Assembly (NCBI GenBank): GCA_002049455.2
Contig: KV918772.1
Span: forward strand, 124,001 to 188,000
Source: Porphyra umbilicalis
Lineage: Eukaryota > Rhodophyta > Bangiophyceae > Bangiales > Bangiaceae
Reading direction: 5' to 3'
Length of the DNA stretch: 64,000 bases
The notes under the pieces were generated by a model, which saw nothing but the letters and a program-made list of their open reading frames with translations, was not told the DNA's origin and searched no databases. Made by a program: the position numbers and the translations under genes. The stretch's first letter is position 1. Each line of letters opens with the position of its first letter. Below are positions 1 through 64,000 of the stretch, one piece after another.

Positions 1-360
1 GCACCGCTGGGGGACCTCGGGCGGGCGTGAGGGGCGTCAGCGGCGTCGGCAGCGATGGAGACGCGGACGGCAGCGGCGGGGGGAATGCCGACGCAGAGGG
101 GGCGAGGGGGGGACGCCGACGCTGCCGGACCTGGGGAGGGCGCGCCCGGTGCCGCCGTGCGGGCGGGGGAGGCCGCCATCGGCGGCTCGGGAAACGGGGA
201 CGGCAGCCCGGCGACGGGAGGCGGCCACCGCACGGCCGCCGGCTCTATGGTTGGGGGCGCGACGGCGGGATCGCTGGCACCGGCAGCGGCGGCGCGGCGT
301 TCGGCCGCCGCCGCCGCCGCCCGCCCGTGGCCCGTCGGCGCGCTGCTGCCGCCGCCGCCG
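1..360. repeat. GC-rich, G-biased low-complexity DNA
   Basis: Several overlapping frames stay open here on both strands, but all of them encode Gly/Arg/Ala/Pro runs created by GGC/GCG-type repetition. No domain or motif is recognisable. It is treated as low-complexity sequence rather than a gene. Confidence 0.6.
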
Positions 361-898
361 CCCTTCGCCTGTCCCCTTTCTTCTTTTTTTCCGACCACAA
401 CTCACCTTGCTTTCCGTCCATTTTCTTTTTCCTTCTCTTGTCTTGCTGTTTCTAGGCGTTAACAAAGATCTCTGCTCGCATCTATCGTTACCGCCTCCTC
501 AGCCTTCGCCGCGGCCATCATCGCCGCCAATTCCGATCGGCTCTCTGCTTTGTGTGCATTTCATCGGCCAGTTGCGCCTCTGCGCCAAGAAAGAACGAAT
601 ATGTGTTGTGGTTTTATTCTCGCACCCACCCCATTCCGCGCTCTTCTTCCGTGCGGGTCTTTGCTCCCTCTGCCTTATCGTGCTCACGCGCATGGAAGCC
701 GCCGCCACGATGACCAACATTCTGCGAAGGGGGGAGTGGTCACTTTATCTACGCTAGCCCTCGGCGTCTCGGAGCGAACGCTTGCGGCGAACAGGCAAAC
801 TTTATGTGGCACAAAACTGACAACACAAGAGAGAGAAGAAGTGAAGAGAGCAGAAAAATTAGGGTGAGGCTCAGACGAAAAAAGAAAGACGACAGCGA
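361..898. other. No recognisable gene
   Basis: A pyrimidine-rich stretch with a T run near 387 leads into ordinary mixed sequence. Short frames exist but carry no motif. I see no gene, RNA or repeat here. Confidence 0.4.
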
Positions 899-1365
899 CG
901 GCGGGAGGGAGCACGAAACAGATGCGGCGTCGGCGACGGCGGGGGCCAAGGCGGGGGTGGCGTCGGCGGGGACGGCGGCAGCCACAGTCGGGGCGGGTGT
1001 GGCGATCGAGGGGAAGCGGGGCGCGATGGTGGGGGCAGCGACGATGGGGGCGGCGACGGCGGGGGCGGGGGCGGCGGCGACGACAGGGGCGGGGGCGGCG
1101 GCGACAACGGGGGCGGGGCGGCGGCGACGACGGGGGCGGGGGCGGCGGCGACAACGGGGGCGGGGCGGCGGCGACAACGGGGGCGGGGGCGGGGCCGCCG
1201 AGAAAGGGAGCCACCAGGGCGGGGGCGAGGACGGCGGCGGCGGGATCGGGGGCTGCCAACACGGTGGCGCTGGCCGGGGCGATTAGGGCGGTGGCGGCGG
1301 CGGTGGCTGCGGGGGCGGCGGCGGAGGAAACGGGGGCGCCGAGCGTGGGGGCGAAGACGGTGACA
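899..1365 (+). repeat. G-rich GGGGGCG/GGCGACG simple-sequence tract
   Basis: The plus strand is dominated by repeated GGGGGCGG and GGCGGCGACG words, with strong G over C asymmetry and many G runs of four or five. Such DNA can form G-quadruplexes (known property; not tested here). Long frames on either strand give only Ala/Gly- or Arg/Pro-repeat proteins, so they are not called as genes. Confidence 0.7.
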
Positions 1366-1368
1366 TGA

Positions 1369-1531
1369 AGGGTGGCGACTGTGAGGGTGGCGACTGTGGG
1401 GGTGGCGATGGTGGGGGTGGCGACGGTGGGGGTGGCGACGGTGGGGGTGGCGACGGTGGGGGTGGCGACGGTGGGAGTGGCGACGGTGGGGGTGGCGACG
1501 GTGGGGGTGGCGACGGTGGGGGTGGCAATCC
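1369..1531 (+). repeat. 15-bp minisatellite, about 11 units
   Basis: Tandem copies of GGTGGCGACGGTGGG with few substitutions run across this interval. Because the unit is a multiple of three, all frames stay open and encode a five-residue repeat (for example VATVG), which explains the long open frames seen on both strands. Confidence 0.9.
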
Positions 1532-2517
1532 GCCACCCCTCTTTCCAGCTCATCAGCGGACCGCACGCCACTGGGTGCTTTCTTGAGATCTCGCGTGCGA
1601 AGCTCTGCAGGCAGCACAGCCACACGCGAACAGTCCGTCGGCCATAAAATTTGGCAGAAATATCTGTACAGCCGCAGATTATGTGTGTTCTGTGTTAGGT
1701 CGAGGAGTAGGACGATCGATGAGATGCTCATCGAGTATCCTGCTGCGCCACCTTGGAGGCGTTTTCTGTTCTGTGCCAAGTCCATTGGTGGCCCCCGTCG
1801 CCGACGGCCCATCCCACGACGTCTCGCTCGACTTTGCGCCGCTCGAGAGGGTGTGACGTGGGCTGTCGCAGTGTGCAGGCAGAGGGGGGTGCCTTGAACA
1901 GTCGGAGAACGGAACGGCGGTCCACTGCTGAATAATCCAGGAGATCGACACTCGCGACGCCCACGACACGAGGCACACGACCAAGGAGAAATCGATGCTC
2001 CCTTGCACAGTCCGCAGATCCGCGCACAGCTGCACGCCGCCGACGGATGGCCATGTCTGCACGCCGCACATTACGGATTGCACGTTCGATCGGCTGGCAC
2101 GATGTCCTGCACGATGTGCTTTTTTCATGCACAGAGGCCCAAAATTGGCAGCTCTTACTGGGACGAAATCAGCCGACCAGCCTCCGCGGGTTCAGTTAGG
2201 GGCTTCCGATTAGCGCTGCACGAAGTGGACACTGTGCATCTGGCACGATGTCCTGCACGATGTCGAAACCGGAAATCTTAATGGAAACAAGTAGCCCGAT
2301 AATAAGATCTGGCCCACTTGGCTAAGACAATGGGCCATCAGACCGCTCGTCCTCCTCGATTCCGCAATTCCGGCCACGTGATGGGCGAGAAATATCCTTG
2401 CATTCGAACTCGTGTTGAGCTTTTCTGTAAGACATCGTGCGCTCCGTCGACAACGTGCCGCCCTTCACAGTGCCTGTGAGAGGGGTCATCGTGCGGGGTG
2501 TCCATTTTTTGGGGAAG
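1532..2517. other. No recognisable gene
   Basis: Mixed-composition DNA with only short frames on both strands. The phrase GCACGATGTCCTGCACGATG occurs twice (near 2097 and 2241), so part of it is locally duplicated. No domain, RNA gene or terminal repeat was recognised. Confidence 0.4.
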
Positions 2518-2635
2518 TGCCATATGTATCTCATCCGTATTCAAGAAGTTGCGGTAAAAGTCTTAAATGATTAAAAAAATGCTAGTGTTGAGTATATCTG
2601 AGTGGTCATGAACTTTCCACATTTATGAGCCCCTG
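2518..2635. repeat. Right end of a hAT-like dispersed repeat
   Basis: This stretch is clearly similar by eye to 41208-41324: both run from TATCTYATCCGTATTCAA through a GAGTATATCTGAGTGGTCA word to an end reading ATRAGCCCCTG. The end is the complement of a CAGGGGCT terminus, the kind of terminus seen in the 752-bp hAT-type MITE of this window. The left end was not found, so this is probably a truncated copy. Confidence 0.5.
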
Positions 2636-2649
2636 CCTTCTTCTGGCCC

Positions 2650-3000
2650 TGTTACCAACATGCACGGGCCGTGCGCCCACGCATTTGGCCGCCACCGCCC
2701 GCGCCTGGCCCGCCACCACCGCCCCCGTCCGCCTCGCCGCCACCGCACCCGTGCGCCGCGCCGACACTGGACGGGGGGGCTGCCACCGCCCCCGCTCGCC
2801 CTGCCGCCACCGGGCAAGGCCGCCACCTCCCCCCTTGACCGTCCCGCGGCCACCGGCCGGGGCGGCAACTCCCGCCCCCGCCCGCCAACACTGCCCTCGT
2901 CCACCCGGCCGCCCCGGCCGCCCCGCCGCCGCCGGGCGCGGCGGCCGCCACCGCCACCGCCACCCCCGCTCCGTCAGAACAGGGCGGCCGGGGGCCCTAA
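2650..3000. repeat. C-rich low-complexity tract
   Basis: CCGCC/CCACCGC repetition dominates the plus strand. Frames are open on both strands for about 430 bp but encode only Pro/Arg/Ala or Gly/Ala repeats. It is a second tract of the kind at 899-1365, with the skew reversed. Confidence 0.6.
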
Positions 3001-3157
3001 AGTTGCTGCGCCAGGCGTCTTTCCGCCCAGCCACTTCCTGCCCTACCGCCCAATGAGGCGGCCCCGCGCCCGGCCGCCTGATTGCCGCGTTTTTTAGGCA
3101 TTTCGCGCGTCCGGCTGACGTCGTTGTGCGATAAAGCGAGGACGGGGTGGCTTTCTT

Positions 3158-3808
3158 TTGCGCCCCCCGTTCATCTGCGATCGCGTCGACAATGGCGTGC
3201 TGGTCATCGCGTCGTCCTTGTTTAGTCTACGTGTCGTGCCGAAGGACAAGGTGCGGATCTCCGTCCAACAAGTGCAGCATGGAGGCGCTCGGGACCGCGG
3301 CAATGGAAAAGAGGGCAATCATGACGGAGCAGGTGGAGGACTTGATCGGCTGGAGAAGATCCGACGCGCTGCGGGCCCTGGTGGGGGCGCGCCGGTTGTA
3401 GCAAATGGTGATGAGTCGAAAGAAGGTGTCGGGGGTGATGCATTCGACGGCAACGATGCAGACGAGTCAAGCAGCCGCGAAAAGATCGCCTCGGATGCAT
3501 GCGGCAACAGCAATGGGGATCCTGCGCAAGAAGATTCGGACGGGGCGGCCGTGGCGGCGGCCTTGGCAGAATTCATAGTCGCGTCAGATGAGGCTGCCGC
3601 TGCGCCTACAGATGCGACCTCCCCCACTCCAATGGCGGCGAGTGCATCACCGTCACGCCGACGTGTTCTATATGCCTCTCTTTCTGAGCTGCTCAACGCC
3701 GCTGTGGTCAACCCGGTGACGCTCCGTCAGCCCCAAGCATCGATCCGCGTCACTGCTGCCCACAACCACCTGCTATCCGTGGACGAGCGTACCATTTTTC
3801 AGGAGTAA
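3158..3808 (+). CDS. Hypothetical protein, possibly transposon-derived
   Basis: An open frame of about 216 codons encodes a mixed-composition protein rather than a simple repeat. An N-terminal hydrophobic/basic segment is followed by a Gly/Asp/Glu/Ser-rich acidic middle (around residues 80-130) and a C-terminal part with NAAVVNPVTLRQPQASIRV and a final SVDERTIFQE. I recognise no domain. The frame remains coding-like for a few residues past the TAA, so the ending may be a late mutation. Its strand and position just upstream of the KDZ/Ulp1 relics make it a candidate part of the same transposon, but that is inference. The start is uncertain because nothing upstream decides between the possible initiators. 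Confidence 0.35.
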   Translation: MRPPFICDRVDNGVLVIASSLFSLRVVPKDKVRISVQQVQHGGARDRGNGKEGNHDGAGGGLDRLEKIRRAAGPGGGAPVVANGDESKEGVGGDAFDGNDADESSSREKIASDACGNSNGDPAQEDSDGAAVAAALAEFIVASDEAAAAPTDATSPTPMAASASPSRRRVLYASLSELLNAAVVNPVTLRQPQASIRVTAAHNHLLSVDERTIFQE

Positions 3809-3810
3809 CC

Positions 3811-4395
3811 GCGGCAGCTGCGCGATGAGGAGAATCTGCCTGCTCGGATGTCGAGTGCTTAAACCGTGCCATGCGCGTGCGTGCACGGTGCTCATTTATT
3901 GATCACGATGGGGGCTTTTAACCAGGCCCTGTCATAAGTATCGTTTTCAGCTTCGGGTACGGTATTTACAAATCCTTGAATTCAAGTACGAGTGCTGACC
4001 ACGTCTATCTTCATTTGTATTGATACGAAATATATCTTAAGAACACGGGTACGAACCAATTCCGAAATTGATTGACTTGGAACAGCTGCCGACCTTTAGC
4101 AGCGCCAATCGCCTTCTTTTCCCGAGCGTGTCGGATCCGTTCCGTCACGTGAGTCATCCTGTTTGCGGCGTCTTCAACAGCTTGCGTGAGAATTCTAACG
4201 GGCGCCCTTTGGCGAGCACACCACGGTTTGGAGAATCCACCCCAACTCGAACCGTTGTAATATTCAAATCAAGTCCAAAGATGAACTGGTACTTAGCGGA
4301 GGTGAACCGACATAATGGCATTTGAATGACGCGCTCAACTGGATCGAACTCCGCTGTGGGTCGGAATTGATAGATACCAGCGGCTACCTACTCAA
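3811..4395. other. No recognisable gene
   Basis: The base composition falls towards AT here. A word near 3923 (CAGGCCCTGTCATAAGTATC) faintly recalls the hAT-type MITE end found elsewhere in the window, but no matching right end or target duplication was found. No gene seen. Confidence 0.35.
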
Positions 4396-6378
4396 TTGCT
4401 CATTTTTGTGTGTGTGCCAGCCGCCTTGCTGCCTACTGGTACGGGAGTTCAGACACTTACACCTGTAAAAACACCTGCTCACAATATTCGTATGGGAGGG
4501 CCTGCTTTTGACCTCATAGCCACCTGGAACCACCACAAGGACGGCATTCTCGAGGCGTTGTGCAGCTGCACCGGGGTGCAAGGGATCGGTCGCTCCTACT
4601 TTCTCGGGCTACCGATGGTGCTTTCGCAGATGGAAGCGGCTCTAGCCCGCAGCTGCACGTGCCGGCGCGCAACGGCGTTGCTGGGCGCCCACAATGTGCT
4701 GTAGCACACCGTCGGTGCCGTCAGCTTCCCAGACCTCCTCCGGGCGTGCCTGGCTTCGCGTTGGCCGCTGACCGTCGACGATGACGGCGGTCCGGTTGGC
4801 ACGCTCACCTACCTCGTCATGCACTCGGGCGGGCGTCACAACGTCCCCATCTCCGCGGTGCTTCAAAACAACGCGTGGGCGACGGTGGTCGTGCGGCAAA
4901 CCTCTGACACGTTCGAGCTGGCGACCTGCAGCCATAGGCCCTGTCAGACCCTGCCGTGGGATTGCATCTATGCAAAGGAAGGGAACAAGGTGGCGCGGGC
5001 GGATGCGTCCTCGACGTTGACGCGGTCCAAGCGTGAACGCGAGGACGCGCTTTTGTTTGGTCCAAACAGTGTCTTAAAGGAGGAGGACACAACAACGGGG
5101 CCATCGCCAGCGGCGCCACCGCCCAGGAGGTAGCTGCAGGCGACCGCATCGGTAGCGCGGCGCAAACGGCGGTCCCACAACATGTTTCTGTGCGCCGCGA
5201 AGGCCGCCATGTGCGAATTGTACAGTGCGGCGCTCAATGCGATGCGCGACATCAAGCAGGAGCACGTCCGTTACGCCGTGCACGCGGACGATCCGTGAAT
5301 TAAATGTGAAGAGCAGCGCGACGGCATGAAGGTGCCAGCGTTGGCGGCGCTCCTTTCAACGATCGGTGGACGGCTGCGGTTCAATTTGGGCGTCTGGATG
5401 TGCGTGAACGGCCACATTGTGGACTATGACGGTGCAGAAAACGGCTTCTTTGCGACCCCTCCCGAGACGGTGTACGTGCGCGAATTTTTGGACGCGGCGC
5501 TGGGCATTTTTGTGATTGCCCGTTCGACGATGGCGGCTCCGGCCAGGTACTTGTCGAGGCTGCTCAACAACAACCACGCTGACAAGGAGGCAGAGCATAG
5601 CCAAGCGCGGCAGCTGCTGTCGGATACTTGCGGCCAGGTCTCCGAGACGCTGTTCATCCCCGACTCAGCGTTCGAATGCGGCCACCCCGGCGCCAATGAC
5701 GCGGAGGGTGGGCGCTTCGACTGCATGTTGATGGAAAGGCCGATGTTGACCGACCCGCAGGAGCACATCTTGCCGATGTTGCGGCCGGGGATGGACGCGC
5801 CGAAAGTGAACATGCCGGTCACGTACTCGTGCGTGGTGCGCAACGTGACCGCGCGCGCTTTAGTCCGCCACCGCGTCCGCTCGGCGGCAGAAGACTCCGT
5901 TGCGTACACGACGGTGGAGGCGCGCAAGAATCGGGCGTTCATGCTGGATCCGTTTTCGCAGAGCCCTGCACCGCCGCCAACACCGACGGAGACAAGTCGC
6001 GGGTTGAGGACGCCCGTTGACGCGGATGTGGCTCTGTACTGCACGTTGTTCAGGTTGTTCACCGCCTTTTTCTACGCGCCCAACATCGATTAGGTCATCA
6101 TCTTATCTGCTGCTCGGCGCACGGGCGCTGCCAATTCGTCGCACGGCATCGACAACGAGAGCTTGGTTGACGTGGTGGGTGCCGGCAACAGCGATAACGG
6201 CAGCGGGTCGCAGTACTCAAGCGACGAGGTCCACATGATGGCAGAGGAGAACGGGAACACGGTGAAGGGCAGCGCAGGTTCTGTGCTGGGGGACGCGGGC
6301 ACCAATACGACGGACCAAACGACGGCCGACCCGACGACGGTCACCTTGACGGACCCCGGGGTGCCGCCGGTCGACTGA
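4396..6378 (+). pseudogene. Unknown transposon protein with cysteine clusters, broken
   Basis: Coding-like sequence runs along the plus strand here with several stops (for example after 4702, 5131, 5296, 6091 and 6376). The first part has CSC and CTC pairs and a segment LATCSHRPCQTLPWDC. The best uninterrupted piece is 5326-6093 (255 codons, ATG at 5326), which holds a second Cys/His patch, FECGHPGANDAEGGRFDC, and ends in FRLFTAFFYAPNID. A Ser/Asp/Asn-rich acidic linker follows up to 6378. Proteins with CxC-type cysteine clusters are known partners or N-terminal parts of KDZ transposases, and a KDZ transposase relic and a Ulp1 peptidase lie just downstream on the same strand. I therefore read this as the cysteine-rich part of a KDZ-type transposon. 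The family assignment of this piece itself is inference; no catalytic motif is visible in it. Confidence 0.45.
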
Positions 6379-6583
6379 GCTGGCGCCGAAGACGCAGCCG
6401 GACCATCTGGCGTTTATCAAGGCCTGCAAGACTTCGCACGACGGCCCCTACCTCGTCGCATCCCTGCACACCCCCACCCGGCGGCGACGGCACTGAGTTT
6501 TTGCTCTCCGCGTCGGCGGGAACCGACGGCGATGCAGAGCCACATGCGATCGAGTCGAAATTTGCGCCAGTGGACATGACCGC

Positions 6584-7384
6584 TTGCTCTCGGCGGTGCC
6601 GATCTTTTCCGTGCAACCAGCGTCGGAGTTGCCCAGCGAGCAACTAAATGCCTTCTTGGAGAACCCGGCCGACCCGGCGTCCCGGTTGACGCAGGCGGCC
6701 ATGAAGGCCGTCAACGCGATCTTCAAATCGAAGCGCACGAGCGACTTGCTGCCCACCGCCAAGATTGGAGTCAGTCCTTTGTTCAAAGAAAACTGTTCGC
6801 CTCTGCTCCCTGGCAACTGGCTCGACGACGAGGCCATGAACGCCTGAGGCTCTCTGCTCAAGCGGCGTCACGAGAAGACCCGCTCCACCATCCTGGCGGC
6901 GCCCAAGCACTACGTTTTCAACCCCTTTTTTTACGAGCAGCTGTGGTACCGGCAGGAGAACGTGCTCTACGTGGTGAAGCGGTGGACCAAGAAGGTCGAT
7001 ATGTTCTCGATGGTCAGTTTATTCATCACGGTCCACCTGGCCGATTCCCACTGGGCATTCCTGGTGGTGCACATCGGCGCCAATATGTGAACCCTTTCCC
7101 TCTACGACTCTTTGGGGTCGCAGCAGGAGCGGGGCACGCTCACTAATCGGCAATGGTTGACGGACGAGGCCAACAACAAACGTAAGCCCAAGCGCGAGTA
7201 AGAGATTGAGTACCCCGAGTGTCGCTAACAGGAGAACTCTGACGACTGCGGGGTTTTCACGTCGATGAATATGGACCTCATTAGCCGCGGGGTGGACCAC
7301 TTGACAACGGCTATGAGCAAGGCCTACTACCCCTGCAGGATAGCTGCTGAGATATTTTCAGGGTGTGTGGCGGGGCAGGGTTGA
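6584..7384 (+). pseudogene. Ulp1/C48-like SUMO-protease domain, four in-frame stops
   Basis: The frame reads as a Ulp1-type cysteine protease (peptidase family C48), which cleaves SUMO or related modifiers. Diagnostic blocks are all present in one frame: PGNWLDDEAMNA (entry motif), ADSHWAFLVVHIG with the catalytic His at 7049-7051, LYDSLGSQQERG with the catalytic Asp at 7106-7108, and QENSDDCGVF with the oxyanion Gln and the catalytic Cys at 7247-7249. The frame is broken by TGA at 6845 and 7088 (the second just where the family usually has Trp) and by TAA at 7199 and 7226, so it is a relic although all catalytic residues survive. Ulp1 domains are well known passengers of KDZ and Mutator-like transposons. 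The KDZ transposase relic 1.3 kb downstream suggests the former. Confidence 0.85.
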
Positions 7385-8673
7385 TGTAGTCGACGAGGCG
7401 GGGAGGGGTGATGCAGCTGGTCATCGCAGTTCTTGGTACTGCACCAAATCATGAGTACCGCGCGGGGGCGGGGGGCGGGGGGGGACGTTGGCGTGACACG
7501 GTCGTTTATACTCGCAGGAGCCTGTTTTTTTTCTTTTTTTTAAGTGTTCTGCTGTGGAACAAGGTAACGACCGAAGTGCATGTTTTTGCGCTCCCGTTGC
7601 TCTGCGTTCCTTGTCGACCTACATGCCGGTGGGCTCCGCTCCGGCACTTCGCAGAAACGCACGTTGTCATTGTTTTCAGAACCGTGGCCAAACACCTTGG
7701 CGGTCGTTTGGGTAAAAAGGCGACAGGGGGGCAACCTTCAAGTTGCAGCAGACTGGTAGATTGGGTAACTGAAATGGCACCATATGGCGTGAATAGCGCG
7801 TCTCCCACCCCCCCAAGTACCACAATCACAAAGAGTATCTCCCAATCTGTCTCACACAGCGAAACCAATGCAGACGGCAGAGCAAAAGATAACGCTGCCG
7901 TACGGCCCATAAACCTTTTTCATATATGCGCCAAGCGAAGCTTTCAAAGAGGGATGCGTGGGCGTCTCAATGCGTCGAATGGACTCTTTTCACACTGAAA
8001 AAAAGGGCTGCGATGACAGTGCACGGCGCCATTGCGTGAAATCGCCTGAAAGGGCCACCAGCAAGCGCTATTGCTAGCGCTTCTGCAAAGAGCATGATGG
8101 TTCTGTAGCTAGTGCTGTCTACTCATGCTCAGCGGCCCCTCATTGGTCGCTTTTGAGGAAACCGCACCAGCAACTGAACCGTGCTTCTTTCACGGGGACG
8201 TTCTGAGCGGGTCTCTTTCCACAACGCATAGACTCCGCCTCGCGTCCTGCCAGCCGCCGTCTTCTGGACCTCGACAAAACCCTTCACTCTGCTCATAGAT
8301 CGCGCGCCGCATCCGGCCCGCAACAAACCGTCACCAAGGCCCTGTGTGTGCCGCCAGCCTTGGCGGTCCTAAGACCCCTTTGTTACCGATTCTGCGCACA
8401 TCCTACACATCTATTGAGGCGCCGCACGATGGGCGTTCCCGCCGAGAAATCCCCTTCCCTGCGCCTGAAGTGTCGTCCCCCCCCGCTGCATCCACCCTCT
8501 GTGCTCGTGGCTGCCGACGGCGGGGCCGACATACTCGTTGTTGCCCACATCCAGCATCTCGCTGTGGCCTTGAGGCGCTTGTTTTATCTCTGTCCGTCGC
8601 GCATGACAACCCCAGCGCCGTTGCGCACGAACACTCTTCTCCTCGTTTTTGGGGCACTAACGGAGACAGTAAG
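7385..8673. other. No recognisable gene
   Basis: There is a G-run patch near 7466-7484 and a T run near 7526. The frames present, including one of 196 codons at 7408-7998, have no recognisable domain and unlikely composition. This is probably decayed transposon interior or an intergenic part of the same element. Confidence 0.4.
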
Positions 8674-10624
8674 ATGAAGGACACCCCGGTCCTGGAGGCC
8701 TGGCTGCTTCTGGCCGACCCGCAGCTGGTTGGCGACATTCGGTTTGCGAGGGAACCGCCGCTGGCCGACAAGGAGCTGGCTCCGGTACGGCCCCTCTCTT
8801 CGGCCTAGCCCCTCCTGTCGGCCAAGCCGCTGCCGACGATTGAGGCGCAACCCGGCACCAAGCCGCTGCCTGCGGCCGAGGCCCTGCCGGCGGCCGAGCC
8901 AGTGCCAACGGCCAGGTCGTTGCCGGCGGTCGAGTGCATGCTGACAGCCGAGGCGATGCCGGCGGCCGAGTCGCTGCCGGCGCCCAAGATGCTGACGGTG
9001 GCCGCGTTGCTACCTGCGGACGCCCTCCGAGAGACAGGCGCCGCAGAAGGGTCGCTGTGGACGGACGCCTACCCGTTGTTATCGAAGGAGTACCTGACGG
9101 ATCAGAACCTGCTTTGAAGCAAAGGCTGCTCGAGGAAGAGCCGGTGCACACGGACGCGTCGACGCAAACGCACGAGTCGAGGCAGAATGAAGAGGCGCAG
9201 GCGGGGGAGGCGGAGGTGCCGCTGTAGGCGGCCGAGCCTGCTTTTGAGCCGGTGGCCGAGCCGGCGGCCGCACCTGCGGCCACACGAACCGCGGCCGAGC
9301 TAGTATGCGTGTTCAAGAATGTGTTCTTGGCCACGGACGCCCAGGACATTGATAACGTCAGGTAGATGACCGTCCGCATGTGTCTCTCGGCGATGATGGC
9401 CAAGCCGGTCATTCATATCTTCGGCGGCTGTGAGCTGATTGACGTGGAAGTTCTCGCCTGGGCCCTTATCGACGCCGTGCCTAGCGTGGTCTGGATCCAG
9501 CTCGCGCCGGCCGTGACACCGGTGGAGTTTGTGTGGCAGTTCTTGCTGCTCGGTCGTGACGCGATGGACGCGGCGCCCTCCCACTGCCAAGCAGTTGGGG
9601 AGCTGCTGCTGTTCTGCATCAACGACGAGAAGCAGATGATGCCGCGATGGGAGTTCAAGGCCGGGCGAGCGGCCAACGACTGCCGCAAGATTTGGGAGAG
9701 TGGCGACGCAGCCACGTACAAAGCGAGGTTGGTCTCGCTCGGCATCAAGCTGGCGGTCAGCAACGTCGTCGCTTACGACGCGTCGAAGGAGCGCGTGAAA
9801 GAGAAAGCCACGTGAGAGAGGACGGGCCGGGCGGGGCCGGGCCGGAGGTCCTCCGAGCCTTCCCCGAGGACTCCACCGCGGAGTGGCAGCGGTCCGAGGC
9901 GGCGGAGAAGCGGCAGGACGAGCAGACCAAGGCCAAGGACCCTCAAATTGCGCGGGACTACGACGACTGTCCAAACGACTACCCCAAGAGCGTGCTGCGG
10001 GCGCCCAGCGTGATCATGTGTATGTGTGCATGCGGGTACACTATTGGCCTACAGCTGCTTTGTGAGACCGAGAGCCTCCCTCACGCGGTGGCTGCTCTCG
10101 TGCAGAGATTTAAAGAGATGCCGCGTGTCTTTTTTTTTGATACCGTCTACCAAGCCCAGCGCCACGCACTGCGACGGGCGCCCTGGATGTTGGACGGCGT
10201 CTGCACTGCCTCTTTCATCGACAGGATTCACCGTTGAAACCACAAGTGCAGCACAGTCTTCAACGCCGACCAATTTCCATACCTCACTCGCGGGCACGAC
10301 AGATCGGGAGCAAAGCGACAGCACTCCATCAAAAAATAGTGAAAGAACAGTTTGTCGTACATGCCACAACGCTGCGTTATGGTGCGCTCCCGGTTTATGG
10401 CTGCGCACAACAACATCCTTGTATCGCAGCAGCGACAAGCAACAGCCTTGGCGGAAAATACGCGAGCATAGGGGGAGCCCAAGACGGCGGTCGAGATCGA
10501 ACACGAGCACGTTGAGGCTTACTACCACCACTCTTTCGTCAGCCGCTGTGAGTTGGGGGATAAATGTCCGTGCCGCAAAGAGGTCGAGCAAGAGGTCCCG
10601 GTGGGGTTGGAGAGAAAGAACTGA
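8674..10624 (+). pseudogene. KDZ-family (Kyakuja-Dileera-Zisupton) transposase, broken
   Basis: This is a DDE-type transposase relic that would have moved its host transposon. The start ATG at 8674 opens an Ala/Pro-rich repetitive segment (PLPAAEALPAAEPVPT and similar). Frameshifts near 9112 and 9815 lead into the core. The core shows the family's order of blocks: VIMCMCACGYTIGLQLL (usual sense: Cys-rich followed by GxxxGF), RVFFFDTVYQAQRHALRRAP (the conserved D-N-A-C-like block, Asp kept), SFIDRIHR then NHKCSTVFNADQFPYL (the D-x-F-H..N-H..C-S block), KNSLSYMPQRCVMVRSRFMA (the LSYM..FM block), and a Cys-bearing tail. In-frame stops at 10235, 10337, 10340 and 10469 and the two frameshifts make it non-functional. 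The final stop at 10622 is followed by a frame that stays open up to the gypsy target site at 10686 and past it at 26778, so the gypsy element probably landed inside this transposon. Confidence 0.75.
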
Positions 10625-10690
10625 CCGGGAGATTATTTCCCAGTGCTCTGGTTGGTCATAAAGGCAAGTGACACAAACGAATGTGCAACA

Positions 10691-11337
10691 TGAAGTACCA
10701 CAATCTAGGGGGTTACCTCGAGAGAAGGCAAGTCACGGCCGTCTTAGCCGCTCGCGCGACACCCGCTATGAAACTTGAGGTCCAGGAAGTCGGGCCGATC
10801 AAAAGGCCAAGACATCGAGACACGGCTTACTTGCCGGCGACGACGGTGCCTCCAACCGTCGTCGCCCTTCGTCCTAAAAGGTCGGAAACGGTCGCCCGGG
10901 CCCAATTTCCCCAAATGGGAATTGACCCGGGCCGTCACCAACCAATGCAGATAATTTCCTCAATGCATGTCAAGTCCCCCGAGGCGATCATTACAGACGA
11001 AGGGGAGAAACCGTCCCGCGCGAAACGCGCTGCACCCGCCGCGTGGCGCCCGGTCGGCCGTCGCCTGCCGCGCTCTCTCGGGCGCGCCAGCTTCTTCTCG
11101 GGCGCGCCAATCCGGCCTCCCGCGGGGCCCGCGTGCCGGGCGCGGCGGGTCGGGTATGCTCCCCGGGTGGCCGGAGCCGGTCATCGGGGCCGCCCCCTCG
11201 CTTCGGTCCCCGCGTCGCCGCCCCGTCGGCCACCACCGCCGCTGGTGTCGCCATTTCACTTCGGGTACCGAGTCCCCCGCCGTCGCCGACGTCCCCGCGG
11301 TGTCCCCCTGGCGCATAGGGGGCCCCGTAGTACTACA
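10691..11337 (-). repeat. gypsy 3' LTR
   Basis: 647 bp, with the same boundaries as the copy at 26126-26772. Frames that run through it into flanking DNA are artefacts of its GC content. On the element's strand the purine-rich GAAGGGGA at 11338-11345 adjoins it and is the likely polypurine tract. Confidence 0.95.
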
Positions 11338-11352
11338 TCCCCTTCGGCCGAG

Positions 11353-13463
11353 ATGGAGCCGTCCCCGGCGACGCGTCCCGCCGGCCCCGTCGAGGCTCCG
11401 TCTCCTTCTCCCCCGTCGTGCCCGTCCACGGCTGCCGCCGCTCCGGGGTCGGCGTTGGCGTCCGTCGCGCTGACCACTTCGGGACCGTCCGAGCGCCGCC
11501 CAACCGTCCCCGACCGTCCGTCGGTGCCGCCGGGCATGCGGCTCCAGTATGACTCGAACGGCCGGGAGTGGCGGCATCCGCCCCGCCCAGCGGGCGCCGC
11601 CGCCGAGGCCAGCGCGGGGGCCGAGACCGCGGCTGCCTGGCGCCCGCGGCCGGCTTGGGCCCTGCTTCCTCCTCCAGCGGGGGTCCTCCGTTCGTGCCGG
11701 AGGAGCGCCGGCCGTTGTTTGGGCAGTCGGCCCCCGCGCTCCCGCCACGCCCGGCGCCGCCCGCCGGCCGAGCGTGGCTCGCCCCCTTGGGGCCGAACGT
11801 GGCCTCGGCCGACTGGCCGTTCGTCAGCGACGTCTTCCTCCAGGCTCATCCTCACGACGCAGGCGAGGCAGCCGCCGGGTGTCGGGCCTTCAAGGAGTTC
11901 GCCGAGGTGGCGGGTGCCTGTACCCGGCCGGCAGCCGAGCGCGACTTCGCTTCCTTCGTCCGCTTTGTCGGGGACAGCGCGGCGTGGCTGCGCTGCATGT
12001 CGCGGTGAAACCCGGGGCGGGTGCTCTTGGTCCCGCAGCCCGCGGCCAAGCTCCCGTTCGTCGCCGGCAAGAGGAGAACACCTACCTCAAGAATTCACAT
12101 ACACGCCTTCTTCACCGCCCTGCGGTCCAGTTCGGTCACTCCTTGGCGCAAGCCAACTTGGGGGGAGTGGGCCCTCTGATTGCCTTGGCGTCGGTGGGCC
12201 CCGCGACCGCTCCGGCGGACTTGGCGTTGGAGGCCGCGCCCCGCGCGCGCGGCGAGCTCGTCAGCGCCCGGCGGGCGGGGCACGAGGCCATCTTCCTATC
12301 CGTCCGTTCCGACATTTCCTTGACGCCGGCGCGTGCTCGCTTGCCGCCGGCAATGGTCACGCGGTGTGCGACGCCGCGGCTGCTGACGTACGAGTACCCG
12401 CCCGTCGTGACCCAGCAGCAGTCGCTGCTCCAGGTGTTCCTCTGCCACCCCATCCAGGGCGCGGCCTGCGTCATGCTGACGGCCGCCATCATGTCGGGGT
12501 GTCTGCGCGCGTATCGCGAGACGCACCGCGTCATCAAGCCGTCGCCGTGCGACTACGACTTGACGCGGAAGTTCAAGGTCGACGACCTCGTGCCGAGCGA
12601 CCGCGGTGCCGCCGACGCCTTGGAGGAGTACGACGCCATCGTGAGGGCGGTGCCCTGGGCGGTCGTCCATGACCTACTGCCCTACCACCACGATACCACC
12701 CGTCAAGCCCCGAGCACCCTGCTGCCCCACCAAGTGGGTACCGTGGCGGACGGCAGGCGCCACTACGTCCGCGTCGTAAACGCCTTGCGGACGCCGCAGG
12801 CCCCTTTGCGCGTCCGACTCGGGCGGCGGCGCCGCTGCCCCCCGTCGCGACCGCGACGATCGCTGGGGGGAGGGCGGGCCCGGCCGCCGTGCCGACGTGC
12901 GGGACGACAGTGTGTGGCCGGCGGCCGGTCCAATCGATGGCCACGGAAATATGGCCGCCGGCCGTGACGAGCCCGCGTGGCTCTCCGACGGCGGCCAGGG
13001 CCGCGATGGCGGCGCAAGTGGCGGGTGCTACGGGCGGTCCGAGTACTGCCCTGCCGACGACGCCGCGGCGCCTGCCGGTCCGCGCCCCGCGCGCTGGGAT
13101 GCCGTCCCCGCTTAAGACGGTCGCGCCATGGCGCCGATGGAGCTGCGGGTTGCCGGCCCCGTCGTAACCCCCGTTTCGGGGCAACCGCATGTCGCCTACG
13201 ATTGGTTAATGTCTGCGTTGTGGACGCCCCCTACCCCGGGGAAGTCCAGGCAGGTCGTCGCCTTGTTCGGGTACGACCCGTCCATCAACTAGTCCGAGGT
13301 GGGGCCCTGCGAGATCACCGCCGCTATGGTCGAGTACGCTCGCATTGGGCTCGCCGCCGACGTCCTCCCCTGCCTGGAGTCCCCGCGGACGCGGGCGAAG
13401 CGGTTCCACGACGCCCTGCGGCGCGTCCAACGCAAGGCGGGCCGCCCCGTTCACGTTTGGTAG
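11353..13463 (+). pseudogene. Unknown antisense ORF inside the gypsy element
   Basis: This coding-like sequence is on the strand opposite to gag-pol, within the gypsy boundaries. It starts with an ATG 15 bp inside the 3' LTR junction. It must be read in three pieces. First comes a Pro/Ser/Ala-rich N-terminus ending near PPGMRLQYDSNGREWRHPP. Next is a middle with FKEFAEVAG, ending at a TGA at 12006, then a change of frame through YEYPPVVTQQQSLLQVFLCH and DYDLTRKFKVDDLVPSD to about 12800. Last, after another change of frame, is a C-terminus ending LESPRTRAKRFHDALRRVQR and GRPVHVW before a TAG at 13461. An in-frame TAG at 13290 and a TAA near 13113 also interrupt it. I do not recognise the protein. 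Antisense extra ORFs are known in some plant gypsy lineages (Tat/Ogre/Retand); whether this is comparable is unknown. It could also be a captured gene. Confidence 0.45.
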
Positions 13464-13670
13464 TTTCGTTGTCACGACTGAGGGCATCGTGCTGGCCCCG
13501 TAGGTGTGGCGCTTAGTCCGACGGCGTTAGGTCGTCGTCCGCCGTAGGATAAATCCGCGGGCATTCTCTTCGTACCACTTAGTGTCCGCTGCCCGACGTG
13601 GCCCCGACACTCCCTGGCCGCTGGTCCGCATTCCCCCCCCCGCGACGGGCTCAAGGTCCCAAAACCCTTA

Positions 13671-13690
13671 AACCCCCCCCCCCCCCCCCC
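13671..13690. repeat. Poly-C run
   Basis: About 18-20 consecutive C on the plus strand, near the 3' end of the gypsy pol frame (poly-Gly on the coding strand). Its length may be unreliable. Confidence 0.7.
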
Positions 13691-14174
13691 GCCGCGCCCG
13701 GCTGCCGCGCCGACCCAAGAGGTGAGGCACGGATGGCCAGGGGCGGCGCCGCGGTGCCGCCCGAGGCGGCGCCGCCGGCGGGAGTTGCGGCCTGCGGGAC
13801 CGCCAGCGGCAGGTCGGCGGACGTGTGGGGCAGCCCCAAGCGCGCCACGCGGCGCAGGTACACGCAAAGCGTCTCGTGCGGGGCGTTCGCGGCGTCCATC
13901 CAGGTGGGCTGCGGGTATTCGGTCCAGTAGACTTGGACCCGGAGGGTGCCGTCGGGAAGCGTCGCGTGGTCCGCGATTCGGTCCACGGCGTAGCGCTGTC
14001 CGTCGGCCTCCCCCCCATCAAAGAGGCGCGCTGCCCGCAACGCGGGGTGGTGGGCAGGGGAGTCGGCGGCCGTGCCCGAGGCGCGGACGACGTGCGCGAC
14101 GTTCTCACGGCGGTGCTCCCCGTCCACGTCCAGGAGGACCGTCGGGCCGTCCGTGGTAACCACGCGATACGGTC

Positions 14175-14926
14175 CAGGGGTTGTCAAGATTTGGATTTTG
14201 GGCCGTAATGGGATACGGATACACGCCGATCCTTCGTATCTGATTGAGGATGACCCCAACAGCAGAGATCCGGATCAGGATATCTGTCTCTTGAACCGGA
14301 TATTTGAGTAGATTACAATCGTATCCGGATACGATTATTGCATCCGAATATAATCCCCAAAGTCCGACGGACAGCTCAATAAGAGCCCAAGCAGAACGCC
14401 ATCTAGCCGTTATTCGAGTGCTAAATGGACGACTGTACGAATTGAGAGCCACACTTGATTTCAACGCCCCGACGGGCGCCGTTGAGGCGGTTTCCCGCAG
14501 CTTTCGTTAACGGACGTCAGCAAGACCGTTCTGAATATCGTGTTACACTTTGAAAACAACGCAATCGGGTCGAGTCGCGTGATTGAGCGGTTCCACCCGG
14601 GGCGGGCTGGATCGCGGCTTGTCGCTGCCAAATGTTCGGTCATTAATCCTTCGATTGTCGGCACGCGAAAACGGAGTTTGGCTGTGTTTCACCAGAATTC
14701 TGCAGGCGCGGAAAGCCTCGTAACCGTATATATCGTTGTATCCTCACTCTAGTATCTGGGATACGGATGCGATATAATCTTGCAATTTCTGTCGAACAGG
14801 ATGGATATATCCTCACCTCCTTTTCTCATAATGCACTTTGGATACGCGTCCCCGGCTCGTATCCGAAGTGTATACGGATTTAATGTACGGATGTATTCCT
14901 CTGGGAATTATCCATGACAACCCCTG
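14175..14926. mobile_element. hAT-type MITE, copy A, in gypsy pol
   Basis: 752 bp with terminal inverted repeats CAGGGGTTGTCA...TGACAACCCCTG. It is flanked by the 8-bp duplication ATACGGTC (14167-14174) / ATACGGTG (14927-14934), with one mismatch. An 8-bp duplication and a CAGGGG terminus are typical of the hAT superfamily. There is no coding capacity. It splits the gypsy integrase from its C-terminal tail. The near-identical copy B is at 52239-52991. Confidence 0.9.
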
Positions 14927-17470
14927 ATACGGTGCGCGCGCGACGTGTGTCAACTTGCCGCCGGCGCCCTCCTCTTTGGCGTGGTCGCGCAGCCACGCGC
15001 AGCCCCGCACGGTGAGTTTCTCCGCGTGCAGCGCGAGGTGCTTGTCGTGGTCGCGCTTGTAGCGCCCCTGCGTCGCCTTGAACGTTGCCCACATCTGCGA
15101 AATGAACTGCACGTGACGGGTCCGGAGGGCGGCTTGGGCCCGCTTCTCGGCGGCGCTGCCGCGTTGCGCCGTGATGGGGTACGCCCCGGACTTGCGGATG
15201 TCCTTGAATGCCCAGCTGGATACCCCCATGGGGTTGACCACTTCCAGCGGGGCAACCCCGGTGCTACGGTTGGGACGGCTGTTGTACGCCAGCGTCAGGG
15301 CCCCATGGAGTTGGTCCCAGGACCGCGGATGCTCTGCCACGTTGTGGTTGAGGATCGTATGCATCGTGCGGTTGAACCGCTCCGTCTGCCAGTTCGTCTG
15401 CGGGTGTGACGGTGACGTCACCGTAGGCTCGATGGAGAGCAGGTTGCAAACCTGGCCCCAGAAGTGGCTGGTGAACTGAGGTCCCCCGTCCGAGAGTAGC
15501 TGGTCCGGCGGGCCATCAGCGCCCACCCAGTAGTCCAGGACGACCGAGTCGCAGTCCACCGCCGATGTACCGTCCATCGGGATGGCGCGCACCAGCTTTA
15601 TGAACCGATCCGTGATCACCAGGATGAACCGGTGGCCGGCGGCCGTCCGCTCGAGGGGCCCGTAGGGGTCCACAGCAATGTCCTGGAAGGGCACGGTGGC
15701 GGGGAACAGAGTGAGGGGCGAGCGCTGCGCCAGAGGGCGCACGAGCTGCCTGGCACAGCAGTCGCATTTCCTCACATAAGAGACGACGTCGGCCGCCATC
15801 CCCACCCAGTAGTACTACCGCCGCATCGCCGCATACATGCGGGACTCCCCGGGGTGCCCGGCGAGGGTCGCGTCGTGCTCCACATGGGGGACCTGATCCT
15901 GCAAGGAGGTTGGGACCACCACCTGGTGGGCGCCATCGGGCGCCGCACGTCGCCGGAGGACCCCATTGGGGTCCTCGACGAACGGGATGCGCCGCACGTC
16001 GTTCAGGTTCTTCACGATCTCCTTTCAGTACCCGTCGCCGGCTTGGGCCGAGAGCACCACGTCGCGCCTAATGCCACGGACAGTAGGGCCGCCGACGTAG
16101 TTGGTGGCGTCGAGCCCCCGGACCGTGTTGGCCCGCACGGCAAAGACGGGGACCGCGTCGTCGAACGCGGTGTCGTCGCTGGTCCCGAACTCCGGGCGAA
16201 AGATGCTGTCGGCCATGTTGTGTGTCATCTCCGGCTTGTAGGCGACGTCGAACTGAACCTCGCTCAGGCGAAGGCGCCAGCGTTCCAGGCGGGGATTGCC
16301 CGAGCCCTCGATGTTGAGGATCCACCGCAGGCAGTCGTGGTCCGTGCGCACGAGGAAATGGTCACCCTCGCGGTAGGGGCGGCGCTTGAGCGACGCTCAG
16401 ACGACTGCCAGGCACTCCTTCTCCGTGACCCCGTAGGGGAGCTCGTTCGTTGCCAGCCGCCGGCTGACAGACTCAACCGGCTGGAGCTTGCCGTCGTCTT
16501 GCTCTTGCAGCTGGGCGGCGCCCACTTGCGTCCCGCAGGCGTCCACGTCGAGGACGTACTTTCGCCCGCGCCGCGGGAGTGCGAGGACCGGCGGGGTCGT
16601 GAGGGCCTCCTTGAGCCGGTCGAACGCGTGCTGCTGCAATGGCGTGGCGGGGGGCACTAGGACAGGAGCTGTGGACCCCATGAGGTCCGTCAATGGCGCC
16701 GCCATCCGTGCGAAGTTCGGCACGAACCGGCGGAAGCCGTTGCACATCCCCACGAATCGCCGTACTTGCGTGCGGGTCGTGCGGAAGTGCGCCTCGCGCA
16801 GGGCGCGCGTGTGCGCGTCCATGACGCCGAGCCGGCCCGGCTTGATTTCGTCCCCGAGATATTCCACTGTCTCACGAAGGAACCGGCACTTGGGCAGGCG
16901 GTGTGTCACTTCCGCGTCGCGAAGCAGGCGCAGAACGTGGTCGACGTCGCCGACGTGTTCCTCCTTCGTCTTTGAGTACACGATTACATCGTCGAGGTAG
17001 ATGAGGCGGCTTTGCCATTTCACGTCGGAGAGGATGATGTCCAGCGCCCGCTGGAACGTCGCCGGGGCGTTTCTTAAGCCGAGCGGCATCCGTTTTGACT
17101 GGGACGCGCCCTCGTAGCACACGAAAACCGTCTTCTCCCGATCTTCGGTGGCGATGGCAACCTGCCAGTAGCCGGCGTTGCAATCCAACGTCGAGAAGAT
17201 GGTCGCCTCGACGAGGCTGTCGATGCACTCGTTCATCCGGGGCAGCGGGTACGAGTCCTTCTTGGTGACGACGTTCAGCAGTCGATGATCGACGCAGGAG
17301 CGGAGAGTGCCATCCATCTTGGGGACGAGAACGACTGGGAAACACCATTCCGACGACGTCGGTTCGATAACGTCCGCCTCCAGCTGCCGCTTGACCTCGG
17401 CCGTTTCGGCCTCCCGCGCCGTGTGCCCCGCAACGCGCGGCGCGAAGCGGACGGGCCGGGCGCCGGCGTT

Positions 17471-17888
17471 TGCTGAAACGCAGTGGTAAAAGAGGTTGGG
17501 GGACAACGGTGAAGTGGTTGAGTGGCTTGAGCTTGTGTGTGTGTGTGCGAACGTGCTTTGTTGGTTGTCCTAAGGTTTGCCCGCCTCTCCCAACCGAGAG
17601 CACCTCTCAAATAGTCCCCACCGACCCAAGTGCTCCCCCCTCTCGCGCCCACACCGACGCCCACGCCCTCGCACCGAATCGAATCACTCACCAAATCAAA
17701 AGCCACTAGAGCAAAGCGAAGATCAGATCCAAAACATGCCGAAAGTAACGCCCCAAGATCACCCAACACGAACGTGTGCAACTTGACCACGTCTTGCAAA
17801 TGTACCATGTGGGGTACCGTAAGGGTCACCGACCATTATCCATCCGCGAACCGCCAGTGGAGTCGGCGACGAGCATCACAGTCCAACA
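17471..17888 (-). repeat. copia 3' LTR
   Basis: 418 bp, from TGCTGAAACG to CAGTCCAACA as read on the plus strand. A GT dinucleotide run lies near 17533-17548. The element-strand sequence just upstream (17889-17897) is the purine tract AAGGAGGAG, the likely polypurine primer of plus-strand synthesis. Confidence 0.97.
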
Positions 17889-17923
17889 CTCCTCCTTGCT
17901 TGTTGCCGCGGTGGTTCTTGTAT

Positions 17924-20900
17924 TCAGCAAAGCCCCATGGCCTCGACATGCTTGTTGTGCATGGTCTTGCCGAGCTCCTTCATCATCGGGTCCGCCACCA
18001 TGTCGTCAGTTGCACAATGCTCCAGTGTCACCTTGCCCGTCGTGATGGCCTCGCGCACGAAGTGGTATCGAATGTCAATGTGCTTGGTGCGCTTGTGGTC
18101 GCCAGGGTTCTTGGAGAAGTCAATTCACCCGCTGTTGTCGACCTTGATGTTGATCGGCCCGCCCGAGATCGCTGTTCGCAGCCCTTGAGATGCCACGCTT
18201 TGCACGAGCTTGTTGAGCCAAACACCTTATTTGCTGGCCTCACATAGAGCCATGTACTCAGCTTCCATCGTCGACAGCACCACCGTCTTCTGCAACTTAG
18301 AACCTCAGCTGACGGCTGCTCCGCCAAAAATGAAGGTGAAGCCCGTAGTAGAACGTCGCGTCTCGTGGTCACCCGCGCAGTCGGCATCACTATAGCCTTG
18401 TAGAACACAGGGAGCGGTCTTGTCGAAGACCAGCCCCTGGTCCATCGAACCCTTGACATACCGTAGAACGCGCTTGATCGCCGCCCAATGCTCCTTGCCT
18501 TAGCACAAGACAAAAGCGACTCAGCTTCCCGATGGCGAAGGCGAGGTCAGGACGCGTCCCGACCATCAAGTACATCAAACTGCCGACGGCTTCGCGATAG
18601 GGCAGCGCGTCGTCGCTCTCGTTGGCCTTGACTAGCTGCAGGCCCACCTCCAGCGGCATTCCGATCGGGTTGCACTCTGCCATCCCGAACTTCTCGAGCA
18701 CTTGCGCCGCGTACTTGCCCTGCGACAGCTTGAGGGAGCCCAACGCATTGTCACGTCTGATCTCTAGCCCGAGGATGACCTTTGCCTCTCCCAGGTACTC
18801 CATCTCAAAACGCTTGTGCAGAGCGTCCTTAATCTTGTAGATCGCCGCCAGGCTTGATGCCACCAAAAAAAGATCGTCGACGTTCACCAGGACGATGATG
18901 ATTTCGCCGTCAGCCATAAGGAGGTAGAGGCATGCATCCGGGTCAATGTTGTCAAGCCCCTGCGACTTGAGAAAGTCGTCCAGCTTGGCGTATCACATCT
19001 GTGGGGCTTGGTTCAGCCCATACAGCGCTTGAAGGAGACGCCACACCTTGTCAGGATACGTCGGATCGACATAGTCGTCTGGCTGCCCCATGAAGACCTC
19101 CTCGTAAAGGTCGCCGTTGAGGAATGCCGACTTGACGTCCATCTGATGTAGCTCCCACGCGTTCGCCGCCGTCATCGCCAGGATGCATCGAATGGTGGTG
19201 AACTTGGCCACCGACGCGAACGTTTCGTTGAAGTCGAGCCCCTTGATCTGCCTGTTCCCCATGAAGCATAGGCGCGCCTCGTGCCGCGTCGTGTTGTTCC
19301 TGTTCTTGTCAACCTCGTTCTTGAACTTGTATACCCACTTGCCCTTCAGCACGCGTCGACTGGCCGGGCGATTTGTCAAGCGCCAAGTCTTGTTCTTGCA
19401 GATGGCTTCCATCTCCTCGTCCATAGCAATCTTCCACTTAGCCAATTCTTGCCCTTGAACGGCTTGCACGTACGTCTTGGGCGCCTCGTGAGCAACCAGA
19501 CTCACCGGTCCCCAGTACTCGACAGGTGGTCGCCGCGCTCTGCCGCTCCGACGCAGCGTGTCTTGAGAGCCGCCACTACCTTGATTGTCGTCCGCGGACT
19601 TGTCAGATCCATCGTCTTGCTTGTCGTCCTTGTCGACATTGTCAGCATCTACGTCTTCGCCGTCGCTTGCAGAACGCAAGCCCGTCTCGACTTCGTTAAC
19701 TTCGTCTTCAGGAAGCTCCTCCGCAACTTCTGCGACCTCGCTTACGTTTGTCTCGGCGAACACAACGCATCGTGCCTTGACGACCTTGCCGTTGTCGGGG
19801 ATGACCTTGTACGCCTTGCTGCCGTCGGGATAGCCTAAGAAGACGCCCTTCGCCGCCTTGTCGCCAAACGTGCCGTCGATGTGACTATTGTGCAGCACGA
19901 CCCAGTATTTCGACCCAAACACCCGAATTTAGCTTACGTTGGGCTTATTCCCGGTCCAAAGCTCAAAAGGCGTCTTGCCAACGGGACGCGCCCTGCTCGT
20001 GACGCGGTTCTTGAGGTACACCGCCGTCTTCATGGCATCCGCCCAAAGATCCTGATCGACGTCCTTGTGTCGCATCATGGTGCGAGCCATCTCCACGAGA
20101 ACTCGGTTGAGCCGCTCAGCAACTCCGTTCTGCTGCGGCGTGTCGGGCACCGTGGTCTGGTGCGTCGTGCCGTTCTCATCGTGAAGAGCCTTGAATGCGT
20201 TCGACACGTACTCGCCGCCATTGTCGGATCGCAGCATCTTGATCTTGGTTCCCCTGTGCAGCTGGGCCTTAGTCAGCCACTTCTTAAACTCAGAGAGCAG
20301 ATCGCTCTTCTTCTGCAGAAAGACCACGTCGGTCCAACGGGAGAAGTCTTCGGTGAAGGTGCCGAAGTAGAGCGCACTGCCACGCGACTGCTCCGACATT
20401 GGCCCGCCCAGGTCCGAGTGCACGAGCTGCAGGCGCTTGGTCACTCGACCTCCTCCTGCACTAGGCATAAGCGTCATAGCCGCCTTCCCATACACGCACG
20501 GCTCGCAGACGTCCTTGACAGCCATGGAAGAGAACTTGAGTCCATTATTGTCCTTGTTCTTGATCATCCGCTTAACGCCAGCCACGTTGACGTGCCCAAG
20601 GCGCTCATGCCAGAGCTGAAGAGAGGCCACCGCAGCAATATCTGACAGTGGGGCCATGTCCAGGTGGTAGATCCCGTTCTTACGAGTGCCCCACGCAGCA
20701 GTCTTCTTGTTCATCTTGCTGATCGTCTTACAGCCCTTGAATGACACTTCCGCCCCACGCTCCTCCGTCATGCCGACCGACATCAGGTTGAAGCCCATTG
20801 TAGGAACATGGAGTACCTTCTCCAACTTTATCTTGCGCGTCTTGCCGTGAACGATGACATTGAGCACGACGGTTCCGACGCCCGCCGTGGCTACGGACCC

Positions 20901-21851
20901 CTTGTCACCCATCGTGACGCTCCGTCCCGTGGTCGTGTGGTAGTCGTCAAAGCACCCGCGCATCCAGCACATGTGTGCAGACGCCGCAGAGTCCACAAGC
21001 CACGACTTGGAGATGTCATCGGTGTCAGCTGCATTGACCACCAGACAGATGGCGTCGTCGCAGTCGCAACCATCGTCAGCCGCAATCGCGGCCACCTTGT
21101 CCTGTCTCTGCTTCTTGGCCTTGAGCTCTGGGCAATCGCGAGAGATGTGCCCAAATGTATGGCAGTTGTAGCTTTCGATCTTGGAGAGGTCACAACGGCG
21201 GCCTTGACCTCGATAGTTGGCGCCGACAAGTGCCATGCCGCCAATGCGCTTCGTCGCCGGTGACTTGTCCGCCTGCCGCCGCTCCTCCTGAAGCAAGCGG
21301 CTCTTGACAAAGTCGAGGCTTAGCTCGTCCTCGCCCTTGGCGTCGAGAGCCACCAGCAGGTTCTCGTACTTTGACGTCAGCCCGTTGAGGACGCTCATGG
21401 CAACGTCCATCTCCGTCACCTCGCCGCCCATGGCCTTGAGGTTCTAGCCGAGGTTGCGCACGCGGTTGATGTAGCCCAGCATGCCCTCGCCGACGGTCAT
21501 TTCGACGGTGTAGAACTCGCTTCGCGCTTTCATCTTGTTCATCAAACTCTTGCGCTGGAAGACACCTTGCAGCGTCGACCACATTTCCGCCGTCGTCTTG
21601 CAGCCCGACACGTGCTCGAGCTGCTCAGACCCAAGGGTGAGCCCGGTGATAACGCTCGCCTTCGTGTCTCGACGCTTCCACACCGCCAACTCGCGGGTCT
21701 CCGCGTCCGTCGGCTTGCCGTCTTCCTCAAGCATATCGTCCAGGTCGCGCAGCGCGAAAACCATCTTACTGCGCTGACGCCACTCGTGGAAGTTCTTCTC
21801 CGTCAACTTGTCGATCTTGATGCCACCCATGCCAGTAGCGCCTCCGTCCAT
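17924..21851 (-). pseudogene. gag-pol: copia gag-pol polyprotein, broken
   Basis: A single minus-strand frame starts at ATG 21849-21851. Gag shows LTEKNFHEWRQRSKMVFALR, close to the usual copia gag opening, and a degenerate zinc knuckle SYNCHTFGHISRDC in which the first Cys is Ser. Protease has WLVDSAASAHMC (Asp-Ser-Ala instead of the usual Asp-Ser/Thr-Gly). Integrase shows LWHERLGHVNVAGVKRMI with CEPCVYGKA, then SRWTDVVFLQ, RSDNGGEYVSN and TPQQNGVAERLNR. RT has MDVKSAFLNGDLYEEVFMGQ and VNVDDLFLV (normally YVDD). RNase H contains VVLSTMEAEYMALCEASK. In-frame stops are visible near 21444, 19929, 18993, 18229 and 18127, plus a frameshift near 18490. The altered protease and RT boxes, if not sequencing errors, would also impair activity. 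Confidence 0.95.
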
Positions 21852-21995
21852 GATGTCGTCTTGTCGTATCGCCCGACCTTGCCGAGCCGTTCGCCTTGAC
21901 CGTCACGTCCTTGAACCACCTTGACCTCGTCGTCTTCGCACTTGCCGCGACCGCCGCGACACCAGCTGGCACACCTTGCTCTTGTCACAGCCCCG

Positions 21996-22012
21996 GCTCT
22001 GGGCCCATAACC
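21996..22012 (-). promoter_or_regulatory. copia primer-binding site matching the iMet tRNA anticodon arm
   Basis: The 17 nt next to the 5' LTR include CTGGGCCCATAACC (21999-22012, plus strand). This is identical to the anticodon arm of eukaryotic initiator tRNA-Met with its CAU anticodon, not to its 3' CCA end. Drosophila copia is known to prime from the 5' half of this tRNA, so the same half-tRNA priming is inferred here. Confidence 0.75.
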
Positions 22013-22430
22013 TGTTGAAACGCAGTGAAAAAAGGGGTTTGGGGACCACGGTGAAGTGGTTGAGTGGCTTGAGCTTGTGTGTGTGTGTGCGAACGTGCTT
22101 TGTTGGTTGTCCTAAGGTTCGCCCGCCTCTCCCAACCGAGAGCACCTCTCAAATAGTCCCCACCGACCCAAGTGCTCCCCCCTCTCGCGCCCACACCGAC
22201 GCCCACGCCCTCGCACCGAATCGAATCACTCACCAAATCAAAAGCCACTAGAGCAAAGCGAAGATCAGATCCAAAACATGCCAAAAGTAACGCCCCAAGA
22301 TCACCCAACACGAACGTGTGCAACTTGACCACGTCTTGCAAATGTACCATGTGGGGTGCCATAAGGGTCACTGACCATCATCCATCCGCGAACCGCCAGT
22401 GGAGTCGGCGACGAGCATCACAGTCCAACA
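22013..22430 (-). repeat. copia 5' LTR
   Basis: 418 bp, from TGTTGAAACG to CAGTCCAACA on the plus strand. It is expected to carry the element's promoter and polyadenylation signal. It is followed on the right by the target duplication GCGTT. Confidence 0.97.
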
Positions 22431-23991
22431 GCGTTGAGGTCGATGCGGTGCTGGGTGGCTTTGATGACGCCGAGCGCCTGGCCTGTCGACATTGCCTTGT
22501 GCTCGTCCAGCATGCGGCAGATCAGGGTGTGCAGCGCCGGGTAAGCGTTCGGTTGGTCCACGTCTTCCACTTGCGGGGGGGACGCGGGCGGCGCTTCGGC
22601 AGTCACGGCGCCTTCTTTGCCCGGGTCCCGGGGTCGCGGGAGGATCGCAGGCCCACTGCCCGCGGCCGTCGCCGGGTCCAGGCTCCGCCCCGACGCGGGG
22701 CAGTCCCGAAGTCTTGACACCGACGCCACGACGCCCTCGGCAGCCGTGGCCGGCGTGACGGCAGGGGCGGGCGGTGCACCGGAAGGTGCCCCGGGGGGCA
22801 CCTGTACGACGCTCGTAGTCAGCAGCTCGACGTAGCCGACGTTGGACCTCTGCCGGAGGATGACCTTGCGCGCGCCAAAGTTGGTCACGATGACCAGGAA
22901 AGATAGCCCCGGCACAAAATCGTGCACGCCGTTGGCGATTGAGACCCAATGCGTTGTGAAGAGGCGCGAGGCGCCGAACACCTGGCTCAGGCCCCCCCAC
23001 ATAATCCGCACCCAGACGACCGTGGCCGCCGACGGCGGCAGCCGCGTCTTGTGCGTCGCGCGGAGAACGAAGGCGACGCCCATGGAGCGGTCACCATCGT
23101 CCAGCGGCCCCGGGAGGATGCCCGTGACGGACCCGTCCGTCCGACGGATGGACCTATCCTGAGGCAGGATGGCGTGGGCGTTTTCTTCGATGAACGTGCA
23201 GCCCAAGATGACTGGGACCGACAGGTCGTCGAAGACGAGGAAGGGAACCGGGACGATCCGTGCGCCCGTCTGGAGCCACAGCGTGACGGTACCGCTAGTG
23301 CGTAACCGCGCGTTCTTGGCGTCTCGTAGACGTACCTGTTCCTCCTCCTTGGAGGTGACCACCTGGCGGAGCCAGTCAGGGGCGAGGGCGTTCCGGCGGA
23401 CCAAGTTGGGGCCCGCCTCCGTGTCAACGACGGCGCCGAACGCGAGGAGGGACAGCTAGTCCGGCCCCAGGGACGCCACGATGCGGTATTTGTCCAGACT
23501 GAAACGCAGCACTTCCCCGCCCCTCAACAAGGTGCCCGGCGCGTGCGTGGTGTCCGCCACTGCGATAGCGTGGCGGCGAAAGCGGGTACGCTCGCTCCGA
23601 GCGCGTCCTTCGAGGCGCCGCCGGAGCCCCTGCCCAATGCGCGCCCCGTTGGCGGGTAAGTCCGCCGGGATGCCATCCCCGCCAACCCACAGCCGATGGT
23701 CGGAGTGGCCAAGGGCCAGGACCGACGCGGCGACCTGCGGGGTCGGAGGGACGGCCTCGGTGGCCACCGGCGTCGCTGGGACGGGGCGGCCGTCCGGCAC
23801 GTCTGCCGTCGCGTGGCTGACCCCCCCAGGCCGCGCGAGGATGCGAGGGCAGAAGGCAAGCGCTGGCGGGAATCCCTCCGAGGCACGCTGCATGCGGTCC
23901 TGGCGCATGCGGGTCGCCGTGATGTAGCAGTGCCGGTGTGCCTTAAAACGGACGACTTTCGTTGGCAGCCCACTCAGGGGGCTGCCCCTTA

Positions 23992-25978
23992 CTAGCTTCT
24001 CTGGGCGTGGCAGGCGCGGCCGTCCCCATGACCCACGCCGTAGGCGACCGCGGTCAACTCCTCGGAGGAACTCTCATCCTCGTCGCCTGCTGCGTTCGGG
24101 TACGCCCGGTCATCCGTCTTCACGGCGTTGCCAAAAGAAGCCGTGCCCGGCGGGACGGTCCCATGGTTGGCGCCAGTCGGCGGTCCCGGTGGAACCGGCG
24201 GTCCCGCACCCAGGGGCAGGGGTGCCGGCGGCGCTGGTCCCCGCCCGTTGCGGTGTGCCGCGACTGCCTCGCGCAGCGCGCGTCCGTGCGCCCGCGCCAC
24301 GGGAGACTGGGCGGGGCACTCCCACACCCAGTGCCCCAGGTGGCCACAGAACAAGCAGGCCCCCCGCCGACGGGGCGGGGGCCCCGCATCGGGTGCCCCG
24401 CTCCATCCGCCGCCACGTGGTGGAGGCGCCCCGCCGCATGGAAGCCGCGGGGGGCGATCCGAGTGCGGAAAGACTGTTCCCGCCCGTGAAGGCACCGGGG
24501 TGCCCGGTGCCAGGGTACCGCGCCCGCGCCCTGCCCCCGTGTGAACGGGGTACAACACCGGGCGCCCGCCTCAAGCGGGCTGCTGTTGCCTGCCCGACGC
24601 GTGCGGCAGACTGTCCACCGGTAATACTGGGACGTCGCTCGGGGACCCGTACTCAACAAGCGTCCCCGACGCGGCCAGCACCGCGGCCCACTCGGCCCGC
24701 TCCGCCTCATTACCGTAGTCCGTGACGGACAGCGCAGCTGCGGCCGAGGCGGCTCCCACCGAGAGGGCGACGGACGCCGCCGGCCGCCCGTGCCCGCCGT
24801 CGGCGGTGTGTTGCCCCGGGGTCACTGCCGGTGGCGGAGGAGGAGGTCGAGCCGTCGCTTCTGTCCGTCGACTCCGCCCCACTGGAGGCGGAGGACGAGC
24901 CCGACGGACTTTCGTCACTCTCGGTCGACGAGGGGGGCCCCGTCGATGGGGATGACGGGGCCCGTCGGGCGTACCGACGCTGCCGGTGGCCCTGAGAGGG
25001 AACCGCCTTCGGGTGTCGACGCTCGGCGCCCCTCCGGGACCGCTGCCGCGCAGGGTGCGCGGCCGGCGAGGCAGTCACCGTCAAGGCGGACCCTGTCCGG
25101 GTAGCGCCCCCCGTCCGGGGGCGTTCGCCGGACGTGCCCGACCCGGGTTCCTGGGGTGCCGGTCCGCCCGCGCTCGCGGTCGCAGAAGAAGGGCCCTGGG
25201 CCGCCGCGAGGGCCAGGGCCACGGCCGCGATGCGCCCCGGGACCGGGGTCACGTCCTATGCCGCAGTCGACGCCTCCTCCGCGGCGTCGCGGAGCACCTG
25301 AGAAAAGTGGCGCAGGTGCCCGGGGTCGGCCGCCGCCCGAGGTGGTCCTGGAGCCGCGGCTCCGCCGACCCCCTGCAGGCTGGGCCCCGACCCGCCCGTC
25401 CCGGACGGCGCGTCCAGTGACAGGTGGTCCCGGGTGGTCCTCTGCCACCGGGCCAGGGCCACCTCTTCCGGGATGACCCCGAACGCTCGCTGTGATTCCC
25501 GGCGCTGCCGCTCGGCCTCCCCCGGCGACAGCGCGTCCATTGGTCGACGCGGCCCCCGGCCCGTGGGGGTCCCGCCAACTAAGGTTCCAGACGAACTGCC
25601 CACCGCGTCCACGCGGGGAGCGCCGAAGGGCGGCGCCCCTTCCAGGCGCTGCCCGTCCAGGGGGGAAGGGTGAACCCCCGCACCCCCTGCCTGGGGCTCC
25701 ATCAGCGTGGACGTCTGTCCCGCGCCGGGAGGAGGACGAGCCCCGGTGGTCGGCGTGCGGCCGGGGTCCTCGGGCGGGGAGGTCGATTCAACCGCCACCG
25801 TACCGCCGCCGCCAACCGGGACCGCCCTTCCACCCGCAACGGGGGCCGCAGCGCCCAAGGCCGGTGTTGCCCTGGGGTATCCCGCCGGTGGCGCGTCCGT
25901 CACCCGGCTAGTGCCGGGCATCTCAAACGGAGGAACGCCCCCGTCAAGCGGGGAAGATGAGATAGATCCGCGAGCCAT
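23992..25978 (-). pseudogene. gag: gypsy gag with CCHC zinc knuckle, frameshifted
   Basis: The frame opens at ATG 25976-25978 (MARGSISSSPLDGG), about 130 bp from the primer site, and runs through Pro/Gly/Ala-rich sequence that needs changes of frame near 25255 and 24900. Near 24350 the coding frame shows CLFCGHLGHWVWEC, a C-x2-C-x4-H-x4-C nucleic-acid-binding knuckle typical of retroelement Gag. An acidic DEDESSSEE segment lies before its end at 23992. The central capsid-like domain seen in the related copy at 31601-32104 is not obvious here, so it may be deleted or badly decayed. Confidence 0.7.
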
Positions 25979-26106
25979 GGAAGCGGGGTCCGCGTATCGA
26001 TCGGGTGTCCTCCGTCACCGCACCGCAATACAACCAACGAGGGTCCCCCGACTCTTGGTATCGAAAAGGTTTTGATCTGCGTCACGCACGGCGTGCGTAC
26101 AGCGAG

Positions 26107-26125
26107 TCTCACCCGGAGTGCAAAA
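26107..26125 (-). promoter_or_regulatory. gypsy primer-binding site, degenerate
   Basis: Plus-strand GTCTCACCCGGAGTGCAAAA adjoins the LTR. It aligns with TCTCACCCGGAGCACCA at 33232-33248 in the second gypsy copy, which ends in CCA like a mature tRNA. Here about three bases of the CCA-proximal part are changed. Confidence 0.6.
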
Positions 26126-26772
26126 TGTAGTACCACAATCTAGGGGGTCGCCTCGAGAGGAGGGAAGTAACGGCCGTCTTAGCCGCTCGCGCGACACCTG
26201 CTATGGGCCTCGAGGTCCAGGAAGTCGGGCCGATCGAAAGGCCAAGACATCGAGACACGGTTTACTTGCCGGCGACGACGGTGCCTCCCACCGTTGTCGC
26301 CCCTCGTCCTAAAAGGTCTGAAACCGTCGCCCGGATCCATTTTCCCCAAATGGGAATTGACCCGGGCCGTCACCAACCAATGCAGATAATTCCCTCCATG
26401 CATGTCAAGTCCCCCGCGGCGATTATTACAGACGAGGGGGAGAAACCGTCCCGCGCGAAACGCGCTGCACCCGCCGCGTGGCGCCCGGTCGGCCGTCGCC
26501 TGCCGCGCTCTCTCGGGCGCGCCAGCGCCTTCGCGGGCGCGCCAATCCGGCCTCCCGCGGGGCCCGCGTGCCGGGCGCGGCGGGTCGGGTATGCTCCCAG
26601 GGTGGCCCGAGCCGGTCATCGGGGCCGCCCCCTCGCCCCGGTCCCCGCGTCGCCGCCCCGTCGGCCACCACCGCCGCTGGCGTCGCCATTTCACGTCGGG
26701 TACCGCGTCTCCCGCCGTCGCCGACGTCCCCGTGGTTGCCCCCTGGCGCATAGGGGGCCCCGTAGTACTACA
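26126..26772 (-). repeat. gypsy 5' LTR
   Basis: 647 bp, from TGTAGTACCAC to GTAGTACTACA, followed by the target duplication CAACA at 26773-26777. The long frames that cross it on both strands are products of GC-rich LTR sequence and occur equally in the other LTR. Confidence 0.95.
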
Positions 26773-26777
26773 CAACA

Positions 26778-29400
26778 GATACGCAAGAAGAAAGGCAAAG
26801 AAAAGATATGTGGAAGAGCGCACTTGCGTGTGGCCATCGACAGGGCAGAGGCTACCATCACGGTCCTGTTGCTACTGCTGGACACCTGTTGAATTGTCAC
26901 CACTGAAACCACAATGGGGCACCACCGCACAATCCATCCCAATCAGTGCCGAGATAATGGAGAAGGGAGGTGAGAGACCAGACGCAGTGTCAGGAACCAG
27001 GTTTCTTGAAAGCGCAAAGAAGCGTGTGCTCGATACCGCCGCAATGCGCTCCTCTCCAAAGGAGTCAGAACGAGGGAGCGTCACGTACCTGATGATGTGA
27101 CGCTGTTGCGAGCTGACAGCGGCACCCAGGGGCATGCCCCGTGATGCGCAGTCGACAGGAGTGAAAAAAATGGCCACTGCAGAAACGGGTTAGATGGACA
27201 AAGCGGTCCAGGGGAGCCCATCCCCCCCTTCATTGCGAACAACAGCAGACCGCGACCCAGTCCCCACCACAGCCAGCAGCACGTTCCCGGCTCCCCGAGC
27301 GCGTGGCCGCCGCTGTCGGACGCCGGCATTGTGAGGAGGTCATAAACAAAGCCCAGTGGAGCGGAAGATCGATAAACAGACTGCCTCCAGCCGAATGGCC
27401 AACGGGGTTGGCGACGACAAGCTGTTGGAAGTGAAAGAGGCAAAACGTCCTCGAATGGGCGGTCTATGAGATGCGTATCGAGCACCAGCCATGGCGGCCC
27501 GAGCGCAACCACCTCTGTAGGGATCGTGGCGCTTCGTGCGTGAGTGTTCGCCACTGCTGCGCATTCTACGAATCTTACCGTGACACGAACGGCCATCTCA
27601 AGAGCTTCACGGCGCAACGCACTTGCCGTGAGCCGTCGCGTGTGGCTATTGGATGCGCCCGAGGAAAACAGCACAGCGGTGGATCACCACAAGATCATAG
27701 GATGCAAGGAAACGTCGACCGAAACGAGCTACAAGCAAGCAAGTAACTCCTCAATAGTACATTAATTCCACATAGTAGCCTCTTATGTCAGCATTCAGAG
27801 ATGATTCTCAGCTCGAAACTTGTACATCGCTGTTCAATAAGTTGCTTGGAACGGCGGTGGGAGAGGCAGGACTCCCGCAGCCAGCCACAAGGTCATGCGG
27901 CGCATTGCTGCCGCTTTGCTCGTTGGACCTGGATCGCTCGAGTTCGCTGGTGGTGCCACTCGGCAACGAAAACCATACATGTTGATCTCCTGCCCACACA
28001 ATGCAGCCAGTGCGCAGAGCGCCAGCCGCCCCAATTCTCTGACGACGCAGGATCTCCGCCCGCCGGTGCCGTGGCGCTGGTGTTTACGGGGGACAGTCCT
28101 TCACAAAGGAGCTATTCAGTAACCGCCCGCGGTGAAGGACAAGCGCAGGTTGGGCTCCCATGCGCGAGCCGGCGCCGATCGATACAGCCAGAATCATCCG
28201 CACGCTGTGACACTGAATATTGCAGCAGCCGCCCCTGGTCAGCGCCCACGCACGCAGGATGCCCGCGAGCTCTCCATCGCTGGTCCACTCTGCGCCATTC
28301 GCCTTGTACGTCTTTTCTCATGCAGCGCGCACCTCTTGCATGTGGCGTCTTCGCCGCGGCCAGGGGGACCTTGTTTGAGAAACGTTGGAACCTGGTTCCG
28401 TCGCAATAGTGTCGGTCACCACCAGCACCTACGCTCAGTTTCGCTTTTCACTTTTCAGGCACCTGGACCGATGTGGGTGGGCGATACTCAAAGCCTTTGC
28501 CCCTAGCGACAGCTTTGCTGTGCTCATATACCGTAAATCGCACTTGCTGCAGAATCAAACAGCATGCATCACCGCTGAAACAAACCAGTAAGCCCGTGCG
28601 CCAGACAGTCACTCTTGCGCATTCTCATGTGTTCGAGAGAAGCAGCTCCCCGCAGCAGTCATCTTCGAATGCTACCGGTATACAGCAGACATTAGCTATC
28701 TGGCGACGCCTTTGCACGTGACACGCTACCAGCAGAGCCGGAAGTATGAAGTTCAGCATGTGATCAGACCCCATGAAGTGTTGGACTGAGCATGATCACA
28801 CGGCCATAGACGAACAGGGCGTCAGCAGCTCTGATTTATGAAAGCTAGGGCATGACAGAATGAGCAGAGCGGAGCTACAAATTATTTTTGACGCGTTGTG
28901 CAACGAAGGCCCTCATGCCGCGCTGACATATCCGGCAATACTCCGGGTACAGTGCGCGGTCTCGCCCGTAGCTCCTGACATGCGTGCCATTCACATATCC
29001 GCAGCGTTAGACCGTGCGTGCGCGTCATAGCTACGAGGCAATGGTTCTCATGCGGGACACGACAAACACGCCTACAGCCTTTCCCTCTTCACGTCCACAT
29101 TCCTTGACAGCTGCGATATCCTATGTGATCCCCGTTCGTCACGGGCGGCGGCTGCTCTAGCAACCTTTCGACGCTGATCCTATACCCACTCATATCCATG
29201 CGTGTGGTAGATAAACTGCTGGCGCCACATTCCCAACGCTATGACCATCATCTGTCATCGGTACGGGAGCTATAGAACAAAAAAGGGCATTGGATGTATG
29301 TCTGTACGGCCGCGCTTTTCCCTTTTCTCTTTCAGTTTCAACCCCGCCGGCCCCCACTCCATCTGTGGAACCCGCATCGCTCCCCCTCATCGCCTCCCAC
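26778..29400. other. No clear gene; start may continue the KDZ element
   Basis: The first bases after the gypsy target duplication continue the KDZ frame from 10690 for about 40 codons (DTQEERQRKDMWK... to NCHH), so the right flank of the KDZ transposon probably begins here. A frame on the other phase (SAEIMEKGGERPDAVSG..., up to 27100) is also coding-like. Beyond that, several frames of 60-200 codons exist (for example minus 27081-27674), but none has a recognisable domain. No terminal repeat of the KDZ element was identified. Confidence 0.35.
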
Positions 29401-29402
29401 GC

Positions 29403-30162
29403 TCACCCCTGCGGCGCCGGAGTACCGTTCTCCTGCGCCATAAAAAATTCATACATATAGAAAGACACAGGCATCAGGATGCCGGCGCACCCCGGGGGCG
29501 GCGTCAGCTGCGTCAAGAGCGCCTTGTTGTTTTCGGTGGTTGAAGTCGCACGATACACCTCCGCCAACACACAGTGGGAACCTTGAATGAGCCTTGAATG
29601 ATGGTTTTCAATCGCGCGTTGCCAATGCCTGGCACAACATGCAAATGTAGCGCCCACATCTGCTGCAGCGTTGTCATCAGCCGCATCTTGGTCATCTTCT
29701 CTTCTTACACGGAGTACGTGGTCACGCTGTCCACACCAGCGCCTGCACGGTCCTTAGCACGATGCGCAGACAACCAGCCGGCCCTGCCGCTCATGGTACC
29801 CCGGCGGCGGTTGCAGTGGCGCAACAAGGACGCGAATAGTCGGCCGTTTCGTTCAAATCGTCAGTGTACTTGACGAAAAAGGAGCAGGCGACGGAGAGCG
29901 CTGCCAGAACCTTCATGGCCGCCTCCTGCATGTCTGCGTCGATCTGGGACGCGCCTTCAGGGTGGCCCTCGACGATGCGCGACAACGACAAGCGGACCGA
30001 CACGGCCATAAAGAAGGTCTGCTCGTGCAGGCGTCCGTCCCTCAAGGAGGCGACCACGTCTCTCGCCGTCTTGCGCTCCATCCACGGGTCTATTAAGATC
30101 TCAGTTCCTACCTGTGGAGCGCCCTCGTAAGCCGCGGGACCAGGGGCTTTTGAAACAGGCAT
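29403..30162 (-). pseudogene. MUS81: MUS81-like structure-specific endonuclease, 3' part, broken
   Basis: MUS81 with EME1 cuts branched DNA such as stalled forks and joint molecules in the nucleus. The first frame (from 30162) shows the nuclease block: ILIDPWMERKTARDVVASLR contains the catalytic ERKxxxD motif, followed by DGRLHEQTFF and SFFVKYTDDLNETADY, matching the family's order of blocks. A frameshift near 29840 leads to LFASLLRHCNRR. An in-frame TAA at 29705-29707 precedes KMRLMTTLQQMWALHLHVV and VPGIGNARLKTIIQG, the C-terminal helix-hairpin-helix. An exact 11-bp tandem duplication (29581-29591/29592-29602) shifts the frame again before LAEVYRATSTTENNKALLTQ. It ends at the TGA at 29403. 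The N-terminal half is absent; the CAGGGG end of a hAT-like repeat lies at 30141. An unrecognised intron could explain one of the breaks, but not the duplication. It could be a decayed second copy of the host gene. Confidence 0.75.
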
Positions 30163-30360
30163 TTTTTATTGAATCAGAATATATTCCACTTGCGCTGATA
30201 TGCACTTGGATTTCAATTTTTGATGCAGTCATGTATCTGATTTTGGATCTGACAGCGCTTGTCGGAGTAAGGATCAGTGACGAATTCGGAATTTATTTGC
30301 TCCGATTTCGATGATACTCTGGGTACCCAGAATGATTATATTCCGACCATGGAAGTTTAT
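30141..30360. repeat. Left end of a hAT-like repeat (one end only)
   Basis: CAGGGGCTTTTGAAAC at 30141 resembles the CAGGGGCTYATRAA terminus inferred from 2635 and 41324. The AT-rich sequence that follows has a lower GC than its surroundings. No right end or target duplication (expected CGCGGGAC) was found nearby. Confidence 0.35.
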
Positions 30361-31189
30361 GCACAAATATGGATCGGCGCACCTGCAAACGAGAGGTGGT
30401 CGGTCGATGTCGCCGACGAAGTCTGTGGCGCCAGCCAACGTTTGGCTCTAGGTGTTCGGAATTGTTTAGAAAGTCAGAGTGGTTCAGTGTGCCTTCTCAA
30501 CCAAAGCTTGTTGTGTACGCAAGGCGGCAATCTCGTCCTCGGACACTGGAAAGTTTCTGGTCCTACGGGCAGTTCCCCCCCGGTCACGATGCGTGCTTGA
30601 CGGACTGCAACAGTGCGGGACACCAGAGAGTGTTGAGACAGCAATGAGGCGCAATTTGCAGGTGTCGGGAAGCAGGTGGGCATGGCTGCTCCTCACCTCA
30701 AGAAGATAGGAACATGCTGCTGATATCCAAACACCCTCACGTCGTGCTGCGGGCATCCGGCTTGGGCGTGTCAGACACGTGGCCATGGTAGGCGCGACGT
30801 TTCGGCCACTATCTCTGACGTGGTGGCCAATAGTGGCATCTCCTCCGCCTGCACCGTCGCAAGGGCTGCCCCAGAATACTTGTTAATGCAAAGCCAATAC
30901 TGGGATTCGGACCAGCTCAGGCAAGAGAACTCAACTCTGATTACATTATGTCCTGCCGTCAGAGAATTATTAGGGCACATTTTGTTCGTGGGTTCTTGGA
31001 CAGAGTACATTATGAGTACGCAGCTACGGCATGGAACTCAGATGAGTCCGAGTATACTGTGCGGATATATCTGGCTCAGCTTCATCCACCTCAGACGCTG
31101 TGCGGAGCCCGTGGCCGTGACCCGAGTCACCAGCAGCGCGTCGCCAAGTGGTCGGCAGCTGCAGCGGGGCCTTGGCATGCGGCGTTCAA
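30361..31189. other. No recognisable gene
   Basis: Open frames of up to about 147 codons occur on both strands without recognisable motifs. Nothing links them to the missing N-terminal half of the MUS81 relic. No repeat structure seen. Confidence 0.35.
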
Positions 31190-31600
31190 CTGAAGAGGGA
31201 GGTATCAGTCTCGGCAGTGTCAGCAAGAGTGAAGGCCGCCAGCAGGTCCGCCAACGCGGTTGAGTAGGGTCCCGCCCGGCACGGGTATACGCCGCGTTGG
31301 GACGCCCCGAAAATGGGACCGCTGTGCCCAGCCGGGACTTGTCGGCCCTGCAAGCGGCGGGCCCTGGACCCCGGGTCAGCGGTCATGCGAACTCCGTCGT
31401 GCGGCGGTACCCCGTCGGAGGGGCAGGGCTCGGGCCCGAACCCGCCGGGGCTGGGCCGCCGGTGCGGCGACAAGGGCTGCGGAGCCCTTCACCTCGACCG
31501 CGGCAAGGACGGCCTGCGCCGCATGCCTATCTCAAGTTGCGGCCGTTGCATCGACCGTGGCCACGTTGTTCTTCGTCTGGGGGATGCGCCCGAGGGCCTT

Positions 31601-33126
31601 TCACGCAGGGGTCTTGCTCCGTGGGATCAGCGACTGCCAGTTCCGTGCCAGGGGCTTCGGGGCAAGATTCACCTTGTCCAGCGCCCAGAAAGACTTTCTC
31701 TCCCGCTCGAGGTAGGCCTTCAGCGTCTTGAACGACGGCTCCGCCGTATTGTAATGCCGCGCGGCGGGCCGAAGGTACTCGGAAACTCCTTGCACCAGCA
31801 CCACCTTGAGCTCCCTGCCGTCCAAGAGGACCTCGAGGGCGGCGTCCAACGCCACGATGCGATCGCCAAACTGCCCCTCGGTCTCCCACGTGTGCTGCTT
31901 GGCGTCCTGCAGCTCGCGAGGGCGGTCGGAAATTACGTCGTCGTCTGAGTACTCTTCCAGGAGCTCACAGATGATGTGCTTGAACTTGGTCTGAGAGGCC
32001 ACCGCCGCCGTGTCACTGCCCAACGGCACTAAGCGGCGGATGACCTCATTGACGTTCCCTGAGACCAGCCACTGGAACGAATACCCCGCGGCCCCTTCGG
32101 CCACGCCCAGGGCGTCGAAGGAGTTCTTGAGCTTCTACAGGAAGTGGATGACGCTGACCCGGTACTTGGCGTCCTAACGCCAATTCTCCAAGAGCATCAT
32201 CGCCTTGAGGACGCGCGGATATTCTGATAGGTGCGCGAGAACCCGGGTGTGCGGTCGTACAGACATTACGCGTCTCTCTTGAACAGGGGCACAAGCCGGG
32301 GGTCCGTGACCCAGTCCAACCGCTGGTCGCGTCGCAGACGCCGGACCGCCTCGCCAACGATAGACTTGCGGAATTCCTCCATCGACGCCGCCGTTTCGCC
32401 CGTATCATCAAAATCCGCCTCACTGTCGGGGGAGTGGGCCCCCGCATGGACGCCGCCCGACGGAGAGGTGGCCCAGCCGGGCGTGGGCGCCACCTACCGG
32501 GTGGACGCCGTTGGTCCCGCCCGCTGCGCCACTCGCGACGGCGCCGGCAACGCCTCTGGCATGGCTGCCGAAGGGGCCGTCTCGGCGATCTGTTCCCGCC
32601 GAGGGCGGAGCTCCTTGAGCTCCTGTCGCATCTCGGTCATGAGCATCTGCATCTTAGTCATGTCCGCCGCCGTTGTGTCAAGCTCCGTCGTCTCCGCGTT
32701 CGCCCATCGGCTCGCGGCAGGCGCCGGGGGCGGACGGATCGCACTGGCGTACCGGCGCCTTGGCCGGGCAAAAACGCCGCTCCGACGCATCATGTCCCGG
32801 GGGGTGTTCGTCGGCCCCCCCGAACCCCGTTGGGATCTCGTCCCCGTCAGCCCCTTGTCTGAAACGATGTCTCGGTCAGTCGCCACGGGATGCGCGTGGC
32901 CGAGATCAAAGGGCGACGTACCGTGCACCGGCGCCACTGAACCACATCCCGCCGTCGACGCCGCCGGGCTCTCTCGTCCCAGGACGATGAGGTCAGGCAA
33001 GGACAGCAGCCCGCCGCGTACGTTCGGTCGGGCCCTGGCTGGCGCTGCGACGATACCGTCGCTCTCGACGGCGCGGGGAGCGCCCCCGGAAACGAAAGAG
33101 GAAGACGAAGAGAAGGCGCGGTCCAT
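31601..33126 (-). pseudogene. gag: gypsy gag (capsid-like domain), frameshifted
   Basis: It starts at ATG 33124-33126 (MDRAFSSSSSFVSGG), at the same distance from the primer site as gag in the larger element. The N-terminal third is Pro/Ala-rich and ends in the helix MTKMQMLMTEMRQELKELRP. A change of frame near 32500 gives MEEFRKSIVGEAVRRLRRDQ, and another near 32110 gives the capsid-like part: FKHIICELLEEYSDDDVIS, LQDAKQHTWETEGQFGDRIV and VVLVQGVSEYLRPAARHYNT. This arrangement matches the retrotransposon gag (capsid) family by pattern. No zinc knuckle is visible after it. At least two frameshifts make it non-functional. Confidence 0.7.
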
Positions 33127-33231
33127 GGCTCCAAGGGCCGTGGCGCTAGCCGGGAGGCGGCTATTCCATTCGGGCCGGTACAACTGGGAGATCGGGGCCA
33201 AGGGTCGTGCAACCAGGCGTGGGACGACTGA

Positions 33232-33248
33232 TCTCACCCGGAGCACCA
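33232..33248 (-). promoter_or_regulatory. gypsy primer-binding site with tRNA 3' CCA end
   Basis: Plus-strand TCTCACCCGGAGCACCA is a plausible tRNA 3' terminus: the end of the T stem, an acceptor strand CCGGAGC, discriminator A and CCA. It lies two bases from the inferred LTR start, as in the larger element. An elongator tRNA-Met type acceptor would fit, but the sequence alone cannot name the tRNA. Confidence 0.7.
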
Positions 33249-33250
33249 AA

Positions 33251-33836
33251 TTTAGCACAACCCCGTAGCCAGGTTCAGAGAAGGGAAGCATCCCACCAGT
33301 GCCGTCCTCAGAACGTGCACCCTTTAGAATCGCCCGATCCGGAAAGACAGACCGCCAAAGGTACAAAACAGATGGCACGGTTTACTTGCCGGCGACGTTT
33401 GTGCCTCCCACCGTCGTCGCCCTTCGTCCTAAAAGGGCGAGAACCGTTGCGTGAGCCAGATCCCTGTGACGGGAATTGGCCTGCGCTGCCGACCAACTGA
33501 TGCACCTAAGAACAGGACAAGACGAGTCCCCCAATGCGGTAAGCGCAGACGAGGGGGATCGCGGCCGCCGGGCTGCGCCTCACGTGGCGGCCCCTGGCGT
33601 GGCTACGCGGTTGCGCGCGCGCGCCACATAACTGCCACGCCCAGCGGTGCCCCGACAGCCGTTCGCACCTGGCCCGGGCGTCCGCGTGTCCCGACAGCTG
33701 CCCAGGCTACGTCAAGGAGCCACCAAAGGAGGAGTGGCGGGCGTGCCGTCCGCCCCACCGCTTGCCACCCGAGAGCCGCGTCCACCCAGCCCCCGCTGGG
33801 GGTTCTCAGCACCACCCCGCGCCGGGTGGGGCTACA
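33251..33836 (-). repeat. LTR of the second gypsy element
   Basis: It begins TTTAGCACAACCCC, the counterpart of TGTAGTACCACAATC, two bases after the primer site. The probable end is GGGGCTACA at about 33836. It is similar in order of blocks to the 647-bp LTR but clearly diverged and somewhat shorter. The right end is inferred from the inverted terminal bases only. Confidence 0.55.
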
Positions 33837-33839
33837 ACC

Positions 33840-35950
33840 GGGACTCCCTTCTTTTGTGCCGCCGAGAGCGGTGACGGCGTGCTGCTGTTCCATCTCTTCC
33901 TCCCATGGGCGTGCACTCTCGAGGTCGTGGAGGCGCCTGGGCTCGTGCCGGCAGGGTCAGCGCTGCCGCTGTGGCCGCCGTGGAGGAAAAGCGGTTCACA
34001 ACGCATCAGTCACTGCCTAAGAGCCAGTTTGACACAGCCACTTTTCACGCGGCGCTCCCTCTCCCGTCGGCCGGTGGGGAGGTTTCCATTGGCGGGAACT
34101 CTGCTCGACGAGGGTGGGCTGATAATGCTTTGGTCGCTACTCAGGGAGCCGGGGCCGGGGCAATTGGGCCTAGCGGCTCCCCCCCTGCCAAAGTGCCAAT
34201 CGGCAGAGGCGCGGCATTTTGTCGCAGACAGGAATCGGTCGGTGGTTGGGGTAGCCACCAGTGCCAACTTCGACTACGGTTCCATCTTCCAGCACTAATG
34301 GTTTGACTGTCGAAACTCAAATCATGCTGTGAGCGAAGAGATTACAACTGGGAGAGGGCTGACAGCCCACTGAGTGTAAGCCGACGAGCAGCCGCAGCCA
34401 ATCTTTAAGAATGACGTCAGTCCTATTCGCCACACTGAGTGGGCATCTTGTCAAAACAGCCAATCTTTAAGATGTGCCGATCTTAACGATTGGATTGAGG
34501 ACGCTCCCAAATTTGATCTGTAAGTCTGTGCATGGTTCAGTGGCCTCCTTCTGGCCCTTGCAAGCGTCCTGCTGGCCTCTGCTGCTGTACGCTCTGACCC
34601 TCGGCCATGACTTTGGGCTTCGTGCCTGTCCGTCGCGCTGTTACTCCCGCCCTTGCCAACTTCCTTTCGCGCCACGGGAATCTAGACTGCACACACATTA
34701 TTGGTCGACCTGTTGAACTCATTCTCAGGCAGGATCAACTCACACAGATCCGAGCTCATCCTGGAGGAATAAAACGCAATTTTGCCCCGCGCAGATTGAA
34801 CGCCGGTCTGCCTGAAGGCTGACTGCCTGCCCAACAGGGTCAACACTGAGCTCAGACGCCAGCCTCATGAAGTTCAGCTTGTTACTGACAACATACGGTT
34901 GGACGTGTCTTCTCTAGTAGATATGATGAGCAACACGACGCTGCAGCGCGATTAGAGAGTGTACAGTCGTTCTCCAAAACATCCCTCCGTCCCACATCTT
35001 AACATGTACTTCAATAGATACACTTTGACCAAAGTCGACGGTTTTCAAGTTGGCTTCAGTGTGAGGCAGCTCATTTTCATGATCTGGTTCAAGTTTGCTG
35101 AGTATCACCACGCTGCATGAGCAGTGAAAGGCTGTCTTAGGACGCCCTCACGAGACACACGGTCCTTTTCTCTGCCTCACTGCAGGTGATTTGGCCTATT
35201 CAGACCGAGAATGCTGACGTGGCCCCTGCAGCCGCTGTTAGGATCAGCTTGAGTGCGTCTGGGGAAACAGGACACAGGACTGTTGCAGTGGGTCAGGAAC
35301 TCCGTCGCACATGTGCGAAGGTCAGTCAGCGGTCATGAGCCGCCTGGCTACGGCGCCCATCCCAGAATAATTCGGACCAATCAGCGCCCAGAAGTGAGGA
35401 TCTTCGGCAAGTGATGCCATCAACAGTTCCACACAAGTTACCCTCCCAGACGCGTCTGTGAGACGAGCTGAGTGCTCTTACGAAAAGATGGACCACGGCA
35501 GCACTTTTGGTGGCCCAGTGTGGCGCGCCTGTCCAATTTCGTACGAATGGCCTCTGGGAGCCGCGGTGCGCGCTCACGCGTGAGGAACATCTTTGCGTGA
35601 TCGTTCGAGATGCGGCGGATTATTCCTGTGGCCACTTCGATATGCCCTTGCAGTAAGGACGGGTCGCGTCGTGCGCGATGGCCTCAGAGGCACTTCTTTC
35701 ATTTCCAGTATGCCGAGTATCTAACGTGGTCACTGCTACTAGTTGGAATTGAATACAAGGCGAAAGCGATGCAGCACTGAGAAGTCCGGTGTGATCGGCG
35801 GACTACTTTCGTTTCGCGACCCAGCGATCAAAAAACCGGTCGATGCCCCATGATTGTGACAGATTGTCCCCCAACTTTTCTTTTCCGATGTCGAATTCTA
35901 ATTATGTGTTGCGCTGCTGCAACTTGCGCGGCCCATTTGGATTCATAAGA
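33840..35950. other. No recognisable gene
   Basis: Frames of up to about 180 codons near 33762-34306 are in GC-rich sequence and lack motifs. A 15-bp word, CAGCCAATCTTTAAG, occurs at about 34394 and 34457, and the second copy can pair with GATCTTAACGATTGG just downstream as a short hairpin. No gene or mobile element is recognised. Confidence 0.4.
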
Positions 35951-35957
35951 AAGCAGA

Positions 35958-36891
35958 TCATTCAACGGTGCAGTGTGTCGACCGGAACACCGCCACCCTA
36001 CTGGGGACGGTGGAGCCGTCGACGATCTCCTCCCTCCCGCCGGCTGTCCCCGTCGTGGACGTCGTTGTCGCGTCTTCCTCTCCTCGTCCCGCATTGCCCC
36101 TTATGCCCTCAATGGTGACCCACGGCACGCCACGCGCGCTCTTGGCATGTTCTTCTGATCTGTTGCACCACTTGCACAGTTGCATGAGAGATGTGAGCGG
36201 GCAGTGGGATCATCGGCATGATGAGCATATGTCTTTGTGTATGTTTTTAAATGACGAGATGCATGAGTACGGTTGCGTTCGGGAATTTTCTGAGGCTTTG
36301 TCCCCTCCATGCTGTCGCGCATGGCTCCTTGAAGACTGCATCACTCGACCTTTTCCCGTTCTCTTTAATTGCCGCAACTTTGCTGCCACCCTCCACCCCC
36401 TCGCCATGTTCGTCCGAATGAAACGGGTACCTGCACGGTCCCGCTGTGAGGTATGTTCTGATATTGACACTGACATTTTGGGCGTGACTATGATATCTCG
36501 GACGTTGTCTATTGCTTTTTTACTCTTTAATATGAATGTAGGGACATGTCGGGGACGTTTGCTCTGTGCTTGGGCTGTCGTTCCGCCCATCCAGATGCCT
36601 CTCTCGAAGGAGTCCGCGATGAGCTGGACGGTGGACGGGCTGAACGTCTAGACGTGCGGCTCGAAGATTCTCAAGGTCCCTGCTGCTAATTCCCCGTTCG
36701 AGAGGAGCGCACAAGAGAAGGGTGCCATTCTGTCCTGTCTTTCCACATTTTTTCTCCTTGCTTCTCTTCCCGTGAGCGACACGTATAGCTATGTCTATTA
36801 AACACTCTCTTCTTCCCACCTCAAGCCATGATGGCAGGGCCCACGCGGAGACAATTACCGGGCTCGCATCTTGAGTAAGTGAGTCATACAT
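35958..36891. other. Coding-like stretch of undecided strand
   Basis: A plus frame of 227 codons (35958-36651) competes with minus frames at 35958-36185, 36210-36590 and 36520-36891. The minus frames include reasonable protein-like text such as QLCKWCNRSEEHAKSARG with a CxxC pair. Short exons on the minus strand are possible, but no convincing splice pair was found. I do not recognise any domain. Confidence 0.25.
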
Positions 36892-38075
36892 GCGCTTCTT
36901 CGAGAAACGGAAATCCCGCGATGTATCGACTTGGTCGCTGGTGCCTGTCCCAAAATACTCAACGGCTCCTCATAGCGCGGCACTACGCGAATGACCGGCT
37001 TGGTCATCGTTTTGGTACAAAAAGCAAAACAACAACGACGGTGGTCACTTTGAGGCTGATTTGTCAAGTAAAAGTCTACAACTCCGATACTGTGTAGACA
37101 AGTCCTGGCTTGTGTGTGTTCACATTTAGCATAAATATGACATCTCAATTAGAAGTATGGCAGGTTTTTTGTTGCTAGTTGCTTCCGCCCAGTTGCGTTC
37201 CCACCACGGGAAAAACTCCGTGACGGAGTGTCCTGTCTGCGCGCACATTACAGCTGCATACATGGTGTTGTCCGGCTTTTGTGTGTTCTCGTGCAGTACA
37301 CAATCTTGCCTGAGTAGTAGCGACAGCGCAGCGTCTGTCACTGCACTGGTCCTGCTCTGACGCGTGTTCTGGCGACCGCAATCCCATGCACAAACACTGC
37401 CGTCTCCTCTCCCACCTCCAACCGCACTATCCGTCTTGCACACGCGCCGAACTCGTTCCACCCTGCAAAGTGGCGGCCACTGGGCATGGGTCAGCTGTTT
37501 GAGCGACGGGGCTTGTCGCTCGCGTCGCAAGCGGCTACATGTGGTGCCGCCCCCAATCGGCTGTGACGGGAATCGGGCGGTGCGGGGGATCCCGAAAAGA
37601 ACGCCTGCGGTATGCGCACCTTCGGTCCAGCAGCCGTGCAGGGGTGATGGCGGCGACCCCAACCAGACCCTAAGCTTTTCGCCTTCGCCCTGATGGACCA
37701 TCGGTAATCTGCCGATGAGCGTAGGCCCGCTCAATCAATCCAGCAGCAGAAAAGGACGGAGTAAAATCTCAATCGTTGATGATTTTCATGCTTGCACCAG
37801 AGGTTCAGTGCTTCGGAAGCAGTGAAGACCAGTTCCTCTCCCACGTGAACTGCAAGAATCACACTTCGCGCAGACGCACTGGCGCGAGTTCCTAACCCGA
37901 GGCGACGCAGATTTCCACCATGGACGATGCTGTGTAACGTTCGACTTCATAACGACGTGGACGTGGAATGAAGCCCCTGCATGGAAGCTCGCTGTGTGTG
38001 TGTGTATGAGCTTCTTATACTTTCGAAACTGCAGATCAACGAAGATAAAAAGCGCAACTCACAGCCTCGGGCGTA
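36892..38075. other. No recognisable gene
   Basis: Only motif-free frames, the longest on the minus strand at 37126-37734. No repeat or terminal structure was noticed. Confidence 0.4.
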
Positions 38076-38199
38076 CGCTTGTGCGAAGAAGAGCAACAAA
38101 ATGACACGTATCTCGTCGAACGCCGGCACGTTCGTCCCCCTCGCCAGCTTCGCACTTCTTCCAATTCTCCACTGCTCACGTCAGCAACACAGCCGGCAC

Positions 38200-40106
38200 A
38201 ATGCGGAAGCACGTCGTCCGCCGCTCCTCACCCGCCGCCCCATCGACAAGCGAAGCCGCCGTCGCCGCTACCCCCGCTGCCGCCACACGGGGCGCGCGCG
38301 CCCTCTGCCGCGCCGCAGGTGTCCCCGCCTCGGCGGGCGCCGCTGACTACACCCTCTTCTCCGGTGCCACGAACATTGGTTTCTGCGTCAGCTTTGGCGG
38401 CTTTTACCGCCTCTGAGGCACTCGCCGCCGTCGCGGCGGGCGCCGCCGCTGGCGGCGCCCGTATCCACCGGCTGCGCAATTCCTGCAGCTCGTCCACTGT
38501 CGGCACTGTGCCAATCACGTACAACATGCGGCACACGTACCCCTTAGCGACCAGCGCGGCAACAGGCCAACGATGTTCCCGCTGTCTTCACGCCCAGCGG
38601 GTGGCGGTGAGCGTCAGTGGTGGCACAAGCGGCGGTAGCAACGCAAGTCGTGTCAGAGGCGGCGGTCGCCAGACCAGGGAACGCCTCACACAAGAAGGCT
38701 CGGTGAGCGGGGTCGAGGTTAAGAATAGACACCTGCGGAAGGCAAATGGAACCCGGCATGTGCGGCAGCAAGGTGAGAGAATGGGAGGGGGTAGGGGGCA
38801 CAGCGGTGGCGGCTGTAGCTGCGGTGCCCACCGCCGTCGGCCCACGCTCGCCGCCGATGAACCTCCCTGCCATTCTGGCTGCGGCAGACCCGAGGAAGTC
38901 GACCCCCTTCCCGTCTTTGACGCGGGGAGAAAACAGCCAAACCGTGACCCACCCCCCCAGTCACCCCCCCTGAGCGCCGGACGCAAGCCGTTTTCGACCC
39001 TTTTCGAGGTCTCGGCTTCGAGCCGACCAAGCTTCCAGGTCCGCGTGCCGCCCCGCCGACGCCCGAAATGTGGACCTCGGCGACGAGCTTTTCTTTGTCG
39101 CGGCGTCGAAGGCGGCCGCAAAGCCCAACGCGGGTCATCCTGCTCCCCCCTGCCACCGGCACCCGGGGGGTTGTGAGACCGGCGGCCGCCGCCGGTCAAG
39201 CCGTGTCGGCTGCTTCGACGTCGCATGTGGTGCGGGGCGGTCGGGCGGCTGGCCAGCCGCCGTGGCGTCTGCGTCTCCCCCCACGGCCCGCCATCCGAGG
39301 TCTGACGCGACACCATCGACGATTGGCTTTACAACAGCGTCCCTGATGCCTCCGTCGCGTACCAGTCGGTTACGGAGGGGCGACCGCGGTGGGGGTCGAC
39401 GCGGCGGAGGCTGCCGCCGCTGCCGCCGCTGGCCAGCGGGCGGCCGCGACGGCGGGGGGGGTCCCTGCTGCCACCGCGGCAGCGGTGGTGGAGGCGTTCC
39501 GAAGAGCACAGGCTGCAGGATTAGTGACCGCCAACAACACGCGTCGTCGGGGCACGCGGTGCCGCCCGGCTTCACCGCGCCAAAAGGCGGCCGATAGCCG
39601 CTCTGCGGCTAGCGCGGCGGTCGTGAATACTAGGTCGTTCGCGGCCGCCAGGTCGTAATCGTCCTTTTTGCTGTTTTCCTCTTCACCCATTCTCCGCAAG
39701 GCGCCGCCTAGAATTGCGTCCACCGCGGCTGCCGCGGCCCCTTACCACGGCCCAAACAGCTCCGCCGCGCGGTCGATGTCAGTACACGTTCACGCGGGGC
39801 CCCCCTTCAACCCCCTGCTCGCAAACAACGACGCCGCGCCAACCGCCGCCACCCTCTCCAGGGATGTCCGCATACTCGTGTCGACGCTGGGCGGCAAGGC
39901 AATGCCCAGAGCCGCAGCCGACGCCACGCACCAGTACACGGCTGCAGAACCCGCCGCGTCCCCTGGTCAGTACACGACAGCCCAGCCGCTTGCGCGGCGG
40001 CGATACGGGTGGTGGCAACCCTGGTCGGTGGGGTGCCTTCCCCGCCGGCGATGACAGGCAGCGACGGCGGGAGGTTGGGGAGGCGCCATGTCGTCGGCTT
40101 CCCTAA
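38200..40106 (-). other. Degenerate coding-like GC-rich region, unknown
   Basis: The base composition rises to the level of the transposon regions. On the minus strand several short stretches read like protein in different frames: EEENSKKDDYDLAAANDLVF near 39650, CLPQVSILNLDPAHRAFLCE near 38720 and YVCRMLYVIGTVPTVDELQE near 38500. This suggests a frameshifted gene read from right to left. Ala-rich filler (39389-39500) and overlapping plus frames complicate the picture. No family is recognised; a decayed DNA transposon gene is the simplest guess. Confidence 0.3.
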
Positions 40107-40582
40107 CTTAGCGGTTAGACCCCAACCGCACAGCGACGGCCTCCGTCGCCACGTTGAGCAGCGTCCACGCGGCAATCGTACCCTTCCACGCCAGGGAGCG
40201 CATGCCCCCGCCTCTCGCAACCGCCCGTCTTACATCGCCCGCACCTGCTTCCGTCGACCCTGCAGGCGCCGACGAGACGTCAAGAGCCGCACGGTGGCCC
40301 CCCCCCCCACCGTGTGTGGCCATGCCTTTCCTGCAAAAGAGCCGCAGCGCTTTTCGTGTTTCTGAGCTCTTCCTTTCTGCTCGAAGAGAAAGCACCAGCC
40401 CATACTGTGCGGCGCAGCCCTGACCGAACCTCGTCATGGAGCGTTCTGCGCGCAGAAAGATGAAGCGCCTCTATGTCCGGTTGTTGATGACAGCCGACGC
40501 TCATAGGATGAGACGGCGTGTGGTCGAGGTGGTTGAGCACCCTATCGTCTTGTGTCTTCACTTCTTCATTCTCGGTACCAAT

Positions 40583-41324
40583 CAGGAGCTCTCATTAATG
40601 ATTGGCACTCTGAAAAAATGGATAGATATGTTCGGAGAGACTCAGATTCGAAAATGACGAGCCTGATTTTACATACTCTTATCTGAATGGTACACCCTTT
40701 TAATGGCTCGAAAGAGGATAAACGCAAAGCCAATGACTTAGCCTGCGTGGAATGCAGGCATCCCACAAACTCAGGATGCTTTACTTGCCTGGTGCCTCAC
40801 AATGCACAAAGTCAAGACAAAAGACGCAGGTACGTGTTCAAAACGTGCTAAACAGTAGTAGGAAATCTCAGGGCCGATCGTCGACAGGAAGCAGTTGTGA
40901 AAAACGTCGCGCGCGGCCCCCCATGCACGGCCCACAAGCATCAGGACGAGTATCAAGACGAAAGGCTAACCAAGATACCAAGATGGACACTAAAGCCGAA
41001 GCCCCTTGCCTCACATTGACCTTCGCACGCTCACTGCTGGTCATGATCTGCCGTGCGCCGCGTTCACAACCTGCAGCACAACCGGATCCTTGTGTTTTTT
41101 TGGCAACACGCCTGGAAAGTACATCTTGTCGGACATACTGGTTCAATAATCTCATATATTCCAGATAAGTTCTGTAGTCTTCTTCATATCCTTCTTGCAT
41201 CGGCTGCGAATATGTATCTTATCCGTATTCAAGGAGTTGCGGCAAAAGTCGTATCTGATTCAAAAACATGTTAGTGTTGAGTATATCTGAGTGGTCACAA
41301 CATTTCCAGATTCATAAGCCCCTG
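40583..41324. mobile_element. Possible hAT-type non-autonomous element, 742 bp
   Basis: The right end reads TTCATAAGCCCCTG (to 41324), and the left end CAGGAGCTCTCATTAAT starts at 40583, an imperfect inverted match. The flanking 8-mers GTACCAAT and GTTCCCGT agree at only five positions. The length is close to that of the 752-bp MITE. The right 118 bp are shared with 2518-2635. Boundaries are tentative. Confidence 0.4.
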
Positions 41325-41845
41325 GTTCCCGTTCTTCCAACTGCGTGTATGTCTCTCTCAGTCAGAATCAAGGACGTCACTGTAGTCGTCCAAGTGCTTA
41401 CTGTCCCTTCTTTACTGTAATTTCGTCTTGACCATTTGTTCCTTGGCACTTCATCGCTCTTAGATCATCGTTACTTCATCGCAGAGCAAGTGTTGAAGAC
41501 CTCAAGAGTCAGAGCAGCGGACTCCAAGGCTCGTTCTTTCGACCATAACCGAAGTTCAGGGCTCCGGAGGCGATGGGGGAGATCATTCATTCCATCCGAA
41601 CTCCATCGAGCTGCTTTCGTGGCAGTACATGATCGCTCAGAAGCTCCGGTCTGAATGGTCGAGAACTTCAAGCCAGGCCACTGCTTCTGTGTCATCTGAC
41701 GCCAAGAACGTCCAGAAAAACTGAGCCATAAAACGATGCCATCTTCTTCTCCAAAAAACAAGAGGGGCTACTCCAGATGTAGTTCCCTGGTTAGAGGGCA
41801 CTCTGGTCAGGTGAAGAATCTCAGTCGACGCCCTGTGTCTCGCAT

Positions 41846-42990
41846 TTGACGCTCGGCAACCTTCCAACCATCTTCTTCATGATGTTCGACGACACGGCGC
41901 GGATGCTGGTCATCTCGCGGGTCTTGTTCGAATACGTCAGCACCTCGGAGGCGGCCAGGCGCATGATGTGCGACTGGAGCACAGCGGCTGCTTGGGTCAA
42001 GGCGTACAAGGAAACCCGCTTGTGGTGGCCTGACTCGGCCATCCGACATCTTCATGCGGATAACGTTCGGTTCGACGAGCACTTCGTCCGCGCCGCGAGT
42101 GCCGTCACCTTGTCGGACCCGCAGCAGCGATTAGCTGAAATGAAGGACGTTTTTATATTTTTTTGACAATGCCTGGATATCGCGACTCCTACAAGTGTTC
42201 AATTGCGACCCTTGACCGCGTGCTGCTGGCTGCGGGCTACTCATACAAGCAGCGGTACCACATATGTCGGAAACGTGATAAAGCAAGGCGAAAGGCATTC
42301 GCCAGGCTATTTCTGTCAGTCCCTCTTCGGTGCCTCGTGTCGGCCGACGAGACCCACAAGGACGGCGGGGACTTGCGGCGACGACGATTTCGGTGGCTGC
42401 GTGGCGCGCGTTACAAGTGTCAGTCGCTTGACCGGAGGGCGATGCTAAGGACTCCAACGATGATGGCCGTCTCCTACTCGGGTGGGGTGCTTTACTTGGT
42501 CACCACCTTCACCTCTTCGTCCGAGAATTAGGACGGTTGGCTGCTATTTCTCAACGGGCTGCGCAAAACGATGAACCGGTTGTTGCCCGGTCTACCGCTG
42601 AGGCTGTAGACAAACCGGTGTGTTCTACTCTTTGACAATGCACCTATCCACTTGGCGGAGACGGATGCCTTCATCCGCACAAATGGCACCTTTCATGTTC
42701 GTCTTCCACCGTACAGTCCGGAATTCCAACTGATAGGGGACGTGTTAAGTGAGTACTCGCACCAGCTCAAGACGGCGCAGCATTCGTATCGCAGGGTGCC
42801 CGAGGCGCTTCTACACGCAGTTGCACTGTCTAAGTTGGCTGCCCCAAACCTTGCGTGTCACTTTGAGCACAGCCTGTTGGAGGATGTTCGAAACGTCCAG
42901 AGTTGTGTGGGCCTGGTGGGCCGTGGGAGGGTCTCTTTGCATCTGTGCCTGACGCTCGAGAGTAATGGGACAAATGGTACAAAACATTAA
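41846..42990 (+). pseudogene. IS630/Tc1-mariner superfamily transposase, broken
   Basis: The N-terminal part has a helix-turn-helix, EAARRMMCDWSTAAAWVKAY, and a linker with LHADNVRFDEHFVRAASAV. A frameshift near 42160 brings in ATLDRVLLAAGYSYKQRYHI. The DDE-type core follows with all three blocks in order: LVSADETHKDGGDLRRRRF (first Asp), CVLLFDNAPIHLAETDAF (second Asp) and LPPYSPEFQLIGDVLSEY. In the last block the usual final acidic pair (IEE or IED) reads IGD, so the third catalytic residue is shifted or lost. Stops at 42529-42531 and 42607-42609 interrupt the frame. The length fits a 350-380 residue transposase of this superfamily. No terminal repeats were located around it. Three TA-flanked MITEs lie within the next 4 kb, but their termini were not seen beside this gene. 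Confidence 0.85.
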
Positions 42991-43189
42991 ACGTCTATCA
43001 GATGGCCATGAAAGCAAGGTACTATCGGCGATGGAACGTGACCCGCGACAAGACCAGGTCGAGCAGTCTCAGTTGGAGGGACGACACATCCGGATCAGGC
43101 TCACCCTGCTCGCCCCACTTCGATAAAATGAAAACTACGACATCCACCGCACTGACTGTCGAGCCTCACACAGTATGACGACGTAGAAA
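42991..43189. other. Spacer between transposase relic and unknown gene
   Basis: Short tail-to-tail spacer between the plus-strand transposase relic and the minus-strand unknown gene. No feature seen. Confidence 0.4.
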
Positions 43190-43636
43190 TCAGGAAATCA
43201 TACCCCGACGGGCCTTTTCAACGAACGCAGCACGCTCAGAATCGTCCCCAGGTCCGAACGCATATGATGCCAGGTTCTCGGCCAAGGCAGCCGCGCCCAG
43301 CTGCCGAAACTCGCTGTCGCGCTCGCCTGTGGCTGCCGATTGGGTGCTGCCTGTCGCAGAAAGACCGACTGCGCCGGCGGCTTCTGGCATCGGAGGGGTG
43401 AGGGGGCGGTTCCTCTCCGGCGTAAAGGGCCCGCCTGTAAATTTCTCAGCCAGATACAAGAAACAAAAGAAAGGGAGAACAGAAAGAGCGCTGGAAACGG
43501 AAAAGAGGGTTACAACGTCATGTCGCACTACAAGTAAACGATGACACACACTTGAGCTGAATATCGCGCGTCCTGGCACAGTGCAAGCACGCTCAAGCAC
43601 GCCCAACAGAAATTGAACAACAACTCACACTTGGTA

Positions 43637-44035
43637 TTGCTGATCCCCGAATTTTGTCCAGGGGGACAGAGACAGAGACTCACTGTGAATAGCAGCACTC
43701 TGTTGGTCTAAAACGACAATAAGAAGGCATCGAAGCTAATAGAATGCCCGCATTCGGTTCGAGGGCCTTGCATCCAGCCGAACTCACTGTTTGTTGCCGC
43801 TTGATTTGATTTTCTTGGCACGGAGCAAGCTGCCAACGCGAGATCTTGACATTTTCTACTGTCTTCTTGCCAGAAGTGCAGAAAAAATGAGGAGCTGATG
43901 TTGATTTCCAGGCTGTATGGGCACATGTAAGCAATCAGGAGCACCAAGTCAGTCCCACGGGCGCATCTGATTGGTGGAGAGAGTCGGTCCGCAAGTCAGC
44001 CTCTGTCCACCAGGACAAAATTCGGGGATCAGCAG
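43637..44035. mobile_element. TA-flanked TIR MITE 1, in intron 2
   Basis: 399 bp with inverted ends TTGCTGATCCCCGAATTTTGTCC and its complement. TA precedes the left end; the right flank is mutated. The interior is the reverse complement of MITE 3 (46532-46930), which has the same length. A TA target and TIRs of this kind fit Tc1/mariner-type MITEs. It has no coding capacity. Confidence 0.85.
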
Positions 44036-44806
44036 TGAGATGTGCTGGCCTTGCCCACGTTGCCGAGCCGGCCATCGATCTGCGCAACCTGAGCAATTTG
44101 ATTCTCAGCAGCAGTCTCCGCCAAACGCTTGCGAAATGCTCGTCGCACGACTGTCGGGCTCGGGGCCTCCCCGCTCGACGGCGACTCAAAAACGATGCCT
44201 GCATGGCTCGCTCTCGCGAGAAGCAGCGCCACGTCACGCGGCATCCCGGCCGCCAAGCCAGTAGCCAACGACAAGTGGTGGACAGCTCCAAGCGGGGTAC
44301 GAACCATTGCGGCTCGAGCGTTCGAACTTGATAGCGCCGTCGTTGCTAAAGTCATTATCGCTCCACGAGTGACATCTGGCTGCTTGGCGACGTCAGAACG
44401 TAAAGAATCCCGACGCCAAGCCACTTGGGCTTGCGCTGTATCGGCGTCGACCGTCGCCGACCAAAAAGCAGCGGCCGCAAATTGCTTCAGGTGGGCGTCC
44501 GTAGCCTTCGCACACACCATCGACGCCACTTTCCACTGGACACCCTTCTTCCGGCGGACCGAGAGCTTGCCTGTGGGGGTAAAAGAAAGATTAAACGCCT
44601 TTGACAGCGAAAGAGGGTGGGGATGGTGGCCCTTTTGCACACTGAATTGGCAACTACGAAGCCACAAAGACACAGAGAGGCGACGAGAGATCTAGCTGGT
44701 GGTCAGAATAATGCTAGGTCGACCAGGCAGGCAAACAGATCTCTTGACGATGACAACAGAAGGAGAACATTCCAAACTCACTATTTACTAAGAGCGCAAC
44801 GCTGGA

Positions 44807-45247
44807 GTGCTGATTCCCCAATTCTGTCCTCGTCGACCAGGAACGGTTCCTGGCGGTACGGTTCTTATGGAACTGGCCATCTATTGGTTAAACGCAGCCG
44901 TAAACAGCTGCTCGGCACGAATCTGAAGCGTCCTATTGGCTCTCCCTTCGCCACTTCCGTGCAGAACTGAGATCCTTCTTTTTCTTGAGATTTTCTTCCG
45001 ATCCCTTTCGTGTCAAGCGAGCAACCTGCCCGAAATCGTTGGGATATCGAGATTTTCTGGGAGATACGCAGAAAAGAGGAGAAAAACGAAGGCGTCGATT
45101 GTGCGATTGGGGGCCGTACGGGCGCATTCTGTAAAGATCGGGCCGGACATGCACTGCTGTCGGACTGCTCGACCAATGAGAGACCTGCATTCATTGCCGT
45201 TCCACTACCGTTCCGGGGCGATGAGGATAGAATTTGGGGATCAGCAA
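44807..45247. mobile_element. TA-flanked TIR MITE 2, in intron 1
   Basis: 441 bp with ends close to those of MITE 1 and 3 (TGCTGATTCCCCAATTCTGTCC and ATAGAATTTGGGGATCAGCAA) but a different interior. TA follows the right end. It lies wholly inside the intron defined by the GTAAGT donor at 45321 and the CAG acceptor ending at 44571. Confidence 0.75.
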
Positions 45248-45769
45248 TACCCTTGCAGCCGAGCGCGTCCACGCTTGAGTCCGAAACGGAGCCGGCACGT
45301 TCTGCCTCGCCGTGCACTTACGCACGTTCGCCTCTCATGTGCAGATATTGTGAACATCGTCGCCAAATCGCCTGCGGTAGCCGCAAATAGAGCAAGCGTT
45401 ATCCGGCTCGGCGTCACCCTCCGCCACATCACCGTCAGGTTTATTGGCGACATGCCCACCCTTGTCCGCCGTCTTGGGACAGGTCCCGGTAGTCAGATCA
45501 GGTGAACTGGTCCGGGTGTCATCCTCTTCCGACGATGACGAACGCGAGCCGGCAGCGAACCCGGCCGCCTGCCTAGCAGCCGTCAAAATTGGTTGGATGT
45601 CGCTGCTGGATGACATGGCGGGCGTGCGATTGGTCGTGGATTTGTCGACAAAAATAAATTGACGAGAGGACGGCGAATCATGCGCCATTTGAGACGTGGA
45701 GCAAGACCCTCTTCAGTGCGCAAATGACTGGACACGAATGATGGGCAGATAAAGCGTGCACAGCCGAGT

Positions 45770-46060
45770 TCAGTCGTCAGCCACCAGATGCTGTGGGGCA
45801 TGCCAGAGGCGTGCGACCGACGGACACGTGAAGTTGGTCACATTCTCCAAAATCGTCCCCCGTAGCCTGCTCGCAACGCCCGGAGCGTCAAGCTGCTGAA
45901 TTCCGTCCGTGCTCGTCACTTCACCGGCCGTGGCACCGGTCAAAGAGGACACTTGCATCGCATGCCAAGGTGCAATAACGCCTCGCAGAAAGCGCCCTGT
46001 TGTCTGTCTGAATGGGACGATGAGGCATCGAATCATGCAAGGCTCAACGAGAAACAGCAA
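45770..46060 (-). CDS. Unrecognised short coding-like frame
   Basis: A 96-codon minus frame with protein-like text (QTTGRFLRGVIAPWHAMQVS, LENVTNFTCPSVARLWHAPQ) ends 80 bp upstream of the three-exon gene. The frame is coding-like for about 30 more codons upstream, past a stop. It may be the 3' end of another decayed gene or an unplaced exon. No family is recognised. Confidence 0.25.
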   Translation of the reverse strand: MLFLVEPCMIRCLIVPFRQTTGRFLRGVIAPWHAMQVSSLTGATAGEVTSTDGIQQLDAPGVASRLRGTILENVTNFTCPSVARLWHAPQHLVADD

Positions 46061-46531
46061 TGACGAGACTAATGTGTCGGTCTCTCATGACAGCCTCGCC
46101 TGCACCTTGCGGGAGACCACTGTGGGATACAAAATGGACAGCAGAGGCTTGAACGGACCGTGACATTGCAATATCGGCCACGTTGTCTTTACGTCTCTAA
46201 AGAAGCTTGAAATGTTATGAGTTTGAACTGTTGGATCCGATTACTGTTGTATTCCACGACTGAGGAAAGTTTTGGAGAACGGCTGAAAGCATTCAAGACC
46301 ATGCGCAGCTGGTACGTCGCTGGCTGGTAGCTGAGACCGACGTTGAGGCCGTCGATGAGACAGTTGACGTGGTTTTTGCTGGGGCGGACGATGAAAAGTG
46401 ATGGGGCATGGTGGGTGGGTACGAGGCACACTCTTGCGTGACCAGGATCTGCGAAGGCAAGAAAAATCGCAATTTATCTCGTCCAAGCTCCTCGTAAATG
46501 CTGTCTTTCGTACTTCTCGTTCTTCGCACTA

Positions 46532-46930
46532 TTGCTGATCCCCGAATTTTGTCCTGGTGGACAGAGACTGACTTGCGGACCGACTCTCTCCACCAATCAG
46601 ATGCGCCCATGGGACTGACTTGGTGCTCCTGATTGCTTGGATGTGCCCATACAGGCTGGAAATCATCATCAGCTCCTCTTTTTTTCTGCACTTCCGGGAA
46701 GGAGACAGCAGAAAACCTCAACATCTCGCGTGGGCAGCGTGCTCCGTGCCAAGACAAGCGGATCAGGCGGTTACAAACAGTGATCTCTGCTGGATGCAAG
46801 GTCCCGCAACCGAATGCGGGCTTTCTTTTGGCTTCGATGCCTTCTTGTTGTCGTTTTAGACCAATAGAGTGCTGCTATTCACAGTCAGTCTCGGTCGCTG
46901 TCCCGCAGGCCAAAATTCGGGAATCAGCAA
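46532..46930. mobile_element. TA-flanked TIR MITE 3
   Basis: 399 bp with ends TTGCTGATCCCCGAATTTTG and CCAAAATTCGGGAATCAGCAA, flanked by TA at 46530-46531 and at 46931-46932. It is inverted relative to MITE 1 and closely similar to it along its whole length. Confidence 0.9.
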
Positions 46931-46932
46931 TA

Positions 46933-47810
46933 GAATTGAAATCAAGTCACGGCAGCCGATCGCAATTCATGCCCGAGGAACCTAAGCACTGCCAGCAACT
47001 GAAATCAATTGGTGATGGATATAAACGAATAAGGACTGTACAGCGAGGGGCACTCTCTCCTGTGTCCCATCCTGCGACCCAGGAACTGGCCTCACGAAAT
47101 TTGCCTCCATGATTTCGCGCCTCGCACGAGCTCCTTCTTGTTCGGCACGTCTGAGAGGGGTCTCCACCCAGCGTGCTTGGCGTTTCAGGCTGGTCGATTG
47201 GGGCCATACGAGACGATCGTCACGATTGTCCAACCACGTTTTCCCACCTTCAGACAACAGTCTTGAGGGAGTTTTTGCTTTACTTCCAGTATTTTCCGTT
47301 TGGTGACCGCCCGTACTCATTATCTCTTCAGGTAGCCGCATCAAGTGATGCACCCTCTCGCAGGGCCAGACAACGACGGTTCAACCCCCGATTTTCTGGC
47401 GTCTGGAGCACCCCCCGTTTGTACCCGTAGCACAATGGCTTCGAGTTCCCCCAAGCGTAAGAAGATATCTCTGAGTCTGCTCCTGCTGTCAAAAGGAGCG
47501 TGCGAGGCCGGCAAGCACGAAAAAAACGGTGCCAAAAAAATGCATCAAATGGTGTCGAGGCCATCAAATGATGCACTCGGATTAATAGACACTAGCGGGT
47601 AAAGTGGCTCGAGAAAAGAGGTCAGAACGTATCTGGAATGGCATTTGAAATGGCAAAAAGCCCCAACGGCGATGACGGTGACGGCGGAGGGTGCTGAGGG
47701 GGGCCGGCTGGGACGGTCGGCAGCCGCGAGGTGGCAGATGGTTGTTGGCTCCTTGGGCCATCTGAGTGGAATGCAAGAGAAACAATGGTAATAACTGTTA
47801 AACGGGGGGC
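46933..47810. other. No clear gene
   Basis: A minus frame of 123 codons (46982-47353) has mixed composition but no recognisable motif. The rest is motif-free. I cannot support a gene. Confidence 0.35.
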
Positions 47811-48130
47811 ATGAGGAGTAGAGGAAGTGGAGGGGAGCGGGGAGGAAGAGGAAGCGGGGACAGAGGGGAGAAGAGGAACGGGGGGCATGGGGGGGGAGGG
47901 GAAGAATGGGCAGGGAGAAAGAGAGGAGGAGGGGGCAGGATGGGGAAGAGGAAGGAGGAAACGTGCGGTTGGTCGACGACCCGAGCGGCAGTGCGCTGGC
48001 AGAAGTAAGCAAGACGAAGACGGCGGTGTAGGACAGTGGCCCGGGGAAAGGGAGCATCGGCAGGCTGTAGGGTAGCATGCAAAGGAAGGGGAGGGTGATG
48101 GCAGTAGGCGAGGGACAAAGGCGGGGAGGG
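47811..48130 (+). repeat. Polypurine (G/A) tract
   Basis: The plus strand is almost entirely G and A for about 150 bp (47811-47965) and purine-rich to about 48130, with words such as GGGGAGGAAGAGGAAG. Open frames here encode Gly/Arg/Glu repeats and are not called. Confidence 0.75.
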
Positions 48131-48329
48131 GACGAAGTGGCGCCCTTCCAAACCATCATCAACGAAGTCCGTTGGCCAATCATGTTCTGGATCATCGTGC
48201 GATAGGACAAAGCTCGTGGTTAAGACAATCGCATCTCAGATTGAGCAGACGTTGATGCGCTTGAGATGCTCGCCCAAGCGGCACCCAGCCCTGAGGAAGA
48301 AGCACGCAGGAGGGGGTATCTGACGTCCC

Positions 48330-48520
48330 CATTTCCCCTACCTCTACCTCCACCCTCTCGACCACCTGCCCCCCGCCCCCCCTCCAATAGCGCTGTGTAC
48401 CTCTTCTCTCTGGTTCGTTCTTTTTCCTCGATGCCCCCTGGTACGTTTTTCGACCAGCCGCACCTTCCCCCCTCCTCCCCTACTTTCAACCGCCCTCCCC
48501 CCATCCTCCCCCCCCATCAT
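48330..48520 (+). repeat. Polypyrimidine (C/T) tract
   Basis: The complementary composition to the tract 400 bp upstream: CCCCTACCTCTACCTCCACC and similar words. The two tracts could pair in cis or form triplex DNA, which is inference from composition. Confidence 0.65.
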
Positions 48521-49174
48521 CGTGAGCTGTGCTTTTTCCGTTGTTGTGGCTGCATGCATCAGGTGGCTCCATCGCAGACATGAAACCGTGCAGGTGATGT
48601 ATCCCCGCACTCCGACCCTCACCGCACGACCGTTTGGCCGATATGTCGTTTTCTGGTTGCTCACCTATCCTTCTTCATATAGCAGCACCTCCACTTTCTT
48701 TCTGCTCAACCCGCCAGCAGACACCCAAGCCGGTGGCGACGCGGTCGCCGCCGTCACGAGAAACCCAGGCCGTCACAGCCTGCGTCGCAGAGGTGGCAGG
48801 TAAAGTTTATTTGAATATGATCATGGAGATTTTAGTAATTATAATCATGTTACATCATGGGGCTGATAACTAATATCACATGGGCATGCAGGGGGATTTA
48901 CAGTGGAACTTACATGAAAGGGCTACTAAGTAATAAAGACAGCTGGTAGGCTAGCCTACTGAAAGATTCAAGCGTTTCACTGGCTCTTTGGCAAGTCTAC
49001 AATTGTCATCAGTGCCAACAATGCCAAAGGCATGCCCTGCTCCACTCACACGGTACGCTTCCACAGATGGAAGAACTGGTCACGAGCATGGCAGTCTGAT
49101 GCTACTGCACGTAGGAAAGAGTGAAAACATAGTTTGATCGACGCGACAGTGCGTCGAAGAAAACCTCATACATA
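48521..49174. other. No recognisable gene
   Basis: AT-rich patches near 48800-48960 and only short frames. Nothing recognised. Confidence 0.4.
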
Positions 49175-49345
49175 CAGCCGTTCTCTCAAAATTCCCGCAC
49201 TCCAACTGTTGCAAACAAAATCGAAACCGGCCTCTACGACCACGTATTTGCAATGAAGTTCCAAATCGGCCTCTACGACCACATGGAGGCCGCTTTGAAA
49301 CTCTTTTGGGACAGTTGCAGTGCGGGAGTTTTGGGAGAACGGCTG
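49175..49345. mobile_element. Short TA-flanked MITE, 171 bp
   Basis: The inverted ends CAGCCGTTCTCTCAAAATTC and its near complement TTTTGGGAGAACGGCTG are flanked on both sides by TA. The interior contains two copies of GGCCTCTACGACCAC. It shares its termini and the GGCCTCTACGACC word with the 132-bp element at 63284-63415. Confidence 0.85.
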
Positions 49346-51352
49346 TACGAAGACATGCTCCTGCAAATAAACTCCAAGAATGCCTTGGCATCAGTACAGA
49401 AGGGCCACACAGCATCGCAGATACTACATTTGAGCGAGGTTGCCAGGTGTCGTCAATTCACGTTGCCCTTCCATGCGTTCTTCATGGCCCGTGAAGCTAC
49501 TGGAGCGCTGGAGGACGCTTTGCCAAAGCCACGGCGTCGTCTCAAGCAACCGCTCAGGCCAGATCTGAGTCTGAATATCCAGAATTACATGATGCTTCAG
49601 CCCCACTACCTTTCTCACTATCAGTTGCCGCTCAGCGGCGGCGGTGTTGGCACTGTTTTCTTTCGGCAGGAGCACAACCAGCAACCCTGCGAGAGTCACA
49701 CTCGTAGCTTTGCACAGGATGATTGGTACGTGCCTCATCACGTCCAATGTCGACTTCATTGAACTTTTGTCATACTTATGTGTGCTTCTGCTCTGTCGTC
49801 AAGGCGCTTAATAGTTATAACCATGCCCAATGATTATAATGAAAAAAACTCGACCTATACAATTAAATATCAAGGCGTTGAGTATAATCATTTCACCTGA
49901 GCCCAGGAATGATTGACATCACACCTCTGCTGCGTCGGCTTCGACAGGTTCACCTAGAGCGATGCAACTTTCTGGACTTATATGAAGCATGACCCCGACC
50001 ACGCTCGTGCCCTGGCACCCCTTCCCATTAGCTTGAAACACAGCAAAACAATGATCGGCCACGATTCCCCAATCCCGGCTGCCGACGGGCCCGGATCGAC
50101 CTAGTATCTATTTTACCGAGTGCATCATTTGAGAGCAAACCCTGCAACGTCGGCCCCAAGTCAAATTCAAGAAACGTGGCACGACGTGGCGAGAACGTGT
50201 CTGGTTATTATGGACATGGGGCCGGAACGCTCCCGCATCGACATCTCCGACCCCATTTAGGCTTCATTTCAACCAAATCAAATGACGTCAGTGCAACGCA
50301 TGTGTTGCCTTCAGAAATGGGGCCTGTGCCGGAGCGACCCATTCCCGACCGGAAATGGGGTCGGTCCGAAGCCGACCCCGTTCTTCTATGCTCTTCAATT
50401 GGCCGAACGAGTCCAGCCAGTATAGAAGATAGCTCGTTTGAGAGAGAAAAGTTTGGGCCCACGATCAGCCTTGGTTGTTAACAATCATTCAGAAACAAGA
50501 AAAATGGCGATATGGCCCACTCCTTTTGAAATCGGACCACGGCTCTCGCGATTTTGGTTACCACGTGAACAGAGGGAAACGCGGTGGATATTTTTGCGTC
50601 TGCGTGGCTCCCACGCATCGCTCACTGAGCAATTCGCGACGGGTGGGGCTGTCGACCCAAGTGTGCTGCGCCTGGGTAGGGCCTCCCTGGGGGCCTACGT
50701 GCAGGGAGGTCGTCGCGCGAGGGCGGCGCGGGCCTTCGACAGCGCCGCGTGGTGGCGCAATATCGTGCCGGTCTCTGTGCCACAGCCATTGAGGCGCCCG
50801 GACAGTAGTCTGAGGGGGTCCTGTAGCCTAAACGGTCGCGCCGGGATGGCGGGGGCCGCGGTCGGCACCGTTCGGAGGGGAATGGCCGCCCAGTCACCGT
50901 GCCTCAGTAGCAGGGGCGCCCGCACGAGCGCTACCTGAAGGGGTGGTGGGGCATCCAGGCGTGCATCAGCGTTGGGGGGTGCGCTGGGGTGGCTGTCCGC
51001 AGTAATCGGACGGACATGCCATTTTTGAGGACGGCACAGGCCGCCCACTCATTACAACCGCCGTCGTCTCCCCCATCCCGCTGCTGCCAAATTTTGTGCA
51101 CCCACCACACCCGTGAGCACGTCTGACGCGTTCTCTCCTCCATCTCGCCGGCCACGCGCTCCGCTTGCACCGCCGAGCGCCCTCACTTCTTCTTCCCTCC
51201 CCGATCTCTCTGGGAACGCGCGCTACACGCACCGCTCGTCCCCGCTCTCCCGTTCTCCTCCCTTGTCGTGACGCACCAGGCGCCTCTTCTGTTCTTTCCC
51301 ATTCCCATCCCGTGCGCCACGGGGCCCAGTCGTCTGCGGCCCTGCTTTGAGT
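49346..51352. other. No recognisable gene
   Basis: Plus frames at 49253-49762 and 50438-50938 and minus frames at 50695-51048 have no motifs and overlap one another. Near 50246-50385 the word CCGACCCC recurs in both orientations, so a short hairpin is possible. The last part may contain the 5' region of the Harbinger transposase gene. Confidence 0.35.
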
Positions 51353-53703
51353 ATGTACGTCAAGAACACGGTGTTCTCAGCTACCGCCGCATTGCTGGCT
51401 GAGAAAGACGGCGCGGACACTGCTGCTGTGGTGCAAGCGCACGTCAATGTGCTCATGGCGGTGCGCCGACGCACGCGGGCCAAGCGCATCGCCCGACGAT
51501 CGCTCTATCGTGGCTCCACCGCAGGGCGCCGTGGTAATAAGCGCCGTGAATTCGCGGCTGGTGTGCACGACATTTGGCGAGACCGCTTCGGTGTTAACGG
51601 GCTGCTTCCCATCTGCGATGACCGGGACTTTGAGATGCGGTTCCGTGTGCCCCGCGCCGTCTTTCGACGTATCTACTTGGCTGTCAAGGACAAGCCTTTC
51701 TTCCAACAACGCATTTATGCGACTGGCAAGCTACAGGCGCATCCACTGCAGAAGGTAGTCGAAGCTTTTCGCTTGATCGCCTACGGCGAAGCGGCCGACC
51801 CGGCGGACAAGTACGTGCGCCTGTCCCGGACGGTGATTGCCAAGTCGACCAAGTTGCTGATGGAGTTTATTTTCAAGCGATGGGGACCTACCTTCCTGCG
51901 ACGACCAAACCAAACAAAGCTCAACACCATCATGGAACGCAAAAAGTAACGCGGGATGCCGGGGTTCATGAACTCCCTCGACTGTTGCCTCTGGGAGTGG
52001 CACCAGTGCCGGACGGGGATGGCGGCGGCGTACCAGAGTCGCAAGGGCAAGAGGGGCATCGTCGAAGAAGTTGTGTGTAACGAGGATATGTGGAGGTGGC
52101 ACCTGATTGTAGCAGCGCCCGGCAGTCTGAACAACATCAATGCTATGCAGCAGTCGCCGCTGTATCTGAACGTCACTGGCGGCCGGTGGCCACCGCGCGG
52201 CACGCCCTTTACTATCAATGGGCGCACCCGCTTGCTACCAGGGCTTGTCAGGATATGATTTTTGGGCCGTAATAGGATACGGATACACGCCGATAATTCG
52301 TATCTGAACACGGATAACTCCCTCAGCTGAGATCCGGATCAGGATATTTGCCTCCGAAACCGGATATTTGAGTGGAATATATTCGTATCGGGATACGACT
52401 ATTGAATCCGAGTATAATCCCCCAAGTCCGACGGAAAGCTCAATTACAGCCCAAGAAGAATGCCATCCAGCCGTTATTCGAGTGCTAAATGGACGTCAGT
52501 ACGACTTGAAATCCACATTTGATTTCAACGCCTCAACGGGCGCCGTCGAGGCGGTTCCCCGCCGTTTGTGTAAACGGACGTCAGAATGACGTTTCTGAAT
52601 CTCGTGTTACACTCTGACAACACCGCAATCGGGTTGAGTCGATTGATTGAACGGGTCCTTCCGGATCGGGCTAGATCGCCGCTTGTCGCTGACAAAACGT
52701 TCAGACACTAATTCCCCGATTGTCGGCACGCGAAAAGAGAGGTCCACGGTGTTTAACCAGAATTCGCAAGGCGCGGAGAGTCGCATAATCGTATATATCC
52801 CTGTGTCCTTACTCTCATATCTGGCATTTGGATCCGATATAATCTTGCAGTTTCTGTCGGACAGGATAGATATATCATCAACTTATTTTCTCATAATGCA
52901 TTTCGGATATGCGTCCCCGGCTCATATCCGAAGTGGATACGGATATAATGCACGGATATAATCCTCGGGGATATATCCATGACAACCCCTGCTCGCTACC
53001 CTTTTACCTTGTCAACGCGATTTACCCGCGCTACGCTTTTCTGATGTCGCCGCACCCCAAGCCGTCCACCGAGGAGCAGACGACCTTCAACCGCCTCTAA
53101 GAGGCGATCCGGAGGGATGTGGAGCGGCTGTTCGGCGTATGAATGAAGCTCTTTCATGTTGCGCTCCACCCCGGGCGCTACCGCTTTGTGTCACAGCTAG
53201 TGACGACCTACAAGGCCATTTACATTCTGCACAACAAGTGTGTGGAGAGTCGACGTCGCAACGTTTTGAGACTTCGTCGACGTGCGGCGGGGGGTGATGA
53301 TATGACTAACTGTGGCGTAGGTGGCGATGCTTGCGGCTAGTAAGATAGTGGGGAAGGACAGAGCGGTGGGGCACCAACTGGCGGCACTGCTGCCGCCGGG
53401 GCACTTGCACCCAGTGACGGCAGCGCCGGTGGCGCCGGCGGTGTTATTGCTGCCTCCGGGGCTGCAGCACCTGGTGGTGGCATTAGCGGCGTCGCTGCGG
53501 CAAAAAAAAAACATTGATGCCGTCGGCAACGCGCCTCCTGCTCTGATTCTCGTCGCCCGCCCGCCTGCCACCGGCATTGCTGCCATTTTCGATGCTTTAG
53601 CTGAGACGCAGAACGTTGATGAGAACGAGCGCCCGCAAGCCGACCTGACTGCGAACATTCTTCGTGACCGAGGGGAATTTCTTGCCCCGTACATTGGCTG
53701 ACG
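51353..53703 (+). pseudogene. PIF/Harbinger transposase, split by a MITE
   Basis: The start ATG is at 51353. The N-terminal half (to a TAA at 51947) contains FEMRFRVPRAVFRRIYLAVK and YVRLSRTVIAKSTKLLMEFI, the usual pre-core region of Harbinger transposases. The core continues in the same frame: PGFMNSLDCCLWEWHQC (first Asp), then AAPGSLNNINAMQQSPLYLN, where the usual second Asp of the SLND box is Asn. The hAT-type MITE interrupts the gene at 52239. Beyond it come YLVNAIYPRYAFLMSPHPKP, a TAA, EAIRRDVERLFGV, a TGA, and TYKAIYILHNKCVESRR, then a Gly/Ala-rich stretch, a slippage at a poly-A run (53502-53510) and the C-terminus FDALAETQNVDENERPQADL. At least four stops, one frameshift and the lost Asp make it inactive. 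The superfamily also encodes a Myb-like partner; a relic of such a protein lies at 57.3-59.0 kb. Confidence 0.9.
52239..52991. mobile_element. hAT-type MITE, copy B, in Harbinger transposase
   Basis: 753 bp, starting CAGGGCTTGTCAGGATATG and ending CCATGACAACCCCTG. The 8-bp duplication CTTGCTAC (52231-52238) / CTCGCTAC (52992-52999) has one mismatch. It aligns along its length with copy A at 14175-14926. Removing it rejoins the transposase reading at TRLLP and FYLVNAIYP. Confidence 0.9.
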
Positions 53704-54690
53704 TGATGTTAGCTGTAGTAGAGTAGACACACAGGTTTTATTCCTCGCTGGGCAGGGTTTTCTTTTTCCTACACACCTTGGTAATGATTGTGTGGAAGGT
53801 GGGAGGCCGGCAGCGCCGGTAGCTTTGAGCGGCTGGCCGGCGAGGACGGCGGGGGATCGCCCGGGGCATCGTCCGCAGCGGTCGACGCTGAGGCTAGCCC
53901 CAGCCGGTCCGCCAGGGCGCCGCCACGGTGGCAACCCGCGGTGACAAATGCTCTCCCGGCTCCCGCGACGGCGGCCGCGCAGCGCCCGAAGTCGAAAGAA
54001 CGGCGGGTCGCCGACACCGCCGTTGACGCCGCCGCCGTCGCTGACCCCGCGCCACAGGCGCGGCCACCCTGCACGCAGCCGTCGGCGCCGACGAGTGTCG
54101 ACGGCAAACCATGAATCGGCGGCGGCGACGGAGGGCGCGACTGAGTCGTCCGCGGTGGCGGTATCCTAGCCATCTCCTCTCGACGTCATCCGGCAGTATC
54201 ATTCCTTCTGGCCGCCCCCTTCCTCACCCTCGTTCCGCCCACCTCTATCGGCGGTGCCGCCAGCCCCTGCCTCGCCGGCTGTGGTCTGGGTTTGACCTGT
54301 CCCCCCAGGCACCCGGCCCTCCCCCCCCTCCCGCGCCCCCAACCTCTTCCTTTGGTGCTTTCTGCCCCCGCCGCGCTGACCTGGTGGGCCTCTTCCTGGA
54401 CGTTCCACTGTGCGCCCTCCACGGAATGCGTGTGACTATCATGTCGAAGGACTTCCAGCTTGCTCGCCGCATCCATGGCAAGCGGGCGTAGCTTTTGCGT
54501 TGTGGGGATGCTTTTGCATTGATATTAATACAATCCTTAACCTCTTTGACAGACGTGGTGCTCGAGTGAGATGAAGTTCACGCAAGAGGTGGGACGTAGG
54601 CTCTAAAAAAAGAAAAGGAAACATCGAGCAAAGCCGCGGCTCTCGCACAGACATCACCGCCCACAGGAGGCAGCGAAACAGCCACCGCTG
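53704..54690. other. No recognisable gene
   Basis: GC-rich sequence with overlapping Arg/Pro/Ala-rich frames on both strands. The right terminal repeat of the Harbinger element might lie here but was not identified. Confidence 0.35.
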
Positions 54691-55720
54691 GCGCGTAGTG
54701 GTGTACGCGCCGTCGGGGGCCGCCGCCGCCGCGTGCAGCGCCGCGGCGGCGGCGGTGGCGGCGGCGGCCGACGGGCGGCGGCCGTGTTGGGTGCGGGGGC
54801 TGCGGCGCGGGTTGCCGTGGGGCGGCCACGGGAGCGTCACCGCCGCTTGCGCCGCCGTCGCCGCCGCCCACGCCGCCACCGCCGCCACCGCGCGCCGTTG
54901 ACGCTGCAGCCACGGTCGGTGAGGGCCATGGCACCGGCAACGGCGGCGGCGGTGGCCGCCATCGCGTCGGCGGCTGTCGACGCGACGGTCGACCCTGAAT
55001 GTGCGGCAAGCGCGTCACCGCCGTGGTCGCCGACGGCAGTCTGGCCGCAGGAACCCGCCGTCTTTGCCACTGCCGCGTCCGCTCGCCAACAGCGTTGGCG
55101 GCGCACCGCCTGTGCCGCCACGGCCGCCATTGACGACGCGCAGGCGCGCTCGCTGCGCCACGGCGCGGCAGAGGCGGCGGCGGGGGTCCCTCCCCCCCCC
55201 CCCCCCCCCCCCCCCCCCTCACCAACACGCGGCGCGTGCCGTCGCCGTCGGCCACAGAACACAGCGCCGTTCGCCCGCCGCCGTCGCCCCCACCGCTCAC
55301 AGCCGCCAACAGGGTTGGCGGCGCGCTGCCCTTGCCGCCGCCACCAGCGTGGCCGTTGCATCACCGCGCGTGTAGCCGCAGCGCAGCGGCCGCAGCGGCG
55401 GTGGCGAGGCTAGAAAGCGCGTATGTGCTGCGTCCGCGCCGAACTGGCCGCCCGGCAGCGGTCGGCGCAGCGGGCGTGCCGCGCCGCCGGTGCGGGCTCA
55501 CGAGCCTCGCCGCTGCCGACCGCGGCGGCGTGGCTCCCGGCGCTGCCGCCGCCGCCCTGACGCGCTGACCCCCCGTTGCCGCCGGGGCCGCCGGCGACGG
55601 CCCGGCAGCAAAGAGCGCCGCCGCGTCGGTGAGCGCCGCCGTCGGGGCGGAGGGGTGGGTAGACGCGAGCCTGGCGGCGAAGCGGCAGTGACGGAGCGAC
55701 GATCATGAAGTAGAGAGGGA
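54691..55720. repeat. GC-rich GCC/GCG low-complexity tract with poly-C run
   Basis: CCGCCG/GCGGCG repetition keeps most frames open on both strands and yields Ala/Arg/Pro-repeat translations. A run of about 25 C lies at 55193-55218. It is not called as coding. Confidence 0.65.
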
Positions 55721-56159
55721 GGGAGTGCGGCGGATCGTCATGGGAGGGGAGGGACTCGCGCGGTGCTGATCCGCGCGCGGGGAAGCGGAATTTCCCCGCG
55801 CCCTCTCGTCCCTTTTGAGCGGTGGCGCTGAGCTACGAAGCACGGAGCGCAGGACATGTACATATACGTGCGCCACAAAATCTGAGAACGCGAGACGAGT
55901 GTCTTACGGGGGCTGTACGGTCAGTCACGAGACCAATATTTTGAACATGCCCATACACTCCAAAAAGAACTCCGTTTTTGAAAAACCTATTTTTATTTCA
56001 TTGTCGCACTGTCATTCTGACCGTGTACGTCAGATGAAATGTATTCGGCGCTCACCGCTCGCCATACGTTCGCTACCCGTCTTCGAACTCGGGCCTGCGG
56101 GGACGTGCGGAAGGGCGGCCCACGCCGGGCAGCACCGCTCGCCGGCGACTGCAGCTGCC

Positions 56160-57310
56160 CGCCTGTTACCCACCGCTGTCGCCCCGACCCTAGAGCCGCG
56201 GTCCCCTTGCCCGCGGCTGGCGCTGCCCGCCGTCGCCCCTGCGCTGGCGCCGCGGTGCCCACGCCAGTGGCTACGTCTCCCCGCCTAATTCCTGCGGAGG
56301 TGGCTCTTGCGCTGGAGCCGCGGTTCCCTCGCCCGCGGCTGGCGCTGCCCCTTGTCGCCCCCGCGCTGGCGCCGCGGTGCTCGCGCCCACGGCTGGGTCT
56401 CACCACCTGTTGCCCCCCGCCGTCGCCCCCGCGCTGGCGCCGCTGTCCTCTCGCCCGTGGCAGGCGCTGCCCGCCGTCGCCCATGCCCTGGCGCCGCTGT
56501 GCTCGTGCCCACGGCTGCGTCTCCCCGCCTGTTGCCCCCCACGGTGGCCCCCGCGCTAGAGCCGCGGTTCCCTCACCCGCGGCTGGCGCTGCCCGTGGTT
56601 ACTTCCGCGCTGGCCCCGCTGGGCCCTCGCCCGCGTCTGCCTCTTCCTGCCTGTTGCCCACCGGTGTCGCCCCCGCGCGAGAGCCGTGCTCCCCTTGACC
56701 GCAGCTGGCGCTGCCCGCCGTCGCCCCCGCGCTGGCGCCGCGGTGCCCTCGCCCGCGGCTGGGTCTCACCACCTGTTGCCCCCCGCCGTCGCCCCCGCGC
56801 TGGCGTCGCTGTCCTCTCGCCCGTGGCAGGCGCTGCCCGCCATCGCCCATGCCCTGGCGCCGCGGTGCTCGCGCCCACGGCTGCGTCGCCACGCCTGTTG
56901 CCCCACACGGTGGCCCCCGCGCTAGAGCCGCGGTTCCCTCACCCGCGGCTGGCGCTGCCCTCGGTTGCCCCGGCGCTGGCCCCGCTGGGCCCTCGCCCGC
57001 GTCTGCCTCTTCCTGCCTGTTGCCCACCGGTGTCGCCCCCGCGCGAGAGCCGTGTTCCCCTTGACCGCGGCTGGCGCTGCGCGCCGTCGCCCCCGCGCTG
57101 GCGCCGCGGTGCCCTCGCCCGCGGCTGGGTCTCACCACCTGTTGCCCCCCGCCGTCGCCCCCGCGCTGGCGCCGCTGTCCTCTCACCCGTGGCAGGCGCT
57201 GCCCGCCGTCGCCCCTGCGCTGGCGCCGCGGTGCTCGCGCCCACGGCTGCGTCTCCCCGCCTGTTGCCCCGCGCGGTGGCCCCCGCGCTGAAGCCGCGGT
57301 TCCCTCAACC
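56160..57310. repeat. Higher-order minisatellite, about 3 x 366 bp
   Basis: The phrase GGCTGGGTCTCACCACCTG recurs at about 56391, 56758 and 57123, a spacing of 365-367 bp. Each large unit is built of variant subunits of about 54-68 bp with shared words (GCGCTGGCGCCGCGGTG, CGGCTGGCGCTGCCC). Long frames on both strands, including one of 465 codons on the plus strand, are products of the repeat. Confidence 0.8.
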
Positions 57311-57339
57311 TTTCGTTGTCCTCAAGCTGCTGCTACTCT

Positions 57340-59034
57340 TCACAAATCACAAAGCGATACAAAGTCGCTACGCTTCTCAGTGTCCGTCGTGCCGGTGGTT
57401 GTATTGTCCGACTCTCTACTTTGGTCAAGGCCGCGGGTTGTATCCAGCTGCTTGTTCAGAGCCTCAGAAGCAGCCCGCTGCTTTGCGGATTGCGACTCGC
57501 GGACACGCTGGTTGTCGCCCCCCCCGCTGCCGCGCGTCGCCGGCGCCCCCGGAAGCTCCGCCTCCGCCGCCAGAGCCCTTGCAGCTGCGGTATCTGCTGC
57601 CACAGTCGCCGCCGGCGGGTCCTTCCCCGGCGACACGTGAGCTCCGGCGGCGGCGCCGGTCGCCGGCGGCGCCGACGACGACGCGTCAGTCGCGAGAGTC
57701 GTGACGTCCATGGCGGCCACACTGTCGTCAACTTCCTCAAGATGGATCTCCTAAATTGCTGTGCTTGCGGGCGGCGCCGTCTTGGGAGCCGGTGCAGGGG
57801 GCGTCGCCAGGCCAGCAGCTTGCATTATCTTGCGCATTACAGACTGCCGGTACTGCGCCGCCTCGGGCGTGTCACGCATCGCGGGAGAGTCAAAGAATCA
57901 AAGAGCAGTGCGCTCTCGCTGCGCAACAGTCAACTTGTACACCGCCGCCGTGCTCGCCTTGACCTGCTTCTTCATACCAGCGTCCTCCGACTGCATCAAC
58001 GTGGCTGCCTTGATGCCGCCAGGTCGGATTAGATACCCCTGATTGCGCGAGTTCGGGCTACCAGTGTTCCCGCTCTCGCCGTCCTCGTCAGAAGAGTCGT
58101 CCAGGTCCACACTCGCGTCGTCCGCCGTGTTGGCCGCGCTGCTGAACCTGTCAGAGTTCTGCAAAACTCGCCAGCATCCCACCCACTTGCCGTGCGCCAG
58201 TTTGGCTTTGCGCTTGGCCGTCTTGCTCTTGCGCTTGTCCTTCTTCCGGGCGCTGCTAATGGACTCGTAGATGTTCAGCGAGCAGTACCGCTCGACCGAC
58301 GCGCTGATGATGTCCTCCTCCGTCAGGTTCTTGGTGGTCTGCATATTCTTGACCGCCAGGTAGTGAGAGGAAAATGTGCTCACCCCCTTCCGGATCTTCT
58401 GGAACTGCTTCTCCACCGCACTCACGTTGAGCTTTACGCGCAGAGGCCCCTTCTTGTTCATCAAGTCCGTCCACTTCTCGTGCACAGCCGCCCACAGCTG
58501 GTCCCTGGAGCGACCAGTGGCGGTCACAGGGTCCTCGCTCACCTCCAGGTAGGCCCTACACAGCGGCACGCGGTCCTCGTCCGTCCATCCCAGGCTAGAG
58601 CCCGTGGACTTAGGATGGTTTTCGTTCACTGCTGGAACGGCGGCATCAGGTACGGAGGGGCCGGCTGGGAAGGCTGGGGGGAAGTAGGTACCAGCACAAA
58701 CGTCAAGGGGGGCGGGTCTTGGTTCCCGCCTACCACGTACAGACGCTGGCGCGCTGCCTCCTGAAGCGTCGGCTGCGGCGTCGGCTGCGGCGCCGGCTGC
58801 GGGGCTTGGTGGCTCCCGGTCACGTACAAAGGTTGGCGCACTGGCTCCTGCGGCATCGTCTGCGGCGAAGGCTGCAGCGGCGCGGGCAACAACATCAACG
58901 GCGAAGGCGTGCTCTGCGACTGAGCCGTCGTCGTCAACGCCCACTGGTACACGTGCCCGCCGTGCGGCTTGGCGGGTGACTCGCCGCTCCAGAGCGCCGG
59001 ACCGTGGAACACCGGGTATGGCGGAGGCCGCCAC
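57340..59034 (-). pseudogene. Myb/SANT-like protein of Harbinger-associated type, broken
   Basis: The conserved part (about 58620 to 58150) reads SLGWTDEDRVPLCRAYLEVS, then SRDQLWAAVHEKWTDLMNKK, VSAVEKQFQKIRKGVSTFSS and KWVGCWRVLQNSDRFSS. This is the arrangement of the plant/protist proteins labelled Myb/SANT-like or NAM-associated C-terminal, known as the DNA-binding partner in PIF/Harbinger transposons. A Lys/Arg-rich nuclear-type signal (KKDKRKSKTAKRKAK) and an acidic DLDDSSDEDGE lie between or after these. The frame then meets a TGA at 57898 and a TAG near 57755, yet stays protein-like (TPEAAQYRQSVMRKIMQAAG) to 57340. The N-terminal Pro/Gln-rich part is better read in another frame (59012-58626), so a frameshift lies near 58630. 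It is on the strand opposite to the Harbinger transposase and 3.6 kb away, with a minisatellite between them. Confidence 0.7.
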
Positions 59035-61170
59035 GCAGAAGACCAGCTACCGGTGGGGTCGTACCCACTGGCTGGCCACGGCTCGCCCGCGCTGGTGAAC
59101 CCGTGGGCGCACGAGGACGGGGGTGGCAGCGGCCGCGAGCCGTACGAACGCCAGTGGTCGTCGGCCGGTGGCCCCGGCGGCCAAAACGTTCGGTCGTCAG
59201 ACGGGCCCGCCAGTCGTTGCGGGGGGCTCCAGCGAGGGGATCCGTGTCGGGGACCCGCGGGTCGTCCCGGAGGGCTACCCCGTAGAGGGCCGCGTGGGGC
59301 GCCCGCTGGTCCTCGCTGCGGGCTACACCCCGGGGGGGGGGGGGGGTCTGTGGGGGGCCCGCCGGGCGGTCAGGGGGCTACGCCAAGGGGGCCCGCGTGG
59401 CGGGCCCGCTGGTCGACGAGGCGGGCTCCGCAGACGGGGGTATTCGCAGACGGCTTGAGGGTAGGACGACCATCGTCGTCGACGCGTCGACGAACACGTC
59501 GGTCGTCCGGATCGGCGTGGTAGGCGTCAGGTCCGAGGCAGCGAGGGTGAGGAGAGCAGGCAAGCCGATGTTGTGCCGGAGGCCGGCCGCCGTTCATAAG
59601 CGGCCGAACAGCACCCCGGCCCGCAGGAGGGGGGCGAGAGTGATTGCGGGGGTGGGAGGGCCCAAACGCGCGGGGCGGTGGGGGGGGGGGGCCCGTACAT
59701 GGCGTCGTCCCCCCTGGGACCAGCACAGCTGGGTATAGAAAGGCGGGAAGGGCGGCAGGGTGGAGCGTACCATTGAGGGGGTGGGGGGGGGGGGGGGGGG
59801 CGTCCGTCGTACCGTCGTCACAAGGCCCCGTGCAAGTGCAAGGCGGAGAGGGCGGGGTGGCAGCGCGTCCGTTGCAATTCTGTTGCGCTCGGCGTCGTCG
59901 CGTGTTGTTTTCGTCCTTCACACGCGTCATGAGAGCGGCTAAAGAGGGCGGGAGGGGTGGGCGGGGCGAGTGGGGGGTAGGGGTCGGCGGGATGGCAGGC
60001 GGCGCGCGCGCGCTGCACAGACGTCCTAGCACCCCGGCGCGATTGCGGACACAGAGGACACAGATCCTCGCCGCCCGCCTAATCCCACCAGCTGTCCGAA
60101 GGCGGGTGAGCGATTGTGGTGGGACTGCGTCAGCTTGGCCCGCCCCGCAGGAGCCCCTGCTCCGAAAAACTGGTCACGGATGAGGACCGACCAGCGCCCA
60201 TGCGTATCTTTGTCCCACGTGGAGCCCGTCCCCAGCGGCGCCGCGCCCGCCGCATAAATTGTAAATGAGCGGGTGGGACGAGCCGTAGAAGCCCGCCACC
60301 GCAGCCTGACAACGCAGACCCGTTTAGAGGCGGGGATCATACGCCCCCACGCCACACTCGTTGGACGGCTGGGGGGTCGAGCGGCACGCGTCGGACTGAG
60401 GCGCCAGGAGCGGGACACGTCAGACGGCTGAGGGGCCGCGAGGCGGCCCCTGACGAGTCGTGGCGCTGACTGCCGTCACGCCTCCTGAGCCAGCGAGGGC
60501 TAAACGCGCGGGGGCTGGTCCAACGTCAAAACGATGGCCTGTTGGTCACATGACCGGCTGGCCATCCGTTCGGTGGCGTCGCCGTGTCCACCCATTGCGT
60601 AGAGCGCTTCGCACCGCTCCAGTGGCTCACTCACGCGCAATCTCATCCGATGACGCGGCCCAGCTTCAACCGAGCATTGCCCATATGGCACTGAAACGGA
60701 CAGTTTGTGGCGTCGACTAGCTTCCAAAAGTGCAGCTTTTGACAAAATTGATGCCATCCAGGACGACAGATTGGTTCGACTCACTGGGTCAGCCAATCAC
60801 CGCACTTCCCTCCAAACTGGGCGGTTTCAAAACAGCTCCCGAGAGTGTCAACGGCGACGACATCTGACATGTTGATATCTCGCGACGAGCCTTCCGCACG
60901 ATGCGGATCACGCCAGTGGCGACGCCCGCTCTCCAGTTTCCCCGCCCAGCCACCTAGCGCTTCTTCGGTGGCCCGATCCAATCTGTTTACAATCGACAGG
61001 ACTGCGCTCGAGGAGATCGGATTCTTCCCAGGGGCGTAGTTCCAATGAGGTGCACGGTTTTCATGTCGTGGCCGTGCTACGTGTCGACCCGTTCGTCCCT
61101 TTGAATGCCTCTTTCTTCGACGATGTCATCGGTTTCAATGATTATGAGCGGCCGATCTGGCGCTTGACAG
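59035..61170. other. No recognisable gene; G-rich patches
   Basis: Runs of G lie near 59332-59347 and 59778-59801, and Pro-rich minus frames up to 60032 could be an extended low-complexity N-terminus of the Myb/SANT-like protein. Beyond 60.4 kb the frames are short and motif-free. Confidence 0.35.
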
Positions 61171-62289
61171 CACAGTGCGGCTTAAACCACGTGCCTGGAA
61201 GATCTGCATTCCCTTGTAAATGGCTTGCACAGAGGCGTGCATGAATCCTGCAATCGTCGATTCTGACCCTTCCAGAGCGTGTGCGCTGTACAAGACCTTT
61301 GTAGAGCGATGCTCCTGGGCTATAAAGACGTCGCCCAGACCCCTTTTCTACACATTTCATACCGCAGTGGAGGTGTCTATGAGTGCGTAAAAAACGAGAC
61401 CTGGCCTCCTCTTCATGCGCACGGGGCGTCCACAAACGTGTTTCTTGCATGCAAAATTCTTGTACCTCGCACCCTGAGTTCGTGCAAGCGTGCTTGCACA
61501 GGCAAGTACGGAAATTCTGGAAACGGATGCATCTTTGTGCAGACATCTTGCACCTTGTGCATGATTCTTGCACCAGTGAGCGACACTTGTTTTCCCTCTC
61601 GAGCGGCTCCACCGGCAACATGCTCAACCTCATTACGCACTCCAAAGACTGGCCTTCAGTTGCTTATCAGTCCTGTACCCCTCCGCACCTCACCCCCCCC
61701 GCTCCCCAAGAACAACCAGACTTCCGAAAGAAGGGTGAATTCGACTTTTGTCCCGGAGGCCGTGAGGACGTCTACATGGGGTTGCGAAAGCTAAGAAACT
61801 ATCCGAAGCCATCTCCCCGGCTACCAGGAGCACATAAGAGGTCCCCTGCTCCAGTAGCTCCATTGGGAAGCGGTCATGTGGCTTCTGGTGCTATGTCTTC
61901 AGTGCCCTGTGCTGCGACTGAGCTCATGACGGGTGGGGAATGAAAAGAGGCTGTGGCATTCTCGGTGTGGGCGGACGTTGCCCCTATAACCCTGATCTTT
62001 GCCACACGGCGCCCAGACTCCGGCCCAGCTTCCCGCTTGTAGAACTGGAATGACGGTTGTGCAGCGAGATGCAGAAACTCTGCACCGCAACGTGCACGAT
62101 TCTTGCACGACTGCTGCCAGGTTTGGTACATAATTCTTGCACAGACACTGACTCTGTGCAACTCCCATACAAGAATCGTGCACGAAAAACCGCCGTTTGT
62201 GCAAGAAATGGAGGCCTGTAAAACCTTGTATACAACTGTATACAAGGAAATTCGGGCTCTCCCAGGAACGTGGTCTAAGCCCCACTGTG
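61171..62289. mobile_element. Possible CACTA-like non-autonomous element
   Basis: Inverted termini of about 30 bp: CACAGTGCGGCTTAAACCAC at 61171 and the complement of CACAGTGGGGCTTAGACCAC ending at 62289. They are flanked on both sides by CAG, a possible 3-bp duplication. Near both ends the words TTGCAC/GTGCAA recur many times (for example TGCACGATTCTTGCAC near 62090). CAC-starting termini, a 3-bp duplication and subterminal repeats are CACTA features. There is no coding capacity. Confidence 0.5.
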
Positions 62290-62689
62290 CAGGGACGTGG
62301 CAATCTCACCGCAACTGTTGGGCGCACTTTCCGGACTACTTTTCGATGGTTTCGTTTCATTCAGCGCTGGTGGAGATCCCTTCGAGCTCCTTCGCTTTCA
62401 TTCAATTTTGGACTGCCAGAATTGGGCTACGCACAACCCAGCAATGACGACTAGTGTTGCCCAACTGGTTTATCATAATTGGTTAAAACTGGTTTACATT
62501 GGGTAAAAATCGGACATCGCTTGTGAACTAGTTTTGGGTGCGAAATATTGGTCGAACTGGTTTTTTAAGTACGAAAGCGTTGCTGTCCTGTGACCGGAAT
62601 TTCCTGCGTTCCTTGGCTTTAAGTGCGGGACCCGATCCAACTTACGGACCTGTGCACGACCTGAACAGACGACTGGTGTCTTCGTCTCT

Positions 62690-62830
62690 CACACATCGCA
62701 CACGAGTCGTGTAACTACATACCGCACACGAGTTGTGGAACGAGAGGTATAACCAGATGTGTAACCACACCGCACACAAGTCGTGCAACCACACCGCACA
62801 CATGTCGTGCAATCACACCACTCACGCCCG
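62690..62830 (+). repeat. Degenerate tandem repeat of about 24 bp
   Basis: Four to five imperfect copies of ACCGCACACAAGTCGTGCAA with a CCACAC linker. It is non-coding as far as can be seen. Confidence 0.6.
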
Positions 62831-63089
62831 CACAGGAAAGGGACGGCCACGAACGCAGCACGCAACCACGCGGGAAGAGTGAGGGTCCATGTACCTAGCA
62901 TGTATGTACCTAGCAGCCTCGAGTAGATCTGCGGCAGAAAAGCAACGACGAGGACCATTGCACAAGCCAAAAACACATCATGCACGAAGAAGCAGAAGAG
63001 AAGGGAACGCCGCGCAGAGGAGATAGATGCTCGTGCCAGACGCGCTGCACGCAGACACAGAACGTACGCACACTGCCCTCCTCAGTAAA

Positions 63090-63200
63090 TGACTTTACTG
63101 ACTCTCCCACTGGCTCCTATGACTCTCCAACTGACTCCACTGACTCCACTGACTCTGCAACTGACGCCACTGACTCTCCAACTGACTCCACTGGCCATCA
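63090..63200 (+). repeat. Tandem ACTGACTCY repeat
   Basis: Imperfect 9-bp units of the type ACTGACTCC repeat about 12 times. The open frame across it encodes a Thr/Asp/Ser repeat and is not called as a gene. Confidence 0.7.
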
Positions 63201-63283
63201 TACATACTGGCAGTTCGACTGACGTCCACATGATCACCTACAGACATATCACTCACAGATACACACCAGCATCTCCCCGTGTA

Positions 63284-63415
63284 CAGCCGTTCTCCTAATA
63301 ATCCCGCACTTCAACAGTTGCAAAAGAGTTCCGAATCGGCCTCTACGACCCCGCAGACGCCGATTTGGAACTCTTTTGCAACAGTTGGAGTGCGGGATTT
63401 TTAGGAGAACGGCTG
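63284..63415. mobile_element. Short TA-flanked MITE, 132 bp
   Basis: The ends CAGCCGTTCTCCTAATAATC and TTTTTAGGAGAACGGCTG are flanked by TA on both sides (63282-63283, 63416-63417). The element is nearly palindromic throughout: GTTGCAAAAGAGTTCC pairs with GGAACTCTTTTGCAAC. It belongs to the same family as 49175-49345. Confidence 0.9.
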
Positions 63416-63417
63416 TA

Positions 63418-64000
63418 TCACACCATGTGGGTCTACATGTGGCGCTTTACTTTAGAAATCTCAGTTTTTTTGTGCAGTGCCGAACGGAGCTAGATGCATT
63501 CAAAGGTCGAGGCCTCCAGGGCCGCTTGGTTCAGAAGTAGCCTACCAATCCATGCGGACTGCCCCTGAGAAAGCGATTTCGTGCAAGGCTCTCCGTCCTG
63601 GTCGAACGTACCTGACATTTGTTCTTGGACAGATACAAGCGCTACGTGACAAGGAGAGAAGCATTAAGATCGCAGGGAGCACCATCAGAAAGAGCACGTC
63701 AAAGAGCATAAGGTATTTGTCTCATCTTGCAAACTCGTCAAGCCTCATAAGATGAGAATTCTAAAATAAAGCGCCACACATGACGACGAGGATCTCCACC
63801 AATGGCTCCAACCGTCCTGACAGCCAAACGTGGCACCGTTTGGCCAACGGGGGCATTGGTGGAGAAAGCGAGATCCAAAAGTAGTGTGTGACTGTGATGT
63901 GACGGCCCAAAAATAGCACTCCTCACATTTTCCAATCCCTTGATACATCTCGTGGTGGCCTCGCGGGATCGCCCTTCTTTTGGAGCTTGAACGGCAGCGC
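63418..64000. other. No recognisable gene
   Basis: Only short motif-free frames up to the window end. Confidence 0.4.

Follow-up and report, generated by a model that had tools for sequence, protein, structure and literature searches.

An antisense protein gene under purifying selection between pol and the 3′ LTR of Ty3/gypsy retrotransposons in the red alga Porphyra umbilicalis

Antisense ORFs with a TRP28 domain (PF04195) have been described in the Retand lineage of plant gypsy elements, a lineage reported only in flowering plants; the region between pol and the 3′ LTR of these elements is long and often contains tandem repeats (PMC11963269). ORFs placed and oriented in the same way are known from Grande (gene23), RIRE2, and PvRetro13, and the product of Grande gene23 is nuclear, the gene being transcribed from a promoter that lies upstream of it (PMC7264820). 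Among LTR elements outside plants, Boty of Botrytis cinerea carries an additional antisense gene, brtn (PMC8365987, PMC7264820), and antisense genes of HTLV are mentioned in both PMC11963269 and PMC7264820. For the plant ORFs, the case for function has been built on their presence in most copies, on sequence conservation and on predicted domains (PMC11963269, PMC7264820).

The locus described here lies in a 64,000-nucleotide stretch of the Porphyra umbilicalis genome (assembly GCA_002049455.2, contig KV918772.1, positions 124,001 to 188,000), referred to simply as the window, with a GC content of 61%. It contains a gypsy element with an ORF on the plus strand, convergent with the minus-strand gag-pol and situated between the end of the integrase and the 3′ LTR. 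The likeness to Grande gene23, RIRE2, and PvRetro13 is one of position and orientation, while the host lineage differs; brtn is likened to the present ORF by description alone. Compared with Retand, a long region between pol and the 3′ LTR is again found, and one copy of a sister family has a 2-kb tandem array there. The Transposase_28 domain PF04195, in contrast, gave no Pfam match in the protein and no match in the genome, and the host is a red alga. Eleven phycobilisome matches were obtained in this genome, and 10 of these lay on one contig, C665, apparently the plastid, as befits a red-algal host.

The host element is a Ty3/gypsy LTR retrotransposon, having an LTR pair with a target-site duplication (Table 1). 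Its 3′ LTR gave a 93.7% self-match with positions 26118–26772. Reverse transcriptase and RNase H precede the integrase on one strand, as Ty3/gypsy requires, and the sub-cut-off integrase match sits at the expected place in pol. The leader between the LTR and the antisense ATG is probably the polypurine tract, as its composition suggests. The copia element is inserted into the pol region of the gypsy element; it is younger than the gypsy copy, since the identity between its two LTRs is the higher (97.1% against 93.7%). Elsewhere in the window, a fragment of an Ulp1-type protease is present on the plus strand at 6848–7087 (Peptidase_C48, 1.3e-6), possibly part of a DNA transposon, and an array of G-rich 15-bp units (GGGTGGCGACGGTGG type) at 973–1549 possibly encodes a repeat protein.

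Table 1. Features of the gypsy element and of its antisense ORF (positions in the window).
Feature	Position	Strand	Remarks
Left target-site duplication, CAACA	10686..10690	.	5 bases identical to 26773–26777
3′ LTR of gypsy element, directly upstream of antisense ATG	10691..11337	-	TG..CA edges and duplication
15-bp leader, LTR to ATG	11338..11352	-	Purine-rich on sense strand
Antisense ORF, degenerate copy	11353..13463	+	Other copies encode 856–868 aa
Part matching the constrained core domain (aa 131 to ~478), frameshifted	11767..12808, approximate	+	
Junction of ~450 bp deletion relative to other copies	12806..12812	+	
Part matching the C-terminal domain (aa 741–857)	13135..13463, approximate	+	Last part common to sister gypsy families
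Integrase part of sense pol	14813..15814	-	rve 1.6e-5, Integrase_H2C2 2.4e-4, both under Pfam cut-off
Reverse transcriptase and RNase H of sense pol	16397..17569	-	RVT_1 2.8e-26, RT_RNaseH_2 2.4e-20
Nested copia element	17471..22430	-	LTRs 17471–17888 and 22013–22430, 97.1% alike; RVT_2 6.1e-35
gag with zinc knuckle, probable	23992..24570	-	zf-CCHC_2 0.011, under cut-off
5′ LTR	26126..26772	-	Self-match with 3′ LTR; target-site duplication
Right target-site duplication, CAACA	26773..26777	.	Same as left copy, 10686..10690

The antisense ORF opens with an ATG at position 11353, separated by 15 bp from the LTR edge at 11337, and closes with a stop codon ending at 13463. An antisense reading between pol and the 3′ LTR, starting 15 bp from the LTR edge, had been proposed from the letters of the window, and both points stood. 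The frame itself is not continuous in the window copy, which is broken by a deletion of ~450 bp near 12808, several frameshifts, and in-frame stops. When the genome was searched at the DNA level, at least 78 matching pieces were found (the best 40 of 120 candidates being scored); at the protein level, the core retrieved at least 101 matches on many contigs, with 48–100% identity (98 of 170 candidates scored). Twenty copies, the window copy included, reached the end of the ORF, namely 19 flagged by a script and one that ends three codons short of the reference end. Four of these read through from the ATG and encode 856, 860, 861, and 868 amino acids; two further copies, whose fetched sequence stops after 818 codons with the frame still open, were left out of this count. 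In the alignment of 34 copies the start methionine was present in 32 rows, with isoleucine in one and the start not covered in another. In most rows, the three larger length differences shared between subfamilies within the ORF add up to multiples of three. A few 1-bp gaps within the ORF, each common to two rows, count against the reading as a selected gene. It may be noted that the antisense ORFs of L050 and L053 contain inserts of ~950 bp. The insert border in L053 and the ORF break in L072 share one short peptide string, possibly belonging to a short non-autonomous element.

Selection on the ORF was assayed by the codon position of the changes. Those shared by several copies were taken to be mostly older than the insertions, having arisen while the element was replicating; changes later than insertion are expected to be neutral. 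Single-copy changes were indeed spread evenly over the three antisense codon positions (393/369/398; 34 rows). For nucleotides 301–1700, the changes found in at least four copies were distributed 11/9/53, compared with 237/224/229 for singletons (34 rows; Fisher p=1.5e-10), and 49 of 71 such shared changes were silent in the antisense frame, against 198 of 689 singletons (69% and 29%, respectively). As a positive control, pol (18 rows) gave 6/4/34 for changes in at least four copies, its singletons (130/122/180) being slightly biased to the third position. The LTR before the ATG served as the negative control and gave 8/12/8, with singletons at 106/90/106 and with shared 1-bp indels. Compared with the third-position excess in the ORF core, this shows that the LTR lacks the signal, which begins inside the element. 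An N-terminal extension into the LTR, where the frame is open in some copies, was rejected on the same test.

Thirteen diverged loci, with 45–78% amino acid identity depending on the stretch, were also examined, stop codons being skipped. In core stretches of more than 100 codons (59–78% amino acid identity) dN/dS was 0.23–0.53; in short stretches it rose to 0.73, and one linker stretch gave 0.85. Hence, the antisense region is a protein gene, the core of which purifying selection preserved during replication of the element, its codon pattern resembling that of pol. The comparison of other copies that the sequence-only reading had recommended, with selection judged at codon positions, thus came out in favour of antisense coding. 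That the ORF is a real gene, more than a chance frame, is confirmed, because the conclusion rests on the codon pattern and not on openness alone. Coding capacity, by which antisense accessory ORFs of this kind are recognized, is therefore conserved here.

The constraint was not uniform along the protein. Domain limits for these tests were set after viewing the data. For residues 131–480 (the core), changes in at least four copies were distributed 8/2/42 and singletons 177/173/177 (Fisher p=4.4e-11; 34 copies), a clear constraint. No significant constraint was detected in changes shared by at least four copies for residues 1–130 (12/7/9, p=1), 481–566 (2/6/9, p=0.19), or 567–740 (9/15/14, p=0.86); constraint is thus absent from the N terminus, which is rich in proline and alanine, and from the linkers. 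For the C-terminal domain (residues 741–857) the distribution was 4/2/7 (p=0.22) for changes in at least four copies and 8/6/18 (p=0.039) for those in at least two. Constraint on this domain within the family is weak, and its recurrence in sister families is the main argument for it. The constrained parts have a pI of 8.5–9.0, and nucleic acid binding is a guess, because they are only mildly basic. The most hydrophobic window of 19 residues lies near residues 256–275 with a mean of 1.65, a borderline value by the usual rule for membrane segments, so that membrane contact at this place is possible. AlphaFold2 was uninformative for the core piece of the window (pLDDT 30); its model of a 56-residue C-terminal piece consisted of two helices (pLDDT 67), which did not suffice for a fold search.

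The protein had been said to match nothing recognizable, and this held: no credible Pfam, PHROG, or NCBIfam family or PDB sequence was found. The intact protein from two copies matched no Pfam family, and from one copy each it matched no family or chain in PHROGs, NCBIfam, or the PDB sequences. The Pfam searches revealed no transposon domain in it. A profile run against the PDB gave one hit with an E value of 1.3, taken as noise, as was DUF2554 at 0.22, obtained for 1 of 12 alignment members searched individually against Pfam. The C-terminal domain matched Fis1_TPR_C at 0.034, under the cut-off. In IMG/VR, nine pattern stretches came up and none was confirmed; a plasmid search with the protein yielded nothing. 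A retroviral-like Env was also considered and rejected, since it needs the sense orientation, and the ORF is antisense with no same-sense case among the paired pol places.

We assayed for the presence of the antisense domains beside pol genes of different relatedness, namely the own family (at least 72% identity in pol), sister families (54–66%), and distant ones (44–45%). The pairing used 100 of 103 pol rows and 83 of 101 core rows, with 3 and 18 second fragments omitted, respectively, and 26 of 80 rows for the C-terminal domain (those with at least 69% identity). Among 67 own-family pol places, 50 had an antisense core within 6 kb, 7 had one at 6.6–12.7 kb, and for 10 no partner was found; the first count within 6 kb was 48 and became 50 after the 18 core fragments were added back for the partnerless places. 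The C-terminal domain lay antisense within 6 kb of 12 of the 18 sister pol places, while 6 were without it, including a place where the contig ends. No core match was seen beside any of these 18 places among the best candidates, which alone were scored. Neither the core nor the C-terminal domain was found at the 15 distant pol places, and no same-sense partner was seen among the paired own-family and sister places.

Part of the C-terminal domain was found antisense downstream of one sister pol, with 39% identity and an E value of 5e-6 within a 4.5-kb piece. When the genome was searched with the sister domain, 80 places were obtained, 26 of them with at least 69% identity, two short ones with 61–62%, and the rest, mostly of the window family, with 34–44%. 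Since the C-terminal domain is common to gypsy families that are only 54–66% identical in pol, the antisense gene looks old in the gypsy lineage. The LTR side of the ORF was seen in the window, in the fetched copies, and in a few diverged loci. Among the diverged loci whose sequence extends upstream of the ATG, two had LTRs 85–89% like that of the window and one had partial matches (77–88%); one diverged locus had the same ORF start and no LTR match upstream. In the sister copy, the tandem array (L072:687-2718) separates pol from the antisense domain; its best period is 229 bp, and periods of 172 and 286 bp also fit.

The gypsy family thus seems to need the antisense protein. We consider it probable that this is a selected accessory protein, expressed antisense from the 3′ LTR and acting in the nucleus for the element; the promoter, the nuclear location, and the mode of action are argued by analogy. 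Such a nuclear accessory role appears likeliest because of the position, the orientation, and the selection, taken with the plant parallels (PMC11963269, PMC7264820). Transcription of the gene would begin at an antisense promoter in the 3′ LTR. HBZ, the antisense gene of HTLV-1, is driven from the 3′ LTR and encodes a nuclear regulator; it is compared here solely for its way of working. The algal protein may act in the nucleus on the DNA, RNA, or chromatin of the element, possible actions being transcription, anti-silencing, or import of the integration complex. The element would multiply better as a result, a role like that proposed for the antisense ORFs of plant Retand and Grande elements.

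Other explanations were weighed against this one. The antisense product might work mainly as RNA, with double-stranded and small RNAs tuning the element and the protein being secondary. Such a role has been proposed in general (PMC7264820), and the convergent stops of pol and the antisense gene were ~210–240 bp apart in the two copies measured, so that the transcripts could overlap. Constraint at the codon level, however, requires a protein; we regard a mainly RNA role as unlikely, though both functions may coexist.

The ORF might instead be a host gene captured recently and carried as a passenger. LTR elements are known to capture genes (PMC7264820), and no match to a known transposon protein was found in the libraries searched. 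Against this, the ORF is present in many copies, has been under purifying selection on element lineages, and shares a domain with sister families, and recent capture is accordingly quite improbable. The sequence-only reading had suggested an undescribed retroelement function or a captured gene; what was found is a selected protein gene without a match in the libraries searched, and no sign of recent capture from the host among the candidates scored, although the protein matches, spread over many contigs, may include a host relative. A degenerate second element, inserted in reverse and then carried along, is very unlikely. Nested insertions do occur in these elements, but no transposon domain was found in the protein, its core is under selection, and its side and orientation are fixed in the pairs counted.

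That a chance open frame in a GC-rich non-coding spacer was being followed is highly improbable. Many other frames exceed 400 amino acids, one sense frame reaching 1053 amino acids over the same stretch in one copy. Stops were counted in 7 copies, picked for an open-looking antisense frame: the antisense frame had none in any of them, and the nearly open sense frame had none in 1 copy and 1–5 in the other 6. This openness is outweighed by the contrast between codon positions and by the silent share of the core changes. Several copies also have this frame open across the LTR, and there the position test was negative. Coding on the sense strand (env-like or as a pol extension), mirrored by the antisense frame, is hardly credible: the sense frame that has the same wobble positions kept 46 of 73 shared changes silent (63%) but contains 15–18 stops in each of the 7 copies, and in the nearly open sense frame just 13 of 71 shared changes were silent.

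Accessory ORFs that run antisense between pol and the 3′ LTR are a known kind, represented by Retand, Grande, and Boty, and they are known at this position in plants, as the sequence-only reading had suspected (PMC11963269, PMC7264820). No report of antisense retrotransposon genes in red algae was found in listings of the open-licence literature. The protein and the host lineage appear to be new, the distinction from Grande, RIRE2, PvRetro13, and Boty being drawn by description only. A red alga is thereby added to the hosts of this kind, and its protein lacks any recognized relative in the libraries searched. Separating shared from single-copy changes showed selection on the antisense protein rather than on the adjoining LTR, and two domains were identified that can be tested for function.

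Beyond the selected nuclear accessory protein that we favour, a wider proposal may be put forward tentatively, as a possibility that falls a little short of likely. Red-algal gypsy elements may be ambisense: sister families would have kept an old two-domain antisense protein, unrelated to plant TRP28, on which their spread depends. On this view, accessory genes of antisense orientation would have originated beside the 3′ LTR at least three times, in flowering plants, fungi, and red algae. If true, such a repeated origin would point to a general advantage of having a regulator gene run from the reverse promoter of the LTR.
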